Below are positions 1-64,000 of a stretch of 64,000 bases of DNA, in pieces (position 1 is the first letter of the stretch; every line of letters begins with the position of its first letter). The notes beneath the pieces were generated by a model, which saw nothing but the letters and a program-made list of their open reading frames with translations, made no database searches and was not told where the DNA came from. The stretch spans positions 4,643,001-4,707,000 of the forward strand of contig NZ_CP116968.1 of NCBI RefSeq assembly GCF_032051675.1, written 5' to 3'. The stretch comes from Candidatus Nitrospira neomarina. GTDB lineage: Bacteria > Nitrospirota > Nitrospiria > Nitrospirales > UBA8639. A program made the position numbers and the translations under genes.

Positions 1-241
1 GGCATTCTTGAGATATACTAATTTCCCTCGCTCATGCATCTTATGCATATCTCCACACAACGTGTGGGGAAAATGGCATACATTTTCAATGAAACATCAT
101 GTTTTTTCTTCTTTAGTTGTCATGGACCAAAGGGAATAGTAGATTGAATGAAAATCGCAGGCAAAATAGCTTTTTTGATCGGCTTCCCGCCGAATTCTCT
201 CTCAGAGAGAGTACATAGAACTGTTGAAAGGAGGAAATACA

Positions 242-619
242 ATGAAAATTATGATGCCGGTATCTGTCATGCTTTGGATAATGCTGATTAGTGCCCCACT
301 CCTGAAAGCAGAGGTGATTGTTGAAATATCTGGCGGAGAAGAGGAAGGGATGTCTCTTAAACATCGCCAGGGAAACCCTCGACCTGGTAAAGCCCCAATG
401 CGGATCGAAGAGCCGGATGGGACGCTACGACCTCTTGATTCTGGCTCGATACCCGAGAGTCGTATGAGTACGGAGGGCTTACGGGATGTTCCGGATGCGG
501 GGGGAGGAACAATGGTGAATATTGAGGGCCGGTTTCAGTCAATTCTGAAGGTGCCTGACGGAGCGGACCATGCGATTCATCATCATGAACCTGGGGACCG
601 AGAGCCTTTGAAACCCTGA
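242..619 (+). CDS. small secreted protein of unknown function
   Basis: Product of 125 residues that I do not recognise. The start at 242 is chosen because AAGGAGG lies at 228-234, eight bases upstream; an in-frame TTG at 224 would place this ribosome site inside the coding region. The first 22 or so residues (MKIMMPVSVMLWIMLISAPL) form a signal-peptide-like hydrophobic stretch, so export is likely. The mature part is acidic, rich in Gly, Pro and Glu, and ends in a His-rich segment (DHAIHHHEPGD) that could bind metal. The gene lies 26 bases upstream of the repeat-rich HExxH protein and is probably cotranscribed with it. No catalytic motif is visible. Confidence 0.6.
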   Translation: MKIMMPVSVMLWIMLISAPLLKAEVIVEISGGEEEGMSLKHRQGNPRPGKAPMRIEEPDGTLRPLDSGSIPESRMSTEGLRDVPDAGGGTMVNIEGRFQSILKVPDGADHAIHHHEPGDREPLKP

Positions 620-645
620 AGATTATTGGAAGACTCTTTTCATCC

Positions 646-2532
646 ATGAATTATTCTAAAGTCACCAGACTGGGAGGCCCCTCTCCTTCTCAGTTACCGA
701 TGCCCTTCGGCCTTTGCGTGTCTGGATTTCTGGTCGTTTTATTCTTTGGCTGCTTTGGACCTTTGACCGAGACCTTCGGTGCCACCATTATTATTGTGAA
801 TAAAGATGGTCCCGGGGAAGGATTTAACGATCCTGCGCCTTTTACGCCAGTGGGTGGAAATACGGCCACCACTCTTGGGGAGGCACGGTTGAAAGCATTT
901 GAGTATGCGGCAAATATTTTAGCGCAGGTGCTGGTGAGCACGGTGGGCATTCGAGTCGATGCTCGAATTGATTCTTTAGGAACAGGAATACTGGGATCGG
1001 CTGGCCCTAATACTGTCCATCGGAATTTTCCCAATGCTCCTGTGGCGAATACCTGGTATGTCCAATCTCTTGCCAATAAGCTTGCAGAACAGGATCTGGA
1101 TCTTACGACCAGTGATATAAGTGCCACCTTCAGTGCAAATTTCACGAATTGGTATTTTGGGCTGGATGCCAATCCCCCATCTGGACAATTTGATTTTGTG
1201 ACCGTGGTACTTCATGAAATTATTCATGGCCTTGGATTTTTGTCACTCGTTGATGTGCAAACCGGAGAGAAATTCTTAGGAACCAATGATGTATTTATGG
1301 GTTGGTTGGAGCTTCATGGAGCCAGTCCGGCCAATTACCCCGTCATGACCGATAGCCAAAGGCAATTTGCGAATGTGGCGAACCCGGATCTTCATTTTGT
1401 CGGTGTCAATCTTCAAGGCGGCTCCGGGACCCTGACAGCCGGACGAACGGATACTCATGTTCAGATGTACGCTCCAAACCCGGCTCAATTAGGTTCATCG
1501 GTGTCTCATTTCACGAACACGATTAAGCCTGATCAGCTTATGGAGCCCGGAATAGCTTCCGGAAGGGCGATTCATGATCTCGGGTTAGCTCAACCTCTGT
1601 TGCAAGATTTAGGATGGATATTTGAGGCTGGCGTGAGTTTCCCAACTCGGAATGATGTTAATGGTGACGAGAGGGCAGACCTCGTGTGGCGCAACACGAG
1701 CACGTGGGCTCTCGCGATTTGGTTGATGAACGGTTTTACGATTGCTTCCTCCGGTTCATTAGGCGTGGTGTCGTCAAAGTGGCAGGTTGCCGGTACTGGA
1801 GATGTCAATGAGGATGGGAAAGCAGATGTTATCTGGCGTCACAGCGATACAGGAACGGTCGCGGTGTGGCTGATGAATGGTCTCACGGTCATGTCGGTGG
1901 GCTTTCCGGGTAGTGTCTCTATGGATTGGCAAATCGCGAGTGTAGGTGATGTCAACGGCGACGGGAGGGCGGACCTCGTTTGGCGCAACACGAGTAGTGG
2001 GGAAGTGACGATTTGGTTAATGAACGGTTCCACGATTGCTTCTTCCGGCCATTTGGGCGCCGTACCGTTGGAGTGGCAAATAGTGGGAACGGGAGATATG
2101 AATGCCGATGGAAAAGCGGATCTTATATGGCGGAATAACCTTACCGGCGTAGTGGAAGTGTGGCTAATGCAAGGGCTCACGGTCCTGTCAATAGGTTTCA
2201 CCGGAGGGGTCTCCACGGATTGGCAAATTGCAGGGGTGGGTGATGTGAATGATGACGGGATGGGGGATTTTGTTTGGCGGAAAACGAGTAACGGGGAGGT
2301 TGCAATTTGGTTGATGAATGGGGTGACTCTCAGTTCGCCGGGATTTTTTGGCGTGGTGCCTCAGGGGTGGGAGATTGCTGACACCAGTGATATCAATGGG
2401 GATGGGCGGGCAGATATAATTTGGCGTAACAATCAGACGGGTACGGTGGCGGTGTGGATGATGAATGGGCTCACTATCATGTCGGTTGGCTTTCCGGGCA
2501 GTACCTCACTCAATTGGGAAATCCAACATTAA
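646..2532 (+). CDS. secreted HExxH metalloprotease-like protein with six FG-GAP/VCBS-like repeats
   Basis: 628 residues. An N-terminal hydrophobic segment (about residues 20-45) is a signal peptide or anchor. Residues 190-198 read HEIIHGLGF, a zincin HExxH site with the following Gly seen in metzincins; the third metzincin His is absent (Ser at that position), so the third zinc ligand must be elsewhere or activity is lost. From about residue 337 to the end there are six 49-residue repeats, each with a Ca-binding-like D-x-N-x-D-G-x-A-D loop followed by a VWR...WLMNG strand, as in FG-GAP/VCBS beta-propeller blades. Such proteins are secreted and bind surfaces or carbohydrates. The start ATG has no strong ribosome site. 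Protease function is inferred; the repeats are directly visible. Confidence 0.75.
   Translation: MNYSKVTRLGGPSPSQLPMPFGLCVSGFLVVLFFGCFGPLTETFGATIIIVNKDGPGEGFNDPAPFTPVGGNTATTLGEARLKAFEYAANILAQVLVSTVGIRVDARIDSLGTGILGSAGPNTVHRNFPNAPVANTWYVQSLANKLAEQDLDLTTSDISATFSANFTNWYFGLDANPPSGQFDFVTVVLHEIIHGLGFLSLVDVQTGEKFLGTNDVFMGWLELHGASPANYPVMTDSQRQFANVANPDLHFVGVNLQGGSGTLTAGRTDTHVQMYAPNPAQLGSSVSHFTNTIKPDQLMEPGIASGRAIHDLGLAQPLLQDLGWIFEAGVSFPTRNDVNGDERADLVWRNTSTWALAIWLMNGFTIASSGSLGVVSSKWQVAGTGDVNEDGKADVIWRHSDTGTVAVWLMNGLTVMSVGFPGSVSMDWQIASVGDVNGDGRADLVWRNTSSGEVTIWLMNGSTIASSGHLGAVPLEWQIVGTGDMNADGKADLIWRNNLTGVVEVWLMQGLTVLSIGFTGGVSTDWQIAGVGDVNDDGMGDFVWRKTSNGEVAIWLMNGVTLSSPGFFGVVPQGWEIADTSDINGDGRADIIWRNNQTGTVAVWMMNGLTIMSVGFPGSTSLNWEIQH
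1654..2532 (+). repeat. six in-frame 147-nt tandem repeats within a CDS
   Basis: Repeat starts (the GAT of the DVNGDG-like loop) fall at 1654, 1801, 1948, 2095, 2242 and 2389, exactly 147 nt apart; the last is slightly short. Odd repeats share SSG...LG/FG-V features and even repeats share TVMSVGF-like features, so the array looks like three copies of a 294-nt dimer. Confidence 0.9.
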
Positions 2533-2859
2533 GCAAAGTTAAAAAAAATCTACAACCTTGTGTTTCACCCCACATACCGAAATGTGTCTAAATGGTTGTT
2601 TTCTGATACCAGCGAGTTGAAGTGCGAAACGCATGTGAGTGCATTTGGCGGGAGTCTAAAAGCTGGATTGGGATCAAGAGCACCGGTCGTTGTCTTAGTT
2701 GTCACGCTGGTGCTGGAATTTGCCTTTTCCTAATGGAAAGTTATTGTTTCCGGGTGCATTCCTTTTAAGCGGTCAAAATATTTCGAGCCATTTGTTGAGA
2801 TTAGTCCAATTGGGAGGGCATGATTTGGTAATGACAAACATTTTCCCTTATATGTGAGC
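2533..2859. other. intergenic region, no feature seen
   Basis: 327 bases with no convincing coding potential, hairpin terminator or recognisable promoter. An A-run follows the upstream stop codon, but there is no stem in front of it. Confidence 0.5.
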
Positions 2860-3120
2860 ATGGATATGCTAACGGCCAATGTGAAATGGTGGTGGGCCGC
2901 TATGCTTGCGGGCAGCATCTTACTTGCGGTACCTGGGCATTCCGAGATTGGGGCCATCTTAGGCGATGTGGTTGGGCATTTTTTTTCTGCCCTGATCTTA
3001 GCCATTGTGCCGATTCTGGGATATCGTCTGTTCTATGAACGGATTGGTGAAAAAGAAATCACATATATCTTTGGTGCCGCTTGGATCTATCTTGTGTTTT
3101 CGCAAATGGTTGGATGGTAA
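2860..3120 (+). CDS. small inner-membrane protein of unknown function
   Basis: 86 residues from the ATG at 2860; a GTG two codons upstream (2854) and an ATG at 2866 are alternatives, and none has a good ribosome site. Three hydrophobic segments are visible, at roughly residues 10-28, 36-55 and 66-84, with a charged loop (YERIGEKE) between the last two. No family is recognised. The neighbours are separated by long intergenic stretches, so it is probably monocistronic. Membrane spacing and the lack of stop codons argue for a real gene, but this is a modest case. Confidence 0.45.
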   Translation: MDMLTANVKWWWAAMLAGSILLAVPGHSEIGAILGDVVGHFFSALILAIVPILGYRLFYERIGEKEITYIFGAAWIYLVFSQMVGW

Positions 3121-3758
3121 GAAACTAACTTTATTGCACTGAGTTTAGTCATTCCCAAGCTTTTTTAAGGATTATCGGCATACCCTCGACAAAAAATAGA
3201 AAAGAGGAATATAAGGCGTTTGAAAATTCATCGATGCGGTAGATTGCGAGCCCCCTCCGGTTCAATGCTTGATGTCACTTCTAATCACAATGATGCGTTA
3301 TCAGTGATCCCTGCAATCTCTTTGAGAGCATTTATCTCGCACGCAAACTTGATTTTGATTACATCACGGGGGAACATAAACAGACCTGTAGATATTAGTA
3401 ATCATCACGCACGTATTGGCCTCCTGAGCAGAGAAATTTGGGTTACTTTACTGATTCCTTAGGGACCAACTCATGTGAGGCCGATTTTCCTGGCGAGAGG
3501 GCTTTGGGAAATCGCCCGGGTTCCCTGTGCTTCAGGTGTAGGTTCATCAGATTAGAGGTTCGTTAACACATTGCGTCTGTATAATCATAAGATTGATTCA
3601 TGAACCATAGGATTCATTTTTCTACAATTATTTTTGTTTTATTGTGATTAAGGTTTGGCAGGCTTCATGAATTCTTGAGAAATTTGAAGTTTTCTTTCCC
3701 AGGATTCAAGGATCTGACAAAGATTCCGATGAAACATCCAGAACTAAAAACGGTTGTA
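3121..3758. other. long intergenic region ahead of a riboswitch
   Basis: 638 bases. An open stretch at 3220-3462 has no ribosome site and no recognisable protein character, so I do not call it. The 3' part must contain the promoter of the riboswitch transcript, but I see no strong -35/-10 pair. Confidence 0.4.
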
Positions 3759-3849
3759 TCCTGAAAAAAGCAAACCATCTGAAAGGGTGGGACGCAAAGC
3801 TATGGGCCTACGTCTCGGAGTTTGAGATAAGGTTGCCAGGTTGCCAGGC
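3759..3849 (+). promoter_or_regulatory. c-di-GMP-I (GEMM-I) riboswitch aptamer
   Basis: The GEMM-I core elements occur in order: GCAAACC at 3770-3776, a stem ccatct-GAAA-gggtgg with a GNRA-type tetraloop (3775-3790), GACGCAAAGC at 3791-3800, GGGCCTA at 3804-3810, and two GGTTGCCAGG-type 3' segments around 3831-3848. P1 can form between cctg (3760-3763) and cagg (3845-3848). The base before CAAACC is G (3770), the position that is G in c-di-GMP-binding members and A in the cGAMP-binding GEMM-Ib variants, which favours c-di-GMP; this specificity call is from memory of the family. Confidence 0.88.
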
Positions 3850-3850
3850 A

Positions 3851-3924
3851 AGCCACAGAGTCTCCTTGATCATGAGCGGAGTGGCTTCGCTCGGCATGAC
3901 TCACATGCATAAAGGAGATCTCGT
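3851..3924 (+). promoter_or_regulatory. putative translational expression platform of the riboswitch
   Basis: TCTCCTT (3861-3867) is an exact complement of AAGGAGA (3912-3918), the ribosome-binding site of the next gene. AGCCAC (3851-3856) can pair with GTGGCT (3881-3886), and GAGTC (3858-3862) with GACTC (3898-3902), giving a competing fold that would free the ribosome site. No U-run follows, so control of translation rather than termination is inferred. Confidence 0.55.
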
Positions 3925-4326
3925 ATGTTACACAATCAAGGTTTCTCTCGAATAACCTTTCCCCGAACCCATTCCTTTCCATTTGCATTGAGTGCATTAT
4001 GGACCGTTGTTGTGTTTCTCTGTCTTTTTTCCTCCAATGCACTGGCGGGAGAAGTCACCCTAGCCTGGAATCCTCCTTCCGCAGAATATGGTGGATTCAT
4101 TGTCGCCTACGGAACTTCAAGCGGCAGTTATACGGAGACTCAAGATGTCGGAGCTCAGGCCATGTATACGGTGACAAGCCTGAATCCCGGTCAAACCTAT
4201 TATTTTGCGGTAAAAGCTTACGACCGGGCTCGTAAAATTGAAAGCCCGTTTTCGAACCAGGTGAGTGTTACCTTGCCTATCGGTAATGCGCGCCCTGCCC
4301 CTCCTAAGGATGTAAAGGTTTATTGA
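3925..4326 (+). CDS. secreted fibronectin type III domain protein under c-di-GMP riboswitch
   Basis: 133 residues. Residues 1-42 form a long signal peptide ending near SSNALAGE. Residues 43-125 are a single fibronectin type III domain: VTLAWNPPS strand A, the Y-G-x-F-x-V-A-Y strand, LNPGQTYYFAVKAYD with the hallmark tyrosines, then SNQVSVTLP. A short Pro/Lys tail ends the protein. The ribosome site AAAGGAG (3911-3917) fixes the start. Small secreted FN3 proteins are usually adhesive or matrix components, so c-di-GMP control fits a biofilm role; the ligand effect (on or off) cannot be read from the sequence. Confidence 0.8.
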   Translation: MLHNQGFSRITFPRTHSFPFALSALWTVVVFLCLFSSNALAGEVTLAWNPPSAEYGGFIVAYGTSSGSYTETQDVGAQAMYTVTSLNPGQTYYFAVKAYDRARKIESPFSNQVSVTLPIGNARPAPPKDVKVY

Positions 4327-4990
4327 AATTTGTTTTCTGGGAAAAATGATTACAGATAGATTGTATTTGGATGGGGTGCATCAACGGAAATATCGTAAGC
4401 GGTTTTCACACGGGACTTGTGAAGCTGGCTCCGTGATACTGAAGTTTCCCTACCTCTAAGAAAATTTGCAGAACGAGGCTGTTCCGCGAATGTCCTGTTT
4501 ATCAGGAATTCTTCTCCGGCATTCGTTAAACAATGAATATGAGGACAGGGTCAATGACCTGAAATCTCATGAATATTTTGCGATTTTCTCAAGTCTCACT
4601 CCGTCGAGATTTTTGTAAATGTTCTCAAGAAATTTACATGAAGTCCTACATTATCCCTGTATTTAAAACTGAAATCTTCCCGGTAGAGTGTTATGTGTTT
4701 CCCCCACCTTTGATCGACTTTATCCTGTAATTTTGGTATTCATCCCCATCTAGAAAAACGGTCTACGAAAAAAACCCTTATACTTCACTTCTACTAAGGT
4801 AGAAGGACTGTTTCTAGTGCGGGTTCCTATGGTAAGGTCCACCCCTTGTCAGGGAACTCACCTTGCAATTGACTTAACAGGTTGATGAGGGCACCATAAT
4901 CTTAGAGTTCGTCATGCCCAAAACTATAGAGCGTTCTTCTGACTCCACCCCCCGCACTTCCATCGAATTGAAAGTAATAAGGTAACTGTA
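4327..4990. other. long intergenic region with several inverted repeats
   Basis: 664 bases without a credible gene. Inverted repeats include TTCACA/TGTGAA near 4405-4424, TGTAAAT (4614-4620) with ATTTACA (4632-4638), and the nested repeat at 4750-4817 listed separately. The region is the probable control region of the outer-membrane barrel gene downstream. Confidence 0.45.
4750..4817. repeat. nested inverted repeat, possible operator or structured leader
   Basis: Outer arms CTAGAAA (4750-4756) and TTTCTAG (4811-4817) enclose inner arms CTTCTAC (4788-4794) and GTAGAAG (4799-4805) with a TAAG loop. Both pairs are perfect. It lies about 175 bases upstream of the next start codon. It could bind a dimeric regulator or fold in the leader RNA. 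Confidence 0.5.
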
Positions 4991-6379
4991 ATGATTAATT
5001 CCGTATGGCGAAAAACAAGAGCGGTGCGTCTTTCCCCATTTGGCACACTCAGTGAGCGGAAATGGCCGATTGCTCTTATTCTGACTGTTCTCGTTGCCTG
5101 TGAGGTATTGTCCCCCGTCGAGGGACAGGCTCAATCTTTTTCTGATATGGGACTGTTTTATTTTACCGGGTCTCACCAGCCTATTCAGAATCGGGGGGGG
5201 CTTTTTCGTGAATATATGACGGGAAATGGTTTAGGGGATGGTATCAAAGCCGGTCCGGTCCTACTCCGTCCGTTTTTAGGTGCATCGGAAGTGTATACCG
5301 ACAATGTCTTTAAGAGAGACACAAATACGAAAAGTGACTTTCTTACGACCATCGCGCCTGGAATTCAGGCGTTCATGCCGTTTGCCGGAGGTAAGCATTC
5401 AGTCCTTCTTGACTATCGTGCTGCCCAATTTCTCTACGCAAAATTTACCGAAAATAATGCCCTGGCCCAAGATGCTCTTGGACACGTCAGTTTGAATTAT
5501 CCGGGTGGTTTAGCCATAGACTTGCAGGGAGGCCATTTAGAAGGGTTTGACCCGAGAGGATCGGAAGTGGATACCCAACAAAGGGATATTACCAAATGGA
5601 ATGTGAATCAGTTTTTAGGCCAGATTGAATTCACGGGACAAAAGGCTGGTATCCGTCTTCGCACAAATTTTGATGATGTAAATTACACCAACAATGGGCA
5701 GGCTGCCTCGCGTGACCGGAGCCGTGCTAGTGCCAATCTGAGCGTGTCTGTCGCTGTAACCCACTCAACCCGCGCCCTCGTCGGCGTTCGAATAGTCAAC
5801 AATGATTATAATACGAATAAGCAACAGAATAGTTTCGGTTACGGGGCATATACCGGCTTCAGCCTGGCACCTACCCGCCAACTCTCAGGGGAATTCAATA
5901 TCGGGTACCAGGTTTTAAATTTTGACCACGCGCTCATCGATGAAGACTCAGCCCGTGGCCAGGCCCTCCTTGCAAGGGGGTTAAGCCTAGGATCGGAGCA
6001 GCAGACCTTCTTTTATATGCGAGGAAACCTGGATTGGAACCCTACTTCCCGGTTAAGCTTTCGTCTCCGTCCCTTTTCGAATATTAATCAGTCAGCGGTT
6101 CAGGGTACCTCCACCTATAAACGAATAGGCGTCGACGTGTATGGGAGACAGTCATTTACCAGCCGTCTGGCCCTCAGGGGTAATTTCTACTACGCCAACG
6201 ATAATTTTAATACGAATAGAACGGATGATCGATTTCGCTTAAGGATAGGACCGGAATACCGTACGGTTAAATGGCTGGGCTTTCGCTTTGATTATATTTT
6301 CGAGAAGAGAACCTCAAATATAGCCAATTTTGATTTCAACAGTAATACGTTCATGATTTCCATCGAAGGAATAATCTAG
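4991..6379 (+). CDS. outer-membrane beta-barrel protein
   Basis: 462 residues. A long N-terminal leader with a hydrophobic core around residues 28-43 (ALILTVLVACEVL) and a Q-A-Q cleavage region is followed by a mature protein of alternating polar/hydrophobic strands, many ending in aromatic residues (for example LRGNFYYAND, FRFDYIFEKR). The residues LRPFLGASEVYTDNVFKRDT at about 92-111 resemble the first strand of BBP2-type barrels (outer-membrane porins found with exopolysaccharide loci). It probably forms an outer-membrane channel or assembly factor. No plug domain or TonB box is seen, and transport substrate is unknown. Its position upstream of the polysaccharide locus is suggestive but it is not in the same operon. 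Confidence 0.7.
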   Translation: MINSVWRKTRAVRLSPFGTLSERKWPIALILTVLVACEVLSPVEGQAQSFSDMGLFYFTGSHQPIQNRGGLFREYMTGNGLGDGIKAGPVLLRPFLGASEVYTDNVFKRDTNTKSDFLTTIAPGIQAFMPFAGGKHSVLLDYRAAQFLYAKFTENNALAQDALGHVSLNYPGGLAIDLQGGHLEGFDPRGSEVDTQQRDITKWNVNQFLGQIEFTGQKAGIRLRTNFDDVNYTNNGQAASRDRSRASANLSVSVAVTHSTRALVGVRIVNNDYNTNKQQNSFGYGAYTGFSLAPTRQLSGEFNIGYQVLNFDHALIDEDSARGQALLARGLSLGSEQQTFFYMRGNLDWNPTSRLSFRLRPFSNINQSAVQGTSTYKRIGVDVYGRQSFTSRLALRGNFYYANDNFNTNRTDDRFRLRIGPEYRTVKWLGFRFDYIFEKRTSNIANFDFNSNTFMISIEGII

Positions 6380-6712
6380 AAAAACGGAATGCACCTTTGA
6401 TTCATTCAATTCTCTCGGAACTGTTTCTTGACCTTCGCCATTTATGGGACTAACATTTTTGTGAGTTGTTGAGATCGCCTCGTGGCGGTAGTCCTCTCAT
6501 CCTTTTTGAACAACATGGGGTGAAGTCTTCGGTAAAGATTTCTACCAATTGATAGATCCGGAAATCCCTTAATTTCTTCGTATGTTCCCAATAGTGATAT
6601 CTTTTTTGTTGTGGCAAGAAAGCACTAATGACTAAGGGACGTGATGGGAAATGTTCGTGGATGGGATGAGTCCATGTTTTTCCGTGTTCACTGCTAGATA
6701 AGGAGACTCACT
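6380..6712. other. intergenic region, no clear feature
   Basis: 333 bases. No gene, no convincing terminator. AAGGAG just before 6713 is the ribosome site of the next gene. Confidence 0.4.
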
Positions 6713-7507
6713 ATGAGATCCAAACCAGGAATGACGAGATGGATAAGAGGTCTGGTGCTAATGGTCTTCTTAATATTTGGGGCACTCATGGGACAGGGGA
6801 TGGCAGTGGCCACGGAAGTCCCAATCCAGGTTGAAGGTGATCGGCTAACAGGTCATCTCTCACAGGTGACCTTACGAACGGTGCTGGAGCAATTACAGAA
6901 ACAGTTGGGTATAAAATATGAAGCCCCTGCCGAAGAACTGAATAGAGTCATTTCGGTCGATCTACAGCAAGACAAAATACTCCCGGCCTTGGCCAAAATT
7001 CTGGCGCAGTGGGATTATGCGTTTACGGTCAATGCGGCGGGACGCTTGCAATATCTCTATGTAACTCCAAAGGCTCCACCAAGAGAACCGGTTTCTGAGA
7101 CGAGGAACACAACAGATATTGGATCATCTGATGGTTTGGGTGAATCGGAATTGAGTGCAGATCGGCAAATGGATCCCGGGCAAGAAGAGATGGATCCCCG
7201 TTCATTCCTGTCTCAGGAAGGGGAGCCTGGTGACAATTTTGCTCCAGCCTCCTCATCCTTCTCATCTCCAGGAGAAAGCCCTGGCTTAAGGGGCCCGGTT
7301 GTGGGTGTTCCCATGGATATTCAGCCGGTTCCCGCAGGAACCACGATGCCCATGGTGCCGCCAAGTAGTGCTAGTGGGATGCAGGTGACGCCGCCGGCCA
7401 ACTCACCGGACATGCCAATCATTCCAGCCACAGCCTATCCACCGATGGAGATTGAGCCGGTTCCCAGCTACCTGCAGGAGGAGATGCTTCGGAGTATGCA
7501 ACCGTAA
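6713..7507 (+). CDS. stand-alone STN-domain exported protein with Pro-rich tail
   Basis: 264 residues with an AAGGAG ribosome site. Residues 1-34 are a signal peptide. Residues 35-118 match the STN (secretin and TonB N-terminus) fold: GHLSQVTLRTVLEQLQKQLG, then a VISVDLQQDKILPALAKIL segment and a terminal LQYLYVTPK strand. The remaining 145 residues are low-complexity, acidic then Pro/Met-rich, with motifs MDIQPVP and MEIEPVP repeated. STN domains normally sit in front of a secretin or TonB receptor barrel; neither is present in this protein, so it is a free periplasmic STN protein. It could interact with an envelope machine, perhaps the neighbouring barrel, but no direct evidence exists. Confidence 0.65.
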   Translation: MRSKPGMTRWIRGLVLMVFLIFGALMGQGMAVATEVPIQVEGDRLTGHLSQVTLRTVLEQLQKQLGIKYEAPAEELNRVISVDLQQDKILPALAKILAQWDYAFTVNAAGRLQYLYVTPKAPPREPVSETRNTTDIGSSDGLGESELSADRQMDPGQEEMDPRSFLSQEGEPGDNFAPASSSFSSPGESPGLRGPVVGVPMDIQPVPAGTTMPMVPPSSASGMQVTPPANSPDMPIIPATAYPPMEIEPVPSYLQEEMLRSMQP

Positions 7508-8065
7508 CCGGAAAGTTGAGCTTCAAATAGGAATTCATTTTTAGCTGGTTGCGTGTTGGTCTGAGCACGGACGAGGATGGATTTAGGCTTCAGATGTTGC
7601 CGGTGCATCTCTTTTTTGCCAAAAGTACGTCATCGACATCTTGAAAATCTCTTGGAAGATTTAATGACCTCCGGCCGGATGGTTGATGGTATGGTGTTGA
7701 TTTTGATATAAATCCCCTTTGCCGTATTTGGCCTTTTCCCCCCTCAGTTATGTAACTGGAATCTTCCCGAAGCTTGAGTAGGCCATTTCTTTCTGACGCA
7801 TACCCCAAAATTCATTTTAGAATTTTTTTCACTTCCTGGTCGCCCGCCCCTTTGATTTCATTGGTTTAATTACCGGAATTGAGAAACTAAGCGGATGGTT
7901 CGAGTCGATGTCTTATGAGTCAGAATCTCGTGCAGGGAGATTGGGTAAGGTAGCGTTGAAAAAATGGGTTTGTTGGAGGGATCATTCGCATTTGAATTTA
8001 CACTCGGTCAATCTTTTCCAGGTGCAAAGACAAGGCTCATTCTTGGCTAAAATCGATAAGTAGGC
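7508..8065. other. leader region of the polysaccharide locus
   Basis: 558 bases between the STN gene and wzm. An open frame on the minus strand (7590-7808) has no recognisable features. The region presumably holds the promoter of the large operon; no clear consensus pair is seen. An ops-like octamer is listed separately. Confidence 0.4.
7949..7956 (+). promoter_or_regulatory. ops-like element (GGTAGCGT)
   Basis: GGTAGCGT is identical to the core of the ops element (GGCGGTAGCGT) that pauses RNA polymerase and recruits RfaH in leaders of long polysaccharide operons. It lies 110 bases before wzm on the correct strand. An 8-base match can occur by chance and no JUMPstart context is visible. Confidence 0.25.
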
Positions 8066-8881
8066 ATGAATAATACGTACAATCCTTTTTCACCACTGAT
8101 CTGTGCTTGGCAGCACAGGACCTTGATTGCTCGCCTTGCCAAGCGAGAGATTGATGCTCGTTATCGAGGGTCGATGCTTGGGGTAATCTGGGCCTTTGTC
8201 GTCCCGATGCTCATGTTAGGGGTTTATACGTTTGTCTTTTCGGTCGTGTTTCAGATTCGATGGGAGGTGCCCACGGAAGAAAATGGCGCCTTTGCTCTGT
8301 TATTATTTTCCGGGTTGATTATTTTCAATCTGTTTTCCGAATGTGTCACGCGTGCTCCTGGTCTTATGCTTGAAAATGTGTCGTATATAAAAAAGGTAGT
8401 GTTTCCTCTGGAGATAATGCCTTGGGTATCGATATTGGTGGCACTTTTTAATGCGGCCGTAAGTCTTCTGATTTTGTTTATATTTTACCTCATAGTCCAT
8501 GGTTTCCCACCCCTAACGGTGTTGCTGTTGCCGGTGGTACTTTTTCCGTTTGTCCTCTTAATTGTAGGATTAGGTTGGTTTCTGTCTTCCATGGGGGTGT
8601 TTCTGCGTGATGTCCAGCCGTTGGTAGGCGTGATGACGACGATGATGATGTTTCTCAGTCCTATTTTTTACCCCCTATCGGCTATTCCTGAAACCTATCG
8701 AGGATTCATTCAGCTCAATCCGTTGACACCTGTCCTGAATGCGTCGAAATCGGTCATATTTTTAGGGCAAATGCCGGAATGGGTAGACTGGCTCCTGTAT
8801 ACGGTTGTTTTTTGGGTAGTGGGTTGGTTGGGCTTTGTCTGGTTCCAAATAACGCGAAAAGGATTTGCTGATGTCGTCTAA
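8066..8881 (+). CDS. wzm: ABC-2 type polysaccharide exporter permease (Wzm)
   Basis: 271 residues, the usual length for Wzm-type permeases. The N-terminal cytoplasmic segment has the family motif LAKREIDARYRGSMLGVIWA (residues 25-44), followed by six hydrophobic segments. A conserved loop around residues 190-215 (FLSPIFYPLSAIPE, then LNPLTPV) is typical of ABC2 O-antigen and capsule exporters. It would move an undecaprenyl-diphosphate-linked glycan across the inner membrane. It overlaps wzt by 11 bases, indicating translational coupling. It opens the polysaccharide locus. Confidence 0.9.
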   Translation: MNNTYNPFSPLICAWQHRTLIARLAKREIDARYRGSMLGVIWAFVVPMLMLGVYTFVFSVVFQIRWEVPTEENGAFALLLFSGLIIFNLFSECVTRAPGLMLENVSYIKKVVFPLEIMPWVSILVALFNAAVSLLILFIFYLIVHGFPPLTVLLLPVVLFPFVLLIVGLGWFLSSMGVFLRDVQPLVGVMTTMMMFLSPIFYPLSAIPETYRGFIQLNPLTPVLNASKSVIFLGQMPEWVDWLLYTVVFWVVGWLGFVWFQITRKGFADVV

Positions 8882-10349
8882 GAGCCTCTTTACAAAACCC
8901 TCAATCTTCTCACGGGACAAGAGTAGGGGAGAGGAAGCTCAACCCCCCTATCTCTTGTCGCAAGAATACAAGACTGCGGGGGTAAGTGGGCAAACCGTGC
9001 AGGAGGCCAATGACGTCGCCATACGCGTGCAAAATCTCTGCAAGTGCTACCAGATTTATGATCAACCACAGGATCGATTAAAGCAGTGGATATATCCACG
9101 ATTGCAAAGATTTGTCGGTAGGCCCTCCAAACAATATTTTTGTGGATTCTGGGCGCTCAAGGAAGTCTCGTTCGAGGTAAAAAAGGGTGAAACCGTTGGC
9201 ATTATCGGTCGCAACGGCAGTGGAAAATCTACGCTTCTGCAAATGATCTGCGGAACGCTCACCCCAACCAGTGGCAGCATTTTTACCTATGGCCGGATTG
9301 CCGCCCTGCTGGAATTGGGTTCGGGCTTCAATGCTGAGTTTACCGGGCGCGAAAACGTTTACATGAATGCCGCAGTGCTTGGACTGAGCAGAGCAGAAAC
9401 CGATGCGCGTATCGATGACATCATTGCATTTGCCGATATTGGCGACTTCATTGAACAACCGGTAAAAATGTACTCAAGCGGGATGATGGTTCGACTCGCT
9501 TTTGCTGTTCAATCCCAAGTTGCCCCCGCTATTCTCATTGTGGATGAAGCCTTAGCCGTTGGTGATGCAAAATTCCAGGCCAAATGCTTTGATCGTTTAA
9601 AGAAACTCAAGGATAGTGGGACCAGCATATTGCTGGTCACCCACTCTAGCGAACAGATTGTGACGCATTGCACTAAGGCACTATTGCTTGAAAATGGGAT
9701 GGTGCTGGAGTCCGGCCAACCTCGCGTGGTGGTGAATCGTTATATGGATTTGTTGTTTGGCAAAGAAAAAAAATCACCAGACGCCGAGCCCATCGTGGCA
9801 GCCACAACCGCTGCAAACGAGGCTGCGAACCTTAGGTGCTCGTTAAGTTATACGGAAGATGTGTTTGCCACTCGTCCCGGTTACAATCCGCACGAATATC
9901 GCTGGGGGGATGGTTCGGCCTCAATTTTGGATTTTTATTTGTCGGCAGATGGGGACATGTATCCTTATGCGATTTCGACGGGACAAACGGTCCATTTGGG
10001 TGTTTCATTTAGGTTTTCAAGTAGCCTAGTGCGACCAATATTAGGGATTACAATCAAAACCAAAGAAGGTGTAACCATCTATGGGGCTAATTCCGAAACA
10101 CTTGAAGCCAAAGAATTCAAATCATTGGGTCAGCATGGTCAAGTAGCTTATGCCAAGGCTGTCTTCTGTTGTCGTCTTGCGCCTGGAGACTATTTCCTTT
10201 CCTTAGGTATTGCCACCAAGCAGGGCGAAGTAGACACGCCTCACGACAGGCGTTATGACGCGATTCATTTTCAAGTTCGGCCAGAAACTAAATTTTTTGG
10301 CCTGGTGGACTTGGGTCTCCACTTAACGGCTCAGGAAATTGCGTTATGA
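8871..10349 (+). CDS. wzt: polysaccharide ABC exporter ATPase with C-terminal carbohydrate-binding domain (Wzt)
   Basis: 492 residues. The ATG at 8871 follows AAAAGGA at a good distance and is preferred to TTG at 8865. The ATPase domain has Walker A GRNGSGKST, the signature YSSGMMVRLAFA, Walker B ILIVDEALAVGD and a switch His in LLVTHS. Residues from about 320 form a Wzt-C-like beta-sandwich (YTEDVFATRPGYN through TGQTVHLGVSFRFSS and PGDYFLSLGIAT). In E. coli O8/O9a this domain recognises the capped non-reducing end of the finished glycan and couples capping to export. Its presence predicts a terminator enzyme nearby, consistent with the methyltransferase fusion that follows with a 4-base overlap. 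Confidence 0.92.
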   Translation: MSSKSLFTKPSIFSRDKSRGEEAQPPYLLSQEYKTAGVSGQTVQEANDVAIRVQNLCKCYQIYDQPQDRLKQWIYPRLQRFVGRPSKQYFCGFWALKEVSFEVKKGETVGIIGRNGSGKSTLLQMICGTLTPTSGSIFTYGRIAALLELGSGFNAEFTGRENVYMNAAVLGLSRAETDARIDDIIAFADIGDFIEQPVKMYSSGMMVRLAFAVQSQVAPAILIVDEALAVGDAKFQAKCFDRLKKLKDSGTSILLVTHSSEQIVTHCTKALLLENGMVLESGQPRVVVNRYMDLLFGKEKKSPDAEPIVAATTAANEAANLRCSLSYTEDVFATRPGYNPHEYRWGDGSASILDFYLSADGDMYPYAISTGQTVHLGVSFRFSSSLVRPILGITIKTKEGVTIYGANSETLEAKEFKSLGQHGQVAYAKAVFCCRLAPGDYFLSLGIATKQGEVDTPHDRRYDAIHFQVRPETKFFGLVDLGLHLTAQEIAL

Positions 10350-13300
10350 AATCACTCCTGTCAAAAGCGGGCTATGGGCTCAATCCCAAAACTGACGTCT
10401 GGTCGAGACCTGAATATCTCGGCATTGATTACGATGATGGCGAGATCATCGAGCAACGCCTCGCTGGGATCATTGAGCAGGCGAGTGATATTTCTGTTTT
10501 GTCTACAGAGTTACGTCAGCATTGCACGGACTGGCCGTCTCTGTACCACCTCAGCAGCACCCGAGCTAATATCTTGCGTCCATTTCAAAGCCTGTTGGAA
10601 GCCACGGATGTCCTGGAAATTGGCGCGGGATGTGGCGCCATAACACGTTATTTGGGGGAGTGTGGGGCCCATGTACTGGCTTTGGAAGGAACTCATCGCC
10701 GTGCAAGTATCGCGCGATCACGCACCCGTGATCTACCAAACGTCATTGTGGCGTCGGACAAATTTGATGACTTCAAATTGAATCACCAGTTTGATGTCAT
10801 CACACTCATCGGTGTGCTCGAATATGCAAACCTGTTCACGCCGGGGGAAGATCCTGCACTCGGGATGTTACAGCGAGTGAGATCCATGTTGAAACCCAAT
10901 GGGAAGTTGATTGTGGCGGTTGAGAACCAACTGGGGCTTAAATATTTTTCTGGCGCACCTGAAGATCACGTTGGGCAAGCTATGTATGGTCTAGAAGGAC
11001 GATACCGCAAAGATCAGCCACACACTTATGGGCGCAAAGTGCTGGCAGAGATGCTCAGACAGGCTGGTTTTGCGAGTTCGGAATTTATGGCGCCATTCCC
11101 TGACTATAAGTTGCCAGCTTCAATCGTAAGTGAAAGTGGGTTTTTATGTGAGGAGTTTGATGCCAGTGCTCTGGCATGGCAAAGCGTCAAGCGCGATCCA
11201 CAACTGCCGCCACTTCTGGCAATCTCACCTGAACTGGTTTGGCCGGTTCTCACGCAGAACGGAGTGGCGTTGGACTTGGCAAACTCATTTCTCATTGTGG
11301 CGGGGATATCTCTCAAGCACGTGTTGGATCCGTTTATCCTGGCCTGGCATTTCACAAGTGAACGGTCCAAAGAGTTCTGCAAGGAAACGCGGTTTTTATC
11401 CATCGACAATGGCGAAATCGAAGTTCAGTACTATCCCCTTGTGTCCGGTTCAACCATGCATATTCACGGTCGACTCTTGACGTTTAACATTCCAGAAAAA
11501 GCCGAATATGTGCACGGTAGGCCATTGTCTCAAGAGCTCATCCAGATTGTCACTCGGGATGGCTGGTGTATAGAAGAAGTTGCCGCATTTTTGAACCGAT
11601 ACCTGCAAATACTGCTTTCGATGAACGTATCTGGCGAAATTTCCTTGCCAATCGACTCTCCGGACATACCGTTACCAGGTGAACTTTTTGACGCGCTTCC
11701 GCAAAACATCATCGTTAGCCATGACGGGACATGGCAGGTCATAGATCAAGAATGGACATTGAACGATGACCTATCGGTCGGCAGGATGATTTTTCGTTCA
11801 CTGCATTTGCTCATTCATTCGGTGACGCGCTTTGGCACAACTGACCATGATTCTCTTGACACGCCATTAAGACTTTTTCTTGCTGTATTCAAAGCCATGG
11901 GCTTTGTCGTAACCGATGATACGATCGAACGTTACGCCAAGCAGGAGATAGAGTTGCAAACCGAAGTTGTCCGGCGGCCCTTGAGCTATGATGAATTTCT
12001 TCAATGGCTGCGCACGACTCCTTTGCCTCGTCAAAATCTGAATCAAGCCCTGGTTGAGCGTGATGGTCAGATCGCCAATCTCAAACAAGCTGCGGCTGAA
12101 CGCGAAATGCAGATCGCCAGTCTCAATAAGGCTGTGGCTGAGCACGAACGGATTGTTGGGGAATGGGATCAGCGTTTTGGCGTTCTGTATGAACGACTGC
12201 TGACGAAAGAGGAAGAATTACGTCGCATGCATTCATCCTTGCTTTGGCGAAATATCAGCAAAGTACGGATCTTGAGGGAACGGCTATGTCCAGAGGGCTC
12301 ATGGCGTGGAAGGGTTTGCGCAAGGTTGGTGCATTGGTTGAAGGGCTCAGATCTTCCTGTGACGCAAAATCGCCAATCCCCTGGTGGCTCGCTTGATCGA
12401 GTCCTAACGAGTGCAAAATCCCTATTGCCCGTTTCCCCTAACCGAAAACATCAATTGGTGTCGTTTGTCTTTGGACGGTTCGGCTCTTTCTTTCAACAGA
12501 CGGAAAGTTATCGGCGGTGGAAAGACAGGCAATTGCCTGTCCTTCATGAATCTGGAAATCTGCATTTCTCTCCTCAGAATCCTCCTCGTCAGCCGGTTTC
12601 TCTCATTCAGCTTGAACCGGGTGGGATGACCACGCTCATTCAGTCCTTCAATTTCACTGAAGTGGAGCAGCCCTTGGTGTCCATCGTGATCCCTGTCTAC
12701 AATCACCTGGAATACACTGTTTGTTGTTTGGCTTCGATTTTGAGTCATGTGCCTCAGTGTAGCTTTGAGGTGATTATCGTTGATGATGGGTCTCAGGATG
12801 AGACCCCCAATATTCTCCCGGATGTTCAGAATATTCGTTATTGCAGGAATGAGACAAATATTGGATTTCTCAATTCTTGCAATAAGGGTGCAACATTGGC
12901 TCGCGGCCAATATCTGTTGTTACTGAATAATGACACCCAGGTGCTTGAGGGATGGCTTGATGAATTGGTGAACACCTTCCAAGAACAATCAGAAGTTGGC
13001 CTTGTGGGTTCAAAATTGTTGTATCCAAATGGTGTGCTCCAGGAGGCTGGGGCCATTATTAAACCGGATGGCTCAGCGGAGCTGGTGGGGTTGAATGGTG
13101 ATCCGGACAGGCCAGAATATAATGTGGTGCGGGAGGTCGATTATTGCTCCGGAGCCTGCTTGCTCATCAAGGCTGAATTATTTAAGACCCTGGGGGGATT
13201 TGATGACATCTATGCACCCAGTTATTGCGAAGATTCGGATTTAGCCTTCCGTGTGAGAAAGTTAGGGAAGCGGGTCTTCTATCAACCACGTTCCGTGGTC

Positions 13301-14464
13301 GTTCACCATCTCAGCGTCAGCACCAATGATTCCAGGCACGCGAAGCTGCCTCTCATTGCGAAAAATAGTCGGATTTTTATGGAACGATGGAGCAATGAGC
13401 TGAAAAAGCTACATGAGGTTCGTGCGATCGCGTTTTTTCTTCCTCAATATCATCCCATTCCTGAAAATGATAGGTGGTGGGGCAAAGGTTTTACGGAATG
13501 GACGAATGTGACGAAAGCGCGGCCAAATTTCCAAGGTCATTATCAGCCCCATCTGCCGGCGGATTTGGGATTTTATGATTTACGTATGCCTGAGGTACGA
13601 GAAGAGCAAGCCCGGTTGGCTCGCCAGTATGGCATTTCGGCCTTCTGCTATTACTATTACTGGTTTGCCGGAAAGAAACTACTGAATCGTCCCCTTGACG
13701 AAGTGCTGCAATCCGGTTCCCCGGACTTTCCGTTCTGCCTTTGTTGGGCCAATGAGAACTGGACGAGACGATGGGACGGATGTGAGGAGGATATCCTCAT
13801 CGCACAGAGTCATACCCAGGCGGATCATGCTGGCTTTATTGCGGAGATTGCCCCCGCGCTGCTGGATCCACGGTATGTCAGAATACATGGAAAGCCTTTG
13901 GTGATTGTGTACCGACTCGGCCAGTTTCCGGAGCCGAAACGGACTGCGGATTTGTGGCGGGAATACTGTGTGAACGCGGGGATTGGAGAAATTTACTTAG
14001 CCTATGTTCAAAGCTTTGATCGGATGCCGATGGGAGATGATCCAAGTCTTTATGGGTTTGATGCGGCTATTGAATTTCCCCCTCATCGGTATCCGGTGCA
14101 AGCTGAGCTCTCACAACCCTTGATTAATCCTGAGTATCAGGGTGTGTTGTTTGATTATGTCCAGACATCCGAAAACTTTATACGAAGAACCTGGCCATCT
14201 TACAAACTCTTTAAAGGCGTGATGCCTTCGTGGGACAATACTGCGCGCCGGCAAGATGTCTCTCATGTTTTTGTGGGTGCAACTCCCGAACGATACGAAT
14301 ACTGGTTGCGACAGGTCGTTGAACAAACACGGCGATTCCATTTTGGCGATGAACGAGTGGTCTTTATTAACGCATGGAATGAATGGGCCGAAGGGAACCA
14401 CTTAGAGCCTGATCGGGCATTTGGTCATCAATATCTGGTGGCTACCAAAAACGGTCTGGGATAA
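10346..14464 (+). CDS. giant fusion: methyltransferase, kinase-like region, coiled coil, GT2 glycosyltransferase, GH99/WbsX-like domain
   Basis: 1372 residues, start overlapping the wzt stop as ATGA. Residues 70-260 are a class I SAM methyltransferase (DVLEIGAGCGAITRYL motif I near 88). Residues about 280-540 are not confidently assigned, but PQNIIVSHDG near 452 followed by WQVIDQEW near 467 resembles the catalytic-loop Asn and metal-binding Asp of small-molecule kinases. Residues about 565-635 form a heptad-rich coiled coil. Residues 775-1000 are a GT2 domain (VSIVIPVYNHLEYT, VDDGS, LLLLNNDTQ). Residues 1025-1372 match the GH99-like/WbsX domain (FFLPQYHPIPENDRWWG, WANENWTRRWDG, FINAWNEWAEGNHLEPD). 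Methyltransferase plus kinase plus coiled coil is the architecture of WbdD, the O-antigen chain terminator; a WbdD-like role is inferred. Confidence 0.8.
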   Translation: MKSLLSKAGYGLNPKTDVWSRPEYLGIDYDDGEIIEQRLAGIIEQASDISVLSTELRQHCTDWPSLYHLSSTRANILRPFQSLLEATDVLEIGAGCGAITRYLGECGAHVLALEGTHRRASIARSRTRDLPNVIVASDKFDDFKLNHQFDVITLIGVLEYANLFTPGEDPALGMLQRVRSMLKPNGKLIVAVENQLGLKYFSGAPEDHVGQAMYGLEGRYRKDQPHTYGRKVLAEMLRQAGFASSEFMAPFPDYKLPASIVSESGFLCEEFDASALAWQSVKRDPQLPPLLAISPELVWPVLTQNGVALDLANSFLIVAGISLKHVLDPFILAWHFTSERSKEFCKETRFLSIDNGEIEVQYYPLVSGSTMHIHGRLLTFNIPEKAEYVHGRPLSQELIQIVTRDGWCIEEVAAFLNRYLQILLSMNVSGEISLPIDSPDIPLPGELFDALPQNIIVSHDGTWQVIDQEWTLNDDLSVGRMIFRSLHLLIHSVTRFGTTDHDSLDTPLRLFLAVFKAMGFVVTDDTIERYAKQEIELQTEVVRRPLSYDEFLQWLRTTPLPRQNLNQALVERDGQIANLKQAAAEREMQIASLNKAVAEHERIVGEWDQRFGVLYERLLTKEEELRRMHSSLLWRNISKVRILRERLCPEGSWRGRVCARLVHWLKGSDLPVTQNRQSPGGSLDRVLTSAKSLLPVSPNRKHQLVSFVFGRFGSFFQQTESYRRWKDRQLPVLHESGNLHFSPQNPPRQPVSLIQLEPGGMTTLIQSFNFTEVEQPLVSIVIPVYNHLEYTVCCLASILSHVPQCSFEVIIVDDGSQDETPNILPDVQNIRYCRNETNIGFLNSCNKGATLARGQYLLLLNNDTQVLEGWLDELVNTFQEQSEVGLVGSKLLYPNGVLQEAGAIIKPDGSAELVGLNGDPDRPEYNVVREVDYCSGACLLIKAELFKTLGGFDDIYAPSYCEDSDLAFRVRKLGKRVFYQPRSVVVHHLSVSTNDSRHAKLPLIAKNSRIFMERWSNELKKLHEVRAIAFFLPQYHPIPENDRWWGKGFTEWTNVTKARPNFQGHYQPHLPADLGFYDLRMPEVREEQARLARQYGISAFCYYYYWFAGKKLLNRPLDEVLQSGSPDFPFCLCWANENWTRRWDGCEEDILIAQSHTQADHAGFIAEIAPALLDPRYVRIHGKPLVIVYRLGQFPEPKRTADLWREYCVNAGIGEIYLAYVQSFDRMPMGDDPSLYGFDAAIEFPPHRYPVQAELSQPLINPEYQGVLFDYVQTSENFIRRTWPSYKLFKGVMPSWDNTARRQDVSHVFVGATPERYEYWLRQVVEQTRRFHFGDERVVFINAWNEWAEGNHLEPDRAFGHQYLVATKNGLG

Positions 14465-14491
14465 CCGACGGTTCTCAATTTTCTATAAAAA

Positions 14492-15352
14492 ATGATTATG
14501 TTTACGTGGTTCAATGGAAAGCATGATTTCCTTCAATATGTAACTCAAATTAAATCGTATCAACTCGAGGCAGAGCGCTATCTTTCTTCGCAAAATGAGG
14601 TTTCCGGGTATTGTGCCGTATGTCGGGGGGTAAGGAAATTCACGGTAAATGCTGGAGTCTATTTCGGACTTCTCCCTAATCTCCGGGAAGGGTTGGTCTG
14701 TGAGTGCGGGTTGGGAAATCGCAATCGCCTGATCTATTCGGCCATTGCATTGGAGTCGGCAAATTATGCCGATGTGCAGATGGCTATATTGGAGAGAACC
14801 TCTGTGTTGTTTCAACGTCTTCAGGAAATCTACCCGGGGATTATCGGATCTGAATATATAGGAAAGGATGTCCAGGGTGGAACTATGCATACGGCGTGCG
14901 GAATCTCCGTCCGACACGAGTCTATTACGGGGTTATCATTTTCATCATGTTCGCTTGATGTCATTGTTCATAATGACGTGCTTGAGCATGTCTTTGACTA
15001 TAAAAAAGCGTTGGAAGAACTTTATCGGGTTCTGAGGAAGGGTGGAACTCTCATTTTTACCTGTCCCTTTTTCTTCAGGCTTGACCGGGAAATTCAAAAG
15101 GCCCGGATCCTGGCTGATGGATCTCTCGAGTTGTTGATGGAGCCAGAATACCATGGTGATCCCATTAACCCTCAGGGGGCATTGACGTTTTATCACTATG
15201 GCTGGGGATTGTTGGATGATTTAATCCTGTGCGGTTTTCGCGATGTCCGTGTCGGTGTCAATTACGATGTGTTTTCTGGATTGGTCTCGAATAATCATCC
15301 CGAGTATGAATATGGCAATATGCTTCCCATCATTATTCGTGCGGTGAAGTAG
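14492..15352 (+). CDS. class I SAM-dependent methyltransferase
   Basis: 286 residues, 27 bases after the large fusion. The N-terminal third holds two CxxC-like pairs (CAVCRG and CECG, residues 36-75) that may bind zinc. The methyltransferase core follows; the late strand-4 motif LDVIVHNDVLEHVFDYKKAL (about 152-171) and the post-core strand RVLRKGGTLIFTCPFF are typical of Methyltransf_11 enzymes. Glycine-rich motif I is not obvious. It may methylate a sugar in the glycan. Acceptor unknown. Confidence 0.75.
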   Translation: MIMFTWFNGKHDFLQYVTQIKSYQLEAERYLSSQNEVSGYCAVCRGVRKFTVNAGVYFGLLPNLREGLVCECGLGNRNRLIYSAIALESANYADVQMAILERTSVLFQRLQEIYPGIIGSEYIGKDVQGGTMHTACGISVRHESITGLSFSSCSLDVIVHNDVLEHVFDYKKALEELYRVLRKGGTLIFTCPFFFRLDREIQKARILADGSLELLMEPEYHGDPINPQGALTFYHYGWGLLDDLILCGFRDVRVGVNYDVFSGLVSNNHPEYEYGNMLPIIIRAVK

Positions 15353-15442
15353 TGGCTTTCCGAACTGACAGATTGTGATGTGTGTCTGATGAGTCTTCCG
15401 GGATGGCAAAGGTTTCATCATTCCTTCAGGAGAATCCTGCGT

Positions 15443-16378
15443 ATGGTCAATTTAGCTGAACAACCGGTAAGCGCGAGAGGTGAGATGGGGGCCTTGTGGC
15501 TGGACCTGCCTGATGCGGAACAGGAGGCTGTATCACGAGCCGCTCGGTATCCTTCGCACTATCCCAGGTTGGCCAAGGAGATGATCACCGAGGGATTTAC
15601 CATTTTAAAAGGGGTGATTGAGCCCGGTCTTTGCGATGCGGTGGTCAGTGATTATCAACGATATCTTGAAACCAATAAGGGATATGCCAATCAGTATATC
15701 GATGCCAAGGGGCGCCATCACAGATTGGTGAATTTCCATATGTCCTCCGAGAATGCCATGAAAATCGGATGTCACGATGAAATTATGAGGGTATTAGATT
15801 ATCTCTTCGGGTATAAAGCCGGCATTTATACGTCGTTAACCTTCGAATATGGCACCGAGCAGCCCATCCATCGTGATGCCCCTTTTTTTCATACCTTTCC
15901 TGTCAACTATTTTGTTGGCGCCTGGTGTGCCCTGGAAGACATAGAGCCTGATGCCGGTCCATTGATGTATGTGCCTGGAGGTCATCGATTTCCTTGTGAT
16001 CAGCATGCGATTTATAAGCGGGTTCGTGAGGCAAATCCTGATCAGCCGGATGATTGGTTGGTGCGCCATGCTCTCGAAGCCTATTATGGGGAAGTGATGA
16101 CCCGATCAGGAGCCATCGGAGCAACGAAGCAGGCTGTGTTGCAAAAGGGCGATGTCGCCATTTGGCATCCTCAACTGCCTCACGGTGGTGCCCCTGCAGT
16201 CAATCCACAGAGGACTCGGCGAAGCGTGGTATTTCATTGCGCACCGGAGACCTTACAGGTCTATCAGCACGATGTCTTTTTTCAGTTTGAGGACCCCGGG
16301 TTTCCTCCACCACGTTATGCCTTCGGATCCTATCAGGGCCGGAATTATGCTCTCGCAGGGGAAACCGCATTTCAATAG
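15443..16378 (+). CDS. PhyH-family Fe(II)/2-oxoglutarate dioxygenase
   Basis: 311 residues from ATG 15443, chosen because AGGAG (15428-15432) lies ten bases upstream; GTG 15380 and ATG 15389 in the same frame lack a ribosome site. Motifs fit phytanoyl-CoA dioxygenase-like enzymes: EGFTILKGVIEPGLCD at the N-terminal side, the metal triad H-x-D in PIHRDAPFF, and the distal His/Arg region in WHPQLPHGGAPAVNPQRTRR. These enzymes hydroxylate small molecules using Fe(II) and 2-oxoglutarate. Located among sugar methyltransferases and glycosyltransferases, it probably modifies a glycan or a sugar precursor; substrate unknown. Confidence 0.78.
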   Translation: MVNLAEQPVSARGEMGALWLDLPDAEQEAVSRAARYPSHYPRLAKEMITEGFTILKGVIEPGLCDAVVSDYQRYLETNKGYANQYIDAKGRHHRLVNFHMSSENAMKIGCHDEIMRVLDYLFGYKAGIYTSLTFEYGTEQPIHRDAPFFHTFPVNYFVGAWCALEDIEPDAGPLMYVPGGHRFPCDQHAIYKRVREANPDQPDDWLVRHALEAYYGEVMTRSGAIGATKQAVLQKGDVAIWHPQLPHGGAPAVNPQRTRRSVVFHCAPETLQVYQHDVFFQFEDPGFPPPRYAFGSYQGRNYALAGETAFQ

Positions 16379-16581
16379 TTGGTGGCCCCTATAAAACGCC
16401 GACGATGAGTATGTCGTAATACAGTAGAACAATTTTCTTCTCTCCTTCATGATTGTGAATGGACTGAAGGATTGGAGGTGGGTTTTTCAAGGTTTCCTTT
16501 GTTCATCCAGGTAGATTTTTGCGGATGCAACGGGAGGTATAGGTGTTCAGGATACATATGATAAAGGTTGTAGGCTAATCA

Positions 16582-17952
16582 ATGGGTACTTTTGTAGATT
16601 TTGTGGGCGTGGCAAAACAGGCTGTTCGTCATCATGGAGGAATCACCATGGTGTTTCGACGTCTGTGGCAGGTGTTAGCCTTTGAAGGATTTCTCGGACT
16701 GAAGAAAAAAGTAAGGCAATTGCTGGCTAATCGAAAGGCCTTCGCGTCCAGTGACGAATCGGATGGGATGATCCAATTGGAGACAGCCCCCAATATTGAA
16801 AAACATTCCAGTTCCCTGAGGGCTGTCCTTGCCCCTGGCGCCCTTCTATTGGGCCATCCCTATGAAGTGCTTGGTATGGGGGAGCATGTCCGATTGTCTG
16901 CCGCGGCATGTTCAGCGGCGGAAGTCCCATTCGGTATTCGAAATGTTCAGGGAGAGTATGGCATCCATTTGGCCGACATCCACCAGGATTTCCCTTTCAT
17001 GGATAAGATTTCCAGAACTGGAGCCTATCGGGCCAATGTCTTTCACATCAATGCGGATGAGATGGGAAATGCTCAAATTCACCTGGGCAAGGACCTTTTT
17101 GCGGGTCGGTATAATATTGGATATTGGGCATGGGAGTTAAGCCATTTTCCCGAGGCGTGGTGTCCGTCGCTTCAATTGGTGGATGAAGTTTGGGCTCCTT
17201 CTCGATTTATTGAACAGGCCATTGCCGATAAAACGGCTTCCCCGGTCATCAGGATGCCCTTGGCCGTGGAATTTCCAGAGCCCAACGGTGTGCGCAGGGA
17301 GGCCTTCGGATTGCCAGAGGATCGATTTTTGTTTCTCTTTTTTTTCGATTTTACCTCCTATGTCCATCGAAAAAACCCGCAGGCGGTCATTCGGGCTTTT
17401 TTGCAGGCTTTTCCCGATCTGTCGGATACGCGAGTCGGATTGGTTATTAAGATGAATGGCATGGGCTTGCGTCCAAAGGAATACCAGGCGTTTCTTGAAT
17501 CCATTGATTGTGAGGATCCTCGAATCATCTTGCTGGATAAGGTGTTGACTGACCGGGAAACCAAGTCCCTGGTCAAGCTGTGCGATTGTTTTTTGTCCCT
17601 GCACCGGTCAGAAGGCTTTGGCCGCGGGCTGGCGGAAGCCATGTATCTCGGGAAGCCGGTGATTGCGACCGGCTATTCGGGGAATCTTGATTTTACCAAC
17701 GCCCACAATTCGTGCCTGGTTGATTACCGGCTTATTCCAGTCGGGGACCAGGAGTATCCGTTTGCCAAGGGGCAGAAATGGGCGGACCCTGACATTGAGC
17801 ATGCGGTGTGGTTTATGAAGCGAGTCGTCAATGAGCCGCATTATGCGCAGACAATTGGTCAACATGCGGCGGACTTTATTAAAACCCACCATAGTCCGTT
17901 GGCCGTGGGAACCAAATATCGCGCTCGGCTTGCCGCCTTGAAGATCGTGTAA
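16582..17952 (+). CDS. glycosyltransferase, GT-B fold (first of tandem pair)
   Basis: 456 residues. The C-terminal half has the GT4-like nucleotide-sugar region: LSLHRSEGFGRGLAEAMYLG with the E-x7-E motif, then KPVIATGYSGNLDF. The central part (NIGYWAWELSHFPEAW, VDEVWAPSRFIEQA) is typical of glycosyltransferases found in bacterial polysaccharide clusters. The N-terminus (about 70 residues) is basic and variable. Residues about 195-438 are nearly identical at DNA level to the next gene, while the N-terminal third has diverged, so the pair was recently homogenised. Donor and acceptor sugars are unknown. Confidence 0.82.
   Translation: MGTFVDFVGVAKQAVRHHGGITMVFRRLWQVLAFEGFLGLKKKVRQLLANRKAFASSDESDGMIQLETAPNIEKHSSSLRAVLAPGALLLGHPYEVLGMGEHVRLSAAACSAAEVPFGIRNVQGEYGIHLADIHQDFPFMDKISRTGAYRANVFHINADEMGNAQIHLGKDLFAGRYNIGYWAWELSHFPEAWCPSLQLVDEVWAPSRFIEQAIADKTASPVIRMPLAVEFPEPNGVRREAFGLPEDRFLFLFFFDFTSYVHRKNPQAVIRAFLQAFPDLSDTRVGLVIKMNGMGLRPKEYQAFLESIDCEDPRIILLDKVLTDRETKSLVKLCDCFLSLHRSEGFGRGLAEAMYLGKPVIATGYSGNLDFTNAHNSCLVDYRLIPVGDQEYPFAKGQKWADPDIEHAVWFMKRVVNEPHYAQTIGQHAADFIKTHHSPLAVGTKYRARLAALKIV
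17163..17894 (+). repeat. direct repeat, copy A (about 732 bp, in glycosyltransferase gene)
   Basis: Matches 18744-19475 at a constant offset of 1581 bases with a single difference that I can find (G at 17235, C at 18816). Flanking sequence on both sides is clearly diverged. Confidence 0.9.
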
Positions 17953-18099
17953 CGGGTCCCGAAGGAGTAGAGATCATTTTTTATCTTGTGTGGTCCGTTC
18001 GATAAACTTTTCTCAATGGAGGCTTCTCTCCTACAAGAAGCGGGAAAATTTACAGACCATAGCGTTGAGAGTGACATGGCCATAGTCCGGGTATAATCA

Positions 18100-19542
18100 A
18101 TGGGAACTTTCCTTAAATTTGTTGGTATGACGAAACAGACGGTTCATTCCCATGGCGGGATCACGATAGTTTTGCGGAGTGTATGGCAGATCCTTGTTTC
18201 CGAAGGATTCCGCGGTCTGAAGCGACGACTTATACCTGTAATGGGAAGTTGGATTGCATCCTTCGATTTACATCGCGTGGGGCAAGGAGTCAGATCGAAA
18301 GGGGCAATGGTTGGGGAAAGGACGTCGCCTTGGCATGCGGCCACTGGTGTCAGGCCTTCAATAGAGGCAATCGAGCGGGGAAATGGCCTTGGATCCATTA
18401 AAACCGTGGTCTCGCCCGGCGTTTTATTAATCGGGCATCCCTATGGGGTACTTGGTATAGGTGAGAATATACGGCTGTCTGCGGCGGCATGTTCGGCGGC
18501 ACAAGTCCCATTTGGGATTCGAAGTGTTTATGGGGAGCATGGGGTTCACGTTGCCGAGGTCCATAAGGATTTCCTTTTTATGGATAAAATTTCCAGAACT
18601 GGAGCTTATCGGACTAATGTATTTCATCTGAATGCAGATGAGATGGAGAATGCCCGAAGGCTCCTGGGCAAGAACCTTTTTGCGGATCGGTATAATATTG
18701 GATATTGGTCGTGGGAGTTAAGCCATTTTCCCGAGGCGTGGCATCCGTCGCTTCAATTGGTGGATGAAGTTTGGGCTCCTTCTCGATTTATTGAACAGGC
18801 CATTGCCGATAAAACCGCTTCCCCGGTCATCAGGATGCCCTTGGCCGTGGAATTTCCAGAGCCCAACGGTGTGCGCAGGGAGGCCTTCGGATTGCCAGAG
18901 GATCGATTTTTGTTTCTCTTTTTTTTCGATTTTACCTCCTATGTCCATCGAAAAAACCCGCAGGCGGTCATTCGGGCTTTTTTGCAGGCTTTTCCCGATC
19001 TGTCGGATACGCGAGTCGGATTGGTTATTAAGATGAATGGCATGGGCTTGCGTCCAAAGGAATACCAGGCGTTTCTTGAATCCATTGATTGTGAGGATCC
19101 TCGAATCATCTTGCTGGATAAGGTGTTGACTGACCGGGAAACCAAGTCCCTGGTCAAGCTGTGCGATTGTTTTTTGTCCCTGCACCGGTCAGAAGGCTTT
19201 GGCCGCGGGCTGGCGGAAGCCATGTATCTCGGGAAGCCGGTGATTGCGACCGGCTATTCGGGGAATCTTGATTTTACCAACGCCCACAATTCGTGCCTGG
19301 TTGATTACCGGCTTATTCCAGTCGGGGACCAGGAGTATCCGTTTGCCAAGGGGCAGAAATGGGCGGACCCTGACATTGAGCATGCGGTGTGGTTTATGAA
19401 GCGAGTCGTCAATGAGCCGCATTATGCGCAGACAATTGGTCAACATGCGGCGGACTTTATTAAAACCCACCATAGCTCACGGGCGGTGGGTACAAAATAT
19501 CGAGGGCGACTTATGGCTTTAAACCTGCTTGACGAACTATGA
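18100..19542 (+). CDS. glycosyltransferase, GT-B fold (second of tandem pair)
   Basis: 480 residues, a paralogue of the preceding gene over its whole length. The N-terminal 90 residues are longer and diverged; the central and C-terminal region, including LSLHRSEGFGRGLAEAMYLG, is identical at protein level. After the identical block the two tails differ again (AVGTKYRGRLMALNLLDEL here). Divergent N-terminal acceptor domains on a shared donor-binding domain suggest that both enzymes use the same activated sugar but add it to different acceptors; this is inference from the general GT-B layout, where the C-terminal domain binds the donor. Confidence 0.82.
   Translation: MGTFLKFVGMTKQTVHSHGGITIVLRSVWQILVSEGFRGLKRRLIPVMGSWIASFDLHRVGQGVRSKGAMVGERTSPWHAATGVRPSIEAIERGNGLGSIKTVVSPGVLLIGHPYGVLGIGENIRLSAAACSAAQVPFGIRSVYGEHGVHVAEVHKDFLFMDKISRTGAYRTNVFHLNADEMENARRLLGKNLFADRYNIGYWSWELSHFPEAWHPSLQLVDEVWAPSRFIEQAIADKTASPVIRMPLAVEFPEPNGVRREAFGLPEDRFLFLFFFDFTSYVHRKNPQAVIRAFLQAFPDLSDTRVGLVIKMNGMGLRPKEYQAFLESIDCEDPRIILLDKVLTDRETKSLVKLCDCFLSLHRSEGFGRGLAEAMYLGKPVIATGYSGNLDFTNAHNSCLVDYRLIPVGDQEYPFAKGQKWADPDIEHAVWFMKRVVNEPHYAQTIGQHAADFIKTHHSSRAVGTKYRGRLMALNLLDEL
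18744..19475 (+). repeat. direct repeat, copy B (about 732 bp, in glycosyltransferase gene)
   Basis: Partner of 17163-17894. The block ends inside the coding region at the shared Thr-His-His-Ser codons, so both reading frames stay intact. Confidence 0.9.
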
Positions 19543-19645
19543 AGGGAAAGACCCTTCCTCCTCATAGGGTGAATGGTGATAGGCAGTGTCTCATTGATGC
19601 CGTGAAATGACGGTGAATGATGTGTGACCCAGGGATAATAGAGTA

Positions 19646-20428
19646 ATGAAGCCTGATCTGAGAGAAGTGGAAATGGTCTTTGATTTATTTGTCCCTCCCG
19701 TCGGGGGGGGTGGAGGCTACCCCGTCCGGAAGTGCCGAAATGTTCGCGATGGCTATGCCAGAGGGTGGGGATTGCAATGCGGCCAATTGCGCGAGTCGGT
19801 TCGGAAGGATGCGTTATATCAAGAGGCATACAGACTGGCTTCCGGCCGGACTGTGGTCTCTGAAGATAACCGGATGAATATTTTCCTGATTCTGAAATAT
19901 TTTCTTCCCTATATTCCCTTTGGCCACATTGTCGAATTTGGATCGTATAAAGGGGGGAACGCGCTGTTTATGGCTTATGTGGTCGATCAACTGTATCCTG
20001 GCAGGAAAGTCTTTGCGCTGGATACTTTTGCAGGAATGCCGGCAACCGAATCGGCTATCGATGCCCACGGAGCAGGAGATTTCCAAGACGTCGATTTGCA
20101 GGAGTTGCGAGAATTTGCTGATCGGGAGGGTGTGAAAAATGTTGAGTTTATCAAAGGGTTGTTCCAGGAAACCGGCCCCTCTGCTGTCGACAAGATTGGA
20201 AGCATTGTCTTGGCCCATATCGACTGTGATATTTATTCGGCGGTGGCCTTTTCATATGACCTCGTGAAGCCCTTTATGGTTTCAGGTGGGTATGTGGTGT
20301 TTGATGATGCGGCCACCTCAAGCTGTTTAGGCGCGACCGAAGCGGTGGAAGAATTGGTGATTCGTCGGGACGGATTGCATAGTGAGCAAATTTTCCCGCA
20401 GTTTGTCTTTCGGTCTCATGGAGTGTGA
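19646..20428 (+). CDS. TylF/MycF-family sugar O-methyltransferase
   Basis: 260 residues. Features of the TylF (macrocin O-methyltransferase) family: IVEFGSYKGGNALFMAYV as SAM motif I (about 92-109), VFALDTFAGMP, then IVLAHIDCDIYSAV with the metal-binding Asp residues and GGYVVFDDA near the C-terminus. Family members are metal-dependent and methylate sugar hydroxyls in antibiotics and polysaccharides. The N-terminal 55 residues contain a Gly run and look non-conserved, so a later start is possible. Likely decorates the exported glycan. Confidence 0.82.
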   Translation: MKPDLREVEMVFDLFVPPVGGGGGYPVRKCRNVRDGYARGWGLQCGQLRESVRKDALYQEAYRLASGRTVVSEDNRMNIFLILKYFLPYIPFGHIVEFGSYKGGNALFMAYVVDQLYPGRKVFALDTFAGMPATESAIDAHGAGDFQDVDLQELREFADREGVKNVEFIKGLFQETGPSAVDKIGSIVLAHIDCDIYSAVAFSYDLVKPFMVSGGYVVFDDAATSSCLGATEAVEELVIRRDGLHSEQIFPQFVFRSHGV

Positions 20429-20456
20429 TGACCTATCCCTTCCATGATAAGTCAAC

Positions 20457-21200
20457 GTGATTATGAAAGAATGTAGCAAATCGATTGCTCGGCGATTATC
20501 CGAGCCAAACTTCATTAACCGGTTTTTCGTCGGGAAGGGTCTGGATATCGGTGGCCATCCCGATCCTTTGGGGTTATATCAGGAATTGTTTTGTCGGATG
20601 GAGGATGTGCGAACATGGGACCTGATTGATGGCAATGCGCAGTTTCTTGAGGGTGTGTCGGATGAGACATTCGACTTTGTGCATAGCAGTCATTGCCTGG
20701 AGCATCTGCATGATCCTGTCGTAGGACTCCGGAATTGGTTTAGGGTCTTGCGGCCAGGCGGCCATCTCGTCATTACCGTCCCGGATGAAGATTTATATGA
20801 ACAAGGCCAGTTTCCGAGCACATTTAATGCCGATCATAAATGGACGTTTACCATTTTCAAGATGCAGTCCTGGAGTCAACAGTCTCTGAATGTTCTGGAT
20901 TTGGTACGTGACCTTGGTTCTGCTGCCGAGCCGGTCAAAATTGAACAACTCATTTCGACGTATCGGTTTAATCTTCCCAGATACGACCAGACCTTGAGTT
21001 CGGTTGGGGAATGCGGGATCGAGATGGTCATTCGCAAGCGTCCCATCGCGGAAGTGGAAGCAGGGGGGCGTTGGAGTCGATCCTCAGATCAACCTCGAGA
21101 CGAAGTGCGGATTCATCTGAATCAGTACCGGGACGATCTTCGGACGCTTAAACATTTTAACCGGGAAAAACCACCGTTTCACAATGACCAGCCGCTTTGA
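20457..21200 (+). CDS. class I SAM-dependent methyltransferase
   Basis: 247 residues from GTG 20457; ATG 20463 is an equally good start. The core is Methyltransf_11-like: a shortened motif I region KGLDIGGHPDP (about 28-38), FDFVHSSHCLEHLHDPVVGL as motif II/III, and RVLRPGGHLVITVPDEDLYE after it. The C-terminus is charged and predicted soluble. It ends 15 bases before the kinase gene. A sugar or precursor methyltransferase role is inferred only from the surroundings. Confidence 0.75.
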   Translation: MIMKECSKSIARRLSEPNFINRFFVGKGLDIGGHPDPLGLYQELFCRMEDVRTWDLIDGNAQFLEGVSDETFDFVHSSHCLEHLHDPVVGLRNWFRVLRPGGHLVITVPDEDLYEQGQFPSTFNADHKWTFTIFKMQSWSQQSLNVLDLVRDLGSAAEPVKIEQLISTYRFNLPRYDQTLSSVGECGIEMVIRKRPIAEVEAGGRWSRSSDQPRDEVRIHLNQYRDDLRTLKHFNREKPPFHNDQPL

Positions 21201-21215
21201 TATTTGGAGGGTTCG

Positions 21216-22244
21216 ATGATCATCCGCGCGCGGGCGCCTCTTCGGCTTGGCCTGGCGGGCGGCGGCACAGATGTGTCGCCCTATTGTGATTTATATGGCG
21301 GCTGTGTGCTCAATGCCACGATTGATCGATACGCCTATGCGGTCCTGGAGGTGTTGACGAGCCATAAGGTGCAGTTTTGTTCTGCTGATCGCCAGCATTT
21401 TAGTGAGTATCAGTTGGGAGAATCCATTCCACGCAATGGATGTGTCGATCTACATCGAGCCGTCTATCTGTACATGGTCGAGCAGTTTAATGAAGGACGG
21501 CCGTTGCCTGTGAAAGTTACCACTTACTGCGATGCTCCTGTAGGTTCTGGGCTAGGATCCTCCTCGACTCTGGTCGTCGCGATGATTAAAGCCTTTGCGG
21601 AATTGCTGAACGTCCCGCTAGACGACTACGCGTTGGCTCATTTGGCGTTTAAGATTGAACGAGTCGATTGTGGTTTGCAAGGTGGGAGACAGGATCAATA
21701 CGCCGCGACATTTGGGGGGTTTAACTTTATTGAGTTTTATGCAGACAATCGGGTGATCGTTAATCCCTTGCGTATCAAAAACTGGATCATCTGCGAGCTG
21801 GAGGCTTCATTAGTGCTTTTTTTTACCGGGGTGTCCAGATCTTCCGCAAAGATCATCAGTGATCAGAGTACCAATGTTGAGTCTGGCACTGACTTGGCCC
21901 TTTCTGCCATGCATGCCATGAAGCGTGAGGCCTGTACGATGAAGGAAAGTCTGTTAAAGGGGGATTTCACTGGACTGGTTGAGTCCATGCGCGAGGGATG
22001 GGTTAGCAAGAAACGTTCAGCCAAGAGTGTGTCCAACGCGCATATCGATGAAATCTACGAAGCGGCAGTCAAAGCTGGAGCCTTGGCCGGAAAGGTGTCG
22101 GGGGCTGGCGGTGGAGGATTTATGATGTTTTTTGTCCCACCGGAAAAACGCATGGAAGTAATTTTTGCGTTAAAAAAATTCTCCGGCCAAGTCAGTAACT
22201 GTCATTTTACCAAATACGGGATGCAAGGTTGGAAGATAGAATAA
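21216..22244 (+). CDS. hddA: GHMP-family sugar kinase, D-glycero-D-manno-heptose 7-phosphate kinase-like (HddA)
   Basis: 342 residues; GGAGG at 21206-21210 fixes the ATG at 21216. Motifs: RAPLRLGLAGGGTDVSPYC at the N-terminus (HddA/GHMP motif 1), PVGSGLGSSSTLVVAMIKA as the ATP-binding GHMP motif 2, and KVSGAGGGGFMMFF as motif 3. The opening motif with GGGTD is characteristic of HddA-like kinases, which make heptose 1,7-bisphosphate on the GDP-heptose route. The next gene encodes a matching nucleotidyltransferase. GmhA and GmhB needed for the rest of the pathway are not in the window. An L-fucose kinase-like function is a less likely alternative. Confidence 0.83.
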   Translation: MIIRARAPLRLGLAGGGTDVSPYCDLYGGCVLNATIDRYAYAVLEVLTSHKVQFCSADRQHFSEYQLGESIPRNGCVDLHRAVYLYMVEQFNEGRPLPVKVTTYCDAPVGSGLGSSSTLVVAMIKAFAELLNVPLDDYALAHLAFKIERVDCGLQGGRQDQYAATFGGFNFIEFYADNRVIVNPLRIKNWIICELEASLVLFFTGVSRSSAKIISDQSTNVESGTDLALSAMHAMKREACTMKESLLKGDFTGLVESMREGWVSKKRSAKSVSNAHIDEIYEAAVKAGALAGKVSGAGGGGFMMFFVPPEKRMEVIFALKKFSGQVSNCHFTKYGMQGWKIE

Positions 22245-22482
22245 ATAGAATTGTGGGGAAGTCGTCAGACTGCGGTTGATCTTTTTAAATAGTTGTTTGA
22301 AAAAACCCAATGTGTTGGTGAAGTAAATTGAGGACCTGCTTAGTCCGGACAACGACGGACAGGGATTGTAAGTTTTTTGGCTGATGCGTAGTCAACTGAA
22401 TTCTGTGAGAAGCTGAGTCGCTGGTATTTTGGGGCCGGGTTATCCTCCTCGGGCATGTGTTTGATTATGGGCGAAGGCAGGA

Positions 22483-23208
22483 ATGATTCATGTGGTACAA
22501 GTAGGAATCAGAAAGGCCATTATTCTGGCTGGGGGACGTGGCGAAAGGCTTCAGCCTGTCGTTCCCGATCTTCCTAAGCCCATGGCGCCTGTGAGAGGCC
22601 GGCCATTTTTGGAGTATATTCTCGATAGACTGGTCGATGCTGGGCTGACCGAAGTTACTCTATCAGTTGGGTATAAGGCGGAGGTTATTGAAGAGCATTT
22701 TGGGCAGGCTTACCGCTCACTTCACATCAGATATTCAAGGGAAAGCTATCCATTAGGAACTGGAGGAGCGATGGCCTTAGCGCTAAAAGGCGATGAGTCC
22801 TCCCCGACTTTGGTCCTTAATGCCGACACGCTCGTTGACATTGATTATCCGGCCCTGATGGCCTGGTATGCACAGACCCCAACGCAGGTCGCGATCGTAC
22901 TTCGGCATGTCCCGGATGTGAGTCGGTATGGTGCCGTCGTGCTCCTGGGTGAACGGGTCGTAGAGTTTCAAGAAAAGGGTCAGGAAGGCCCAGGCCTAGT
23001 AAACACAGGTGTGTACGTTGTTGGACCTGAAATCTTTTCCCAATATGGAAGCGGAGATCACTTTTCCTTTGAGACGGATATCCTTCAGCCGTATTGTCGA
23101 GAGCTGCAGCCACGCGCGTTCGTCACCACAGGATATTTTATTGATATCGGCACGCCAAGCGATTATGAACGTGCTCAGAGAGAAGTGATTTTTAGTCGGG
23201 TCAACTGA
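22483..23208 (+). CDS. hddC: sugar-1-phosphate nucleotidyltransferase, HddC-like
   Basis: 241 residues. KAIILAGGRGERLQPVVPDL (about 11-30) is the NTP-transferase signature, with LPKPMAPVRGRPFLEYIL after it; VLNADTLVDIDY gives the metal-binding Asp and ENK-like FQEKGQEG follows. The GxGxRLxP and LPKPM motifs with short length fit D-glycero-alpha-D-manno-heptose 1-phosphate guanylyltransferases and related enzymes. Preceding hddA supports a GDP-heptose precursor role. A mannose-1-phosphate guanylyltransferase-like activity is possible. The 238-base gap upstream contains no evident gene. Confidence 0.8.
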   Translation: MIHVVQVGIRKAIILAGGRGERLQPVVPDLPKPMAPVRGRPFLEYILDRLVDAGLTEVTLSVGYKAEVIEEHFGQAYRSLHIRYSRESYPLGTGGAMALALKGDESSPTLVLNADTLVDIDYPALMAWYAQTPTQVAIVLRHVPDVSRYGAVVLLGERVVEFQEKGQEGPGLVNTGVYVVGPEIFSQYGSGDHFSFETDILQPYCRELQPRAFVTTGYFIDIGTPSDYERAQREVIFSRVN

Positions 23209-23448
23209 GCGGAACTGGCTCAGGGGGCCATCCCTTCTATCAGGTTCAAGAACGAGTGTTGAAAAAAATAACAGAACAGGATCCAAACAACCTTCCTGAT
23301 TTTGATTTACAATGTTCCTGATTTCGCCGCAGGGTTTGTTCCGGAGGAATAAGTGTCCGGTTACTGTTTGACGATAATTTATGTACCAATAAGGATCGAA
23401 CTCTGAAATGACCAGGGTGTTGGTAAAGGGCAGGGAGGGAATGGCAAA

Positions 23449-23685
23449 ATGAAACATTTAGGAATTTTTCTTGCAATTAGTATTACTCTAATCGTGTTCG
23501 GATTCGAAAACTCGGCACAGGCTTACCTTGATCCCGGTACCGGAAGTATGGTGTTGCAGCTCTTATTGGGTGGCATCGCCGGCGTCGTGGTGATTCTCAA
23601 ATTGTACTGGAGGCGATTTGTCGGACTATTTCGTGGAAATGCTCAAGAAGAATCCCAACATTCCTCTTCCGAAGATCAGAAGTAA
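23449..23685 (+). CDS. small membrane protein conserved in polysaccharide loci
   Basis: 78 residues. A signal-like segment (residues 1-25) is followed by AYLDPGTGSMVLQLLLGGIA and a second hydrophobic segment ending in KLYWRRF, then a polar Gln/Ser-rich tail. The YLDPGTGSM motif is familiar from short proteins in bacterial surface-glycan clusters, where they precede a methyltransferase and a sulfatase-fold protein, as here. Its stop overlaps the next start (TAATG), so the two are translationally coupled. Biochemical function unknown. Confidence 0.75.
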   Translation: MKHLGIFLAISITLIVFGFENSAQAYLDPGTGSMVLQLLLGGIAGVVVILKLYWRRFVGLFRGNAQEESQHSSSEDQK

Positions 23686-25085
23686 TGGGTGGTGTCCAAC
23701 CCCTGCCAGGATCCTTCCGTGATCCCAGTGGGAGCGTATATAAGTTTGAGGAACGCATCCTTAGGACGGTGAATGAATGTTTTTCTGGAGATTTCGATTT
23801 TGTCACTTCAACGGGATTATTCCAAACGCTTGCGACCGAAGGTCTGCTGCTTCCGTTTGAGGTCGTGTCATCAGACGTTCTGGGGCTCTCAGATCCAAAG
23901 CCTCGATATGTTTTGGAAACTCCGAGGCTCCCATTTATCTCTTATCCGTATGAATGGTCATTTCCGGCATTGAAGGCCGCCGCACTTCTGCATTTACGAA
24001 TCCATTTGCAATCATTGGAAGTCGGTGTCACACTTTCCGATGCCTCGGCCTACAATATTCAATTTCAGGGAAGTCAGCCCGTTTTTATTGATCATCTCTC
24101 CTTTAGGCGCTATCAATCTGGTGAAATGTGGGTTGGTCATCGCCAATTTTGTGAACAATTCCTGAACCCTCTGTTGCTTCGCGCATTTTTTGGCATATCT
24201 CACAACGCCTGGTATCGGGGAACCCAGGAAGGAATTGGAACTGGGGAGATCCGGAGATTACTGAAGTGGCGACATTACTTGAAGTGGAATGTCTTGACTC
24301 ATGTCGTTTTGCAAGATCTTTTCCAAACAACCTCGACGAAAAACACCAAAAGCCTTCAGGATGATTCGTTAGCCAGTGCCTCGTTCCCCCTTTCTTCTTT
24401 CAAAGGTATGCTGAAAAAATTGTCTGACTGGATTGGTCAGTTGAACCCTCTCAATAAGGGAGAAAGCACGTGGGGTGACTACGATAAAACCTGTACTTAT
24501 TCCTCAATGGAAACCAAATCCAAAAAGCAATTCATTCTTGAATTTGCCCAAACGGTCCAGCCCAGACTGTTATGGGATTTGGGATGCAATACCGGTGAAT
24601 ATTCAGAAACGGCGTTGAATGGCGGTGCCAGAAATGTCGTAGGGTTTGACTTTGATCAAGGAGCGTTGGATGGTAGCTACCATCGAGCAAGCGAGAGGGG
24701 TCTCTCCTTTCAGGCTCTGTTTATGGATGCGGCTAATCCCAGTCCGAATCAAGGATGGAACGGGCAAGAGCGAGAGAGTCTTCAGTCTCGTGCCTCAGCC
24801 GATGCCGTGTTGGCACTGGCTTTGGTCCACCACCTGGCAATTGCCAGAAATATTCCTCTGGTCCAGGTTGTCAATTGGCTGATCATGCTTGCGCCACAGG
24901 GGGTCATCGAATTTGTTCCGAAAAATGATCCTATGGTGCAGGAATTGTTAAGTCTACGCCAGGATATTTTCCCAGATTACACCGTTGAACATTTCATGGC
25001 GCTTATGGAAAAAAAGGCGGTGATCATTAAGAATGAAATCGTTTCAAAAAGCGGACGAGTATTGGTGTGGTTTAAACGAATGTAA
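23685..25085 (+). CDS. NoeA-like methyltransferase (nodulation host-specificity type)
   Basis: 466 residues. The N-terminal half (FISYPYEWSFPALKAAALLH, about 87-106; VTLSDASAYNIQFQGSQPVF, about 119-138) is the conserved non-catalytic part of this family. The C-terminal half is a class I methyltransferase: LLWDLGCNTGEYSETAL (about 291-307), VVGFDFDQGALD, and DAVLALALVHHLAI. Start overlaps the stop of the small membrane protein. The combination with the small protein and the following sulfatase-fold gene suggests a modification module acting on the glycan or its lipid carrier; acceptor unknown. Confidence 0.78.
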   Translation: MGGVQPLPGSFRDPSGSVYKFEERILRTVNECFSGDFDFVTSTGLFQTLATEGLLLPFEVVSSDVLGLSDPKPRYVLETPRLPFISYPYEWSFPALKAAALLHLRIHLQSLEVGVTLSDASAYNIQFQGSQPVFIDHLSFRRYQSGEMWVGHRQFCEQFLNPLLLRAFFGISHNAWYRGTQEGIGTGEIRRLLKWRHYLKWNVLTHVVLQDLFQTTSTKNTKSLQDDSLASASFPLSSFKGMLKKLSDWIGQLNPLNKGESTWGDYDKTCTYSSMETKSKKQFILEFAQTVQPRLLWDLGCNTGEYSETALNGGARNVVGFDFDQGALDGSYHRASERGLSFQALFMDAANPSPNQGWNGQERESLQSRASADAVLALALVHHLAIARNIPLVQVVNWLIMLAPQGVIEFVPKNDPMVQELLSLRQDIFPDYTVEHFMALMEKKAVIIKNEIVSKSGRVLVWFKRM

Positions 25086-25256
25086 TTCAGGACCTCGTAC
25101 TCTGGCTGAATGTACCTGAGCAATGGAACCATCATGAAAAATCTGAGATGTCGCTGCAAAACGCCTTGAATATTTCCGCACACTTTCCTCAAAGACACTT
25201 TTTATCCTTACCATAAACATCTGAATTCGCCCTAATCTCTGTCATCAGGGACCTAA

Positions 25257-27866
25257 ATGACCACTTCGTCAGATAAGCTAAATATAACTGGTATGCGTAG
25301 GATCCTTATTGAATTTTTGCATTTGTTTGCTCTCGTTGGTTTTGCGGTTGCCCAGCCGCTCTATGATCTTCTTGGGCAGAATCCGGAGTTTTTTGTTTCT
25401 TATAAGGCCGGTCCGGAGCTGATCATCGGTATGGTCTTCGTCCTTTCGATGGGGATGGCATTAGGCCTCGTGCTGCTTGAACTTGCCGCTTTGCTGGTTG
25501 GTACGCGAGTCCGGAATAGCCTGCATGTGGTATTTGTCTTTGGTCTGGGGTTCCTCACAGTCCTCCCTCCGGTGCAGCGATTGGTGGGTGGATCTGATCT
25601 CTTGATTGTCGGATTTGCATTACTGATTGGTTTTTTCTTTTCGGCCCTGTATGTACGCTGTCAGGCGGTCCGGCTGTTTCTCACGGTGCTTTCACCCGTC
25701 GTGGTGGCCTTTCCACTGTGGTTTTTGTTGTTTACTCCCGCCGGTCGTCTTGTCATGCCGGAGGCCATTGAAGCACAGACTGACATTGAGATTAACAATC
25801 CTGTGCCGGTGGTCCTTATTGTGCTGGATGAATTCAACATCACCGCGTTATTGGATGCGGATGGTCAAATCGATCCGGTGCGTTTTCCAAACTTTGCCGC
25901 TTTATCCGCACAAAGTTATTGGTTTCCTAATGCGGTTGCCACGTATGTAGAAACCGCAGCTGCCGTGTCTGGAATTTTGACGGGGCGGCAACCAAGAGCT
26001 GGTGTTCGACTCAACCCGACAGCAACAGATCATCCTCAAAATTTGTTCACCGTGTTGGGGGACCGTTATGCCCTTAATGTCGTGGAGTCCTTGACAAGTC
26101 TTTGTCCCCATACATTATGCAAGGAAAAAGATGCTGATGCCGGGTCGTCCCTTCGTTACAAGTCCTTTTTTGCAGATCTGGCAGTGATATATTTACATAT
26201 TATTGCCCCGCCAACATTAGGAAAACAGTTGCCCCCGCTCCACGCTCAATGGACGGGTTTCGGCGAGGAATTGTTGAAAAAAGGGATTCTTGGACGGGAC
26301 GAGGGGGATATCCATCTGGATATTGCCACTGGGGGGAAAAAATCAAGAGAGTCGCAAATCACTTCTTTTCTTGCTCAAATCAAGCAAACATCAAGTCCTG
26401 TCCTTCATTTTCTTCACGTCATCCTCCCTCATACGAAGTATGAATATTTGGTGTCTGGTCAGCAATATTTTAATAAAGAACGACTCATTCCTGTCGGATG
26501 GATCGATGGACCGGGTTGGGGAGGGAGGTGGATTGGAAAAGAATCCTTGATTCTTACGGCGTACCACCAATACCTCCAGCAAATAGGATATGTTGATCAG
26601 TTCCTCGGGAAATTGCGAAGTTCACTGGAAAGGGCAGAGCTTTTCGATAAGGCGCTCATTATTGTGACCGCAGATCATGGTGTTTCCTTTCAGCGTGGGC
26701 TATCCATGCGAGAGGTACAAAAAGGAAATGAGAGCGATATTCTAAAAGTTCCCATGTTCGTCAAGCTTCCTGGGCAACGTGAGGGGAGCATTCGTGAGCG
26801 ACTTGTCAGCGGAATTGATGTGTTGCCAACCATTGCCGATCTACTCGGCTTTAAAATTCCCAGGGAAATAGATGGATATTCCATGTTGGACAATGAAATC
26901 CAACCGCGGGACGAGATAGATTTTCTTGGAGTAGGAAAAATCCAATCCCAGGACCTAAACGGATTTCCTCGTCTCAAGTGGCAGGTCGATCATTTTGGGG
27001 AGCACACGGCACTCGACCGACTTGTGCCAAAAGGACCGGCTTCAAATTTGATCGGACAAGAACTTGGCGATTTGGATATTGGTCACTCAACTTCCCTTCA
27101 ATACATAAATGAAAATCCTCATCAATTAAATCAGGTGAATCTTGAAAATGGATTCCTCCCTGCCCTTTTTAGCGGACAAATCATTGGCACGAGTCAACGA
27201 AACATACCGATTGCTATTTCCCTAAATGACCGAATATGGGCTACTACCCAGGCATCCTTATGGGCCGGAAAGCGGAATTATTTTTCTGTGTTATTTCCTC
27301 CTTCCGCGTTCCAGTCCGGTGAGAACCAAGTGAGAGTTTTTCTGATTGGAAATCATGATGCAAAATTAACTTCCATACCCTTGGCAAGTCAGGGGGCTTT
27401 GAGCGATGAGCAGACAATGATTCGTTTGAAACATGAAGCTTTCGGGCAATCAAAACTGGTGTTTTCCGGTGAGCGGGAAATCTTGATCGATGTGGGTGAA
27501 AAACATCTGACTGGGAATCTGGATCGTGTTCTCCTTTCAGGGGAGTCAATTGTTGTGGAGGGATGGGCTGCTGATCTTGAAAAGAATCAACCGGCTGAAG
27601 AGGTTTTCATTTTCACAGACGGAAAATTAATGGCGAGTACAGAAGTAGGTATCTCCAGGCAAGATGTCGTGGAGGCTCATCAACAGAAGGCATTGTTCCA
27701 CAGTGGGTTCAGGATTAAAATTCCGGTGGACGTTCTCAAGCCTTATCCCAGGGATATCAAATTAATTGTTGCCTCATTGAGCAACCGAGCATGGGAATTT
27801 CCCTTTTCTCCAAATCAAATCGATTTCATTCGCTCTACGCTGGAGAAAGAGGGTTTCAGCCAATGA
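25257..27866 (+). CDS. membrane-anchored sulfatase-fold (alkaline phosphatase superfamily) enzyme
   Basis: 869 residues. Five hydrophobic segments occupy residues 10-165. The catalytic domain begins at about residue 178 with PVPVVLIVLDEFNITALL (metal-binding Asp), continues through FPNFAALSAQSYWFPNA and ETAAAVSGILTGRQP, and has the second metal site in IIVTADHGVSF (about 465). There is no C-x-P-x-R formylglycine motif, so it is more likely a transferase or phospho-hydrolase than a true sulfatase; phosphoglycerol- or phosphoethanolamine-type transfer is plausible. The C-terminal 280 residues are unassigned and may be a beta-rich accessory region. Confidence 0.75.
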   Translation: MTTSSDKLNITGMRRILIEFLHLFALVGFAVAQPLYDLLGQNPEFFVSYKAGPELIIGMVFVLSMGMALGLVLLELAALLVGTRVRNSLHVVFVFGLGFLTVLPPVQRLVGGSDLLIVGFALLIGFFFSALYVRCQAVRLFLTVLSPVVVAFPLWFLLFTPAGRLVMPEAIEAQTDIEINNPVPVVLIVLDEFNITALLDADGQIDPVRFPNFAALSAQSYWFPNAVATYVETAAAVSGILTGRQPRAGVRLNPTATDHPQNLFTVLGDRYALNVVESLTSLCPHTLCKEKDADAGSSLRYKSFFADLAVIYLHIIAPPTLGKQLPPLHAQWTGFGEELLKKGILGRDEGDIHLDIATGGKKSRESQITSFLAQIKQTSSPVLHFLHVILPHTKYEYLVSGQQYFNKERLIPVGWIDGPGWGGRWIGKESLILTAYHQYLQQIGYVDQFLGKLRSSLERAELFDKALIIVTADHGVSFQRGLSMREVQKGNESDILKVPMFVKLPGQREGSIRERLVSGIDVLPTIADLLGFKIPREIDGYSMLDNEIQPRDEIDFLGVGKIQSQDLNGFPRLKWQVDHFGEHTALDRLVPKGPASNLIGQELGDLDIGHSTSLQYINENPHQLNQVNLENGFLPALFSGQIIGTSQRNIPIAISLNDRIWATTQASLWAGKRNYFSVLFPPSAFQSGENQVRVFLIGNHDAKLTSIPLASQGALSDEQTMIRLKHEAFGQSKLVFSGEREILIDVGEKHLTGNLDRVLLSGESIVVEGWAADLEKNQPAEEVFIFTDGKLMASTEVGISRQDVVEAHQQKALFHSGFRIKIPVDVLKPYPRDIKLIVASLSNRAWEFPFSPNQIDFIRSTLEKEGFSQ

Positions 27867-28147
27867 CCAGGCCGATAGTGGCACATCCAGTCATTAGTCG
27901 TGACAAAGCCAGGCTATCGCTTGCCCGGAACCCCATAAACACATCTTATTATGTGAGGAACAGTTCCAGCTTTTGAATTAGTGCGGTGCTTGGCACCTGG
28001 CTATTCGAGCCTTTGTCAGAGAAGGGTCTTTACGTTGGAATGGGTGGGGCATGTTTTGTTGATTCGTCTGATCTGTATATTATGGAAGATATCCTTGGTT
28101 TGGTCTGTCTAGTGCTGGAAACCAAAAGCTTGTTTCCGCTGTGATGG

Positions 28148-29515
28148 GTGTTAATTAATCATCCTCAGGGGATTGAACCGGTTTCCTCAACATATTTCCT
28201 AAACCATACTTTCGATGGGCATGAAATAGAAAATGATTATCCCAAATTAACGCAAAATTCCCGTCTCCTTGTGGGCGAGCTTGCGGTGGAAGTCTCGGAG
28301 CAAATGAAACAGAACGTGGCCCTGGTTGTTGGATCGATAATTATTGCGATTTTAATAATGGAGGCCTTCCTGCGTGGTATGGGAATTCCATCTACCCTGA
28401 ACTCAGGATGGGGATGGGCAAATTCTGCGGGTAGAAAATTTTCTAAATATGATGCGTTAACCACCAATCAATTTGGATATCGAGGACAAAGCATTCACTA
28501 TCAGGCCGAGGACTATGTGGTGTTGCTTGTGGGCGACAGCCAGGTCGAAGCTTATGCCGGCCGGCCGGAACATATGCCTGAACAGTTTCTTCAGGAATTT
28601 CTAACTAGTCAGTTGCATAAACCAGTCAAAGTGTTTTCCCTTGCCTCTTCGGGGTGGGGTCAGGATCAACAGCTACTCGCCATACAAGAATATTTCAAGT
28701 TGTATCGGGCAGACCTCGTTTTATTGTGGGCAACCCCGGCAAATGATTTTTGGGAAAATGCCTTTCCTGATAGAAGTGCAACCCAGCAGGCCGGACCCTT
28801 AAAGCCGACCTTTAGACTAGTCGATCAGAAGCTGCATGGCCCTTATTTTTTATCTGGTTCCTATTTACATAATAGCGCCCTTGCCCATTTAATAGAGAGG
28901 GTGATGTCAAATTTACAAAATGAAACGTTAGAGCAACGCATTCTTCGTCGCTGGCTTCAAGAAATGCCATCGTCCCATGAAACCCACAAAATCGAAAATA
29001 AACATGCCTGTGAGGGACTGACAGTTATTAATCAAGGAGAGTTTTTTAACACCATATTTGAACTCAACGATAATATGGGGTACACCGTAAGGTCCGGACA
29101 GGATGTCCTGAACAGCAGGAGTCTCTTTTCTGCCTATATGGTGGATCCATCCAGGCGGGATGAATATCTGGTTGCGATTACCGGAAGTTTATTGCGGCAT
29201 GTAAAAGAGGAAGTCGAAAGGCATCATTCAAAATTCCTTGTTTTCTATCCTGCTCGTGAAGATTTTGAGAAGCGCGCAATGCAAATGGTTAAATGCGTGT
29301 CGGATTCTCAAGACAATCTTTTTAGAGTATCTTTCGACTATAAAGCCGGGTTGCAAAGGGTGATTCCTTCTGATGATCTTGTGATTTTTGATTTGCCAGG
29401 TGGAAACGAAATTGTGATTTCACCAAGTGATAGGCATTTAAATGATTATGGAAATGAATTAGCTATGAAAAACCTGAGTTTTATTTTGAGAGAGCGTTTC
29501 CTAGTCAATCGATAA
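28148..29515 (+). CDS. membrane-anchored SGNH/GDSL hydrolase-like protein
   Basis: 455 residues from GTG 28148; ATG 28304 is a real alternative because it would place MKQNVALVVGSIIIAILIME, a typical signal-anchor, at the very N-terminus. The catalytic block I reads VVLLVGDSQVEAYAG (GDS with Ser nucleophile), block III-like residues occur in LLWATPANDFWENAF, and the C-terminal DRHLNDYGNELA carries the D-x-x-H dyad. Such periplasmic proteins acetylate or deacetylate polysaccharides (AlgJ/AlgX-like logic). The partner acyltransferase (MBOAT) is not in the window. Confidence 0.7.
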   Translation: MLINHPQGIEPVSSTYFLNHTFDGHEIENDYPKLTQNSRLLVGELAVEVSEQMKQNVALVVGSIIIAILIMEAFLRGMGIPSTLNSGWGWANSAGRKFSKYDALTTNQFGYRGQSIHYQAEDYVVLLVGDSQVEAYAGRPEHMPEQFLQEFLTSQLHKPVKVFSLASSGWGQDQQLLAIQEYFKLYRADLVLLWATPANDFWENAFPDRSATQQAGPLKPTFRLVDQKLHGPYFLSGSYLHNSALAHLIERVMSNLQNETLEQRILRRWLQEMPSSHETHKIENKHACEGLTVINQGEFFNTIFELNDNMGYTVRSGQDVLNSRSLFSAYMVDPSRRDEYLVAITGSLLRHVKEEVERHHSKFLVFYPAREDFEKRAMQMVKCVSDSQDNLFRVSFDYKAGLQRVIPSDDLVIFDLPGGNEIVISPSDRHLNDYGNELAMKNLSFILRERFLVNR

Positions 29516-29910
29516 TTATTTTTCCCCTTTGAGGCTTTGGTGATCCCTTGGTTCCGCTATCTTCCAAACCATAATCGGGGTACCCAGAATGACCAAGTCT
29601 TTGGCAGGCCGGTCTTCCTCCTTTGTGGAGGCAATGCCGACGGGATATCTATACATACATGACTCTCTGGCCTCACGCTCTTATCTGCGAAAACCGTTTT
29701 CTACTTTCTGCTGAGTATGAGGATGTTCACTGCAGGCTCACACGTTATCGGGGGCAATGGCACCGGATGGGCAAGATGAGAAGGGAATCAACCCGCAGAA
29801 ACAAAAAGGGGTCATTCATGCCTACAGTCAAGAGATTTCACCAACTAAGTGGGATGGTTGTCAGAAAGCTTTCTGGAAAATAAGCGTTGGTTGTGCCGAA
29901 GTAGGATGCC
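29516..29910. other. intergenic region, no supported gene
   Basis: 395 bases. Short overlapping open frames at 29590-29715 and 29623-29883 have no ribosome site, no domain and unusual composition, so I do not call them. No terminator seen. Confidence 0.4.
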
Positions 29911-30828
29911 ATGACGAATTCCGGATCAAAGGAAAGTATGCTGAATACCCCGAAGCTATGCTCCATCATCATTGTGACCTATAATTCCAGCTCCTGCATC
30001 AGTACCTGTTTAAGTCCCTTACTCAACATTTCTGATGTTGAGCTCCTGGTTGTGGATAATGATTCGAAGGATGGGACTGCAGTGAAATTGCAGAAAGAAT
30101 TTCCGCAGGTTACCCTTATTGCCCTTCAAGAAAATATTGGTTTTGGCCGTGCGTGTAATATCGGGTTGGCGGCTTCGAGCGGATCCTTTGCCCTATTTTT
30201 GAATCCGGACACCATCGCGACCGAAAAGGCTATTCGAACCCTTATCCAATTTTATGAGAAGCATCCTCGAGTAGGAATTGTCGGGGGTCGTCTTGTTGAT
30301 CCAGCTGGCCGCCCTTTGCAATCAATGGGGGATACGCCTTCATTGGCTGGCCTTGTGCTGGATAAACCGTTGGCCTGGGTGGCTCAGCGTGTGGGGCCTC
30401 GAGGACTCCTTCGTCGGGGGATAGCCCGGTGTTCGACAAAATTTTGCATCCCTCATGAAGCGGAGCCTGTGGCATGGGTTTCCGGTGCTTTTCTTTGTTG
30501 CCGGCGTTCAATCTGGGCTGAAATTGGCGGCTTTGATGAAAAGTTTTTTTTGTATTATGAAGATGTTGATCTGTGCCTCAGGGCCATGCAGGTTGGTTGG
30601 GAGGTGTGGCACGTTCCTGAGGCAGTCATAGAGCATCAGTCTGGAGCTTCATTCGGGGGCGATCTTTCTCAACAAAAGGAAATTTATTATGTTAATCAAT
30701 ATTATTTTTTCCGGAAACATTTTGGTCGCCCGGTCGCATGGGCTTTATGGGTTTTGCAGAGTATCTATGCTCGATTAGGTATGTATCGTGGCCTTGGAAC
30801 CGACCGAATAGGTCGTGCTCTGCTATAG
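29911..30828 (+). CDS. GT2 family glycosyltransferase (rhamnosyltransferase-like)
   Basis: 305 residues; ATG 29938 is an alternative start. The GT-A domain begins with CSIIIVTYNSSSCISTCL, has the VVDNDSKDGT donor-binding motif, NIGFGRACNIGL, the DxD-equivalent FLNPDT, and the acceptor region GGFDEKFFLYYEDVDLCLRA that is typical of WbbL-like rhamnosyltransferases. A dTDP-rhamnose pathway is encoded at 43-46.5 kb, which fits, but donor use is inferred. It opens a run of four closely spaced polysaccharide genes. Confidence 0.85.
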   Translation: MTNSGSKESMLNTPKLCSIIIVTYNSSSCISTCLSPLLNISDVELLVVDNDSKDGTAVKLQKEFPQVTLIALQENIGFGRACNIGLAASSGSFALFLNPDTIATEKAIRTLIQFYEKHPRVGIVGGRLVDPAGRPLQSMGDTPSLAGLVLDKPLAWVAQRVGPRGLLRRGIARCSTKFCIPHEAEPVAWVSGAFLCCRRSIWAEIGGFDEKFFLYYEDVDLCLRAMQVGWEVWHVPEAVIEHQSGASFGGDLSQQKEIYYVNQYYFFRKHFGRPVAWALWVLQSIYARLGMYRGLGTDRIGRALL

Positions 30829-30877
30829 TGTGTATTTTACGAATCATAGAAACTTTACTTAGGAAATTTAGCACGTA

Positions 30878-31960
30878 ATGCGGGTCCTCCAAATTGTTGC
30901 CGATGGAAAACCAGGTGGAGGAACCACGCATGTTCTACAGATTCTCAAAGGTTTACGGCATGCCGTTTCTTTTTATCTCATTACCGAAGAACAATCATAT
31001 TTAATGAAGGAAGCCGGCGCTCTTGGAATTCCCTGTCAGGGGCTTCGGTTTTTCATTAGTCGGCTCAATCCTGCCATCCCTTTCCAACTTCGAGCATTGG
31101 TTATGGCCTTCCAACCTGATCTGGTTCACGTCCATGGTGGGCGTGCAGGGTTTTTCTTTACGGTATCTCTCTTGAAGATCCCGATGGTCTATACCATCCA
31201 TGGATTTCATTTTATGGGAAAATCGGCGGGAATTCGCTGGCTGGCGTTAATGGCGGAACGTTGGAATTTGCGACGTGCGCGCCATTCTATTTTTGTGTCG
31301 AAATATGATGTGGTTCTTGCAGAAAAATTTCAATTATTATCAGGTCGTGATAAAAGGTCAGTCATCTATCCCGGTCTTTCTTTGAACAATCTTCCACGGC
31401 CTTTGCCTCAGGGGCTCCTGCATATTGGATTTATCGGACGATTGGAACATCAGAAGGATCCTCTCCTTTTTTTGGAGATGATGAAGTTCTTGCCTGGGTA
31501 CTCGGCCACGATTGTTGGTGATGGGACTTTGGCTCCGATGATCAAGCAGGAAATAGCCAGGCGGGGGTTAGGTGGACGGGTTCACATGGTGGGGGAATTG
31601 TCTCATGGAAAGGCTCTGGACATTCTTGCTACTTTCAGCGTGGTCGTTTTAACCTCCAGGTGGGAAGGCCTGCCGGTTTTGATCTTAGAATCTATGGGCA
31701 TGGGAGTTCCGGTTGTGAGCATGAATGTGAGTGGATTGGAAGAAATCATTCATGACGAGATAAACGGAATGTTGGTAGAAAAAAGGAGCGGAGAAGACCT
31801 TGCCGAAAAGGTCAAAAAAATTACAAACAATGAGGATCTCAGGATCTCCCTCATCAAGAAGGCACAGGAGACTATACAGGAAAAATTCTCCAGCGAGACC
31901 ATGATGGATTCGACTCTGGAAATATATCAGGAAATGTCTGCCTCACATGCAGGTCATTGA
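30878..31960 (+). CDS. GT4 family glycosyltransferase
   Basis: 360 residues. N-terminal Rossmann domain starts MRVLQIVADGKPGGGTTHVL, includes VHVHGGRAGFF and YTIHGFHFMG. The C-terminal donor domain has GFIGRLEHQKDPLLFLEMM, VVLTSRWEGLPVLILESMGM with the conserved E-x7-E, and GVPVVSMNVSGLEE. A retaining glycosyltransferase that adds a sugar to the lipid-linked glycan. It ends six bases before the next gene. Confidence 0.88.
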   Translation: MRVLQIVADGKPGGGTTHVLQILKGLRHAVSFYLITEEQSYLMKEAGALGIPCQGLRFFISRLNPAIPFQLRALVMAFQPDLVHVHGGRAGFFFTVSLLKIPMVYTIHGFHFMGKSAGIRWLALMAERWNLRRARHSIFVSKYDVVLAEKFQLLSGRDKRSVIYPGLSLNNLPRPLPQGLLHIGFIGRLEHQKDPLLFLEMMKFLPGYSATIVGDGTLAPMIKQEIARRGLGGRVHMVGELSHGKALDILATFSVVVLTSRWEGLPVLILESMGMGVPVVSMNVSGLEEIIHDEINGMLVEKRSGEDLAEKVKKITNNEDLRISLIKKAQETIQEKFSSETMMDSTLEIYQEMSASHAGH

Positions 31961-31966
31961 ACCCAA

Positions 31967-33151
31967 GTGAAAGTTGCGCTGGTTCATGATTGGCTGACAG
32001 GTATGCGAGGGGGCGAGCGGTGTCTTGAAGCGTTGTGTGAATTGTTTCCTGATGCGCCAATTTATACGCTGTTCCATGTGAAAGGCAGTGTGTCGCGGAC
32101 GATTGAGCGGCATCCTATTATTCCAAGCGTTCTTAATCGAGTCCCATTTGCAAAGAGTCGATATCGGTATTTGCTCCCTTTCTTTCCTTCAGCCATCCAG
32201 CGATTGGAAATCCATCAGTATGATTTAGTCGTCAGTTCGAGCCATTGCGTGGCCAAGGGCATTCGAGTGCCTCGCGAGACCTGTCATATTTCCTACATTC
32301 ATACCCCCATGCGGTATATCTGGGATGGATTTGATACCTATTTTGTTAACACAGGAATGTGGAATTTTGGCAGGCTGGGCATGGGGCTTTTTCGAACGCG
32401 ACTTCAGCGGTGGGATGTGGAATCAAATGCCCAGGTGAGTTGTTTTATTGCCAATTCGCAAAACGTAGCAGGGCGAATTGCACGCCAGTATGGAAGGGCG
32501 GCCTGCGTGGTTTACCCTCCTGTTGATTGGCAGACTTTTCACGTGTCGCATCGCCATGAAGAGTTTTATTTGATGGTCACCGCCTTTGCGCCCTATAAAA
32601 AAGTCGACCTGGCCATTGCTGCAGCCAATGAGCTTGGACTTCCATTAAAAATTATCGGGCAAGGACAAGATGAGAAACGCTTAAGGAGAATGGCCGGTCC
32701 AAGTGTCGAATTTCTTGGCTGGCAGCCAGACCATCGTGTCAGAGACTTTTACAGCCGGTGCCTAGCCGTTCTCTTCCCCGGTGAAGAGGATTTTGGTATT
32801 GTGCCTTTAGAGGCCATGGCTTCCGGGAAACCGGTAATTGCCTTTGGAAAGGGTGGGGCCCTTGAAACCATCGTCCCTCTCAATCCTTTGCCTGAGCAAG
32901 GTGAAAATCCTTTAGGACGCAGGGTCCACGAAAGGGGAACCTCTGCGGTTCCAACGGGGGTCTTTCACTATGAACAGTCGGTCCAAGCCATAGTTGAAGC
33001 CATTCAATTATTCACGCAGAACTTCACAGACTTCAATCCTGATGCCATTCGAGCACATGTTGAACCGTTCGATCGCTCCCATTTTAAGCAGCGGATTCAG
33101 CAAGTGATCATGTCTCGTTATCGCGCATTCCGTCATACCCCGCCATGTTGA
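31967..33151 (+). CDS. GT4 family glycosyltransferase, WbaZ-like mannosyltransferase type
   Basis: 394 residues, GTG start. HDWLTGMRGGERCLEALCEL at the N-terminus and CHISYIHTPMRYIWD in the first domain are characteristic of WbaZ-type enzymes. The donor domain has MVTAFAPYKKVDLAI, FPGEEDFGIVPLEAMASGKP with the E-x7-E motif. It overlaps the following initiating transferase by seven bases. The sugar transferred is not determined; WbaZ of Salmonella and E. coli transfers mannose. Confidence 0.86.
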   Translation: MKVALVHDWLTGMRGGERCLEALCELFPDAPIYTLFHVKGSVSRTIERHPIIPSVLNRVPFAKSRYRYLLPFFPSAIQRLEIHQYDLVVSSSHCVAKGIRVPRETCHISYIHTPMRYIWDGFDTYFVNTGMWNFGRLGMGLFRTRLQRWDVESNAQVSCFIANSQNVAGRIARQYGRAACVVYPPVDWQTFHVSHRHEEFYLMVTAFAPYKKVDLAIAAANELGLPLKIIGQGQDEKRLRRMAGPSVEFLGWQPDHRVRDFYSRCLAVLFPGEEDFGIVPLEAMASGKPVIAFGKGGALETIVPLNPLPEQGENPLGRRVHERGTSAVPTGVFHYEQSVQAIVEAIQLFTQNFTDFNPDAIRAHVEPFDRSHFKQRIQQVIMSRYRAFRHTPPC

Positions 33152-34545
33152 AACGCCACAGTGAATTCTTAAAAAATCTGCTCTTCCTTTCCGACCTGGT
33201 TGTGATATGCGCCTGTTGGGTGAGCGCCTATTTCATTCGCTTTTCAGTGCCCCTGTTTCCCATCACCAAAGGCATTCCTCCTATTGACCCGTATCTCTGG
33301 CTTCTTGTACCAATTGTCGCCGTATGGGGAATTTGTTTCTATTCATTTAATCTGTATCGGCCTCGTCGAATGGGCTCTCATCTGGCGGAATTTGTGGATA
33401 TTGCCAAGGCCAATACGCTGAGTATTCTGATCCTGGTCGCATTGACCTTTTTCTCGAAGCCGTTTGAATTTTCCCGTTTGGTGATCATGTATTTTTGGTT
33501 ATTGAATCTGGTGGTGCTGGGCTGTTCCCGTATGGTCTTTCGGGAAATTCTCAGGGTTTTCCGGCGAATGGGATACAACCAACGCCAGGTAGTTATTATC
33601 GGCGCGGGAAAACTTGGGCAGCGCGTTGGCGATACGCTCAAAATGCATCCAGAACTTGGCCTCCAGGTTCGCGGGTATTTGACACGGAATGCCGAAAAGG
33701 TTGGTCAAATGTTGGACGGAATTCCCGTTATCGGAACGTTTGACCAGGCGGCAGAAATTTTAACCAGCCATGTGGATATCGTATTTTTGTGTTTGCCTCC
33801 GGAAGTGGAATGTGAAGCTGAGGGACTGATGAAAATCCTGTCCTCCACCACCGCAGGAGTGAAGATCATTCCATCCATTTATGAGTTCGTGACGTTGCGG
33901 GCGGAAGCCGAAATGTTTGAGGGCCTTCCTATTATTACTCTTCAGGGTTCTCCTCTGTACGGATGGAATTTGTTTTTGAAGCGGATGGTTGATGTCTGTG
34001 GTGCCGCCGTGGCCCTGGTGGTGGCCTCACCAATCGCATTGATGATTGCGGTACTCATCAAGCTCACCTCTCCGGGTCCTGTCTTCTACCGGCAGACTCG
34101 TGTTGGCCTCGATGGCAAATCCTTCAATATTGTTAAAATCCGGACCATGCGTATGGATGCCGAAGAAAAGACAGGTCCCGTCTGGGCCAAAGCCCATGAC
34201 CCACGCAGGACGCCCATCGGGACGTTTCTGCGACGAACCAGTTTGGATGAATTGCCGCAATTCTGGAATGTCTTAAAGGGAGAGATGAGTATTGTGGGGC
34301 CGCGTCCCGAGCGACCGGAGTTTATCGAGAAATTCCGGGCCCAGATCCCCCAATATAACCTGCGTCACACCATGAAAGCCGGAATTACGGGGTGGGCACA
34401 AATTAATGGATTGCGCGGAAATACCTCCTGGGAAAAACGTTTAGCCTACGACATGTATTATATTGAGCATTGGTCCTTATGGCTGGATGTGAAGATTATG
34501 ATTATGACACTTTGGAAGGGGTTGATCCATCGGGAGGCGTATTAG
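33145..34545 (+). CDS. undecaprenyl-phosphate glycosyl-1-phosphate transferase, WcaJ type
   Basis: 466 residues. Four N-terminal hydrophobic segments (residues 10-125), a central Rossmann-like CoA-binding-like domain (VVIIGAGKLGQRVGDTL, about 150-166), and a C-terminal bacterial sugar transferase domain: KRMVDVCGAAVALVVASPIA, PVFYRQTRVGLDGKSF, IRTM, RRTSLDELPQFWNVLKGEMS, GPRPERPEF. The catalytic Asp-Glu pair is in LDELPQ. It starts the lipid-linked glycan by adding sugar-phosphate to undecaprenyl phosphate. Being last in the cluster, it may be expressed at the lowest level of the operon. Confidence 0.92.
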   Translation: MLKRHSEFLKNLLFLSDLVVICACWVSAYFIRFSVPLFPITKGIPPIDPYLWLLVPIVAVWGICFYSFNLYRPRRMGSHLAEFVDIAKANTLSILILVALTFFSKPFEFSRLVIMYFWLLNLVVLGCSRMVFREILRVFRRMGYNQRQVVIIGAGKLGQRVGDTLKMHPELGLQVRGYLTRNAEKVGQMLDGIPVIGTFDQAAEILTSHVDIVFLCLPPEVECEAEGLMKILSSTTAGVKIIPSIYEFVTLRAEAEMFEGLPIITLQGSPLYGWNLFLKRMVDVCGAAVALVVASPIALMIAVLIKLTSPGPVFYRQTRVGLDGKSFNIVKIRTMRMDAEEKTGPVWAKAHDPRRTPIGTFLRRTSLDELPQFWNVLKGEMSIVGPRPERPEFIEKFRAQIPQYNLRHTMKAGITGWAQINGLRGNTSWEKRLAYDMYYIEHWSLWLDVKIMIMTLWKGLIHREAY

Positions 34546-34752
34546 GCTTTCACTATTCGTGCGGCAACGCGGCAGTTCTTCCATGTAAGTTTCTTCGCCA
34601 ATGGGATTGAATTTCCCTCCTCGTGATTATCCCTGACTTTTTCTGAGCATGTATTTTCTTCATTCCGTGTAAGAGCCTCAGCAAGTCTTATCAGAAAGAT
34701 TCGGGGGGAGTCGTCACTCAGGAATTTTTGAGTGAAAGAAGCATGGAGGGTA

Positions 34753-35283
34753 TCATTTGATCCGTGTCCCCGCAGGGATCTCCTGGGACATGTTAAGAAG
34801 TTCAAGAACCTCTTGATCTCCTGCAGCTAATACCATGCCTTGGGATTCAATCCCCATCAGTTTGGCCGGCTTGAGATTTGCCACGACGACAATGGTTCGG
34901 CCCACCAATTCTTCGGGGGCATACTTTTTCCCAATTCCAGCCACGATCTGACGCTGTTCGGTTCCGATATCTACCTGGAGCTTGAGCAGTTTTTCAGACT
35001 TTGGAACACGTTCTGCCGTTAAGACTTTAGCAACCCTCAATTGGACTTTTTGGAAATCGGCAATGCCGATCTGTATCGCCTCGTTGGGTGGGGACTGCGG
35101 TTGGGTGGTTGAAATGGGCTGAGGTGTTTCCATGGGTGTCCTATTTGTGTGAATAGGCGTTTTCTCTTCGGGACTCTTTTGGGAGTCCGATGGACGGGAA
35201 TCTTTTCTGGGAAATAGGGAAGGGCCTTTACTGGTTTGCCCTGTATAGAGGTATGCCCCCCAACGAGGGAATTCTTGCAACAC
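34753..35283 (-). CDS. metG: methionyl-tRNA synthetase, C-terminal tRNA-binding part (separated by frameshift)
   Basis: 176 residues with a GTG start that is only an artefact of frame; the reading frame continues upstream into the end of the main MetG body ([15 protein letters not shown] spans the join). Residues 70-176 are the EMAP-II/Trbp111-like tRNA-binding domain ([50 protein letters not shown]). The linker is Pro/Ser-rich. This fragment overlaps the MetG body fragment in another frame at 35228-35283. If the break is real, the C-terminal domain would need its own translation start. Confidence 0.8.
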
Positions 35284-36739
35284 GGGTGTGGAAAAATCCC
35301 ATTGATAATCCCAGTCGGGTCTTCATCGTTTCGGCGATCTGTGGCATAAACGGGTATACGGCCACCGTGAGAAATCGCAAAACCTCCGTGAGATGAAACA
35401 GGACCGTGTGAAGGCGAGGGGTATGACCAGGATCTTTGGCCAACATCCACGGAGCGGTCTTATCAATATATTGATTAGCTGACTGAACCAAACCCCACGT
35501 GGTTTCCAGGGCGCGATTAAATTCTAAGTGGCGAAGATGCGTGTCAATGGAGGGGAAAAGGGATGAAGCCGCCTGCTGGAGTTGACGATCCTGATCGGTT
35601 TCGTGGTTGGCGTCGGGTTGAGGGACGGTATTGTTGGAAAAATTTGCCAGCATCGTAAGAGTTCGGGACAGCAGATTGCCAAGATCGTTGGCCAATTCAG
35701 CGTTATACCGGCTACCGAACGCCGTAATGGAGAAATCTCCATCCTGGCCGAATGGGACTTCCCTCAACAGAAAATAGCGAAAGGCATCAACGCCGAACTC
35801 GTTGACCACGGCATGGGGATCGACAACATTCCCTCGACTTTTTGACATTTTTTCCCCATTCACCGTCCACCAGCCATGCGCAAAGATGGATTGGGGAAGC
35901 GGCAGGTCCAAGCCCATTAACATGGTCGACCAGTAGACGGCATGGGTGGTCAAAATATCTTTCCCGACGAGATGGAGCGACGCGGGCCAGAATTTTGAGG
36001 TGCTGGGAGTTGGAGCGACGTACTCCAGGGCTGACAGGTAATTCACTAAGGCGTCGAACCATACATAAGCCACGCAATCCCGATCAAATGGCAATTCGAT
36101 GCCCCACGATAACCGTGATTTGGGTCGGGAAATTGACAGATCTTCCAGGGGCTTTTGCAGAAACCCTAGGACTTCATTGCGACGGGTGTCCGGCTGAATG
36201 AAGTCGGGATTTGCCTGGATATGCTCCTTCAACCGGTTCTGAAAGCGACTCATGCGATAAAAATAATTTCGTTCACTGACCTGTTCTACTGGTCGCCGAC
36301 AATCCGGGCACAGACCGTTCTCCACATCCTTTTCTGTCCAAAATCGCTCGTCAAAGGTGCAATACCAGCCGGTGTATTCGGCCTGATAAATCAGGTCTTT
36401 GTCATAGAGGGCTTGAAGGTAGCGTTGTACGGTGGCCTGATGTTGAAGATCGGTGGTGCGAATAAATCCATTGTTGGAGATATGCAATTGCGACCAGAGA
36501 TTCTTGAACTTCGGGGTGAGGAGGTCACAATGTGCCTGCGGATCGATTCCGGCCTTGGCTGCAGCCTGCTGGACTTTTTGCCCATGTTCGTCTAATCCGG
36601 TGAGGAAAAAAACCTCATGTCCTGTAAGACGATAAAACCGGGCTAGAACATCGGCCGCGATGGTGGTGTAGGCGTGGCCAATGTGAGGCACATCGTTGAC
36701 ATAATAAATAGGGGTGGTGACATAAAACGTGTTGGACAT
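35228..36739 (-). CDS. metG: methionyl-tRNA synthetase, catalytic and anticodon-binding body (frameshifted at C-terminus)
   Basis: 503 residues. Class I synthetase motifs: [20 protein letters not shown] with the HIGH motif, [17 protein letters not shown], the zinc-like CPDCRRP, and the KMSKS loop in [16 protein letters not shown]. The anticodon-binding helical domain follows. After about residue 475 the frame departs from family sequence ([13 protein letters not shown]), whereas the neighbouring frame reads the expected [14 protein letters not shown]. One extra A on the minus strand near 35302-35303 would explain this. It sits 86 bases after holB in a tmk-holB-metG run. Aminoacylation core is complete. 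Confidence 0.88.
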
Positions 36740-36825
36740 GAGAAGACATCCTCTGTTAGCTCCGAACCCACATGTGCCACACGACTCGGGTGGTTGCAGA
36801 ACCGGGGTAAGCAGGTTATTGATGG

Positions 36826-37857
36826 TTAAGCGAGCCCTGGTGAATGCGAGAATTCCAATTGGTTGTGGAGATGGAAGAAAAATTGTTCCAATCCGATTTG
36901 CATATTAAGATTTCGTTGTTGCCCTCGTTCGAGTTGGTTGAGTTCATGGATTAAGTTCAGAAGTGAAGAAGGGGTGATCTGTAGAGACAACTCGCGAAGC
37001 GCCGTTTCTTGATCCTGGTACAAGGTGGGAGACAAGGACTGATCCAGGGTCAGCAATAGCAAGTCCCTGAGCCCTGCCCAAAACCAATGAATCGCTTCCT
37101 GTACTTGGTTCGATTTGACCAGGCCTTCACTCATATCCATCACCCGTGAAGCCGACGCCGTATGTTCCCCAAATAACAATGCCCAGTATTGACGGATTTT
37201 TACCTTTAATTCTGTGGGGTCACAAGCCAAAGCTGAACCCAACCGGCCTTCGGCAAATGCTGCGACTAACCGGTTATCCTGGTCTTCCCTGTCCGTCCGT
37301 TCCTTCAGGAATTCATAAATGCTGGCAGAGGGCAGCGGGGCAAATCTCAACGTAATACATCGAGACCGAATCGTTGCCAAAAGGTGCTCCGGACGGCTGG
37401 TGATCAGGAGAAAGAGGCAATGATCTGGCGGATCCTCCAATGTCTTGAGCAAGGCGTTGGCTGCTTCTGTCGTCATTGAGTCGGCCTGATCAATGAGGCA
37501 AATCTTATGTGATCCCAGGAGAGGACGATAAATGACCAGATGTTCGATGTCCCGAATTTGATCAATGGTAATTTTGGGATTCTGCTTTTGCGTATCTTCA
37601 GGTTGAACCAACAAAAAGTCGGGATGAGTGGCCTGGGCGATTTGATGACATGACCGGCACTGGCCGCAGGCATCGGGTGTTGGTGCGATTTCTGGGACCT
37701 CGCAATGGAGATATTGGGCAAGTGCGATAGCGGTGAGTCGTTTCCCAATGGTCGGTTCTCCGTGAAAGAGATAGGCATGACCCAGATGATTGGTGGAGAC
37801 CGCTGTTTGGAGCCATTTAATTGGGCGTTGATGCCCGATGAGATCTCGAAACGCCAT
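36826..37857 (-). CDS. holB: DNA polymerase III subunit delta prime
   Basis: 343 residues. FRDLIGHQRPIKWLQTAV opens the clamp-loader AAA+ fold; the P-loop reads GEPTIGKR, with Arg instead of Ser/Thr after the Lys, in line with a delta-prime stator that does not hydrolyse ATP. A zinc-binding cluster CGQCRSC lies at about 63-69. LIDQADSMTTEAANALLKTL and TSRPEHLLATIRSRC are the Walker B and sensor regions (SRC motif). Together with tau/gamma and delta it loads the beta clamp. Its start overlaps the tmk 3' end by 41 bases. Confidence 0.9.
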   Translation of the reverse strand: MAFRDLIGHQRPIKWLQTAVSTNHLGHAYLFHGEPTIGKRLTAIALAQYLHCEVPEIAPTPDACGQCRSCHQIAQATHPDFLLVQPEDTQKQNPKITIDQIRDIEHLVIYRPLLGSHKICLIDQADSMTTEAANALLKTLEDPPDHCLFLLITSRPEHLLATIRSRCITLRFAPLPSASIYEFLKERTDREDQDNRLVAAFAEGRLGSALACDPTELKVKIRQYWALLFGEHTASASRVMDMSEGLVKSNQVQEAIHWFWAGLRDLLLLTLDQSLSPTLYQDQETALRELSLQITPSSLLNLIHELNQLERGQQRNLNMQIGLEQFFFHLHNQLEFSHSPGLA

Positions 37858-38614
37858 GCTGAGGGGTCCCTTTCGTCCGGACTCGCTTGATGATGCGTCT
37901 GGGTTGAGGAGTGATGTGAGCCAGGCATGTCGATGGCAACGACTGAATGAGGCGTGTCATCTCGGATGTAATGAGAGCGTTCAGGATCTCGGGGGATTGC
38001 CTGGCATCCAATGTTTGAATGCGTTGGGGGTGCTGTTTAGCGAGGGCGATAAAGCCTCGACGCACTCGTTGATGGAAATCCAAGGATTCCTGGTCAAGCC
38101 GATTTTGGTGTCGGGCCTGCTGTCGCCTCGCCAACCCTTCTTGGGTCGGGAGATCGAGTAAAAACGTAAGGTGTGGAGTCAGTCCTTCCGTGGCGAATTG
38201 ATGGGAATGCTTGAGAAAGGTGATATCACGGTGTCGTCCGTATCCCTGGTAGGCCAGAGTTGAATCAAAAAACCGGTCACACAGAACAATCATGCCTTTT
38301 AACAGGGCTGGCCGAATCACATGAGCCACATGTTGGGACCGGGCAGCAAAAATTAGAGCTGTTTCGCATTCTGGAGTTATGATTTCTTTGTTGGATTTGG
38401 TTTTAGAGTGGGAAAGCAGAAGGCGACGAATGGCCTCAGACAATGGAGTTCCTCCAGGCTCACGGGTTTCTAATACCTGATAGCCCTGGGCTCGAAGTCC
38501 TCGTGCCAATCGGTGGCATTGTGTGGTCTTTCCAGAGCCTTCTGTGCCTTCGAAAGTGATAAATAACCCTGAAGACAGGCTCTGGTTCCCTTTTGCATGG
38601 TTTCTCGGTTTCAT
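37817..38614 (-). CDS. tmk: thymidylate kinase
   Basis: 265 residues; usual length is about 210. P-loop EGTEGSGKTTQCHRLA (about 22-37), the DRX-like ETREPGGTPLSEAIRRLLL segment, and LCDRFFDSTLAYQGYGR (substrate and LID area) are all present. It phosphorylates dTMP to dTDP. The C-terminal 45 residues (basic, Ser/Arg-rich) extend past the usual end and overlap holB by 41 bases; they may be non-conserved read-out of an out-of-frame overlap. First gene of the tmk-holB-metG run, with a divergent intergenic region before the DUF502 gene. Confidence 0.9.
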   Translation of the reverse strand: MKPRNHAKGNQSLSSGLFITFEGTEGSGKTTQCHRLARGLRAQGYQVLETREPGGTPLSEAIRRLLLSHSKTKSNKEIITPECETALIFAARSQHVAHVIRPALLKGMIVLCDRFFDSTLAYQGYGRHRDITFLKHSHQFATEGLTPHLTFLLDLPTQEGLARRQQARHQNRLDQESLDFHQRVRRGFIALAKQHPQRIQTLDARQSPEILNALITSEMTRLIQSLPSTCLAHITPQPRRIIKRVRTKGTPQHGVSRSHRASTPN

Positions 38615-38779
38615 GGAAATCTGCCCTGATCGATCCTAGTCTAAGTCATTGAAATTCGCAAGAAAAGTCTTGCAGGAGTCCCATCCTGATTGTAAGATGC
38701 GGTAGTATTACGGTGACTTCCTACCTCTCCCGTAAAGACCGTGCCTGCTCTGTGTGGCGGGTATAAGGTGGATTTTCTC

Positions 38780-39457
38780 ATGAATACCCTTCGCGCCTCT
38801 CTCAGACGTTATTTTTTGACAGGCCTGTTGGTAATTACCCCAATTTGGGGAACGATTCTGATTTTAAAAACTTTGTTTGTGACTGTGGATAGTATCCTTG
38901 GCACGGCATTAGCGGACCTGGTGTTGCCGGATTATTACTTCCCCGGTCTAGGTATTTTGGCGTTATTGCTATTGATTTTTTCAGCCGGGGTCTTTGCCAC
39001 AAATTTTTTGGGAAAACGATTGGTCGTCCGGTGGGAAGAAATTTTAGATCGTGTTCCGATTGTACGTGGTATTTATGCCACGTTAAAGTCGATGATGGAC
39101 ATCTTATCATTCAAACAACGGGAAAAATATAACAAAGTGGTGATGATTCAATTTCCCAAAGAGGGAAACTATTGTTTGTCTTTTGTTACGGGGGAAACCC
39201 GAAAGGAAATCCAGAATCTGGCTCCGGAGCCTCTGGTCCATGTGTTTGTCCCCACATCTCCGAATCCAACCTCGGGCTATTTTCTCCTGGTTCCCGAGAG
39301 TGAAGTTATTCCTGTAGATATGGGGGTCGAGGAAGCCATGAAGCTGATTGTTTCAGGCGGGTTCTATTCTCCTCCTGATAAGTCATCTAGCATTGAAATT
39401 GCAAAAAAACGGGATAGAATGACCCTCAAGGACTCACCGAAAGTCCAAACCCCATGA
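38780..39457 (+). CDS. DUF502 family membrane protein
   Basis: 225 residues from ATG 38780, preceded by AAGGTGG at about eight bases; a frame-open start at 38741 is less likely. RRYFLTGLLVITPIWGTILI is the conserved first transmembrane segment, and a second follows (LGILALLLLIFSAGVFATNF). FVPTSPNPTSGYFLLVP near residue 170 is the family signature. DUF502 proteins are inner-membrane proteins of unclear function found in Gram-negative and photosynthetic bacteria. It lies 22 bases upstream of glmU and is probably cotranscribed with it. Confidence 0.85.
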   Translation: MNTLRASLRRYFLTGLLVITPIWGTILILKTLFVTVDSILGTALADLVLPDYYFPGLGILALLLLIFSAGVFATNFLGKRLVVRWEEILDRVPIVRGIYATLKSMMDILSFKQREKYNKVVMIQFPKEGNYCLSFVTGETRKEIQNLAPEPLVHVFVPTSPNPTSGYFLLVPESEVIPVDMGVEEAMKLIVSGGFYSPPDKSSSIEIAKKRDRMTLKDSPKVQTP

Positions 39458-39479
39458 GAAGAGACCTTTAACGAAGGGT

Positions 39480-41003
39480 ATGACAGGCGTAATGAGTGGT
39501 AAAAAAAACACGGCCGCCATGATTCTGGCGGCGGGACAAGGAACCCGCATGAAATCGGCTTTGCCTAAAGTCTTGCATCGTGTGGCCGGTCGTCCCATGC
39601 TGTGGTATGCCGCGAACTTAGCCAGGCAAGTGTCTACCCAGACCGTTGCCATTGTGGTTGGCCATGGATCGGAACAGGTCCAGGCCTATCTCGAACGAGA
39701 AAAGGCTAATTTTGAGCCGTTTGAAGTGGTAATTCAGGAGAAACAATTAGGGACGGGACATGCCGTTCAACAGGCCTACCCAGTCTGTACCAGGAACGAC
39801 GCCAAGCAGGCCGACCAATTCTTAATTCTCAATGGCGATTCCCCCTTATTAACGCAGGCCACTCTCACTTCCCTTGTTGATTATCATCAATCTGAAAAAG
39901 CCGGCCTGACAATCTTAACGACGGTCATTCCGGAATCACGAGGATACGGACGGGTGGTTCGCGGGCCATCAGGCGAAATCCGTCGTGTTGTCGAGGATCA
40001 AGATTGCTCAGCGGAAGAACGAAGTATTTCGGAAATCAATGTTGGGACGTATGTCGTGGATGGCCCCTTCCTTGGAAAGGCGTTGAGCCAATTGCGTCCG
40101 CAAAATGCCCAAGGGGAATATTACATCACCGATATTATTGAAGTGGCTGTCCAGCAAGGACTGAAAGTTGTGGCATGGATAACCAATGACCATTTGGAGA
40201 CGACTGGGATTAATACCAGAGAACATCTGGCTATGGCCGAAAAAGAAATGCGACGACGAATTTGCCAGCGTCTCATGTTGTCAGGTGTCACCATGCTGGA
40301 TCCGGAACGAGTGATTATTGACGATGGAGTTGAGGTCGGAAGGGATACCACCCTGTATCCAGGAGTCATGCTTGAAGGCCGGACCGTCATTGGAGCCAAT
40401 TGCGTTATTCAAGGCAATTCGAGGCTGAACAATTGCCTTGTCGGCAATAATGTTCTCATTCAGGATTCGTGCGTCTTGCTGGAAGCCAGGATAGAAGAGG
40501 GGGCGGTCATCGGGCCTTTTGCGCATTTGCGTCCAGGGAGCCATATTCACCGAAAAGGCAAGGTCGGTAATTTTGTGGAATTAAAACAGACGGAAGTGGG
40601 AGAAGGGTCGAAGGTCAATCATTTGAGTTATCTCGGAGATACCATGGTTGGCCGGAATGTGAATATCGGCGCCGGGACCATTACCTGCAACTACGATGGA
40701 TTTCGAAAGGCACAGACAAAGATCGAGGACAATGTCTTTATTGGGAGCGATGTGCAATTAATTGCCCCGGTGACGATAGGGGAAGGGGCGTTGATTGCGG
40801 CAGGGACCACTGTCACAAAAAATATACCGCCCAATGCCTTGGGCATTTCTCGAGTCGCGCAAGTCAATAAGGAAGGTACGGCGGCGAAACGGCGAGAAAT
40901 TCTGGCTTCTTCCTCAGCCGCCCATGGTCAGGCCAAAGAGCAAAGTGACCCGGCAGAGTCGCCACTCCGACCGAACCCTCAGGAGCAAAAAGACCCTGTC
41001 TAG
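39480..41003 (+). CDS. glmU: bifunctional UDP-N-acetylglucosamine pyrophosphorylase / glucosamine-1-phosphate N-acetyltransferase
   Basis: 507 residues (family about 455-460), ATG 39492 being an alternative start. N-terminal uridyltransferase: MILAAGQGTRMKSALPKVLH, GTGHAVQQA, LNGDSPLL. C-terminal left-handed beta helix with hexapeptide repeats (VIGPFAHLRPGSHIHRKGKV, NHLSYLGDTMVGRNVNIGAG) and the acetyltransferase catalytic region. It makes UDP-GlcNAc for peptidoglycan and lipopolysaccharide. The last about 45 residues are a polar Ser/Ala/Pro tail not usual in the family. It is followed by glmS, making a UDP-GlcNAc supply pair. Confidence 0.95.
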   Translation: MTGVMSGKKNTAAMILAAGQGTRMKSALPKVLHRVAGRPMLWYAANLARQVSTQTVAIVVGHGSEQVQAYLEREKANFEPFEVVIQEKQLGTGHAVQQAYPVCTRNDAKQADQFLILNGDSPLLTQATLTSLVDYHQSEKAGLTILTTVIPESRGYGRVVRGPSGEIRRVVEDQDCSAEERSISEINVGTYVVDGPFLGKALSQLRPQNAQGEYYITDIIEVAVQQGLKVVAWITNDHLETTGINTREHLAMAEKEMRRRICQRLMLSGVTMLDPERVIIDDGVEVGRDTTLYPGVMLEGRTVIGANCVIQGNSRLNNCLVGNNVLIQDSCVLLEARIEEGAVIGPFAHLRPGSHIHRKGKVGNFVELKQTEVGEGSKVNHLSYLGDTMVGRNVNIGAGTITCNYDGFRKAQTKIEDNVFIGSDVQLIAPVTIGEGALIAAGTTVTKNIPPNALGISRVAQVNKEGTAAKRREILASSSAAHGQAKEQSDPAESPLRPNPQEQKDPV

Positions 41004-41135
41004 TGCCCAATTTTGAGAAACGAAGTCGAGCGATATCTGGCCGGGCCCATGAGTTTTCATCCAGGCTGATCGATACCATCCCGATCTTTCCAATATCATT
41101 TGGAAAAAATGGTGCGATGTAAGGAGCGTTAGAGT

Positions 41136-42965
41136 ATGTGTGGAATCATCGGATATGTTGGAGATGAATCAGCGACTCCTATTTTAGTGGCGGGGCTACA
41201 ACGGTTGGAATATCGAGGGTACGACTCCGCCGGAATTGCGATTCAACATAATGGCGAGTTGAAAATTCGAAGGACGGTGGGCAAGCTCACCAATCTTCAG
41301 GCCGTATTGCAAAGCGGGGCCGTTGCCGGAACAATAGGAATCGGTCATACGCGTTGGGCCACGCATGGTCGGCCATCTGAACAAAATGCCCATCCTCACC
41401 GTTCGGGAGAGATTGTTCTTGTCCATAACGGAATCATTGAAAATTTTCTTGATCTCCGCCATCGATTGGAATGCGAAGGCTATCGGTTTGAGTCTGAGAC
41501 CGACACCGAGGTGATTGCACACCTCTTATCTTCGCTCACGATAAAAGGGCATGGGCTTCAAGAGGCCGTCAGATTAATTGCCAATGAGCTCCATGGGAGT
41601 TATGCCATTGCCGTGATGTCGCTGGCTGAGCCGGGACGCATCGTCGTCAGTCGTTCAGGATGTCCCCTGGTGATTGGTCAGAATGGAAAAGGGGCCTTTT
41701 TGGCCTCTGATGTCACGCCTCTCCTAGCCCATATCCGGGAGGTGGTGTTTCTCGAAGACGGAGATGTGGGCATTTTAGAAGATTCCGGTATCACTATTTT
41801 TAATTCCGATGGCCAACCGAAAAGCTTCAACCCTGTTACCATTGATTGGGATGCTGAGGCGGCTGAAAAGGGAGGCTATCCGGATTTCATGATGAAGGAA
41901 ATCCACGAACAGCCACAAGTGATCATGGATACGCTTCGGGGCCGGTTTCAATATGAAACGGGCGAAGCGGATCTTCCGGATTTGGCCATGACTGACGAGG
42001 AGTTGCTCAACGCCAGGCGAATCTGGATCGTGGCATGTGGGACGTCTTGGCACTCAGGGCTCGTCGGGAAATATTTATTTGAAGAAATGATTCGACGCCC
42101 CGTTCAGGTGGATATTGGTTCAGAGTTCAGGTACCGGGAGCCAATGATACAAAAAGACGATTTGTTTATTGCCATTTCACAATCAGGCGAGACGGCGGAT
42201 ACATTGGCCGCAGCACGGGAAGCCAAGCACCGGGGTGCCCGTGTCCTGGCGATTGTGAATGTGGTGGGAAGTACGCTGGCTCGCGAAGCCGATGGAGTGA
42301 TTTACACGAGATGTGGTCCTGAAATTAGTGTGGCTTCCACGAAAGCCTTTACCGGGCAGGTGATTGCCTTATATCTCTTGGCCTTGCATGTGGGACGTGT
42401 GCGTCGCACGTTAAGTCCGGAAGAAGGACGGTGGTGGTTGGACCATTTTCTCAAGCTTCCCGGCCAAGTCGAGCATATTCTCAAGCAGGAAGCGTCGATC
42501 CAAGCGATTGCCCAGCGGCATTATGAAAAACGAAATTTTTTGTATTTGGGTCGGGGGATTAATTATCCCATTGCCCTGGAAGGTGCCTTAAAACTCAAAG
42601 AAATCTCCTATATCCATGCCGAGGGATATGCGGCGGGGGAGATGAAGCATGGTCCCATTGCATTGATTGATGAGGACATGCCTGTGGTTGTGCTGTCGCC
42701 GAAAGATCGGCTCTACGAAAAGTCTGTCAGTAATCTGATGGAAGTGCGCGCCAGGAGTGCCCCCGTGATTGCCTTTGTGACCGAAGGGGATCATGCCTTG
42801 GATCAGGTTGCCGATCATGTGTTCGCGATTCCTGCTGTCCATGCGCTCTTGACCCCGATTCTGTTTACCGTCGGCCTTCAACTGCTGGCCTATCATATTG
42901 CGGTGTTGCGTGGGGTAGATATTGACCGTCCGAGAAATCTTGCCAAGAGTGTGACGGTTGAGTAA
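41136..42965 (+). CDS. glmS: glutamine-fructose-6-phosphate aminotransferase (isomerizing)
   Basis: 609 residues, the family length. After Met removal the catalytic Cys of the glutaminase domain is N-terminal (MCGIIGYVG); HTRWATHGRPSEQNAHPH binds glutamine. Two SIS domains follow, with WHSGLVGKYLFEE, ISQSGETADTLAAAREAK, VASTKAFTGQ and the C-terminal LAKSVTVE. Makes glucosamine-6-phosphate from fructose-6-phosphate and glutamine. AAGGAG upstream sets the start. No glmS ribozyme is visible in the 132-base gap upstream, which is expected outside Firmicutes. Confidence 0.96.
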   Translation: MCGIIGYVGDESATPILVAGLQRLEYRGYDSAGIAIQHNGELKIRRTVGKLTNLQAVLQSGAVAGTIGIGHTRWATHGRPSEQNAHPHRSGEIVLVHNGIIENFLDLRHRLECEGYRFESETDTEVIAHLLSSLTIKGHGLQEAVRLIANELHGSYAIAVMSLAEPGRIVVSRSGCPLVIGQNGKGAFLASDVTPLLAHIREVVFLEDGDVGILEDSGITIFNSDGQPKSFNPVTIDWDAEAAEKGGYPDFMMKEIHEQPQVIMDTLRGRFQYETGEADLPDLAMTDEELLNARRIWIVACGTSWHSGLVGKYLFEEMIRRPVQVDIGSEFRYREPMIQKDDLFIAISQSGETADTLAAAREAKHRGARVLAIVNVVGSTLAREADGVIYTRCGPEISVASTKAFTGQVIALYLLALHVGRVRRTLSPEEGRWWLDHFLKLPGQVEHILKQEASIQAIAQRHYEKRNFLYLGRGINYPIALEGALKLKEISYIHAEGYAAGEMKHGPIALIDEDMPVVVLSPKDRLYEKSVSNLMEVRARSAPVIAFVTEGDHALDQVADHVFAIPAVHALLTPILFTVGLQLLAYHIAVLRGVDIDRPRNLAKSVTVE

Positions 42966-43041
42966 GGCGTCCTTCCGATTTCCCACCAGAGTTTTTCCTG
43001 CTTGGTTCTCACGGCTTCTAACAGGTGGAGTGTATTGAGTC

Positions 43042-44136
43042 ATGGAGACCATGATTGTGACCGGAGGCGCTGGTTTTATTGGCGCCAATTTTGTCCGGAT
43101 GGCCCTTCAAAAGACCGAGGCACGAATTGTCGTCGTGGACAAATTGACGTATGCGGGTCATCGAGAAAACCTTGATGGATTGTGGGACCATCCTCATCTA
43201 GTATTTATCCAGGCAGATATTGCCGATGCGGGTGAGATGACCAGGATGATGGATTCATTTTCTCCCAGGTGGTTACTGAATTTTGCCGCTGAATCGCATG
43301 TGGACCGGTCCATCGACGACCCTTATCCCTTTATTCACACGAATGTCACGGGTACCCTGGTCTTATTAGAGGTGGTCAAGCGATTTCTGAAACAAGGACA
43401 TGCTGATCATCGCCAACGTTTTCGGTTCCTGCATGTTTCAACTGATGAAGTGTATGGGACGTTGGGGCCGACAGGATTGTTCTCCGAAGAGACCCCTTAT
43501 GCCCCCAATTCCCCGTATGCGGCGTCGAAAGCCAGCGCTGATCATTTGGTGCGGGCTTTTCATCACACGTACGGTCTTCCAATCCTGATGACTAATTGTT
43601 CCAATAACTATGGGCCCTATCAATTTCCCGAAAAGCTTATTCCTCTCATGGTCTTGAATGCCTTAGAAGGGAAGCCTCTTCCAATTTATGGGAACGGGCA
43701 GAATATACGGGACTGGTTGTTTGTAGAGGATCATTGTGAGGGCCTACTCCTGGTCCTTCAGGAAGGAACGCCTGGAGAAAAATATAACCTGGGCGGGCGA
43801 TCAGAACGATCGAACCTTGATGTGGTGGACGCCCTATGCCGGATCTTGGAAGAGGTCGCCCCGGGTGGATCCAATCCTTTTCTGTCTCAACGGGGCATCA
43901 CACGATATGCAGACCTGAAAATATTTGTGGCTGACCGGCCCGGGCATGATTTTCGTTATGGCATTGATACCACCAAAGTTCACTCGCAATTGGGGTGGAG
44001 CCCACGCCACTCTTTCGAATCTGGCTTGCAGCAGACGATTGAATGGTACGCGGCCAATCGTCAATGGTGTCAGGCCGTGACCGCGAACTCCTATCAACGG
44101 GAACGGCTCGGGCTAGCCTCTGTCCCATCGATTTAG
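43042..44136 (+). CDS. rfbB: dTDP-glucose 4,6-dehydratase
   Basis: 364 residues. NAD-binding GGAGFIGANFVRMAL at the N-terminus; NFAAESHVDRSIDDPYPF; VSTDEVYGTLG; catalytic YAASKASADHLVRAFHHTYG with the Tyr-x3-Lys pair; NCSNNYGPYQFPEKLIPL. Second step of dTDP-L-rhamnose synthesis. The four rhamnose genes follow in the order B, A, C, D with short gaps or overlaps, forming an operon. The C-terminal 30 residues are longer than usual. The rhamnose would be used by glycosyltransferases of the polysaccharide locus. Confidence 0.95.
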   Translation: METMIVTGGAGFIGANFVRMALQKTEARIVVVDKLTYAGHRENLDGLWDHPHLVFIQADIADAGEMTRMMDSFSPRWLLNFAAESHVDRSIDDPYPFIHTNVTGTLVLLEVVKRFLKQGHADHRQRFRFLHVSTDEVYGTLGPTGLFSEETPYAPNSPYAASKASADHLVRAFHHTYGLPILMTNCSNNYGPYQFPEKLIPLMVLNALEGKPLPIYGNGQNIRDWLFVEDHCEGLLLVLQEGTPGEKYNLGGRSERSNLDVVDALCRILEEVAPGGSNPFLSQRGITRYADLKIFVADRPGHDFRYGIDTTKVHSQLGWSPRHSFESGLQQTIEWYAANRQWCQAVTANSYQRERLGLASVPSI

Positions 44137-44208
44137 GGGCGGGAACGTTCTCGCCTTTTGGCAAAGTATCATGAGGATGATGAAGACATTGGGATGCAAA
44201 GGGATACG

Positions 44209-45084
44209 ATGAAGGGAATCATCCTAGCGGGTGGATCGGGAACCCGGCTCTATCCCCTAACCCACGCCGTCAGCAAACAACTCATGCCGGTTTTTGATAA
44301 ACCGATGATCTATTATCCCTTGTCGACTCTCATGCTGGCTGGAATCCGGGATATTTTGGTAATCACCACCCCGCATGAGCAGGAAGGGTTTGTCCGGTTG
44401 TTAGGTGATGGCAGTCATCTTGGGTTAACGATCGGCTACCAAGTGCAACCCCGGCCGGAAGGAATTGCGCAAGCCTTTGTGATTGGGCGTGAGTTTATTG
44501 GAAAGGATCGGGTGGCGCTCATTCTTGGGGATAATATTTTCTATGGGCATGGACTGTCTCGCTATCTTCAGGAAGCGGCCTCTCAGTCCACAGGGGCTCA
44601 AGTCTTTGCCTACCAGGTACGGGATCCCGAACGATACGGTGTGGTGACCTTTAATGATCACGGGCAAGCCACCAGCCTGGAGGAAAAGCCCGCCCGTCCC
44701 AAGTCGCCCTATGCCGTAACCGGATTATATTTTTATGACAACCGGGTTGTGAGTATCGCCGACTCTCTCAAGCCTTCGGCGAGAAATGAACTAGAAATCA
44801 CTGATGTGAATAAAAACTATTTAGAAGCCGGATCGCTACATGTGCGGGTGCTCGGGCGTGGCATTGCCTGGTTGGATACGGGGACTCATGAATCTCTCAT
44901 GCAAGCGGCCCATTATATTCAAGTTTTACAAGAACGACAGGGCCTGATGGTTTCCTGTCCGGAAGAAATCGCCTACAAAATGGGGTACATTCAGCCAGAT
45001 GACGTATCCCGTTTAGCTACGAAAATGAAAGACAACGGGTACGGACAATACTTGTTGCATTTGATCAATCAGGGGCAGGAGTAA
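44209..45084 (+). CDS. rfbA: glucose-1-phosphate thymidylyltransferase
   Basis: 291 residues. The start is placed at ATG 44209 because AAAGGGA lies six bases upstream and the protein then begins [20 protein letters not shown], as in the family; in-frame TTG 44158 and ATG 44194 are not supported. Other motifs: [34 protein letters not shown], and the LDTGTHESL catalytic region. Condenses dTTP and glucose-1-phosphate, the first committed step to dTDP-rhamnose; feedback inhibited by dTDP-rhamnose in the family. Confidence 0.95.
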
Positions 45085-45090
45085 CCGGAT

Positions 45091-45645
45091 ATGAAATTTC
45101 TCCCAACCCGACTCCCGGAGGTTCTGATCGTCGAACCTGATGTGTACCGGGACCAACGCGGATGGTTTTTAGAAACGTATCATATACAAAAGTATCAGGA
45201 GGCAGGGATTCTGCCTCCATTTGTCCAGGATAATTGCTCATCGTCGGTTCTCGGGACCCTTCGTGGGCTCCATTTTCAAATGGCTCGCCCACAAGGGAAG
45301 CTCATTCGGGTGATACGTGGGGAAATTTTTGATGTCGCAGTCGACATTCGCAAAGGGTCTCCGACCTTTGCCTCATGGGTGGGGGTGACCTTATCGGCAG
45401 AGGAGTTCAGACAGATTTATGTTCCTATGGGGTTTGCCCATGGATTTTGTGTCCTCAGCGATGTGGCGGAAGTGGAGTACAAATGTACCGATGTCTATGC
45501 ACCGGGTGGTGAAGTGACCATTCGATGGAATGATCCCCGTATTGGCATTCAATGGCCGATCGCACAGCCACTTCTCTCTACAAAGGATGCTGCCGGACAG
45601 GTCCTTGACGAACTGTGCGATCAGCTTCCGGAATATCAACCATGA
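45091..45645 (+). CDS. rfbC: dTDP-4-dehydrorhamnose 3,5-epimerase
   Basis: 184 residues, a cupin fold. Motifs: [40 protein letters not shown] with the catalytic His, [17 protein letters not shown], and [13 protein letters not shown]. Third step of dTDP-rhamnose synthesis. Its stop overlaps the next start (ATGA), a sign of translational coupling within rfbBACD. Confidence 0.95.
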
Positions 45646-46478
45646 GGCAGAGTCGAGTTTTAATCACAGGGGCTCAAGGGCAATTAGGGCAGGCGCTCCA
45701 ACGGCAGTATGCCGACCACGAGGTCACGGCCTGGGACCTCCAGGATTTGGATATCACGCAGTTCGAGGAAGTCAGGAAAGCCCTTGATCAACTACGACCA
45801 CACATCGTCATCAATGCGGCCGCATTTACGCAGGTGGATGAGGCAGAAGTTAAGCAGGATGCCGCATACAGGGGCAATGCCCTGGGCCCGAGAAATCTTG
45901 CCGTGGTGACGAATGACTTGGGGATGACGCTTATCCATTTTTCCACCGATTATGTGTTTGATGGTCAGCAGAATCGGCCCTATCATGAATTTGATTGTAC
46001 GAATCCGTTAGGCGTCTACGGGCACAGTAAATTAGCCGGGGAAGAGGCGGTGCGGGTCGCAAACCCACGGCATTTTATTGTCCGGACAGCTTGGCTTTAC
46101 CACACCGTAGGGAGGAATTTCCCCAGTACGATTTGTCGAATGGCGGACCGAGAGGTCGTGAAAGTTGTCAGCGACCAGTATGGGTCACCGACCTTTGCCC
46201 CTCATCTTGCCCAGGCGGTATGCCAATTGGGTGAGACCGATGCGTTTGGGACCTATCATATGGCCGGTACAGGCGGAACCAGTTGGTATGAATTGGCCCA
46301 AACACTTTATCAGGCCTTGGATATTCAAACCTTGGTTGTGCCGATAGCCACTGCTCAATTTCCTCGCCCGGCCCGACGGCCATCTTATGCCGTGCTGACT
46401 TCTTTACAGGACCCTTTGATTAAGTTGCCGCCCTGGGAAGAGGGCGTTCGTGATTTTGCCAGTCAGTGGAAAGGCTAG
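45642..46478 (+). CDS. rfbD: dTDP-4-dehydrorhamnose reductase
   Basis: 278 residues from ATG 45642, which overlaps the rfbC stop; the in-frame start at 45615 is inside rfbC and unlikely. [20 protein letters not shown] is the NAD(P)-binding motif; [33 protein letters not shown]; the catalytic [12 protein letters not shown] has the Tyr-x3-Lys. Last step of dTDP-L-rhamnose synthesis. Confidence 0.95.
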
Positions 46479-46546
46479 GGGTCGTCATCTGTTCTGTGAA
46501 TCATCTGCTCCCTGATCATCCGCGATAAGAAAGGCAGTCCTAAACG

Positions 46547-47356
46547 ATGGGTTACATCGAAGCGGTGGTGCTTGCGGTCATTCAAGGACTCACGGAATTC
46601 CTTCCGGTATCCTCATCCGGACATTTAGTTCTGGCTCAACACTGGTTTGGTCATTTTAGTGAGACCAATTTGTTGTACGACATCATGTTGCATCTCGCGA
46701 CGGTGACTGCGATCCTGGTGTATTTTCGTCATGATCTCCTCACCTTGGGCTTGGGGTATGTTGGATGGACGACAACACAAGGCAGCCTGTTTCAAGGATT
46801 TGAGCGACGCACCATTCATTATGTTCTGATCGCATCCATCCCGACCGCGATCATTGGATTAGGTATTCGATCGATCGGTCTTGAAACGCTGATTCAGCCC
46901 TCCGTCGTGGCCGTGATGTTGTTGGTGACCGGTGTGATTCTCTGGTTGGGACACGGGAGAAGTCGTGCCCGGGGCATCCAGGACATGAGCATCCGGGATG
47001 CCCTGGCGATTGGCATGGTACAAGGTGTGGCGGTCTTACCCGGGATTTCCCGGTCCGGATCAACCATAGCCAGTGGAGTATTGTTGGGTTTGGATCGGGA
47101 ATTATCGGCCCGGTTTTCTCTTCTGATTTCCATGCCTGCTATTGTGGGGGCGACGATCCTAGAGATTGGGAAAGGGATGGATCAGATCCATGACCCGATA
47201 GGTGTCTATCTGGTCGGAATGGTCGTCGCGGCCTTGGTGGGGTATGGATCTATTTCGTTGATCATTAAACTCGTCAGACAGGATCACTTCCATTTATTCT
47301 CTTATTATTTGTGGCCACTCGGCATAAGCATCCTTCTTTGGGATTCTTTGAAGTAG
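46547..47356 (+). CDS. uppP: undecaprenyl-diphosphatase
   Basis: 269 residues. GLTEFLPVSSSGHLVLAQ (E-x5-SSSGH motif, about 13-30) and GISRSGSTIASGVLLGLDRE (conserved SRSG motif) define the BacA/UppP family; about eight hydrophobic segments follow. It regenerates undecaprenyl phosphate needed for peptidoglycan and for the lipid-linked glycan started by the WcaJ-type enzyme. Last gene of this + strand block; converges on the malic-enzyme gene with 37 bases between, and no terminator hairpin is evident there. Confidence 0.93.
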   Translation: MGYIEAVVLAVIQGLTEFLPVSSSGHLVLAQHWFGHFSETNLLYDIMLHLATVTAILVYFRHDLLTLGLGYVGWTTTQGSLFQGFERRTIHYVLIASIPTAIIGLGIRSIGLETLIQPSVVAVMLLVTGVILWLGHGRSRARGIQDMSIRDALAIGMVQGVAVLPGISRSGSTIASGVLLGLDRELSARFSLLISMPAIVGATILEIGKGMDQIHDPIGVYLVGMVVAALVGYGSISLIIKLVRQDHFHLFSYYLWPLGISILLWDSLK

Positions 47357-47393
47357 ATCCTGCTGTCTCTTTAACCTCTGTCATTCACTGCGC

Positions 47394-48875
47394 TTACATC
47401 TCCTCTTCCATGTCCTTCTTTGTCCGGCGTGCCACGCCGGAGTCTATAGCAGCCTGAGAGACCGCCTTGGCGACCTTGGGTACTACCTGTTTGTCGAACA
47501 CGCTGGGAATGATATATTCCTCACTGAGTGCGGAGTCAGGAATCATCTTGGAGAGGGCATGAGCGGCAGCAATGAGCATCGGTTCATTAATCGTTTTGGA
47601 TTGCACATCAAGGGCTCCACGAAAGATGCCGGGAAACGACAAGAGATTGTTGCATTGATTGGGATAATCCGATCGCCCACTGGCATAGACGCGACAGTGG
47701 GGAATGGCGGCCTCGGGTAGAATTTCAGGGTCAGGATTGGCTAAGGCAAACACAATGGGATCCTTGGCCATGAGGGCTAAGTCTTCGGGCTTTATAATGT
47801 TGGCTGTGGAAAGACCAATTACCACATGGGCGTCTTTCAGGGCGTCCTGAAGGGTTCCGGTTGGCTGATCATACGGAATGATGCTGCGAAGCGTATGTCG
47901 ATTCGGCAGAAGTTCTTCCACGGGGCGATCCAACACCAGCCCCTGCTTGTCGCATCCCTTGAGCCTGGTGACTCCGGCTCCTAAAAGTAATTCACAACAG
48001 GCCGTGCCTGCGGCTCCCAATCCGACGACCACCACGGTAATTTCATTGATGGTTCGGCGTGTGACTTTTAAGGCATTGAGAAGTGCACCCAAAATGACCA
48101 CAGCCGTTCCATGCTGATCATCATGCATGACCGGAATATCCAGCTCGGCTTGCAGTCGTCGCTCAATGTCAAAGCATCGGGGGGCACTGATGTCTTCCAG
48201 GTTAATGCCTCCAAATGACGGAGAGATGGCGAGCACCGTCCGGATAATTTCTTCTGGGTCCTGGGTATTGAGACAGAGAGGCCAGGCATCAATACCGGCA
48301 AATTGATGGAACAACATTGCTTTGCCTTCCATGACCGGTAAGGCCGCGAGAGGGCCGAGGTTTCCTAAGCCCAATATGGCCGATCCGTCTGTCACGACAG
48401 CGATGCTGTTATTTTTCGTGGTAAAGGAATAGGCTTTTTTCTCATCCGCGGCAATGGCTTTGACGACGCGCCCGACTCCAGGCGTATAGACCATGGACAG
48501 GGTATTTCTGGTTTTGACGGGGAACTTGCTCTCCACCCGGATTTTCCCGCCTAAATGCATGAGGAAAATCCGGTCCGATGAGGCGATGACACGGACATCC
48601 GCCAACGAATTCAGGCGTTTCATGACCCGTTCGCCATGTTCTTCACTCTGGACATCCAGGGTAATATCCCGGATCACTTTGGTACGAGTGGCCGAGACCA
48701 TATCGTACGCGCCCAAACTGGCACCTTCTTCTGCGATGGCGGTGGCTAATTGGGCGAAGACGCCGGTGCGTTGAGTCAATTCCAATCGCACGGCCATCCG
48801 GTAATTGGAATAGGGGCCGAGATCTTGCGAGGAGCTTTGCCCGTTTTGCTGTCGCTTAAAAAAATTCCACACCAA
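47394..48875 (-). CDS. NAD(P)-dependent malic enzyme with N-terminal ACT domain
   Basis: 493 residues. Residues about 25-100 are an ACT regulatory domain (YRMAVRLELTQRTGVFAQLA). The catalytic part has SMVYTPGVGRVVKAIAADEK, KNNSIAVVTDGSAILGLGNL, MEGKAMLFHQFAGIDAWP, IPVMHDDQHGTAVVILGALL, then the Rossmann motif VVVGLGAAGTACCELLLG. It oxidatively decarboxylates malate to pyruvate. The ACT domain suggests control by an amino acid or similar ligand; the ligand is not identifiable. Cofactor preference cannot be decided from the motif alone. Transcribed toward uppP from a 445-base divergent intergenic region. Confidence 0.93.
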   Translation of the reverse strand: MVWNFFKRQQNGQSSSQDLGPYSNYRMAVRLELTQRTGVFAQLATAIAEEGASLGAYDMVSATRTKVIRDITLDVQSEEHGERVMKRLNSLADVRVIASSDRIFLMHLGGKIRVESKFPVKTRNTLSMVYTPGVGRVVKAIAADEKKAYSFTTKNNSIAVVTDGSAILGLGNLGPLAALPVMEGKAMLFHQFAGIDAWPLCLNTQDPEEIIRTVLAISPSFGGINLEDISAPRCFDIERRLQAELDIPVMHDDQHGTAVVILGALLNALKVTRRTINEITVVVVGLGAAGTACCELLLGAGVTRLKGCDKQGLVLDRPVEELLPNRHTLRSIIPYDQPTGTLQDALKDAHVVIGLSTANIIKPEDLALMAKDPIVFALANPDPEILPEAAIPHCRVYASGRSDYPNQCNNLLSFPGIFRGALDVQSKTINEPMLIAAAHALSKMIPDSALSEEYIIPSVFDKQVVPKVAKAVSQAAIDSGVARRTKKDMEEEM

Positions 48876-49320
48876 GGAGTCCCTCCTCTTCAGTTGCGCA
48901 ATGAATCAATTTTGATCGGGTTACCCATAGGCTACAGACCTTTTTCTTATATTGTATCGGATTATCCAAGTTAGGGGTATGTGCTGGAGACTGAACAAGG
49001 CCATTACTATCGGCGGAAAACCTTTTGATGCTCGACGAAACCAGCGGCGGCACAACTCAGGTGGCTCAGGCAGTGCTCGCCATATCTCTGGATTGAGCTC
49101 CGCGTCTCGGCCACGCCGAATGGCCGATATAATGGGTAATGAAAAATAGAGTAGGTCAGTGAGATAACTGGTTGCCTTTGTCGTAATCCCCGGACAGGAG
49201 TTGTGGAGGGAATCCGTGGCGAGTGCGGTATGGTTTGTTTCGGCATGGCGCCTGCAGATCATGGTATCTTAATCCGGTAGTTAAAATAAGCAACTTTCTT
49301 GCATCTGTGAACCCTCGCTT
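48876..49320. other. divergent intergenic region
   Basis: 445 bases between the malic-enzyme gene and the CPBP protease gene, expected to hold promoters for both. Overlapping open frames on both strands (for example 48921-49262 minus) show no recognisable protein features and no ribosome sites. Confidence 0.4.
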
Positions 49321-50781
49321 ATGGAATCAGATAATACCGTCGATCTCCTCCCGGATACCCGCTCAGACCTTCAAGAAGAAATTCAATTCTCCCGTTGGCT
49401 GACCGGCCTGTGTCTGTTGTTCTGCGCATGTGGGCTGGGATTGCTCATTTGGGCGGTGACGCTGTCCGATGATGTGCGCCTGGCATCACCTGCAAGCCGG
49501 GATCTGGAGCGGATCGCCAGTCGGATGTTGGGTTTTGAATCTCGCCTGCCGGAACTCTCCTCGTTTGAACAGGTGATGTACCATTTGGGAGGACAGGACG
49601 GGGAAACGCTGGAGCAAATCCGACTTTGGTATGAAGAAAGGGTGGATGATCAATCCTCAGCATTGGATAAATTGTATTTGGGCATGCTCTATGGCGAAGC
49701 CGGGTTGACCGACCAATTCAACCAGTTTGTGATGAATTGGGGGATGGAGCACAATTCGCCTGCTTCTTTTCGTCGATGGTTGGAAGTGGGATATGGGCAG
49801 AGCGAACTCTCGCCTGCTGAGTATGTCTTCCTGCAGGCGAGGTTGGCCGAAGAGGTCCCCGCAAATTGGTTTTACTTTCATCTTGCGCGACGAATAGCCG
49901 TTCAGGCCGGCGATCGGGATTTACAGAAAAATCTTCAATTACAAGAGTATCAGTTGACCGACCCCCCATTATGGAGATGGCGTGTGCTATTGGGGGGTGA
50001 GGTTGTGGTGATTGGGTTTGGGGTGGCGTTCTTTCTTCGTCTGGGATTCGCCCGGTTGAAAGGCCGGATTTTCCCGTCTCAAACCGGCTTGGCTGTCTGG
50101 CGCATTCCTTGGACATTCCGGGAGGGTATCGCGGTCTTAGCCCGTGGAGGGGCCCTGACGATTCTGTTGATGGGACTGGTGGCGGTCCTGCCTGATGGTA
50201 TAGGCATTATTGAGGATTTCGGGATCGCGTTACTGTATCTTCCTCCCGTCGTCCTGACCGCTATTCTGTTGTGTCGAACCAGGAAACAATCGTTGCTACA
50301 GGTGGTGGGTTGTTCGAATGTGTGGCAACGATTGAAATCCGGTCTGCCATTGATCGTGATGTTGGTGACGCTTGGCCTTGTTGGGGACTGGCTGATTGTG
50401 CTCGGGGGGGAGGCGTTTCAATCTTCGGTGCATTGGACAGAATGGTTTGTCCCCCAGCTGATTTGGGGAACGCGGATGGAACTCATCAAAACCACAATCG
50501 ACTTCGTTCTTCTGGCGCCCTTTTTCGAAGAACTCATTTTCCGGGGAATTCTCTATACGACACTTCGAATCAAATTCAGTTTTCCCCTCTCCATGGTTGC
50601 AAGTGGATTGATTTTCGCCTTGGCCCATGGCTATGGGCTGATCGCGTTTCTGACGGTTCTCTGGAGTGGGTTGTTGTGGGCATGGGCCTACGAACGAACG
50701 GGGAGTGTGATTCCCGGCATGGTGGCGCATGCCGTCAATAACGGGGTGGTGGTGTATTCTCTTGTCTCATTTTTCCGCTAA
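49321..50781 (+). CDS. CPBP-family intramembrane metalloprotease with TPR-like N-terminal region
   Basis: 486 residues. Transmembrane segment at about 22-48, then a soluble region to about 225 with helical character, then six or more membrane segments. The CPBP/CAAX-protease motifs lie near the C-terminus: FFEELIFRGILYT (E-E-x3-R, about 400-412), FALAHGYGL (His), and GMVAHAVNNGVV (H-x3-N). Related enzymes are glutamate-dependent intramembrane proteases. The extra lumenal/periplasmic domain is unusual in length. Substrate unknown. Confidence 0.82.
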   Translation: MESDNTVDLLPDTRSDLQEEIQFSRWLTGLCLLFCACGLGLLIWAVTLSDDVRLASPASRDLERIASRMLGFESRLPELSSFEQVMYHLGGQDGETLEQIRLWYEERVDDQSSALDKLYLGMLYGEAGLTDQFNQFVMNWGMEHNSPASFRRWLEVGYGQSELSPAEYVFLQARLAEEVPANWFYFHLARRIAVQAGDRDLQKNLQLQEYQLTDPPLWRWRVLLGGEVVVIGFGVAFFLRLGFARLKGRIFPSQTGLAVWRIPWTFREGIAVLARGGALTILLMGLVAVLPDGIGIIEDFGIALLYLPPVVLTAILLCRTRKQSLLQVVGCSNVWQRLKSGLPLIVMLVTLGLVGDWLIVLGGEAFQSSVHWTEWFVPQLIWGTRMELIKTTIDFVLLAPFFEELIFRGILYTTLRIKFSFPLSMVASGLIFALAHGYGLIAFLTVLWSGLLWAWAYERTGSVIPGMVAHAVNNGVVVYSLVSFFR

Positions 50782-50815
50782 AAATGATCATGGAGCGGTT
50801 TGTTGTGATGTGCCT

Positions 50816-51613
50816 TCATAATGATGAATGCCGTTCAATGTCGTCCAAGGCCTGATAGAGATCAGGAAATCGAAGGGTATAGTGAAGGGTGGACAGGAGT
50901 TTGTGAATGGAGACCTGTTTGCCGATTTCCTGAAGGGGCGTGGGTGGGGGAATGGGCATGCTCCACTTTTCTGACGCAATTGAGAAAATCTCAGACCAGG
51001 TCCGTGGGGTTCCATCGCTAGCCAGATAGGTGCTACCGTTTTGAGCCCGTTCAAGGGCTCGCAAACAGATGCCTGCCGCATCTTCCACATGGAGGAGATT
51101 GACCCATTTCGGAGTATTGCGAATCCTGCCTTTTCTCATCCAATCCAACACATGACGACCTGGTCCGTATAATCCTGCCAGTCGAATGACCACAGCGCCC
51201 AATTGTGTCCGGAGATATTCTTCTCCTTGAACCCGAGGAAGGTCCATGTTGACCGGAGTCTCTTCCGTGACGATTCCGCAGGTTGCCCCATAGGCGGATG
51301 TGCTTCCCATCACCAGAATTCTACCGGACTCCCTGGGACGGCTGGTGAAGAATTTCTGGACCACATTCAATGGTGTCGCAGGAAAACACCAGATGAGATG
51401 GGCCGGGAAGGGAACGGATCGCCAGGTTTCAGGCTGGGTCAGGTCAAAATGAATTCGATGTGCAGGTGAAATATCTGAGAGATGGATATCCGGCATTCGG
51501 CTTGTTGCGAACACGTTCCACCCTGCTTCACAAGCCTGGTGGTAGATTCGTCGACCGGTATAGCCCGTGCCAAGAATGACGAGTGGATCATGGTAAAGGG
51601 AATTGTGGCTCAA
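50816..51613 (-). CDS. NAD(P)-binding epimerase/dehydratase-like (extended SDR) protein
   Basis: 265 residues. LVILGTGYTGRRIYHQACEA at the N-terminus has the GxGxxG dinucleotide-binding pattern; ILVMGSTSAYGATCGIVTEE holds the strand with a Ser/Thr, and AAVVIRLAGLYGPGRHVLDW-type residues (here VVIRLAGLYGPGRHVLDW) are typical of YeeZ-like epimerases. The Tyr-x3-Lys pair is not obvious. Probably an oxidoreductase or epimerase of unknown substrate. Last gene of a five-gene minus-strand run that starts with thiD. Confidence 0.72.
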   Translation of the reverse strand: MSHNSLYHDPLVILGTGYTGRRIYHQACEAGWNVFATSRMPDIHLSDISPAHRIHFDLTQPETWRSVPFPAHLIWCFPATPLNVVQKFFTSRPRESGRILVMGSTSAYGATCGIVTEETPVNMDLPRVQGEEYLRTQLGAVVIRLAGLYGPGRHVLDWMRKGRIRNTPKWVNLLHVEDAAGICLRALERAQNGSTYLASDGTPRTWSEIFSIASEKWSMPIPPPTPLQEIGKQVSIHKLLSTLHYTLRFPDLYQALDDIERHSSL

Positions 51614-51703
51614 GGAAGAGATCTTATCCGAATGTGTGGTTGGAAAGAGAAATTGTTCAAAAGCCAGGGCATGACCGGATTGGGGCTTTCTGGAATTCCG
51701 ACA

Positions 51704-52219
51704 TTACTCATTCTCTGAGACATATTGTTGGGCGTATCGGATGTAGTTCGCGGCAGATTCTTTGATCCACTGCACTTCAGCATCCGTCAACAGGCGATTC
51801 ACTTTAGCCGGAGACCCCATGACCAGGCTCCTCGAGGGGATGTGGATATTCCGGGTAACTAAGGCTCCAGCGCCAATGACACAGTCTTCTTCGATCACGG
51901 CTCCGTCCATGATGATGGCTCCCATGCCAATCAGCACCCGATCATGAATCGTGCATCCATGGAGGACCACATGATGGCCCACCGTGATGTCATCGCCAAG
52001 AGTGAGAGGGTGGGTGTCATGCGTCACGTGCAACAGGCAGAGGTCTTGAATATTGGTCCGATGGCCAATGCGGATACTATGTACGTCTCCGCGTATGACG
52101 GCATTGAACCAGACGCTCGATTCAGATCCGATGGCCACATCCCCGATGACGACGGCCGTGTCTTCGATAAACGCGCTGGTCGCGACAGAGGGGGCAATCC
52201 CTCGATAGGTTCTTAACAT
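51704..52219 (-). CDS. gamma-carbonic anhydrase family protein
   Basis: 171 residues from the ATG at 52219, which follows AAAGGA at eight bases; a longer frame to 52450 lacks support. Left-handed beta-helix hexapeptide repeats run through the protein. Zinc-type His residues occur in VIRGDVHSIRIGHRTNIQDL, LLHVTHDTHPLTLGDDITVG and GHHVVLHGCTIHDRVLIGMG. The family (YrdA/PaaY type) includes active and inactive members; activity here is not proven. Final residues form an amphipathic helix (YIRYAQQYV). Confidence 0.88.
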   Translation of the reverse strand: MLRTYRGIAPSVATSAFIEDTAVVIGDVAIGSESSVWFNAVIRGDVHSIRIGHRTNIQDLCLLHVTHDTHPLTLGDDITVGHHVVLHGCTIHDRVLIGMGAIIMDGAVIEEDCVIGAGALVTRNIHIPSRSLVMGSPAKVNRLLTDAEVQWIKESAANYIRYAQQYVSENE

Positions 52220-52274
52220 GAGCGCGGTCCTTTCGCCGAATAGAGTCTCTCCATGTGAGAACGTGAGGTGAAGG

Positions 52275-52751
52275 TTAAAGGCGAATGAGCATGGCGCCGA
52301 TTGCCAGTCCTGTAAGAACAATGAGGACGGTGAGGTACGTCGCCACGCTTCGGTCTGAGAGCCAATCGGTTTGCCAATGTTTCGGATAGGTGGTCTTTCC
52401 CGAAAACATCCAGTCTTCTTGGTACAGTCCCATACCCCTCTCGAGTTCAATTAATTGTTGTTTGGCCATTCGGTGTCGAGTGGCTTGTTGAAGAATCAGA
52501 TAGACCACAAACCCTGACAAGATGACCACACCGGAAATCGTTAACCATCGCATGGTGGAGTCGGGGTGCCCAGGGGACACCACGGCAATGATCATGATCA
52601 AGAACACCAATATGGTATTGTGGAATACCGACAACCGGCTCATGTATTCCCGTCGCCGGAGCACCTCGTTTTTAAATAACGGATAGAGCATACGAATGGT
52701 TTCGAGTTGCGCCTGGGATAATTCCGGGTTGGTGTGTGGTGAGTCAGGCAT
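52275..52751 (-). CDS. small membrane protein of unknown function
   Basis: 158 residues. An N-terminal soluble helix (residues 1-40, with ETIRMLYPLFKNEVLRRREY) precedes two close hydrophobic segments at about 45-65 and 70-92 (ILVFLIMIIAVVS, GVVILSGFVVYLIL), then a soluble segment and a third hydrophobic segment at the C-terminus (LTVLIVLTGLAIGAML). No family recognised. It lies between the hydrolase and the carbonic-anhydrase genes, 18 and 55 bases away. Confidence 0.65.
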   Translation of the reverse strand: MPDSPHTNPELSQAQLETIRMLYPLFKNEVLRRREYMSRLSVFHNTILVFLIMIIAVVSPGHPDSTMRWLTISGVVILSGFVVYLILQQATRHRMAKQQLIELERGMGLYQEDWMFSGKTTYPKHWQTDWLSDRSVATYLTVLIVLTGLAIGAMLIRL

Positions 52752-52769
52752 AGTTCAGGTCCGGCCACC

Positions 52770-53624
52770 TCAAGAGAGAGGCAGATGAGCGATCATCCAC
52801 TTGGCCAAATGGGTGGTCATGAGACGAAAATCTTCAGGCCGTCCGAATTGATGGTTTGCACCGGGAATGAGACGAAAATCCTTGGGCACGTTCAGAGACG
52901 TCAGTAAGCGATCAATCTGATGGACGGGAATGATTTCATCTTGATCCCCGTGCACAATCAGGGTGGGAGCTTGAATGCGCGAAGCTGAATTGTAGCCGTT
53001 ATAGGTGAGACATTCCTCAAAAAAGGCATACGGCAAGGGTGTCGGGAGTTCGCCACCGAAGACGTCGGGTATGTGGTCGGTGCGTTTCCATCGGTCCATG
53101 GCGTCTGCTCCCAATTCCAGGCGAAGCACTTCAGAGAAGTCCACCACGGGGCATTTTAGGCCCAGGGCCTGTAGGAGAGGATATCGGGGGGCCGAAAGAA
53201 TGGCCATGAATCCACCAAAACTGGATCCAATGAGTCCGAGCGCCTTCATGGATCTTTCGGTGAGAAAGCGGACGGCTGCATCCAGTTGTTCCTCACATTT
53301 TTGGATGCGGAGCTGTGACAGGGGCTCCGGAGAGTCACCCATGCCATACCAATCGAATCGAAGCGTCGCGATGGATTGAGGGATGAGAAGGTCCGTCAAC
53401 CGCCGATTGGTTCGACTGTTTTTATCGGAGGGAAATCCATGACAAAGGATTACCGCTCGATGCGTGGAAGCAGCCGGTTGAGCGAAAATCCCTGTCGTCA
53501 CAATGCCGGATGAACCGGTAAAGCTGACAGAAGCTTCAGTCCTCCCATCCCAGCTTTCTGTGGGCGATGCGGTCTCCACGAGTTGGCTATGCTTGCAGAA
53601 AGTAGAAGTGGTCGGTCGGGCCAT
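52770..53624 (-). CDS. alpha/beta hydrolase
   Basis: 284 residues from ATG 53624; a longer frame reaches 53729 but would lie mostly inside thiD, and AGGGAA precedes 53624. The protein has VILCHGFPSDKNSRTNRRLT as the oxyanion-hole region, the nucleophile elbow GLIGSSFGGFMAILSA (Ser), IVHGDQDEIIPVHQIDRLL with the acid, and GANHQFGRPED with the catalytic His. Cytoplasmic esterase/peptidase-like; substrate unknown. Its 5' end overlaps thiD by 38 bases. Confidence 0.85.
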   Translation of the reverse strand: MARPTTSTFCKHSQLVETASPTESWDGRTEASVSFTGSSGIVTTGIFAQPAASTHRAVILCHGFPSDKNSRTNRRLTDLLIPQSIATLRFDWYGMGDSPEPLSQLRIQKCEEQLDAAVRFLTERSMKALGLIGSSFGGFMAILSAPRYPLLQALGLKCPVVDFSEVLRLELGADAMDRWKRTDHIPDVFGGELPTPLPYAFFEECLTYNGYNSASRIQAPTLIVHGDQDEIIPVHQIDRLLTSLNVPKDFRLIPGANHQFGRPEDFRLMTTHLAKWMIAHLPLS

Positions 53625-54378
53625 TTCCCTGGCCAAGAGGAAGGCCGTGACGAATGGCCTCAGTCGTATAATGTTTTGCGGCCTCAATCGCGTCGGCGAT
53701 GGGTTTTCCCTTGGCCAGGTTGGCGGCAATGGCAGAGGCCAGGGTACAGCCGGTTCCGTGAGTTGTATTCGTCTGAAAAAATTCCCCCTTAAACATGCGG
53801 AAAAACCTGCCGTCGTACAGTAAGTCCGTTCCCGGCTGTTCCAGCAGATGCCCGCCCTTGATCAGGACATGTTGGCAGCCGAATTGATGAATGACCTTCG
53901 CCGCCTCTCTGGCATGGGCCAGAGTCGTAATGGAGAGGCCGGATAACATTTCGGCTTCGGCAATATTTGGGGTCAGAAGGGAAGCCTGGGGGAGCAATTC
54001 AGTTTTCAGTGTGGCCATCGCTTCCTGTTCCAGAAGTGGATATCCTCCTTTGGCGACCATAACCGGATCAACAACCAGGTGCTCGAGGGGTTGTTTGGCC
54101 AGATGACGACTGACGGTTGTGATGATATCGGAGGTTGCCAGCATCCCGGTTTTAATCACGGTGACAGGAATATCGGAAAAGAGCGCCTCGAGTTGTGCGG
54201 TAATGATCGAGATAGGCAAATGAAAAACGGCAGAGACGCCGCGCGTATTTTGTGCGGTAATGGATGTTATCACCGACATCCCGAACACCCCGTTCGCGGA
54301 CATGGCTTTTAGATCGGCTTGAATGCCGGCCCCTCCACTACAATCAGAGCCGGCGATGGTACAAACAGCTTTTTTCAT
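53587..54378 (-). CDS. thiD: hydroxymethylpyrimidine/phosphomethylpyrimidine kinase
   Basis: 263 residues. [20 protein letters not shown] at the N-terminus, [24 protein letters not shown] and [20 protein letters not shown] (the catalytic Cys and anion-hole region) define ThiD of the ribokinase fold. It phosphorylates HMP and HMP-phosphate in thiamine synthesis. First gene of the minus-strand run, but its partners here are not thiamine genes. No TPP riboswitch is visible in the 246-base divergent region upstream. Confidence 0.94.
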
Positions 54379-54624
54379 GAGTGTCAGCGAATGAAGAGTT
54401 GTGGACGAACGGTGAGTCTAGCATGTCATATTCTGATGATCCAGGGATGCCGCATTCTAATAATCAGTACGCGTAGAAATCCTGCTGTTCCAGCTTACGT
54501 CTGAGGGCCAGGTGTTTTTGCGTATTTTTTCTTGACATTACAGGAAAAATATTTCATGGTGTTTGATTATAGAGTCACTCCTTGACGAGCCGGTCATTCC
54601 GGGCTTTTCAAGGATAGATGCTGT

Positions 54625-57600
54625 ATGGAATCTCCCCATTCTTCAAAGTCTTCTCCTCCTTCCGATGAAGAAATTCATCGAAAGCGCCTGGGAGATCTGA
54701 CGCTTTCCCTTGGGTCTTCCCAAGGGTCACCTGGACAATTATCTTCGAAATCTGAAGCTTCGAGCCATATTCCCCGATTGCCAGAGACTCGCCAATCCAA
54801 GATGTCCCCAGGTACTCCACAGCCAGATTTGCAAGAGGAGTTGCATGCTCTCCGACAGCAAGTTGAGCGGTTTATTCTGGCCTCTCAGGGGTCTCGTGAG
54901 GGGTTGTGGGTGGCTGAAATTCGTCCGGATATTCCCTGGTATTCTCCAGAGTGTCCGGTGTGGTACTCCCCTCAGTTTATCGCGATGTTGGGGTATGAGG
55001 AATCTGAGTTCCCGGGAGTCATGGGGAGTTGGGAGCAACGGTTACATCCTGACGATCGGGAGCGTGTGTTTGAGGCCTTAAGCAATCATATTGAAAAAAG
55101 GATTCCCTATCATGTGGAGTCCAGATTACGCACGAAATCAAATGGTTATCGTTGGTTTGAGGCCACAGGGGAGGGAACCTTTGATGCCAATGGCCGGTTA
55201 CTTCGAGGAGGAGGAACCATACGCGATATCACGGAGCGCAAGTTGGCGGATGACCTATCAAGGCGGAACCACGCTCTGTTGGATGCTGTCCTCGCAGAAA
55301 TGAGTGATGTGGTCTATGTTAAGGACCAGGATGGTCGTTACCTCCTGGTGAATCCTTCGGGCGCGGAGATTATGGGAAAGGCCATCCATGAGGTCGTCGG
55401 AAAAACCGATGAGGAAATATTCGGCACCCAGCCGCATGCGTTGTTTGTCGAGGGGGATGACCATGTGATGCAATCTGCGGGGACTCAGACCTTTGAGGTT
55501 GAGGTTCAGGAGCAGCATCCTGTTTCCCGAACGTTTTTAGTGACCAAAGACTCGTTTGGATCTTTACCGGATGGTCAGAACGGGGTCTTGGGTTTTGCTC
55601 GCGATATTACGTTCCGAAAAGCCGCTGAACTCATCATTCAGGAACGAGAAAAACGCTTCCGGGCCATTATGGAAAATGCCTATGATCTGATCACGGAAAC
55701 CGATGCCGAAGGACGATTCCTCTATGTGAGTCCGAATTTCAAAGAATCTCTTGGGTACAGCTCCCAAGATCTGCTTGGCACGAGTGTCTTTGCCCCGGTG
55801 CATCCTGAAGATCGAGACAGAGTGGTGGAGGAGTTTTGTCAAGGCATGAAGACCCACGGTTCCGGCCGTTCGGTCTACCGCTATCGGCATCAGGATGGGG
55901 AGTACCACTGGTTTGAAAGCACCGGACGAGCCTTCCAAACGGCGCTTGGAGAACTGCGAGCTGTCGTGATCTCGCGAGATATCACACAGAGAAAACAATG
56001 GGAAGATGCGCTGGAGGCGATTGTTAAAGGCAATGTGATCCCCGGCTCTCCAAATTTCTTCGAAGTCCTTGTCGGTGAATTGGCGAAAGCGCTTCAGGTG
56101 CCCATGGTGTTTTTGTCGGAGCGGATTGAGCCAAATGCCAGCAAAGCCCGGACATTGGCTTTTTGGAACCACGACCAATTTGAGCCTTCAACGGTGTATG
56201 AATGTCTGGGGGGACCTTGCGAACTCGTACTTGGGGGTAACCCTGTGGACCAGCCTTCCGGTGTCCAACAACTCTTTCCTCGCAGTGAAGCGATTCAAGC
56301 GTTGAGAGTTGAGGCGTATTATGGAACGCCTCTTTTCAATTCCAAAAATGAGGTCGTGGGAAATCTCGCGCTTTTAGATACGAATCCGCATGTGCTTTCC
56401 TCTCAAGGGCATAATCTTTTGAAGATTTTTGCCTCACGGGCAGGAGCGGAACTTGAGCGCAAGCGGGCACAGGAAGAAGTTCAAAACAGCCAGGACAAGT
56501 ATCGTGAGCTCTACGATCAGACTCCCTTAATTTATTTTACGGTGAATTGTCAGGGGATCATTCTCTCCGTGAATCAATATGGGGCTCAAGTGTTAGGGTA
56601 TCGGGTTGAGGAATTACTGGGCACCTCTGCGTTTTCCGTGGTCTATGAGGAGGATCGTGGCCTGTTTCAATCAGGTCTGGAGAAGGGATTGCGTGAATCC
56701 ACCAAAGGTATTCTTCCTGAATTCAGAAAAGTAAAAAAGGATGGAACCATCATTTGGGTGAAAGAGACGATTCAGGCCATTGAGAAACAGTCAGGGCCTC
56801 GGGTGTGGTTGCTGTCTTGTGAGGATATTACAGAGCGGAAACGGACTGAAGAGGCTTTATTATTGAGTGAGATGCAATTGCGGCATACCCAAAAAATGGA
56901 GGCAATTGGTACATTGGCCGGGGGCATCGCCCATGACTTTAATAATATTTTAGGTGCGATCCTGGGATATTCCGAATTGGCGATGGCCTACGCCACTCAG
57001 GATGAACGCTTAAAATCCTATCTAAACGAAGTGATCGCCGCCGGGAATCGGGCCCGTGATCTTGTGAAGCAAATTTTAGCCTTTAGCCGGCGCTCGGAAA
57101 AGGATAAAGAGGCCATTGATCTGCGATTGGTGATTGGGGATGTTCTGAAAATGGTTCGAGCCAGCTTTCCGTCCTCGATCGAAATTCGAACGTCCTTGGA
57201 TCTTGAGTCCACGGTGATTTATGGTGACCGGACGCAAATGCAACAAGTGATTATGAATCTGTGTGCCAATGCGGAATATGCCATGCGGGAAGAGGGTGGT
57301 CTGTTGGAAATAGCCTTAGGCCATGAGTGTATTCCTGATGATGGAATGCCGGGCCTGGGCCTATGCAAAGCCGGTTCCTACCTTCAGGTGGTAATTCGTG
57401 ACACAGGAAAGGGCATTCCTCTCGAAATGGTCGAGAGAATTTTTGAGCCATTTTTTACCACAAAACCTGCCGGGGAGGGCACGGGGCTCGGGCTGGCGGT
57501 TGTCCACGGGATTGTCCATAACCACGGGGGTGGGATTGCGGTGTCCAGTCGTCCGGGGGAGGGCACGACCTTCACGGTACTTCTGCCGCGCTTGGATGTG

Positions 57601-58041
57601 ATTGCGCCGGACAAACCGGAGGAAGTCATTGCCTGGCCGACCGGATCCGGAAGGGTCTTATTTGTGGATGATGAAGAAATGCTGACGCGCTGGGGGACAC
57701 AATTTCTCAGCCATTTAGGCTATGCCGTTGTAGCAAGCGTCAATCCATATGAAGCGTTAGATCTGTTTCGAGCACACCCCTCGGATTTTGATGTGGTCGT
57801 GACGGATCAAACCATGCCGACGATGAGCGGGGAGGCCTTATCTCGGGCGTTGTTAGGTATTCGAGCGGATATTCCCATTCTGTTGTGTACGGGGTTTAGC
57901 CACACCATGACTCAAGAAAAAGCCAAGCAACTCGGCATTCGGGCCTTTTTGATGAAGCCGGTCAACGGACTGTCTCTGGCTCTTGCGCTCCGGGACATCC
58001 TGGGTAAGGGGTCCACACCGGACTCAACTCAAACTGCCTAA
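54625..58041 (+). CDS. hybrid sensor histidine kinase (PAS x4, GAF, HisKA, HATPase, receiver)
   Basis: 1138 residues, no clear transmembrane segment, so probably cytoplasmic. PAS domains at about 80-205, 212-330, 345-455 and 625-745; each ends in an I-T-x-R-K linker (for example IRDITERK). A GAF-like domain is at about 465-615. The HisKA domain has GGIAHDFNNILGAILGYSEL with the phospho-acceptor H770. HATPase motifs are QVIMNLCANAEYAM, VIRDTGKGI, FEPFFTTKPAGEGTGLGLAV and GEGTTFTVLLP. The C-terminal receiver has VLFVDDEEML and D1061 in VVVTDQTMP, with Lys in FLMKPV. No cognate regulator is adjacent. Sensed ligand unknown. Confidence 0.93.
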   Translation: MESPHSSKSSPPSDEEIHRKRLGDLTLSLGSSQGSPGQLSSKSEASSHIPRLPETRQSKMSPGTPQPDLQEELHALRQQVERFILASQGSREGLWVAEIRPDIPWYSPECPVWYSPQFIAMLGYEESEFPGVMGSWEQRLHPDDRERVFEALSNHIEKRIPYHVESRLRTKSNGYRWFEATGEGTFDANGRLLRGGGTIRDITERKLADDLSRRNHALLDAVLAEMSDVVYVKDQDGRYLLVNPSGAEIMGKAIHEVVGKTDEEIFGTQPHALFVEGDDHVMQSAGTQTFEVEVQEQHPVSRTFLVTKDSFGSLPDGQNGVLGFARDITFRKAAELIIQEREKRFRAIMENAYDLITETDAEGRFLYVSPNFKESLGYSSQDLLGTSVFAPVHPEDRDRVVEEFCQGMKTHGSGRSVYRYRHQDGEYHWFESTGRAFQTALGELRAVVISRDITQRKQWEDALEAIVKGNVIPGSPNFFEVLVGELAKALQVPMVFLSERIEPNASKARTLAFWNHDQFEPSTVYECLGGPCELVLGGNPVDQPSGVQQLFPRSEAIQALRVEAYYGTPLFNSKNEVVGNLALLDTNPHVLSSQGHNLLKIFASRAGAELERKRAQEEVQNSQDKYRELYDQTPLIYFTVNCQGIILSVNQYGAQVLGYRVEELLGTSAFSVVYEEDRGLFQSGLEKGLRESTKGILPEFRKVKKDGTIIWVKETIQAIEKQSGPRVWLLSCEDITERKRTEEALLLSEMQLRHTQKMEAIGTLAGGIAHDFNNILGAILGYSELAMAYATQDERLKSYLNEVIAAGNRARDLVKQILAFSRRSEKDKEAIDLRLVIGDVLKMVRASFPSSIEIRTSLDLESTVIYGDRTQMQQVIMNLCANAEYAMREEGGLLEIALGHECIPDDGMPGLGLCKAGSYLQVVIRDTGKGIPLEMVERIFEPFFTTKPAGEGTGLGLAVVHGIVHNHGGGIAVSSRPGEGTTFTVLLPRLDVIAPDKPEEVIAWPTGSGRVLFVDDEEMLTRWGTQFLSHLGYAVVASVNPYEALDLFRAHPSDFDVVVTDQTMPTMSGEALSRALLGIRADIPILLCTGFSHTMTQEKAKQLGIRAFLMKPVNGLSLALALRDILGKGSTPDSTQTA

Positions 58042-58178
58042 GGAAATATCCCGTAATAATCCCCATCCATAGTTTCTGTTTTCAGCTCCTCAATCCTCCC
58101 TGAGAAATTGTCCGACCCGTTCGCCGCATGCCAACGACTCATCGGCGCCTTGGCCGGTTATTCTCCTCCTGTCGTTGG

Positions 58179-58546
58179 TTATTTCACCTCAATCTCGATT
58201 GCATCCGATGTGGCAAGAAGCGCATGGTCATGATCGGCCACTGTGACCATGATCTGATGCTTTCCCGTGTGCCTTTTGGTATGGGCCGTCGACAAAGCCT
58301 GCACGCGGTCGCCCTTCGTCCCTTTTTCCAAGGCATACGTCAGTTCAATCGTTGACCCCACGATGTCCCCATTGCACGGAGAGATAATCATCGGCTGAGA
58401 TCCTTCATTTTCCGGCAGAGGCCGGCGCCCCTCCCATGGCCATCATGCTTCCCACCATTGCCAGTCGAACCCTCCGGAGATTGTGCCGAAAAAATTGGCA
58501 CTAAAAACGATGACGCGCGAAATGCAATGTCACTGAGGATAGGCAT
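58179..58546 (-). pseudogene. decayed secreted protein with Ig-like DUF-type domain
   Basis: Two minus-strand frames read consecutively as parts of one secreted protein: the first (58546 to 58388) gives a signal-like stretch then QSPEGSTGNGGKHDGHGRGA, the second (58391 to 58179) gives SPCNGDIVGSTIELTYALEK, and ends SDAIEIEVK. The second part matches from memory a short periplasmic beta-sandwich family with a SPxNGxxVGSxxxLxY opening and an H-V-H strand in the middle; here that middle strand is scrambled. A frameshift near 58390 and the disordered centre indicate decay. Low-to-moderate confidence. Confidence 0.4.
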
Positions 58547-58718
58547 CGCCAATGAACAATGAAACGAATCTGGTGGGAATCTGGAAGAGACAGGCTTTTT
58601 ATAGAAACCGACGAAGGTGAGGGAGCCCACGCGAACGGATCGATTATTGCGCGATCTTAGTCTTGGGAAGTTTTTCGCCGATGTATAGGTACAAAAGTTT
58701 CAGAGATCCTATTAAGTC

Positions 58719-58950
58719 GGGGTTCGTCCCGGCAGCCGAGGTCCTTTTGTTTCGGCAGAAGGACCCAAAACCAGGGACGCCCCGTCCGGGCGCATCAGAG
58801 GGGACGGACGCGAACTACGGAAGAGCGGGCCAACTCGCATGGCTCAAACAAGGCCAGCAGGGAAATAAGAGCGTCCGTCCTGGGGCCGGGCGACAGGCGT
58901 CGAAAGGGGAAGGGGAGAGGGATAAGGCTTTGGAATATTCACCCCATGTC
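58719..58950 (+). repeat. dispersed structured repeat, copy 1
   Basis: Starts GGGGTTCGTCCCGG and contains the hairpin with arms 58740-58749 and 58756-58765 (ten pairs, one G-U, loop TTTCGG) and a second inverted pair GCGGGCC (58825-58831) / GGCCAGC (58852-58858) with one mismatch. Translated, it gives a GFVPAAEVL-type sequence known as a recurring spurious ORF in repeat-rich bacteria (from memory). It is followed by 230 bases also duplicated after copy 3. Confidence 0.85.
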
Positions 58951-59182
58951 TAGTGTTTGCTGCACAAGTCGGCCTCGCCACAGGGCAGGATACCGTGGTC
59001 GTATCTGTCAGGCGTGGTCGAGATCGGCGTTGGAAGCGGCGCTTTTCCAGCCAACCAAAGAGAGTGCAGGAAGGCTCTGCTCCACGTGAGGAATAATTCA
59101 TTAGGGGAAAGAAATGTTTGGGATAACCTGGAGGCAGGCAGAGCATCCAACACATAAGTGTCCAAGGATGGAGTAACGAGAC

Positions 59183-59875
59183 ATGAAAAAAATCCTGCTT
59201 ATCGGTGTCTTGGTGTTAGTGGGGGTGTCGCTGGCCTATTGTCAGCATTTTTGGTTTCCCTACACGTGGCATCAAAAGATGACACTGGAAGTTGACGTCG
59301 ATGGCCAGTTCTATACTGGCTCAAGTGTCGTGAAAGTGACCGTGAGGGACAGCGATCCGCTAACGAAGGGCCTGGGATTTTCATCCCAGTTTGGGGCGAG
59401 AGGGGAAGCGGCTTTTGTTGAACTCCCAGAAGGAAAAGTGTTGTTTGCTCTGCTCGATGGCGGTCCTCCGGATAGTGGTCCGCAGACCAATGCCATCAAT
59501 ATCTTTAAAGATCAATTGCCACGGCGTGGCGACGAACGGTTTGCGATCGTGGCGAAGTCGCGATTCAGGAAAGACATTCCGCGGTCTCACTACCCCCTGC
59601 TGGTGACCTTCACAGATATTAGCGATCCTACGACGGTAAAGGTCGTCGATCCGGACAATTTGGCGGAAACGTTTTGGCCAGGGGTCTCACTCAAACGCAT
59701 CACCCTGGAAATTACCGACGAGCCGGTGACGGAGGGGAAGGTTGAACAATTTAGGTTTTTGAAGGTTCTAAAAAGACAAGGTACATTATCTGGTCTAGTG
59801 ATAGCTGATAAGGACCATCCCGAACCCATAAATTATATAACCAGTAAAGCATTCAAAATTGGAGGAGAAAAATGA
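59183..59875 (+). CDS. membrane-anchored accessory protein, paralogue 1 (possible lipase-immunity type)
   Basis: 230 residues. A short N-terminal hydrophobic anchor (ILLIGVLVLVGVSLAYC, residues 4-20) is followed by a soluble domain starting YTWHQKMTLEVDVDG. The conserved core has HYPLLVTFTDISDPTTV and PGVSLKRITLEITDEPVTEG; the middle and C-terminal tail are variable between paralogues. No assigned family. The last codons overlap ATG of a lipase-like start (ATGA at 59872-59875), with GGAGGAG upstream. Such pairing of a small anchored protein with a lipase-like gene recalls effector/immunity arrangements, an inference. Confidence 0.65.
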   Translation: MKKILLIGVLVLVGVSLAYCQHFWFPYTWHQKMTLEVDVDGQFYTGSSVVKVTVRDSDPLTKGLGFSSQFGARGEAAFVELPEGKVLFALLDGGPPDSGPQTNAINIFKDQLPRRGDERFAIVAKSRFRKDIPRSHYPLLVTFTDISDPTTVKVVDPDNLAETFWPGVSLKRITLEITDEPVTEGKVEQFRFLKVLKRQGTLSGLVIADKDHPEPINYITSKAFKIGGEK

Positions 59876-60125
59876 GTACGTCCTCGGAACTGATGTATGC
59901 GATTCTTGCCATGGATGCCTACAATCGAGGCTACGATCCTGGAATGGTTTTAACAGGTTCACAAATTGGTCGTGCCACTATTCCACCGATTCAACCGAGG
60001 AATTTCGTGTTTCCGGGTCTAATCCAGAAGACCCAACTCCTGACCAAGCCGCCGGCTTTTATGCGGTGGCGTATGAGTGGAATGGCGAGACCATGATTTT
60101 GTATCGGGGGACCGAAACGGATGCT
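59872..60125 (+). pseudogene. truncated lipase-like N-terminus, copy 1 (frameshifted)
   Basis: Begins MSTSSELMYAILAMDAYNRG, the same as the intact-framed copy at 61240. Around 59990-60030 the frame changes; the other frame continues FYAVAYEWNGETMILYRGT, the class 3 lipase/DUF2974-like strand with a Y-R-G-T motif, then runs into repeat copy 2 after the Thr-Asp-Ala-Gly codons. No catalytic serine region is left, so this is a remnant. Translational coupling to the upstream paralogue is by ATGA overlap. Confidence 0.6.
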
Positions 60126-60321
60126 GGGGTTCGTCCCGGCGGCCGAGGTTCTTTTGTTTTGGCGAAAGGACCCAAAACCAGGGACGCCCCGTCCGGCCTC
60201 ATCGGAGGGGACGGACGCGAACTATGAAAGAGCGGGCCAACTCGCATGGCTCACACAAGGCCCGCCGGTGCATGAGAGCGTCCATCCCTGGGGCCGGGCG
60301 GCAGGCGTCGATAGGCGAGGA
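60126..60321 (+). repeat. dispersed structured repeat, copy 2
   Basis: Hairpin arms 60147-60156 and 60163-60172 stay fully paired through two G-U pairs (loop TTTTGG). The second inverted pair GCGGGCC (60232-60238) / GGCCCGC (60259-60265) is perfect. It joins the lipase remnant at the same codons as copy 3 and is shorter at its 3' end than copies 1 and 3. Confidence 0.85.
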
Positions 60322-60432
60322 GAAATGGACTGAGAGTGTTCGAAAATCCTACTTGCGAGTTGAGGGACGCCTTTGAGCCACAGTCGGGGAATGAAGGCTG
60401 TACAACGTGATCCAAGAAAGGAACGCGTAGAG

Positions 60433-61170
60433 ATGACCAGGAAGGGAACTTACTATCAGATGTTCAAAAAGGGAATCAGTAGAAAAAGATTGTTGCTCAT
60501 GCTCTGTCTATTTCTTACCCCGCTTCTGACAGGATTCGAGTTTTTGGGATTTGCTTCGAACTCGTGGCATCAGAAGATGACGGTGGAAGTGAGGGTGAAC
60601 GGGGAAGTCTACTCGGCGGCCAGTGTGGTGGCCATGAGCGTCTTTCGACACCCTGATATCCCCCTGGTGCATGGGAATCTGGATCTGGATATGGCGGGAG
60701 AAGCGGTCGTGGTTGAACTCCCTGACAATCGGCAGTTGTTTGCGCTGCTGACCTACAATGCCTATTTGGCGGTAAAGGCGTTTTCGGATGTAATGAGCCG
60801 GAAAGACCGCCAATCGTCCGACCAGTGGGCCATCGTGACTGCCCAGAAGGGCAAAGGCCGTGAGCTGGCCCCCAAGGACTACCCGCTGCTGGTGACGTTT
60901 ACGGATATCACCGATCCTACGACGGTTAAGCAGGTGGATCCGGACAACTTGGCGGCCACGTTCGGGCCGGGGGTCTCCTTGAAACGCATCACGCTGGAAA
61001 TCACTGATGAGCCGGTGACGGAGGGGAAGATTGAAAGTGTGTTGGGGTGGTGGTGTGCGTTACGTGAAAAAAGAGCTCGCCTGAATGGGAGCACTAGTAT
61101 AGCGATTAGCGATAATGAGCTCTCAAATAACTTAGGTAGTGGGGCTTTTAAAATTGGAAAGTGTCAATGA
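60433..61170 (+). CDS. membrane-anchored accessory protein, paralogue 2
   Basis: 245 residues from ATG 60433 (AAGGAAC upstream); ATG 60460 and an upstream TTG 60373 are alternatives. The signal-anchor KRLLLMLCLFLTPLLTGFEF is followed by WHQKMTVEVRVNGEVYSAAS, so the fold matches paralogue 1 although the leader is unrelated. The core strands YPLLVTFTDITDPTTVKQVD and PGVSLKRITLEITDEPVTEG are nearly the same, whereas the middle (residues 85-150) and tail differ, as expected of a recognition region under diversifying selection. Function unknown. Confidence 0.62.
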   Translation: MTRKGTYYQMFKKGISRKRLLLMLCLFLTPLLTGFEFLGFASNSWHQKMTVEVRVNGEVYSAASVVAMSVFRHPDIPLVHGNLDLDMAGEAVVVELPDNRQLFALLTYNAYLAVKAFSDVMSRKDRQSSDQWAIVTAQKGKGRELAPKDYPLLVTFTDITDPTTVKQVDPDNLAATFGPGVSLKRITLEITDEPVTEGKIESVLGWWCALREKRARLNGSTSIAISDNELSNNLGSGAFKIGKCQ

Positions 61171-61239
61171 GACGCTTACTAGGCTTATTGCAAATAATTT
61201 ATAGCAATATTCAATAGGCGATCTTTCTGAGGAGGCAAC

Positions 61240-61479
61240 ATGGCGACGTCAACAGAACTCATGTATGCGATTTTAGCGATGGATGCGTACAACCGTGGCT
61301 ACAATCCAGGCATTGGTGATTTGAGCGACGATATAGGGACGCAAATTGGTACTGCAACGATTTCTAATCGGTCGAGTTCCGATCCCAATGGCCCCGCCTT
61401 TGCATCCGGCTTCTATGCGGTGGCATATGAGTGGAATGGTGAAACCGTCATTCCGTATTGGGGGACGGATACGGATGCC
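61240..61479 (+). pseudogene. truncated lipase-like N-terminus, copy 2
   Basis: GAGGAGGCAAC then ATG 61240 gives a good ribosome site. The frame reads STELMYAILAMDAYNRGYNP, then a variable segment, then FYAVAYEWNGETVIPYWGTD, and runs without a stop into repeat copy 3 (to 61647). Family lipases would continue for hundreds of residues with a G-x-S-x-G motif; none is present. The junction with the repeat is the same Thr-Asp-Ala-Gly as in copy 1. Confidence 0.62.
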
Positions 61480-61713
61480 GGGGTTCGTCCCGGCGGCCGA
61501 GGTCCTTTTGTTTCGGCAAAAGGACCCAAAACCAGGGACGCCCCGTCCGGCCGCATCGGAGGGGCCGGACGCGAACTACGGAAGAGCGGGTCAACTCGCA
61601 TGGCTCAAACAAGGCCCGCGGAAAGATCAGAGCGTCCGTCCCGTTAGCCGGGCGGCAGGCGTCGGAAGGGGAAGGAGAGAGGGATAAGGCTTTGCGAGCA
61701 TTCACCCCATGTC
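61480..61713 (+). repeat. dispersed structured repeat, copy 3
   Basis: Hairpin arms 61501-61510 (GGTCCTTTTG) and 61517-61526 (CAAAAGGACC) are perfect, loop TTTCGG. Second pair GCGGGTC (61586-61592) / GGCCCGC (61613-61619) closes with a G-U pair. It belongs to a longer duplicated block (see 61480-62053). Confidence 0.88.
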
Positions 61714-62053
61714 TAGTGGTTGCTGCACAAGTCGGCCTCGCCACAGGGCAGGATACCGTGGTCGTATCTGTCAGGTGTGGTCGAGAATCGGCGTTGGAAG
61801 CGGCGTCTTTCCAGCCAACCAAAGAGAGTGCAGGAAGGCTCTGCTCCACGTGAGGAATGATTCACCAGGGGAAAGAAATGTTTGGGATAACCTGCAGGCA
61901 GGCAGAGCATCCAACACATAAGTGTCCCAGGATGGAGTAACGAGACATGAAAAAAATCCTGCTTATTGGGGTCTTGGTGTTAGTGGGGGTGTCGGTGGCC
62001 TACTGTCAGCATTTTTGGTTTCCTTACACGTGGCATCAAAAGATGACACTGGA
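61480..62053 (+). repeat. long direct duplication of 58719-59289 (repeat, spacer and gene start)
   Basis: The block repeat-plus-230-base spacer-plus-first codons of the accessory gene recurs with small indels: 58719-59289 corresponds to 61480-62053. Similarity stops inside the paralogous gene at about codon 35. Both copies place the accessory gene in the same way behind the repeat. Confidence 0.8.
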
Positions 62054-62626
62054 GGTAGAGGCTGATGGGCAAGGGTATCCGGGATCTAGCGTCGTAGAGG
62101 TGAGTTGGCGTAAAAACGATCCGATCGGCGCAGCCAATGGTCCAGAGTGGATCGGAGGGATACGCGGCGAAGCTCCCTATGTGGAGGTTCCAGGACACGG
62201 GGTCCTCTTTGGATTAATAAGCTTTGCAGGAAATTCATCGTATGCGGCCGACTTGGCTCCCCAGGTCATAACCGACCGGAAGGGGTGGGCACGTGGCCCA
62301 CAAGAATTTTCATTAGCTAAAGCCGCAGAGGAACAAACGTTGACTATTCCTCATGATCGGTATCCCCTCCTGGTGACGTTTAGCGATATTACCGATCCAA
62401 AAACCGTCCAACAAGTCGATCCAACTAACCTGGCGGCGACGTTCGGGGCGGGCGTCTCGCTCAAGCGCATCACGTTGGAAATCACCACGAGCCGGTGACG
62501 GAGGGGAAGATAGAACGTGTGTTGGGGTGGTGGAACAACTTAACTGTACCCATTGGTGGAAAAGTAGATCGGAAATATGGTGATCCTTTATATGGGCTAG
62601 GAAAATGGAGTTTTGTGAGGAAGTAA
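61947..62626 (+). pseudogene. membrane-anchored accessory protein, paralogue 3 (frameshifted)
   Basis: The frame starting 61947 runs with the family anchor and WHQKMTLEVEADGQG and shares YPLLVTFSDITDPKTV and the ITLEITT strand, but stops at 62498. One base is missing near 62487 relative to the paralogues (CCACGAGCC for CCGACGAGCC); restoring it reads on through GKIERVLGWW and an own tail to the TAA at 62624-62626. The tail LYGLGKWSFVRK is intact in that frame, so the break is recent or a sequence error. Confidence 0.65.
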
Positions 62627-62659
62627 ATGGCTATTCCATCAGGCCTCGTGTATGCCTAA
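62627..62659 (+). pseudogene. ten-residue remnant of a third lipase-like start
   Basis: ATG directly follows the TAA of paralogue 3 and encodes MAIPSGLVYA before a stop, matching MATSTELMYA of the better copies in position and pattern. All that survives of a third lipase-like gene. Confidence 0.4.
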
Positions 62660-62722
62660 TTCAATGATGGAGGATGCGGTGCCGAAGAGAGCACAAATCT
62701 TTTTTGGCTGGAATAATCAGAC

Positions 62723-63415
62723 ATGAGAAAAATAATTCTTATCGGTGTATTGGTGTTGGTAGGAGCCTGGTTGGCCTATTGTTTCATGGGACTGCCTACC
62801 TACACCTGGCATCAAAAGATGACTCTAGAGGTTGAGGTCGAGGAGCAGCTTTATACGGGGACGAGTGTAGTAAAAGTGAGGGTTAAAGAAAGCGAACCGC
62901 TCACGAAACAGTTGGGGTACCCGCTCCAATTTGGGGCGAAGGGGGAGGCTGCGTTCGTGGAGCTGCCGGGCTCACGCTATCTCTTTGCTTTGTTGGATGG
63001 AGGTCCCCCGGATAGTGGACCGCAGACCAATGCGGTGAATGTTTTTAAGGACCAACTGCCAAAAGGTAATCCAGAGCGTTTTGCGGTTTTGTCGAAATCG
63101 CGATTCATGACAGACCTTCCGCGGTCCCACTACCCCCTGCTGGTAGCGTTCATGGATATCAATGATCCCAACTCGGTTAGAGAGGTAGATCCGGAGAATC
63201 TGGCGGCGACGTTCGGCCCGGGGGTCTCCCTGAAACGCATCACCCTGGAAATCACCGACGAGCCGATCACGGAAGGGAAGATTGAAAGTGTGCTGGGGTG
63301 GTGGCTTGCGCAAGGAAACGAAAAAAAAGGTCCCCCTTCGCTTCGTGTTCCTAATGACAGTCCCCGTGGCTGGTATCACATAGGAGTTACTAAGTTCATC
63401 ATGGGGAAGCAATGA
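62723..63415 (+). CDS. membrane-anchored accessory protein, paralogue 4
   Basis: 230 residues, close to paralogue 1 over most of its length. Anchor ILIGVLVLVGAWLAYC, then YTWHQKMTLEVEVEEQLYTG, LFALLDGGPPDSGPQTNAVN shared with paralogue 1, HYPLLVAFMDINDPNSVREV, and ITLEITDEPITEGKIESVLG. The tail (SLRVPNDSPRGWYHIGVTKF) is unique. No lipase-like start follows: the next feature is repeat copy 4 after an 80-base gap. It is intact, so this paralogue may be maintained on its own. Confidence 0.62.
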   Translation: MRKIILIGVLVLVGAWLAYCFMGLPTYTWHQKMTLEVEVEEQLYTGTSVVKVRVKESEPLTKQLGYPLQFGAKGEAAFVELPGSRYLFALLDGGPPDSGPQTNAVNVFKDQLPKGNPERFAVLSKSRFMTDLPRSHYPLLVAFMDINDPNSVREVDPENLAATFGPGVSLKRITLEITDEPITEGKIESVLGWWLAQGNEKKGPPSLRVPNDSPRGWYHIGVTKFIMGKQ

Positions 63416-63498
63416 CTTCCTGATAGATAGTATGCTCAGGAATTTCTTTTGAAATTTTAATTTTCCAAGGAACATCTTTGGCTTAGCTTAACACCTAC

Positions 63499-63730
63499 GG
63501 GGTTCGTCCCGGCAGCCGAGGTCCTTTTCTTTCGGGAAAAGGACCCAAAACCAGTGACCCCCCGTCCGGCCTCATCGGATGGGACGGAGGCGAAATATGG
63601 AAGAGCGGGCCAACTCGCGGGGCTCAAACAAGGCCCGCAGGGAAATAAGAGCGTCCGTCCTGGGGCCGGGCGACAGGCGTCGGAAGGTAAAGGGGAGAGG
63701 GATAAGGCTTTGGAACATTCAACCCATGTC
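63499..63730 (+). repeat. dispersed structured repeat, copy 4
   Basis: Hairpin arms 63520-63529 (GGTCCTTTTC) and 63536-63545 (GAAAAGGACC) are perfect; the pair next to the loop is C-G here and G-C in copy 3, a compensatory change. Second pair GCGGGCC (63605-63611) / GGCCCGC (63632-63638) is perfect. Confidence 0.88.
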
Positions 63731-63820
63731 AGGTGTTGGATACGCGGTTCAGCCGTGACTCAGGCCAGGCTACGGTCAAATTTGCCTGGTATAAGCGGGC
63801 ATTTCCAATGCCCATTATTC

Positions 63821-63849
63821 TTGTCAACGTTTGCGAAGTGGGGTATTCT
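63821..63849 (+). promoter_or_regulatory. sigma-70-type promoter for the DUF433 gene
   Basis: TTGTCA (63821-63826), 17-base spacer, TATTCT (63844-63849). The ATG of the next gene starts seven bases after the -10 hexamer, so the transcript would begin at or next to the start codon: a leaderless mRNA. Confidence 0.5.
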
Positions 63850-63855
63850 GCACCC

Positions 63856-64000
63856 ATGCCTATTGAGCAATTATTAACTCGCATCACCTTTGATTCTAAG
63901 ATTTGTCACGGAAAACCCTGCATTCGTGGGCTCCGGTATCCGGTGGATTGGGTGCTGGAACTTATGAGCAGCGGCATGTCGTCCCAGCAAATCTTGGCTG
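63856..64000 (+). CDS. DUF433 domain protein, antitoxin-like (partial, runs off window)
   Basis: 48 residues visible; the gene continues past the window end. MPIEQLLTRITFDSKICHGK and PCIRGLRYPVDWVLELMSSG match the DUF433 helix-turn-helix family (the I-T-x-D-x-x-x-C-x-G-K-P-x-I-R-G-x-R pattern). These usually precede a DUF5615 PIN-like toxin in toxin-antitoxin pairs. The toxin would lie beyond the window. The gene starts directly after repeat copy 4's flank. Confidence 0.85.
   Translation, partial: MPIEQLLTRITFDSKICHGKPCIRGLRYPVDWVLELMSSGMSSQQILA

Follow-up and report, generated by a model that had tools for sequence, protein, structure and literature searches.

Whether a class I GEMM aptamer lying just before a small FN3 gene controls the translation of that gene, in which direction and with which ligand are the questions raised by this locus. 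It lies in a stretch of 64,000 nucleotides (the window), positions 4,643,001-4,707,000 of a genome (G000) that consists of a single contig of 4.80 Mb. We favour, at slightly better than even confidence, a GEMM-I riboswitch that regulates translation of a small exported FN3 protein and is most likely an OFF switch. The features discussed below are the following, in window coordinates.

3759-3848, + strand: class I GEMM (c-di-GMP-I, RF01051) aptamer, from a covariance-model search (76.3 bits)
3760-3763 with 3845-3848, + strand: P1 helix, part of the RF01051 aptamer
3769, + strand: A in place of Vc2 G20 (Rfam column 11), a ligand-selectivity contact, from the Rfam alignment
3796, + strand: equivalent of A47, conserved, from the Rfam alignment
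3831-3846, + strand: direct repeat GGTTGCCA, two copies, running along the aptamer's 3' side, from the sequence
3842-3856, + strand: 5' strand of the anti-P1 helix, pairing with 3881-3896 (14 bp, two bulges), from nascent-RNA folds
3844, + strand: equivalent of C92, conserved and buried in the anti-P1 helix, from alignment and folds
3858-3867, + strand: anti-Shine-Dalgarno (anti-SD) strand, with TCTCCTT at 3861-3867, from sequence and folding
3874-3892, + strand: hairpin GAGCGGAG/CUUCGCUC (3874-3881/3885-3892), within the SD-masked fold and excluding the anti-P1 helix
3881-3896, + strand: 3' strand of the anti-P1 helix, sharing nucleotides with the competing hairpin's 3' strand, from folds and orthologues
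3894-3908, + strand: 5-bp hairpin GCAUG/CAUGC (3894-3898/3904-3908), within the SD-masked fold, from folding
3912-3922, + strand: Shine-Dalgarno (SD) AAGGAGA (3912-3918) plus CUC (3920-3922), masked by 3858-3867, from sequence and folding
3925-4326, + strand: FN3 gene (133 aa, ATG at 3925), from the ORF call and PF00041

The aptamer and its gene context

The RF01051 match was full length (model 1-87; 76.3 bits, E 3.2e-13), against a gathering score of 35 bits. It was the only Rfam match above cut-off within the window, and had the top score among the six GEMM-I copies of the genome. The hallmarks of the family are present: the equivalents of A47 and C92 (A3796 and C3844), the GACGCAAA core, the GAAA tetraloop and a closed P1. 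At the sequence level, 3759-3848 is thus confirmed as a real GEMM-I riboswitch aptamer.

The 133-aa product carries one FN3 domain (PF00041, 34.9 bits, E 1.8e-8). Its N-terminus, as read from the sequence, has a basic start and then a hydrophobic stretch ending in SNALA, an apparent Sec signal peptide that suggests an exported product. A first-pass annotation had described a secreted surface protein; secretion is a fair description given this apparent signal peptide, whereas location at the surface was not upheld. Orthologues of the protein are 67-85% identical, and the relatives at 74-85% identity are all from Nitrospirales-type metagenome assemblies. Gene order is conserved across the genus: an FG-GAP gene comes first, followed by a small membrane gene, the riboswitch, the FN3 gene and a beta-barrel (BBP2_2) gene. 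Riboswitch/FN3 orthologues with the same neighbours were found in nine genomes, G000 included. The upstream FG-GAP repeat protein (window 646-2532) shares its repeat type with the large FN3 protein behind another GEMM-I copy of the genome (L003).

Two competing folds and the probable direction of the switch

The exact complementarity between TCTCCTT (3861-3867) and AAGGAGA (3912-3918), claimed in the first-pass annotation, was found at both positions. In the minimum-energy fold this pairing grows to 10 pairs between 3858-3867 and 3912-3922, with core probabilities above 0.97. The complementarity is modestly above chance: when 3849-3911 was dinucleotide-shuffled, 0.3% of the shuffles contained the exact TCTCCTT. 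The duplex with the SD region reached -14.0 kcal/mol, where shuffled sequences averaged -8.9 and 43 of 2000 were as low. No terminator-like site was found on the + strand at 3848-3925, and no intrinsic terminator lies 5' of the FN3 gene; transcription termination was therefore rejected as the mode of control. The SD-sequestering mechanism proposed earlier thus keeps a plausible platform, but it included neither the 14-bp anti-P1 helix nor the OFF direction.

The anti-P1 helix consumes the 3' strand of P1 and the C92 equivalent, and it excludes the hairpin at 3874-3892, making the two folds mutually exclusive. In nascent-RNA folding at length 3896, the anti-P1 helix had a probability of ~1.0 in the free RNA and ~0 when the aptamer with P1 was enforced, the hairpin at 3874-3892 then reaching 0.96. 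When the 5' end was lengthened a little, the anti-P1 values were 0.95 (free) and 0 (enforced), and in six of the nine orthologues they were at least 0.90 and 0-0.48, respectively. This choice of folds at length 3896 suggests a ligand-dependent decision just before the SD is synthesised. The SD of the full-length window RNA was unpaired at 0.03 with or without the aptamer enforced, i.e., masked both ways, so the switch would need kinetic control, which is unproven by energy models. The direct-path barrier from the anti-P1 state to the masked fold, estimated at ~17 kcal/mol, suggests that such a kinetic trap could work. A hairpin formed by the GGTTGCCA repeat alone was rejected as a candidate, since it appears in short transcripts but is displaced once 3881-3896 is made.

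Across the nine orthologues, 98.4% of cells were paired in the anti-P1 helix and 92.3% in the SD-masked fold, compared with 23-55% in slid controls for both platform helices. Two-sided compensatory changes were sought in both helices and none was found among these nine close sequences; the conservation of the platform pairs is therefore consistency, not proof. P1 shows one two-sided change: its third pair, U-A in the majority of the orthologues, is G-C in G007. The G019 orthologue has an AGTCAC variant. The G014 copy (L177, G014:C139:6976-7057) has lost one 8-nt GGTTGCCA copy and has GACAC for GACGC, and for these reasons looks decayed.

We propose that, without ligand, the growing RNA would pair 3842-3856 with 3881-3896, robbing the aptamer of the 3' strand of P1 and of the C92 equivalent. 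The loop of the anti-P1 helix would hold the anti-SD, so the SD would emerge open. With ligand bound, P1 would be locked and the anti-P1 helix blocked; the hairpin at 3874-3892 would replace it, and 3858-3867 would close on the SD. Since the P1-bound route would end in SD masking, we infer a translational OFF switch.

The same parts could work with the opposite sign, the ligand switching translation ON, which we consider unlikely. In Geobacter, the pilM riboswitch, whose aptamer is of this type, works as an ON switch, and its C92 equivalent is hidden within the apo fold (PMC9262584); AGCCAC:GUGGCU forms at length 3886 even with the aptamer enforced. However, with the aptamer enforced, transcripts of length 3893 and beyond prefer the SD-masked path to the open one, and enforcing it on the full-length RNA lowered SD accessibility from 0.46 to 0.11 in G018 and from 0.62 to 0.20 in G006. 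A first model, in which the ligand favours AGCCAC:GUGGCU and thereby frees the SD, was rejected, since UGCC:GGCA extends that helix, which then competes with P1. Against the OFF model, the anti-SD might still pair with the SD as a pseudoknot while the anti-P1 helix stands. Somewhat less probable still than an ON switch is that the complementarity to the SD is a coincidence and that the conserved anti-P1 helix works otherwise (Rho access or RNA stability). The exact 7-nt complement is whole in G000, G001, G009, G018 and G019, whereas the other four orthologues (G006, G007, G008 and G014) each break it at one position or more; hardly any change is seen in the anti-P1 helix or in 3881-3918. In folds of G007 and G014, the SD is mostly open and the anti-SD pairing hardly used. 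Against an incidental match stand its rarity among the shuffles and a 4-bp core, CUC[C/U]:GGAG, which is paired in all nine orthologues while its flanks vary. Only this core, and not the exact 7-nt complement, can be regarded as the conserved element. Translational control with the sign OFF remains our preferred reading.

Position 20 and the candidate ligand

The ligand contacts of Vc2 are G20, A47 and C92 (PMC4744006), of which A47 is stacked between both ligand bases (PMC9049102, PMC4744006). With A3769, the window copy lacks the G20 of c-di-GMP-selective class I riboswitches and carries the A20 of GEMM-Ib cGAMP riboswitches. The earlier description of a well-conserved c-di-GMP aptamer is hence right about the GEMM-I family but not about this ligand-contact position, and c-di-GMP cannot be taken as the sure ligand; the experiment proposed with that description did include cGAMP. 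Position 20 is described as contributing to selectivity without acting as a strict filter (PMC9262584). The G20A variant of Vc2 binds cGAMP (PMC6274999), and the complex has been crystallised (PMC6274999, PMC7288161). According to a literature summary, mutation of G20 in Vc2 lowers c-di-GMP binding 30,000-fold (PMC4744006), so that c-di-GMP binding by an A20 RNA is not assured.

Position 20 is G in all five other GEMM-I copies of the genome and in seven of the nine riboswitch orthologues, being A only in G000 and G001. Over the genus, 88 readable GEMM-I copies from 21 genomes had G (77), A (10) or C (1), most of these genomes being incomplete assemblies in which single-letter readings are tentative. 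The nearby core columns 8, 9, 12, 13, 16 and 17 showed 0-3 departures from the consensus each among the 88 copies. Some A20 copies precede the small FN3 gene or response-regulator genes, others are c-di-GMP-I-GGC-like and belong to the larger FN3 type, and G013 has one at a further locus. A20 thus appears to have arisen repeatedly in the genus, in several separate gene contexts. Two 77-nt GEMM-I aptamers of G001 lying ~3 kb apart (G001:C1:1139945 [L148] and 1143021 [L026]) have A versus G at position 20 as their sole difference. The C20 copy (L047, G001:C1:2463565) has a terminator-like platform and lies 5' of a response-regulator gene; its relatives in other genomes have G or A.

Hypr cyclases have Ser instead of Asp in the GHxxGD motif (PMC6456294), and Ser or Thr replacing this Asp was the test applied to GGDEF domains. 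Neither residue was found in the seven GGDEF domains of the source genome, all of which have Asp. The readable GGDEF domains of G001, G004, G011, G012, G013, G014, G019 and G020 likewise all have Asp, in a survey that leaves out a few split, degenerate GGDEF-EAL pieces. Two CD-NTase families, SMODS and DncV-like, had no match in the source genome. Because no cGAMP-making enzyme was found, c-di-GMP is probably likelier than cGAMP as the ligand, and because of A20 it would be bound less tightly. A true cGAMP (GEMM-Ib) riboswitch, whose A20 prefers 3',3'-cGAMP supplied by some unrecognised enzyme, seems improbable to us. It would agree with A20 being a known selectivity change, with the behaviour of the Vc2 variant and with the recurrence of A20 in the genus (10 of 88 copies). 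It sits poorly with the lack of Ser/Thr at the Hypr position in those eight genomes, which have A20 copies, with the lack of SMODS or DncV-like enzymes in the source genome, and with the G20 kept in close orthologues before the same gene. Our working view is therefore that this is probably a c-di-GMP riboswitch with weakened binding.

Known systems and GEMM-I copies across the genus

Vc2 (Vibrio cholerae tfoY) is presented, in PMC7371385 and papers cited there, as a translational OFF switch in which bound ligand masks a distant ribosome site. The window copy resembles it in its class I aptamer and its predicted OFF masking of the ribosome site, and differs in A20 instead of G20, in the sequence of the platform and in the FN3 gene downstream. 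The window copy also differs from c-di-GMP-I-GGC (RF03167): it matches RF01051, its tetraloop is GAAA and its P3 is longer. In Geobacter, GEMM-Ib (cGAMP) riboswitches such as pilM and Gs1761 have A at position 20. The window copy shares this A20, and its C92 equivalent is buried by anti-aptamer pairing as in pilM (PMC9262584); unlike them, it has no terminator, no Hypr GGDEF was found, and its sign is predicted to be OFF, not ON.

The five other GEMM-I copies of the genome precede three FN3-type genes (two of them neighbouring), a Flp pilin and a sigma factor. Three of these copies are of the c-di-GMP-I-GGC type, two of them before FN3 genes. L002 and L003 (G000:C1:3740367 and 3743405) are neighbouring c-di-GMP-I-GGC copies, each with an FN3-type gene, and their leaders and gene starts are near-identical. 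L005 (G000:C1:1534677-1534767, - strand) is a GEMM-I aptamer followed by a GC-rich hairpin with a T run. The gene that comes next encodes a sigma factor of the sigma-70 family, on which this copy apparently acts as a transcriptional switch; most genomes of the genus have similar copies. The targets are adhesion-type proteins, pili and perhaps motility, which fits what is expected of c-di-GMP control.

Our literature search found no paper on these Nitrospirales GEMM-I riboswitches. With them, relatives of Nitrospira (Nitrospirales) join the organisms in which several GEMM-I riboswitches precede adhesion-type, pilus and sigma-factor genes. Since the change from G20 to A recurs in genomes without a recognised cGAMP enzyme, position 20 in this genus might tune affinity instead of switching the ligand, giving different genes different c-di-GMP thresholds; we put this forward tentatively, as a possibility clearly short of an even chance. 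The recurrence of A20 without a recognised Hypr enzyme offers a natural test of whether this base determines the identity of the sensed dinucleotide or just the amount required.
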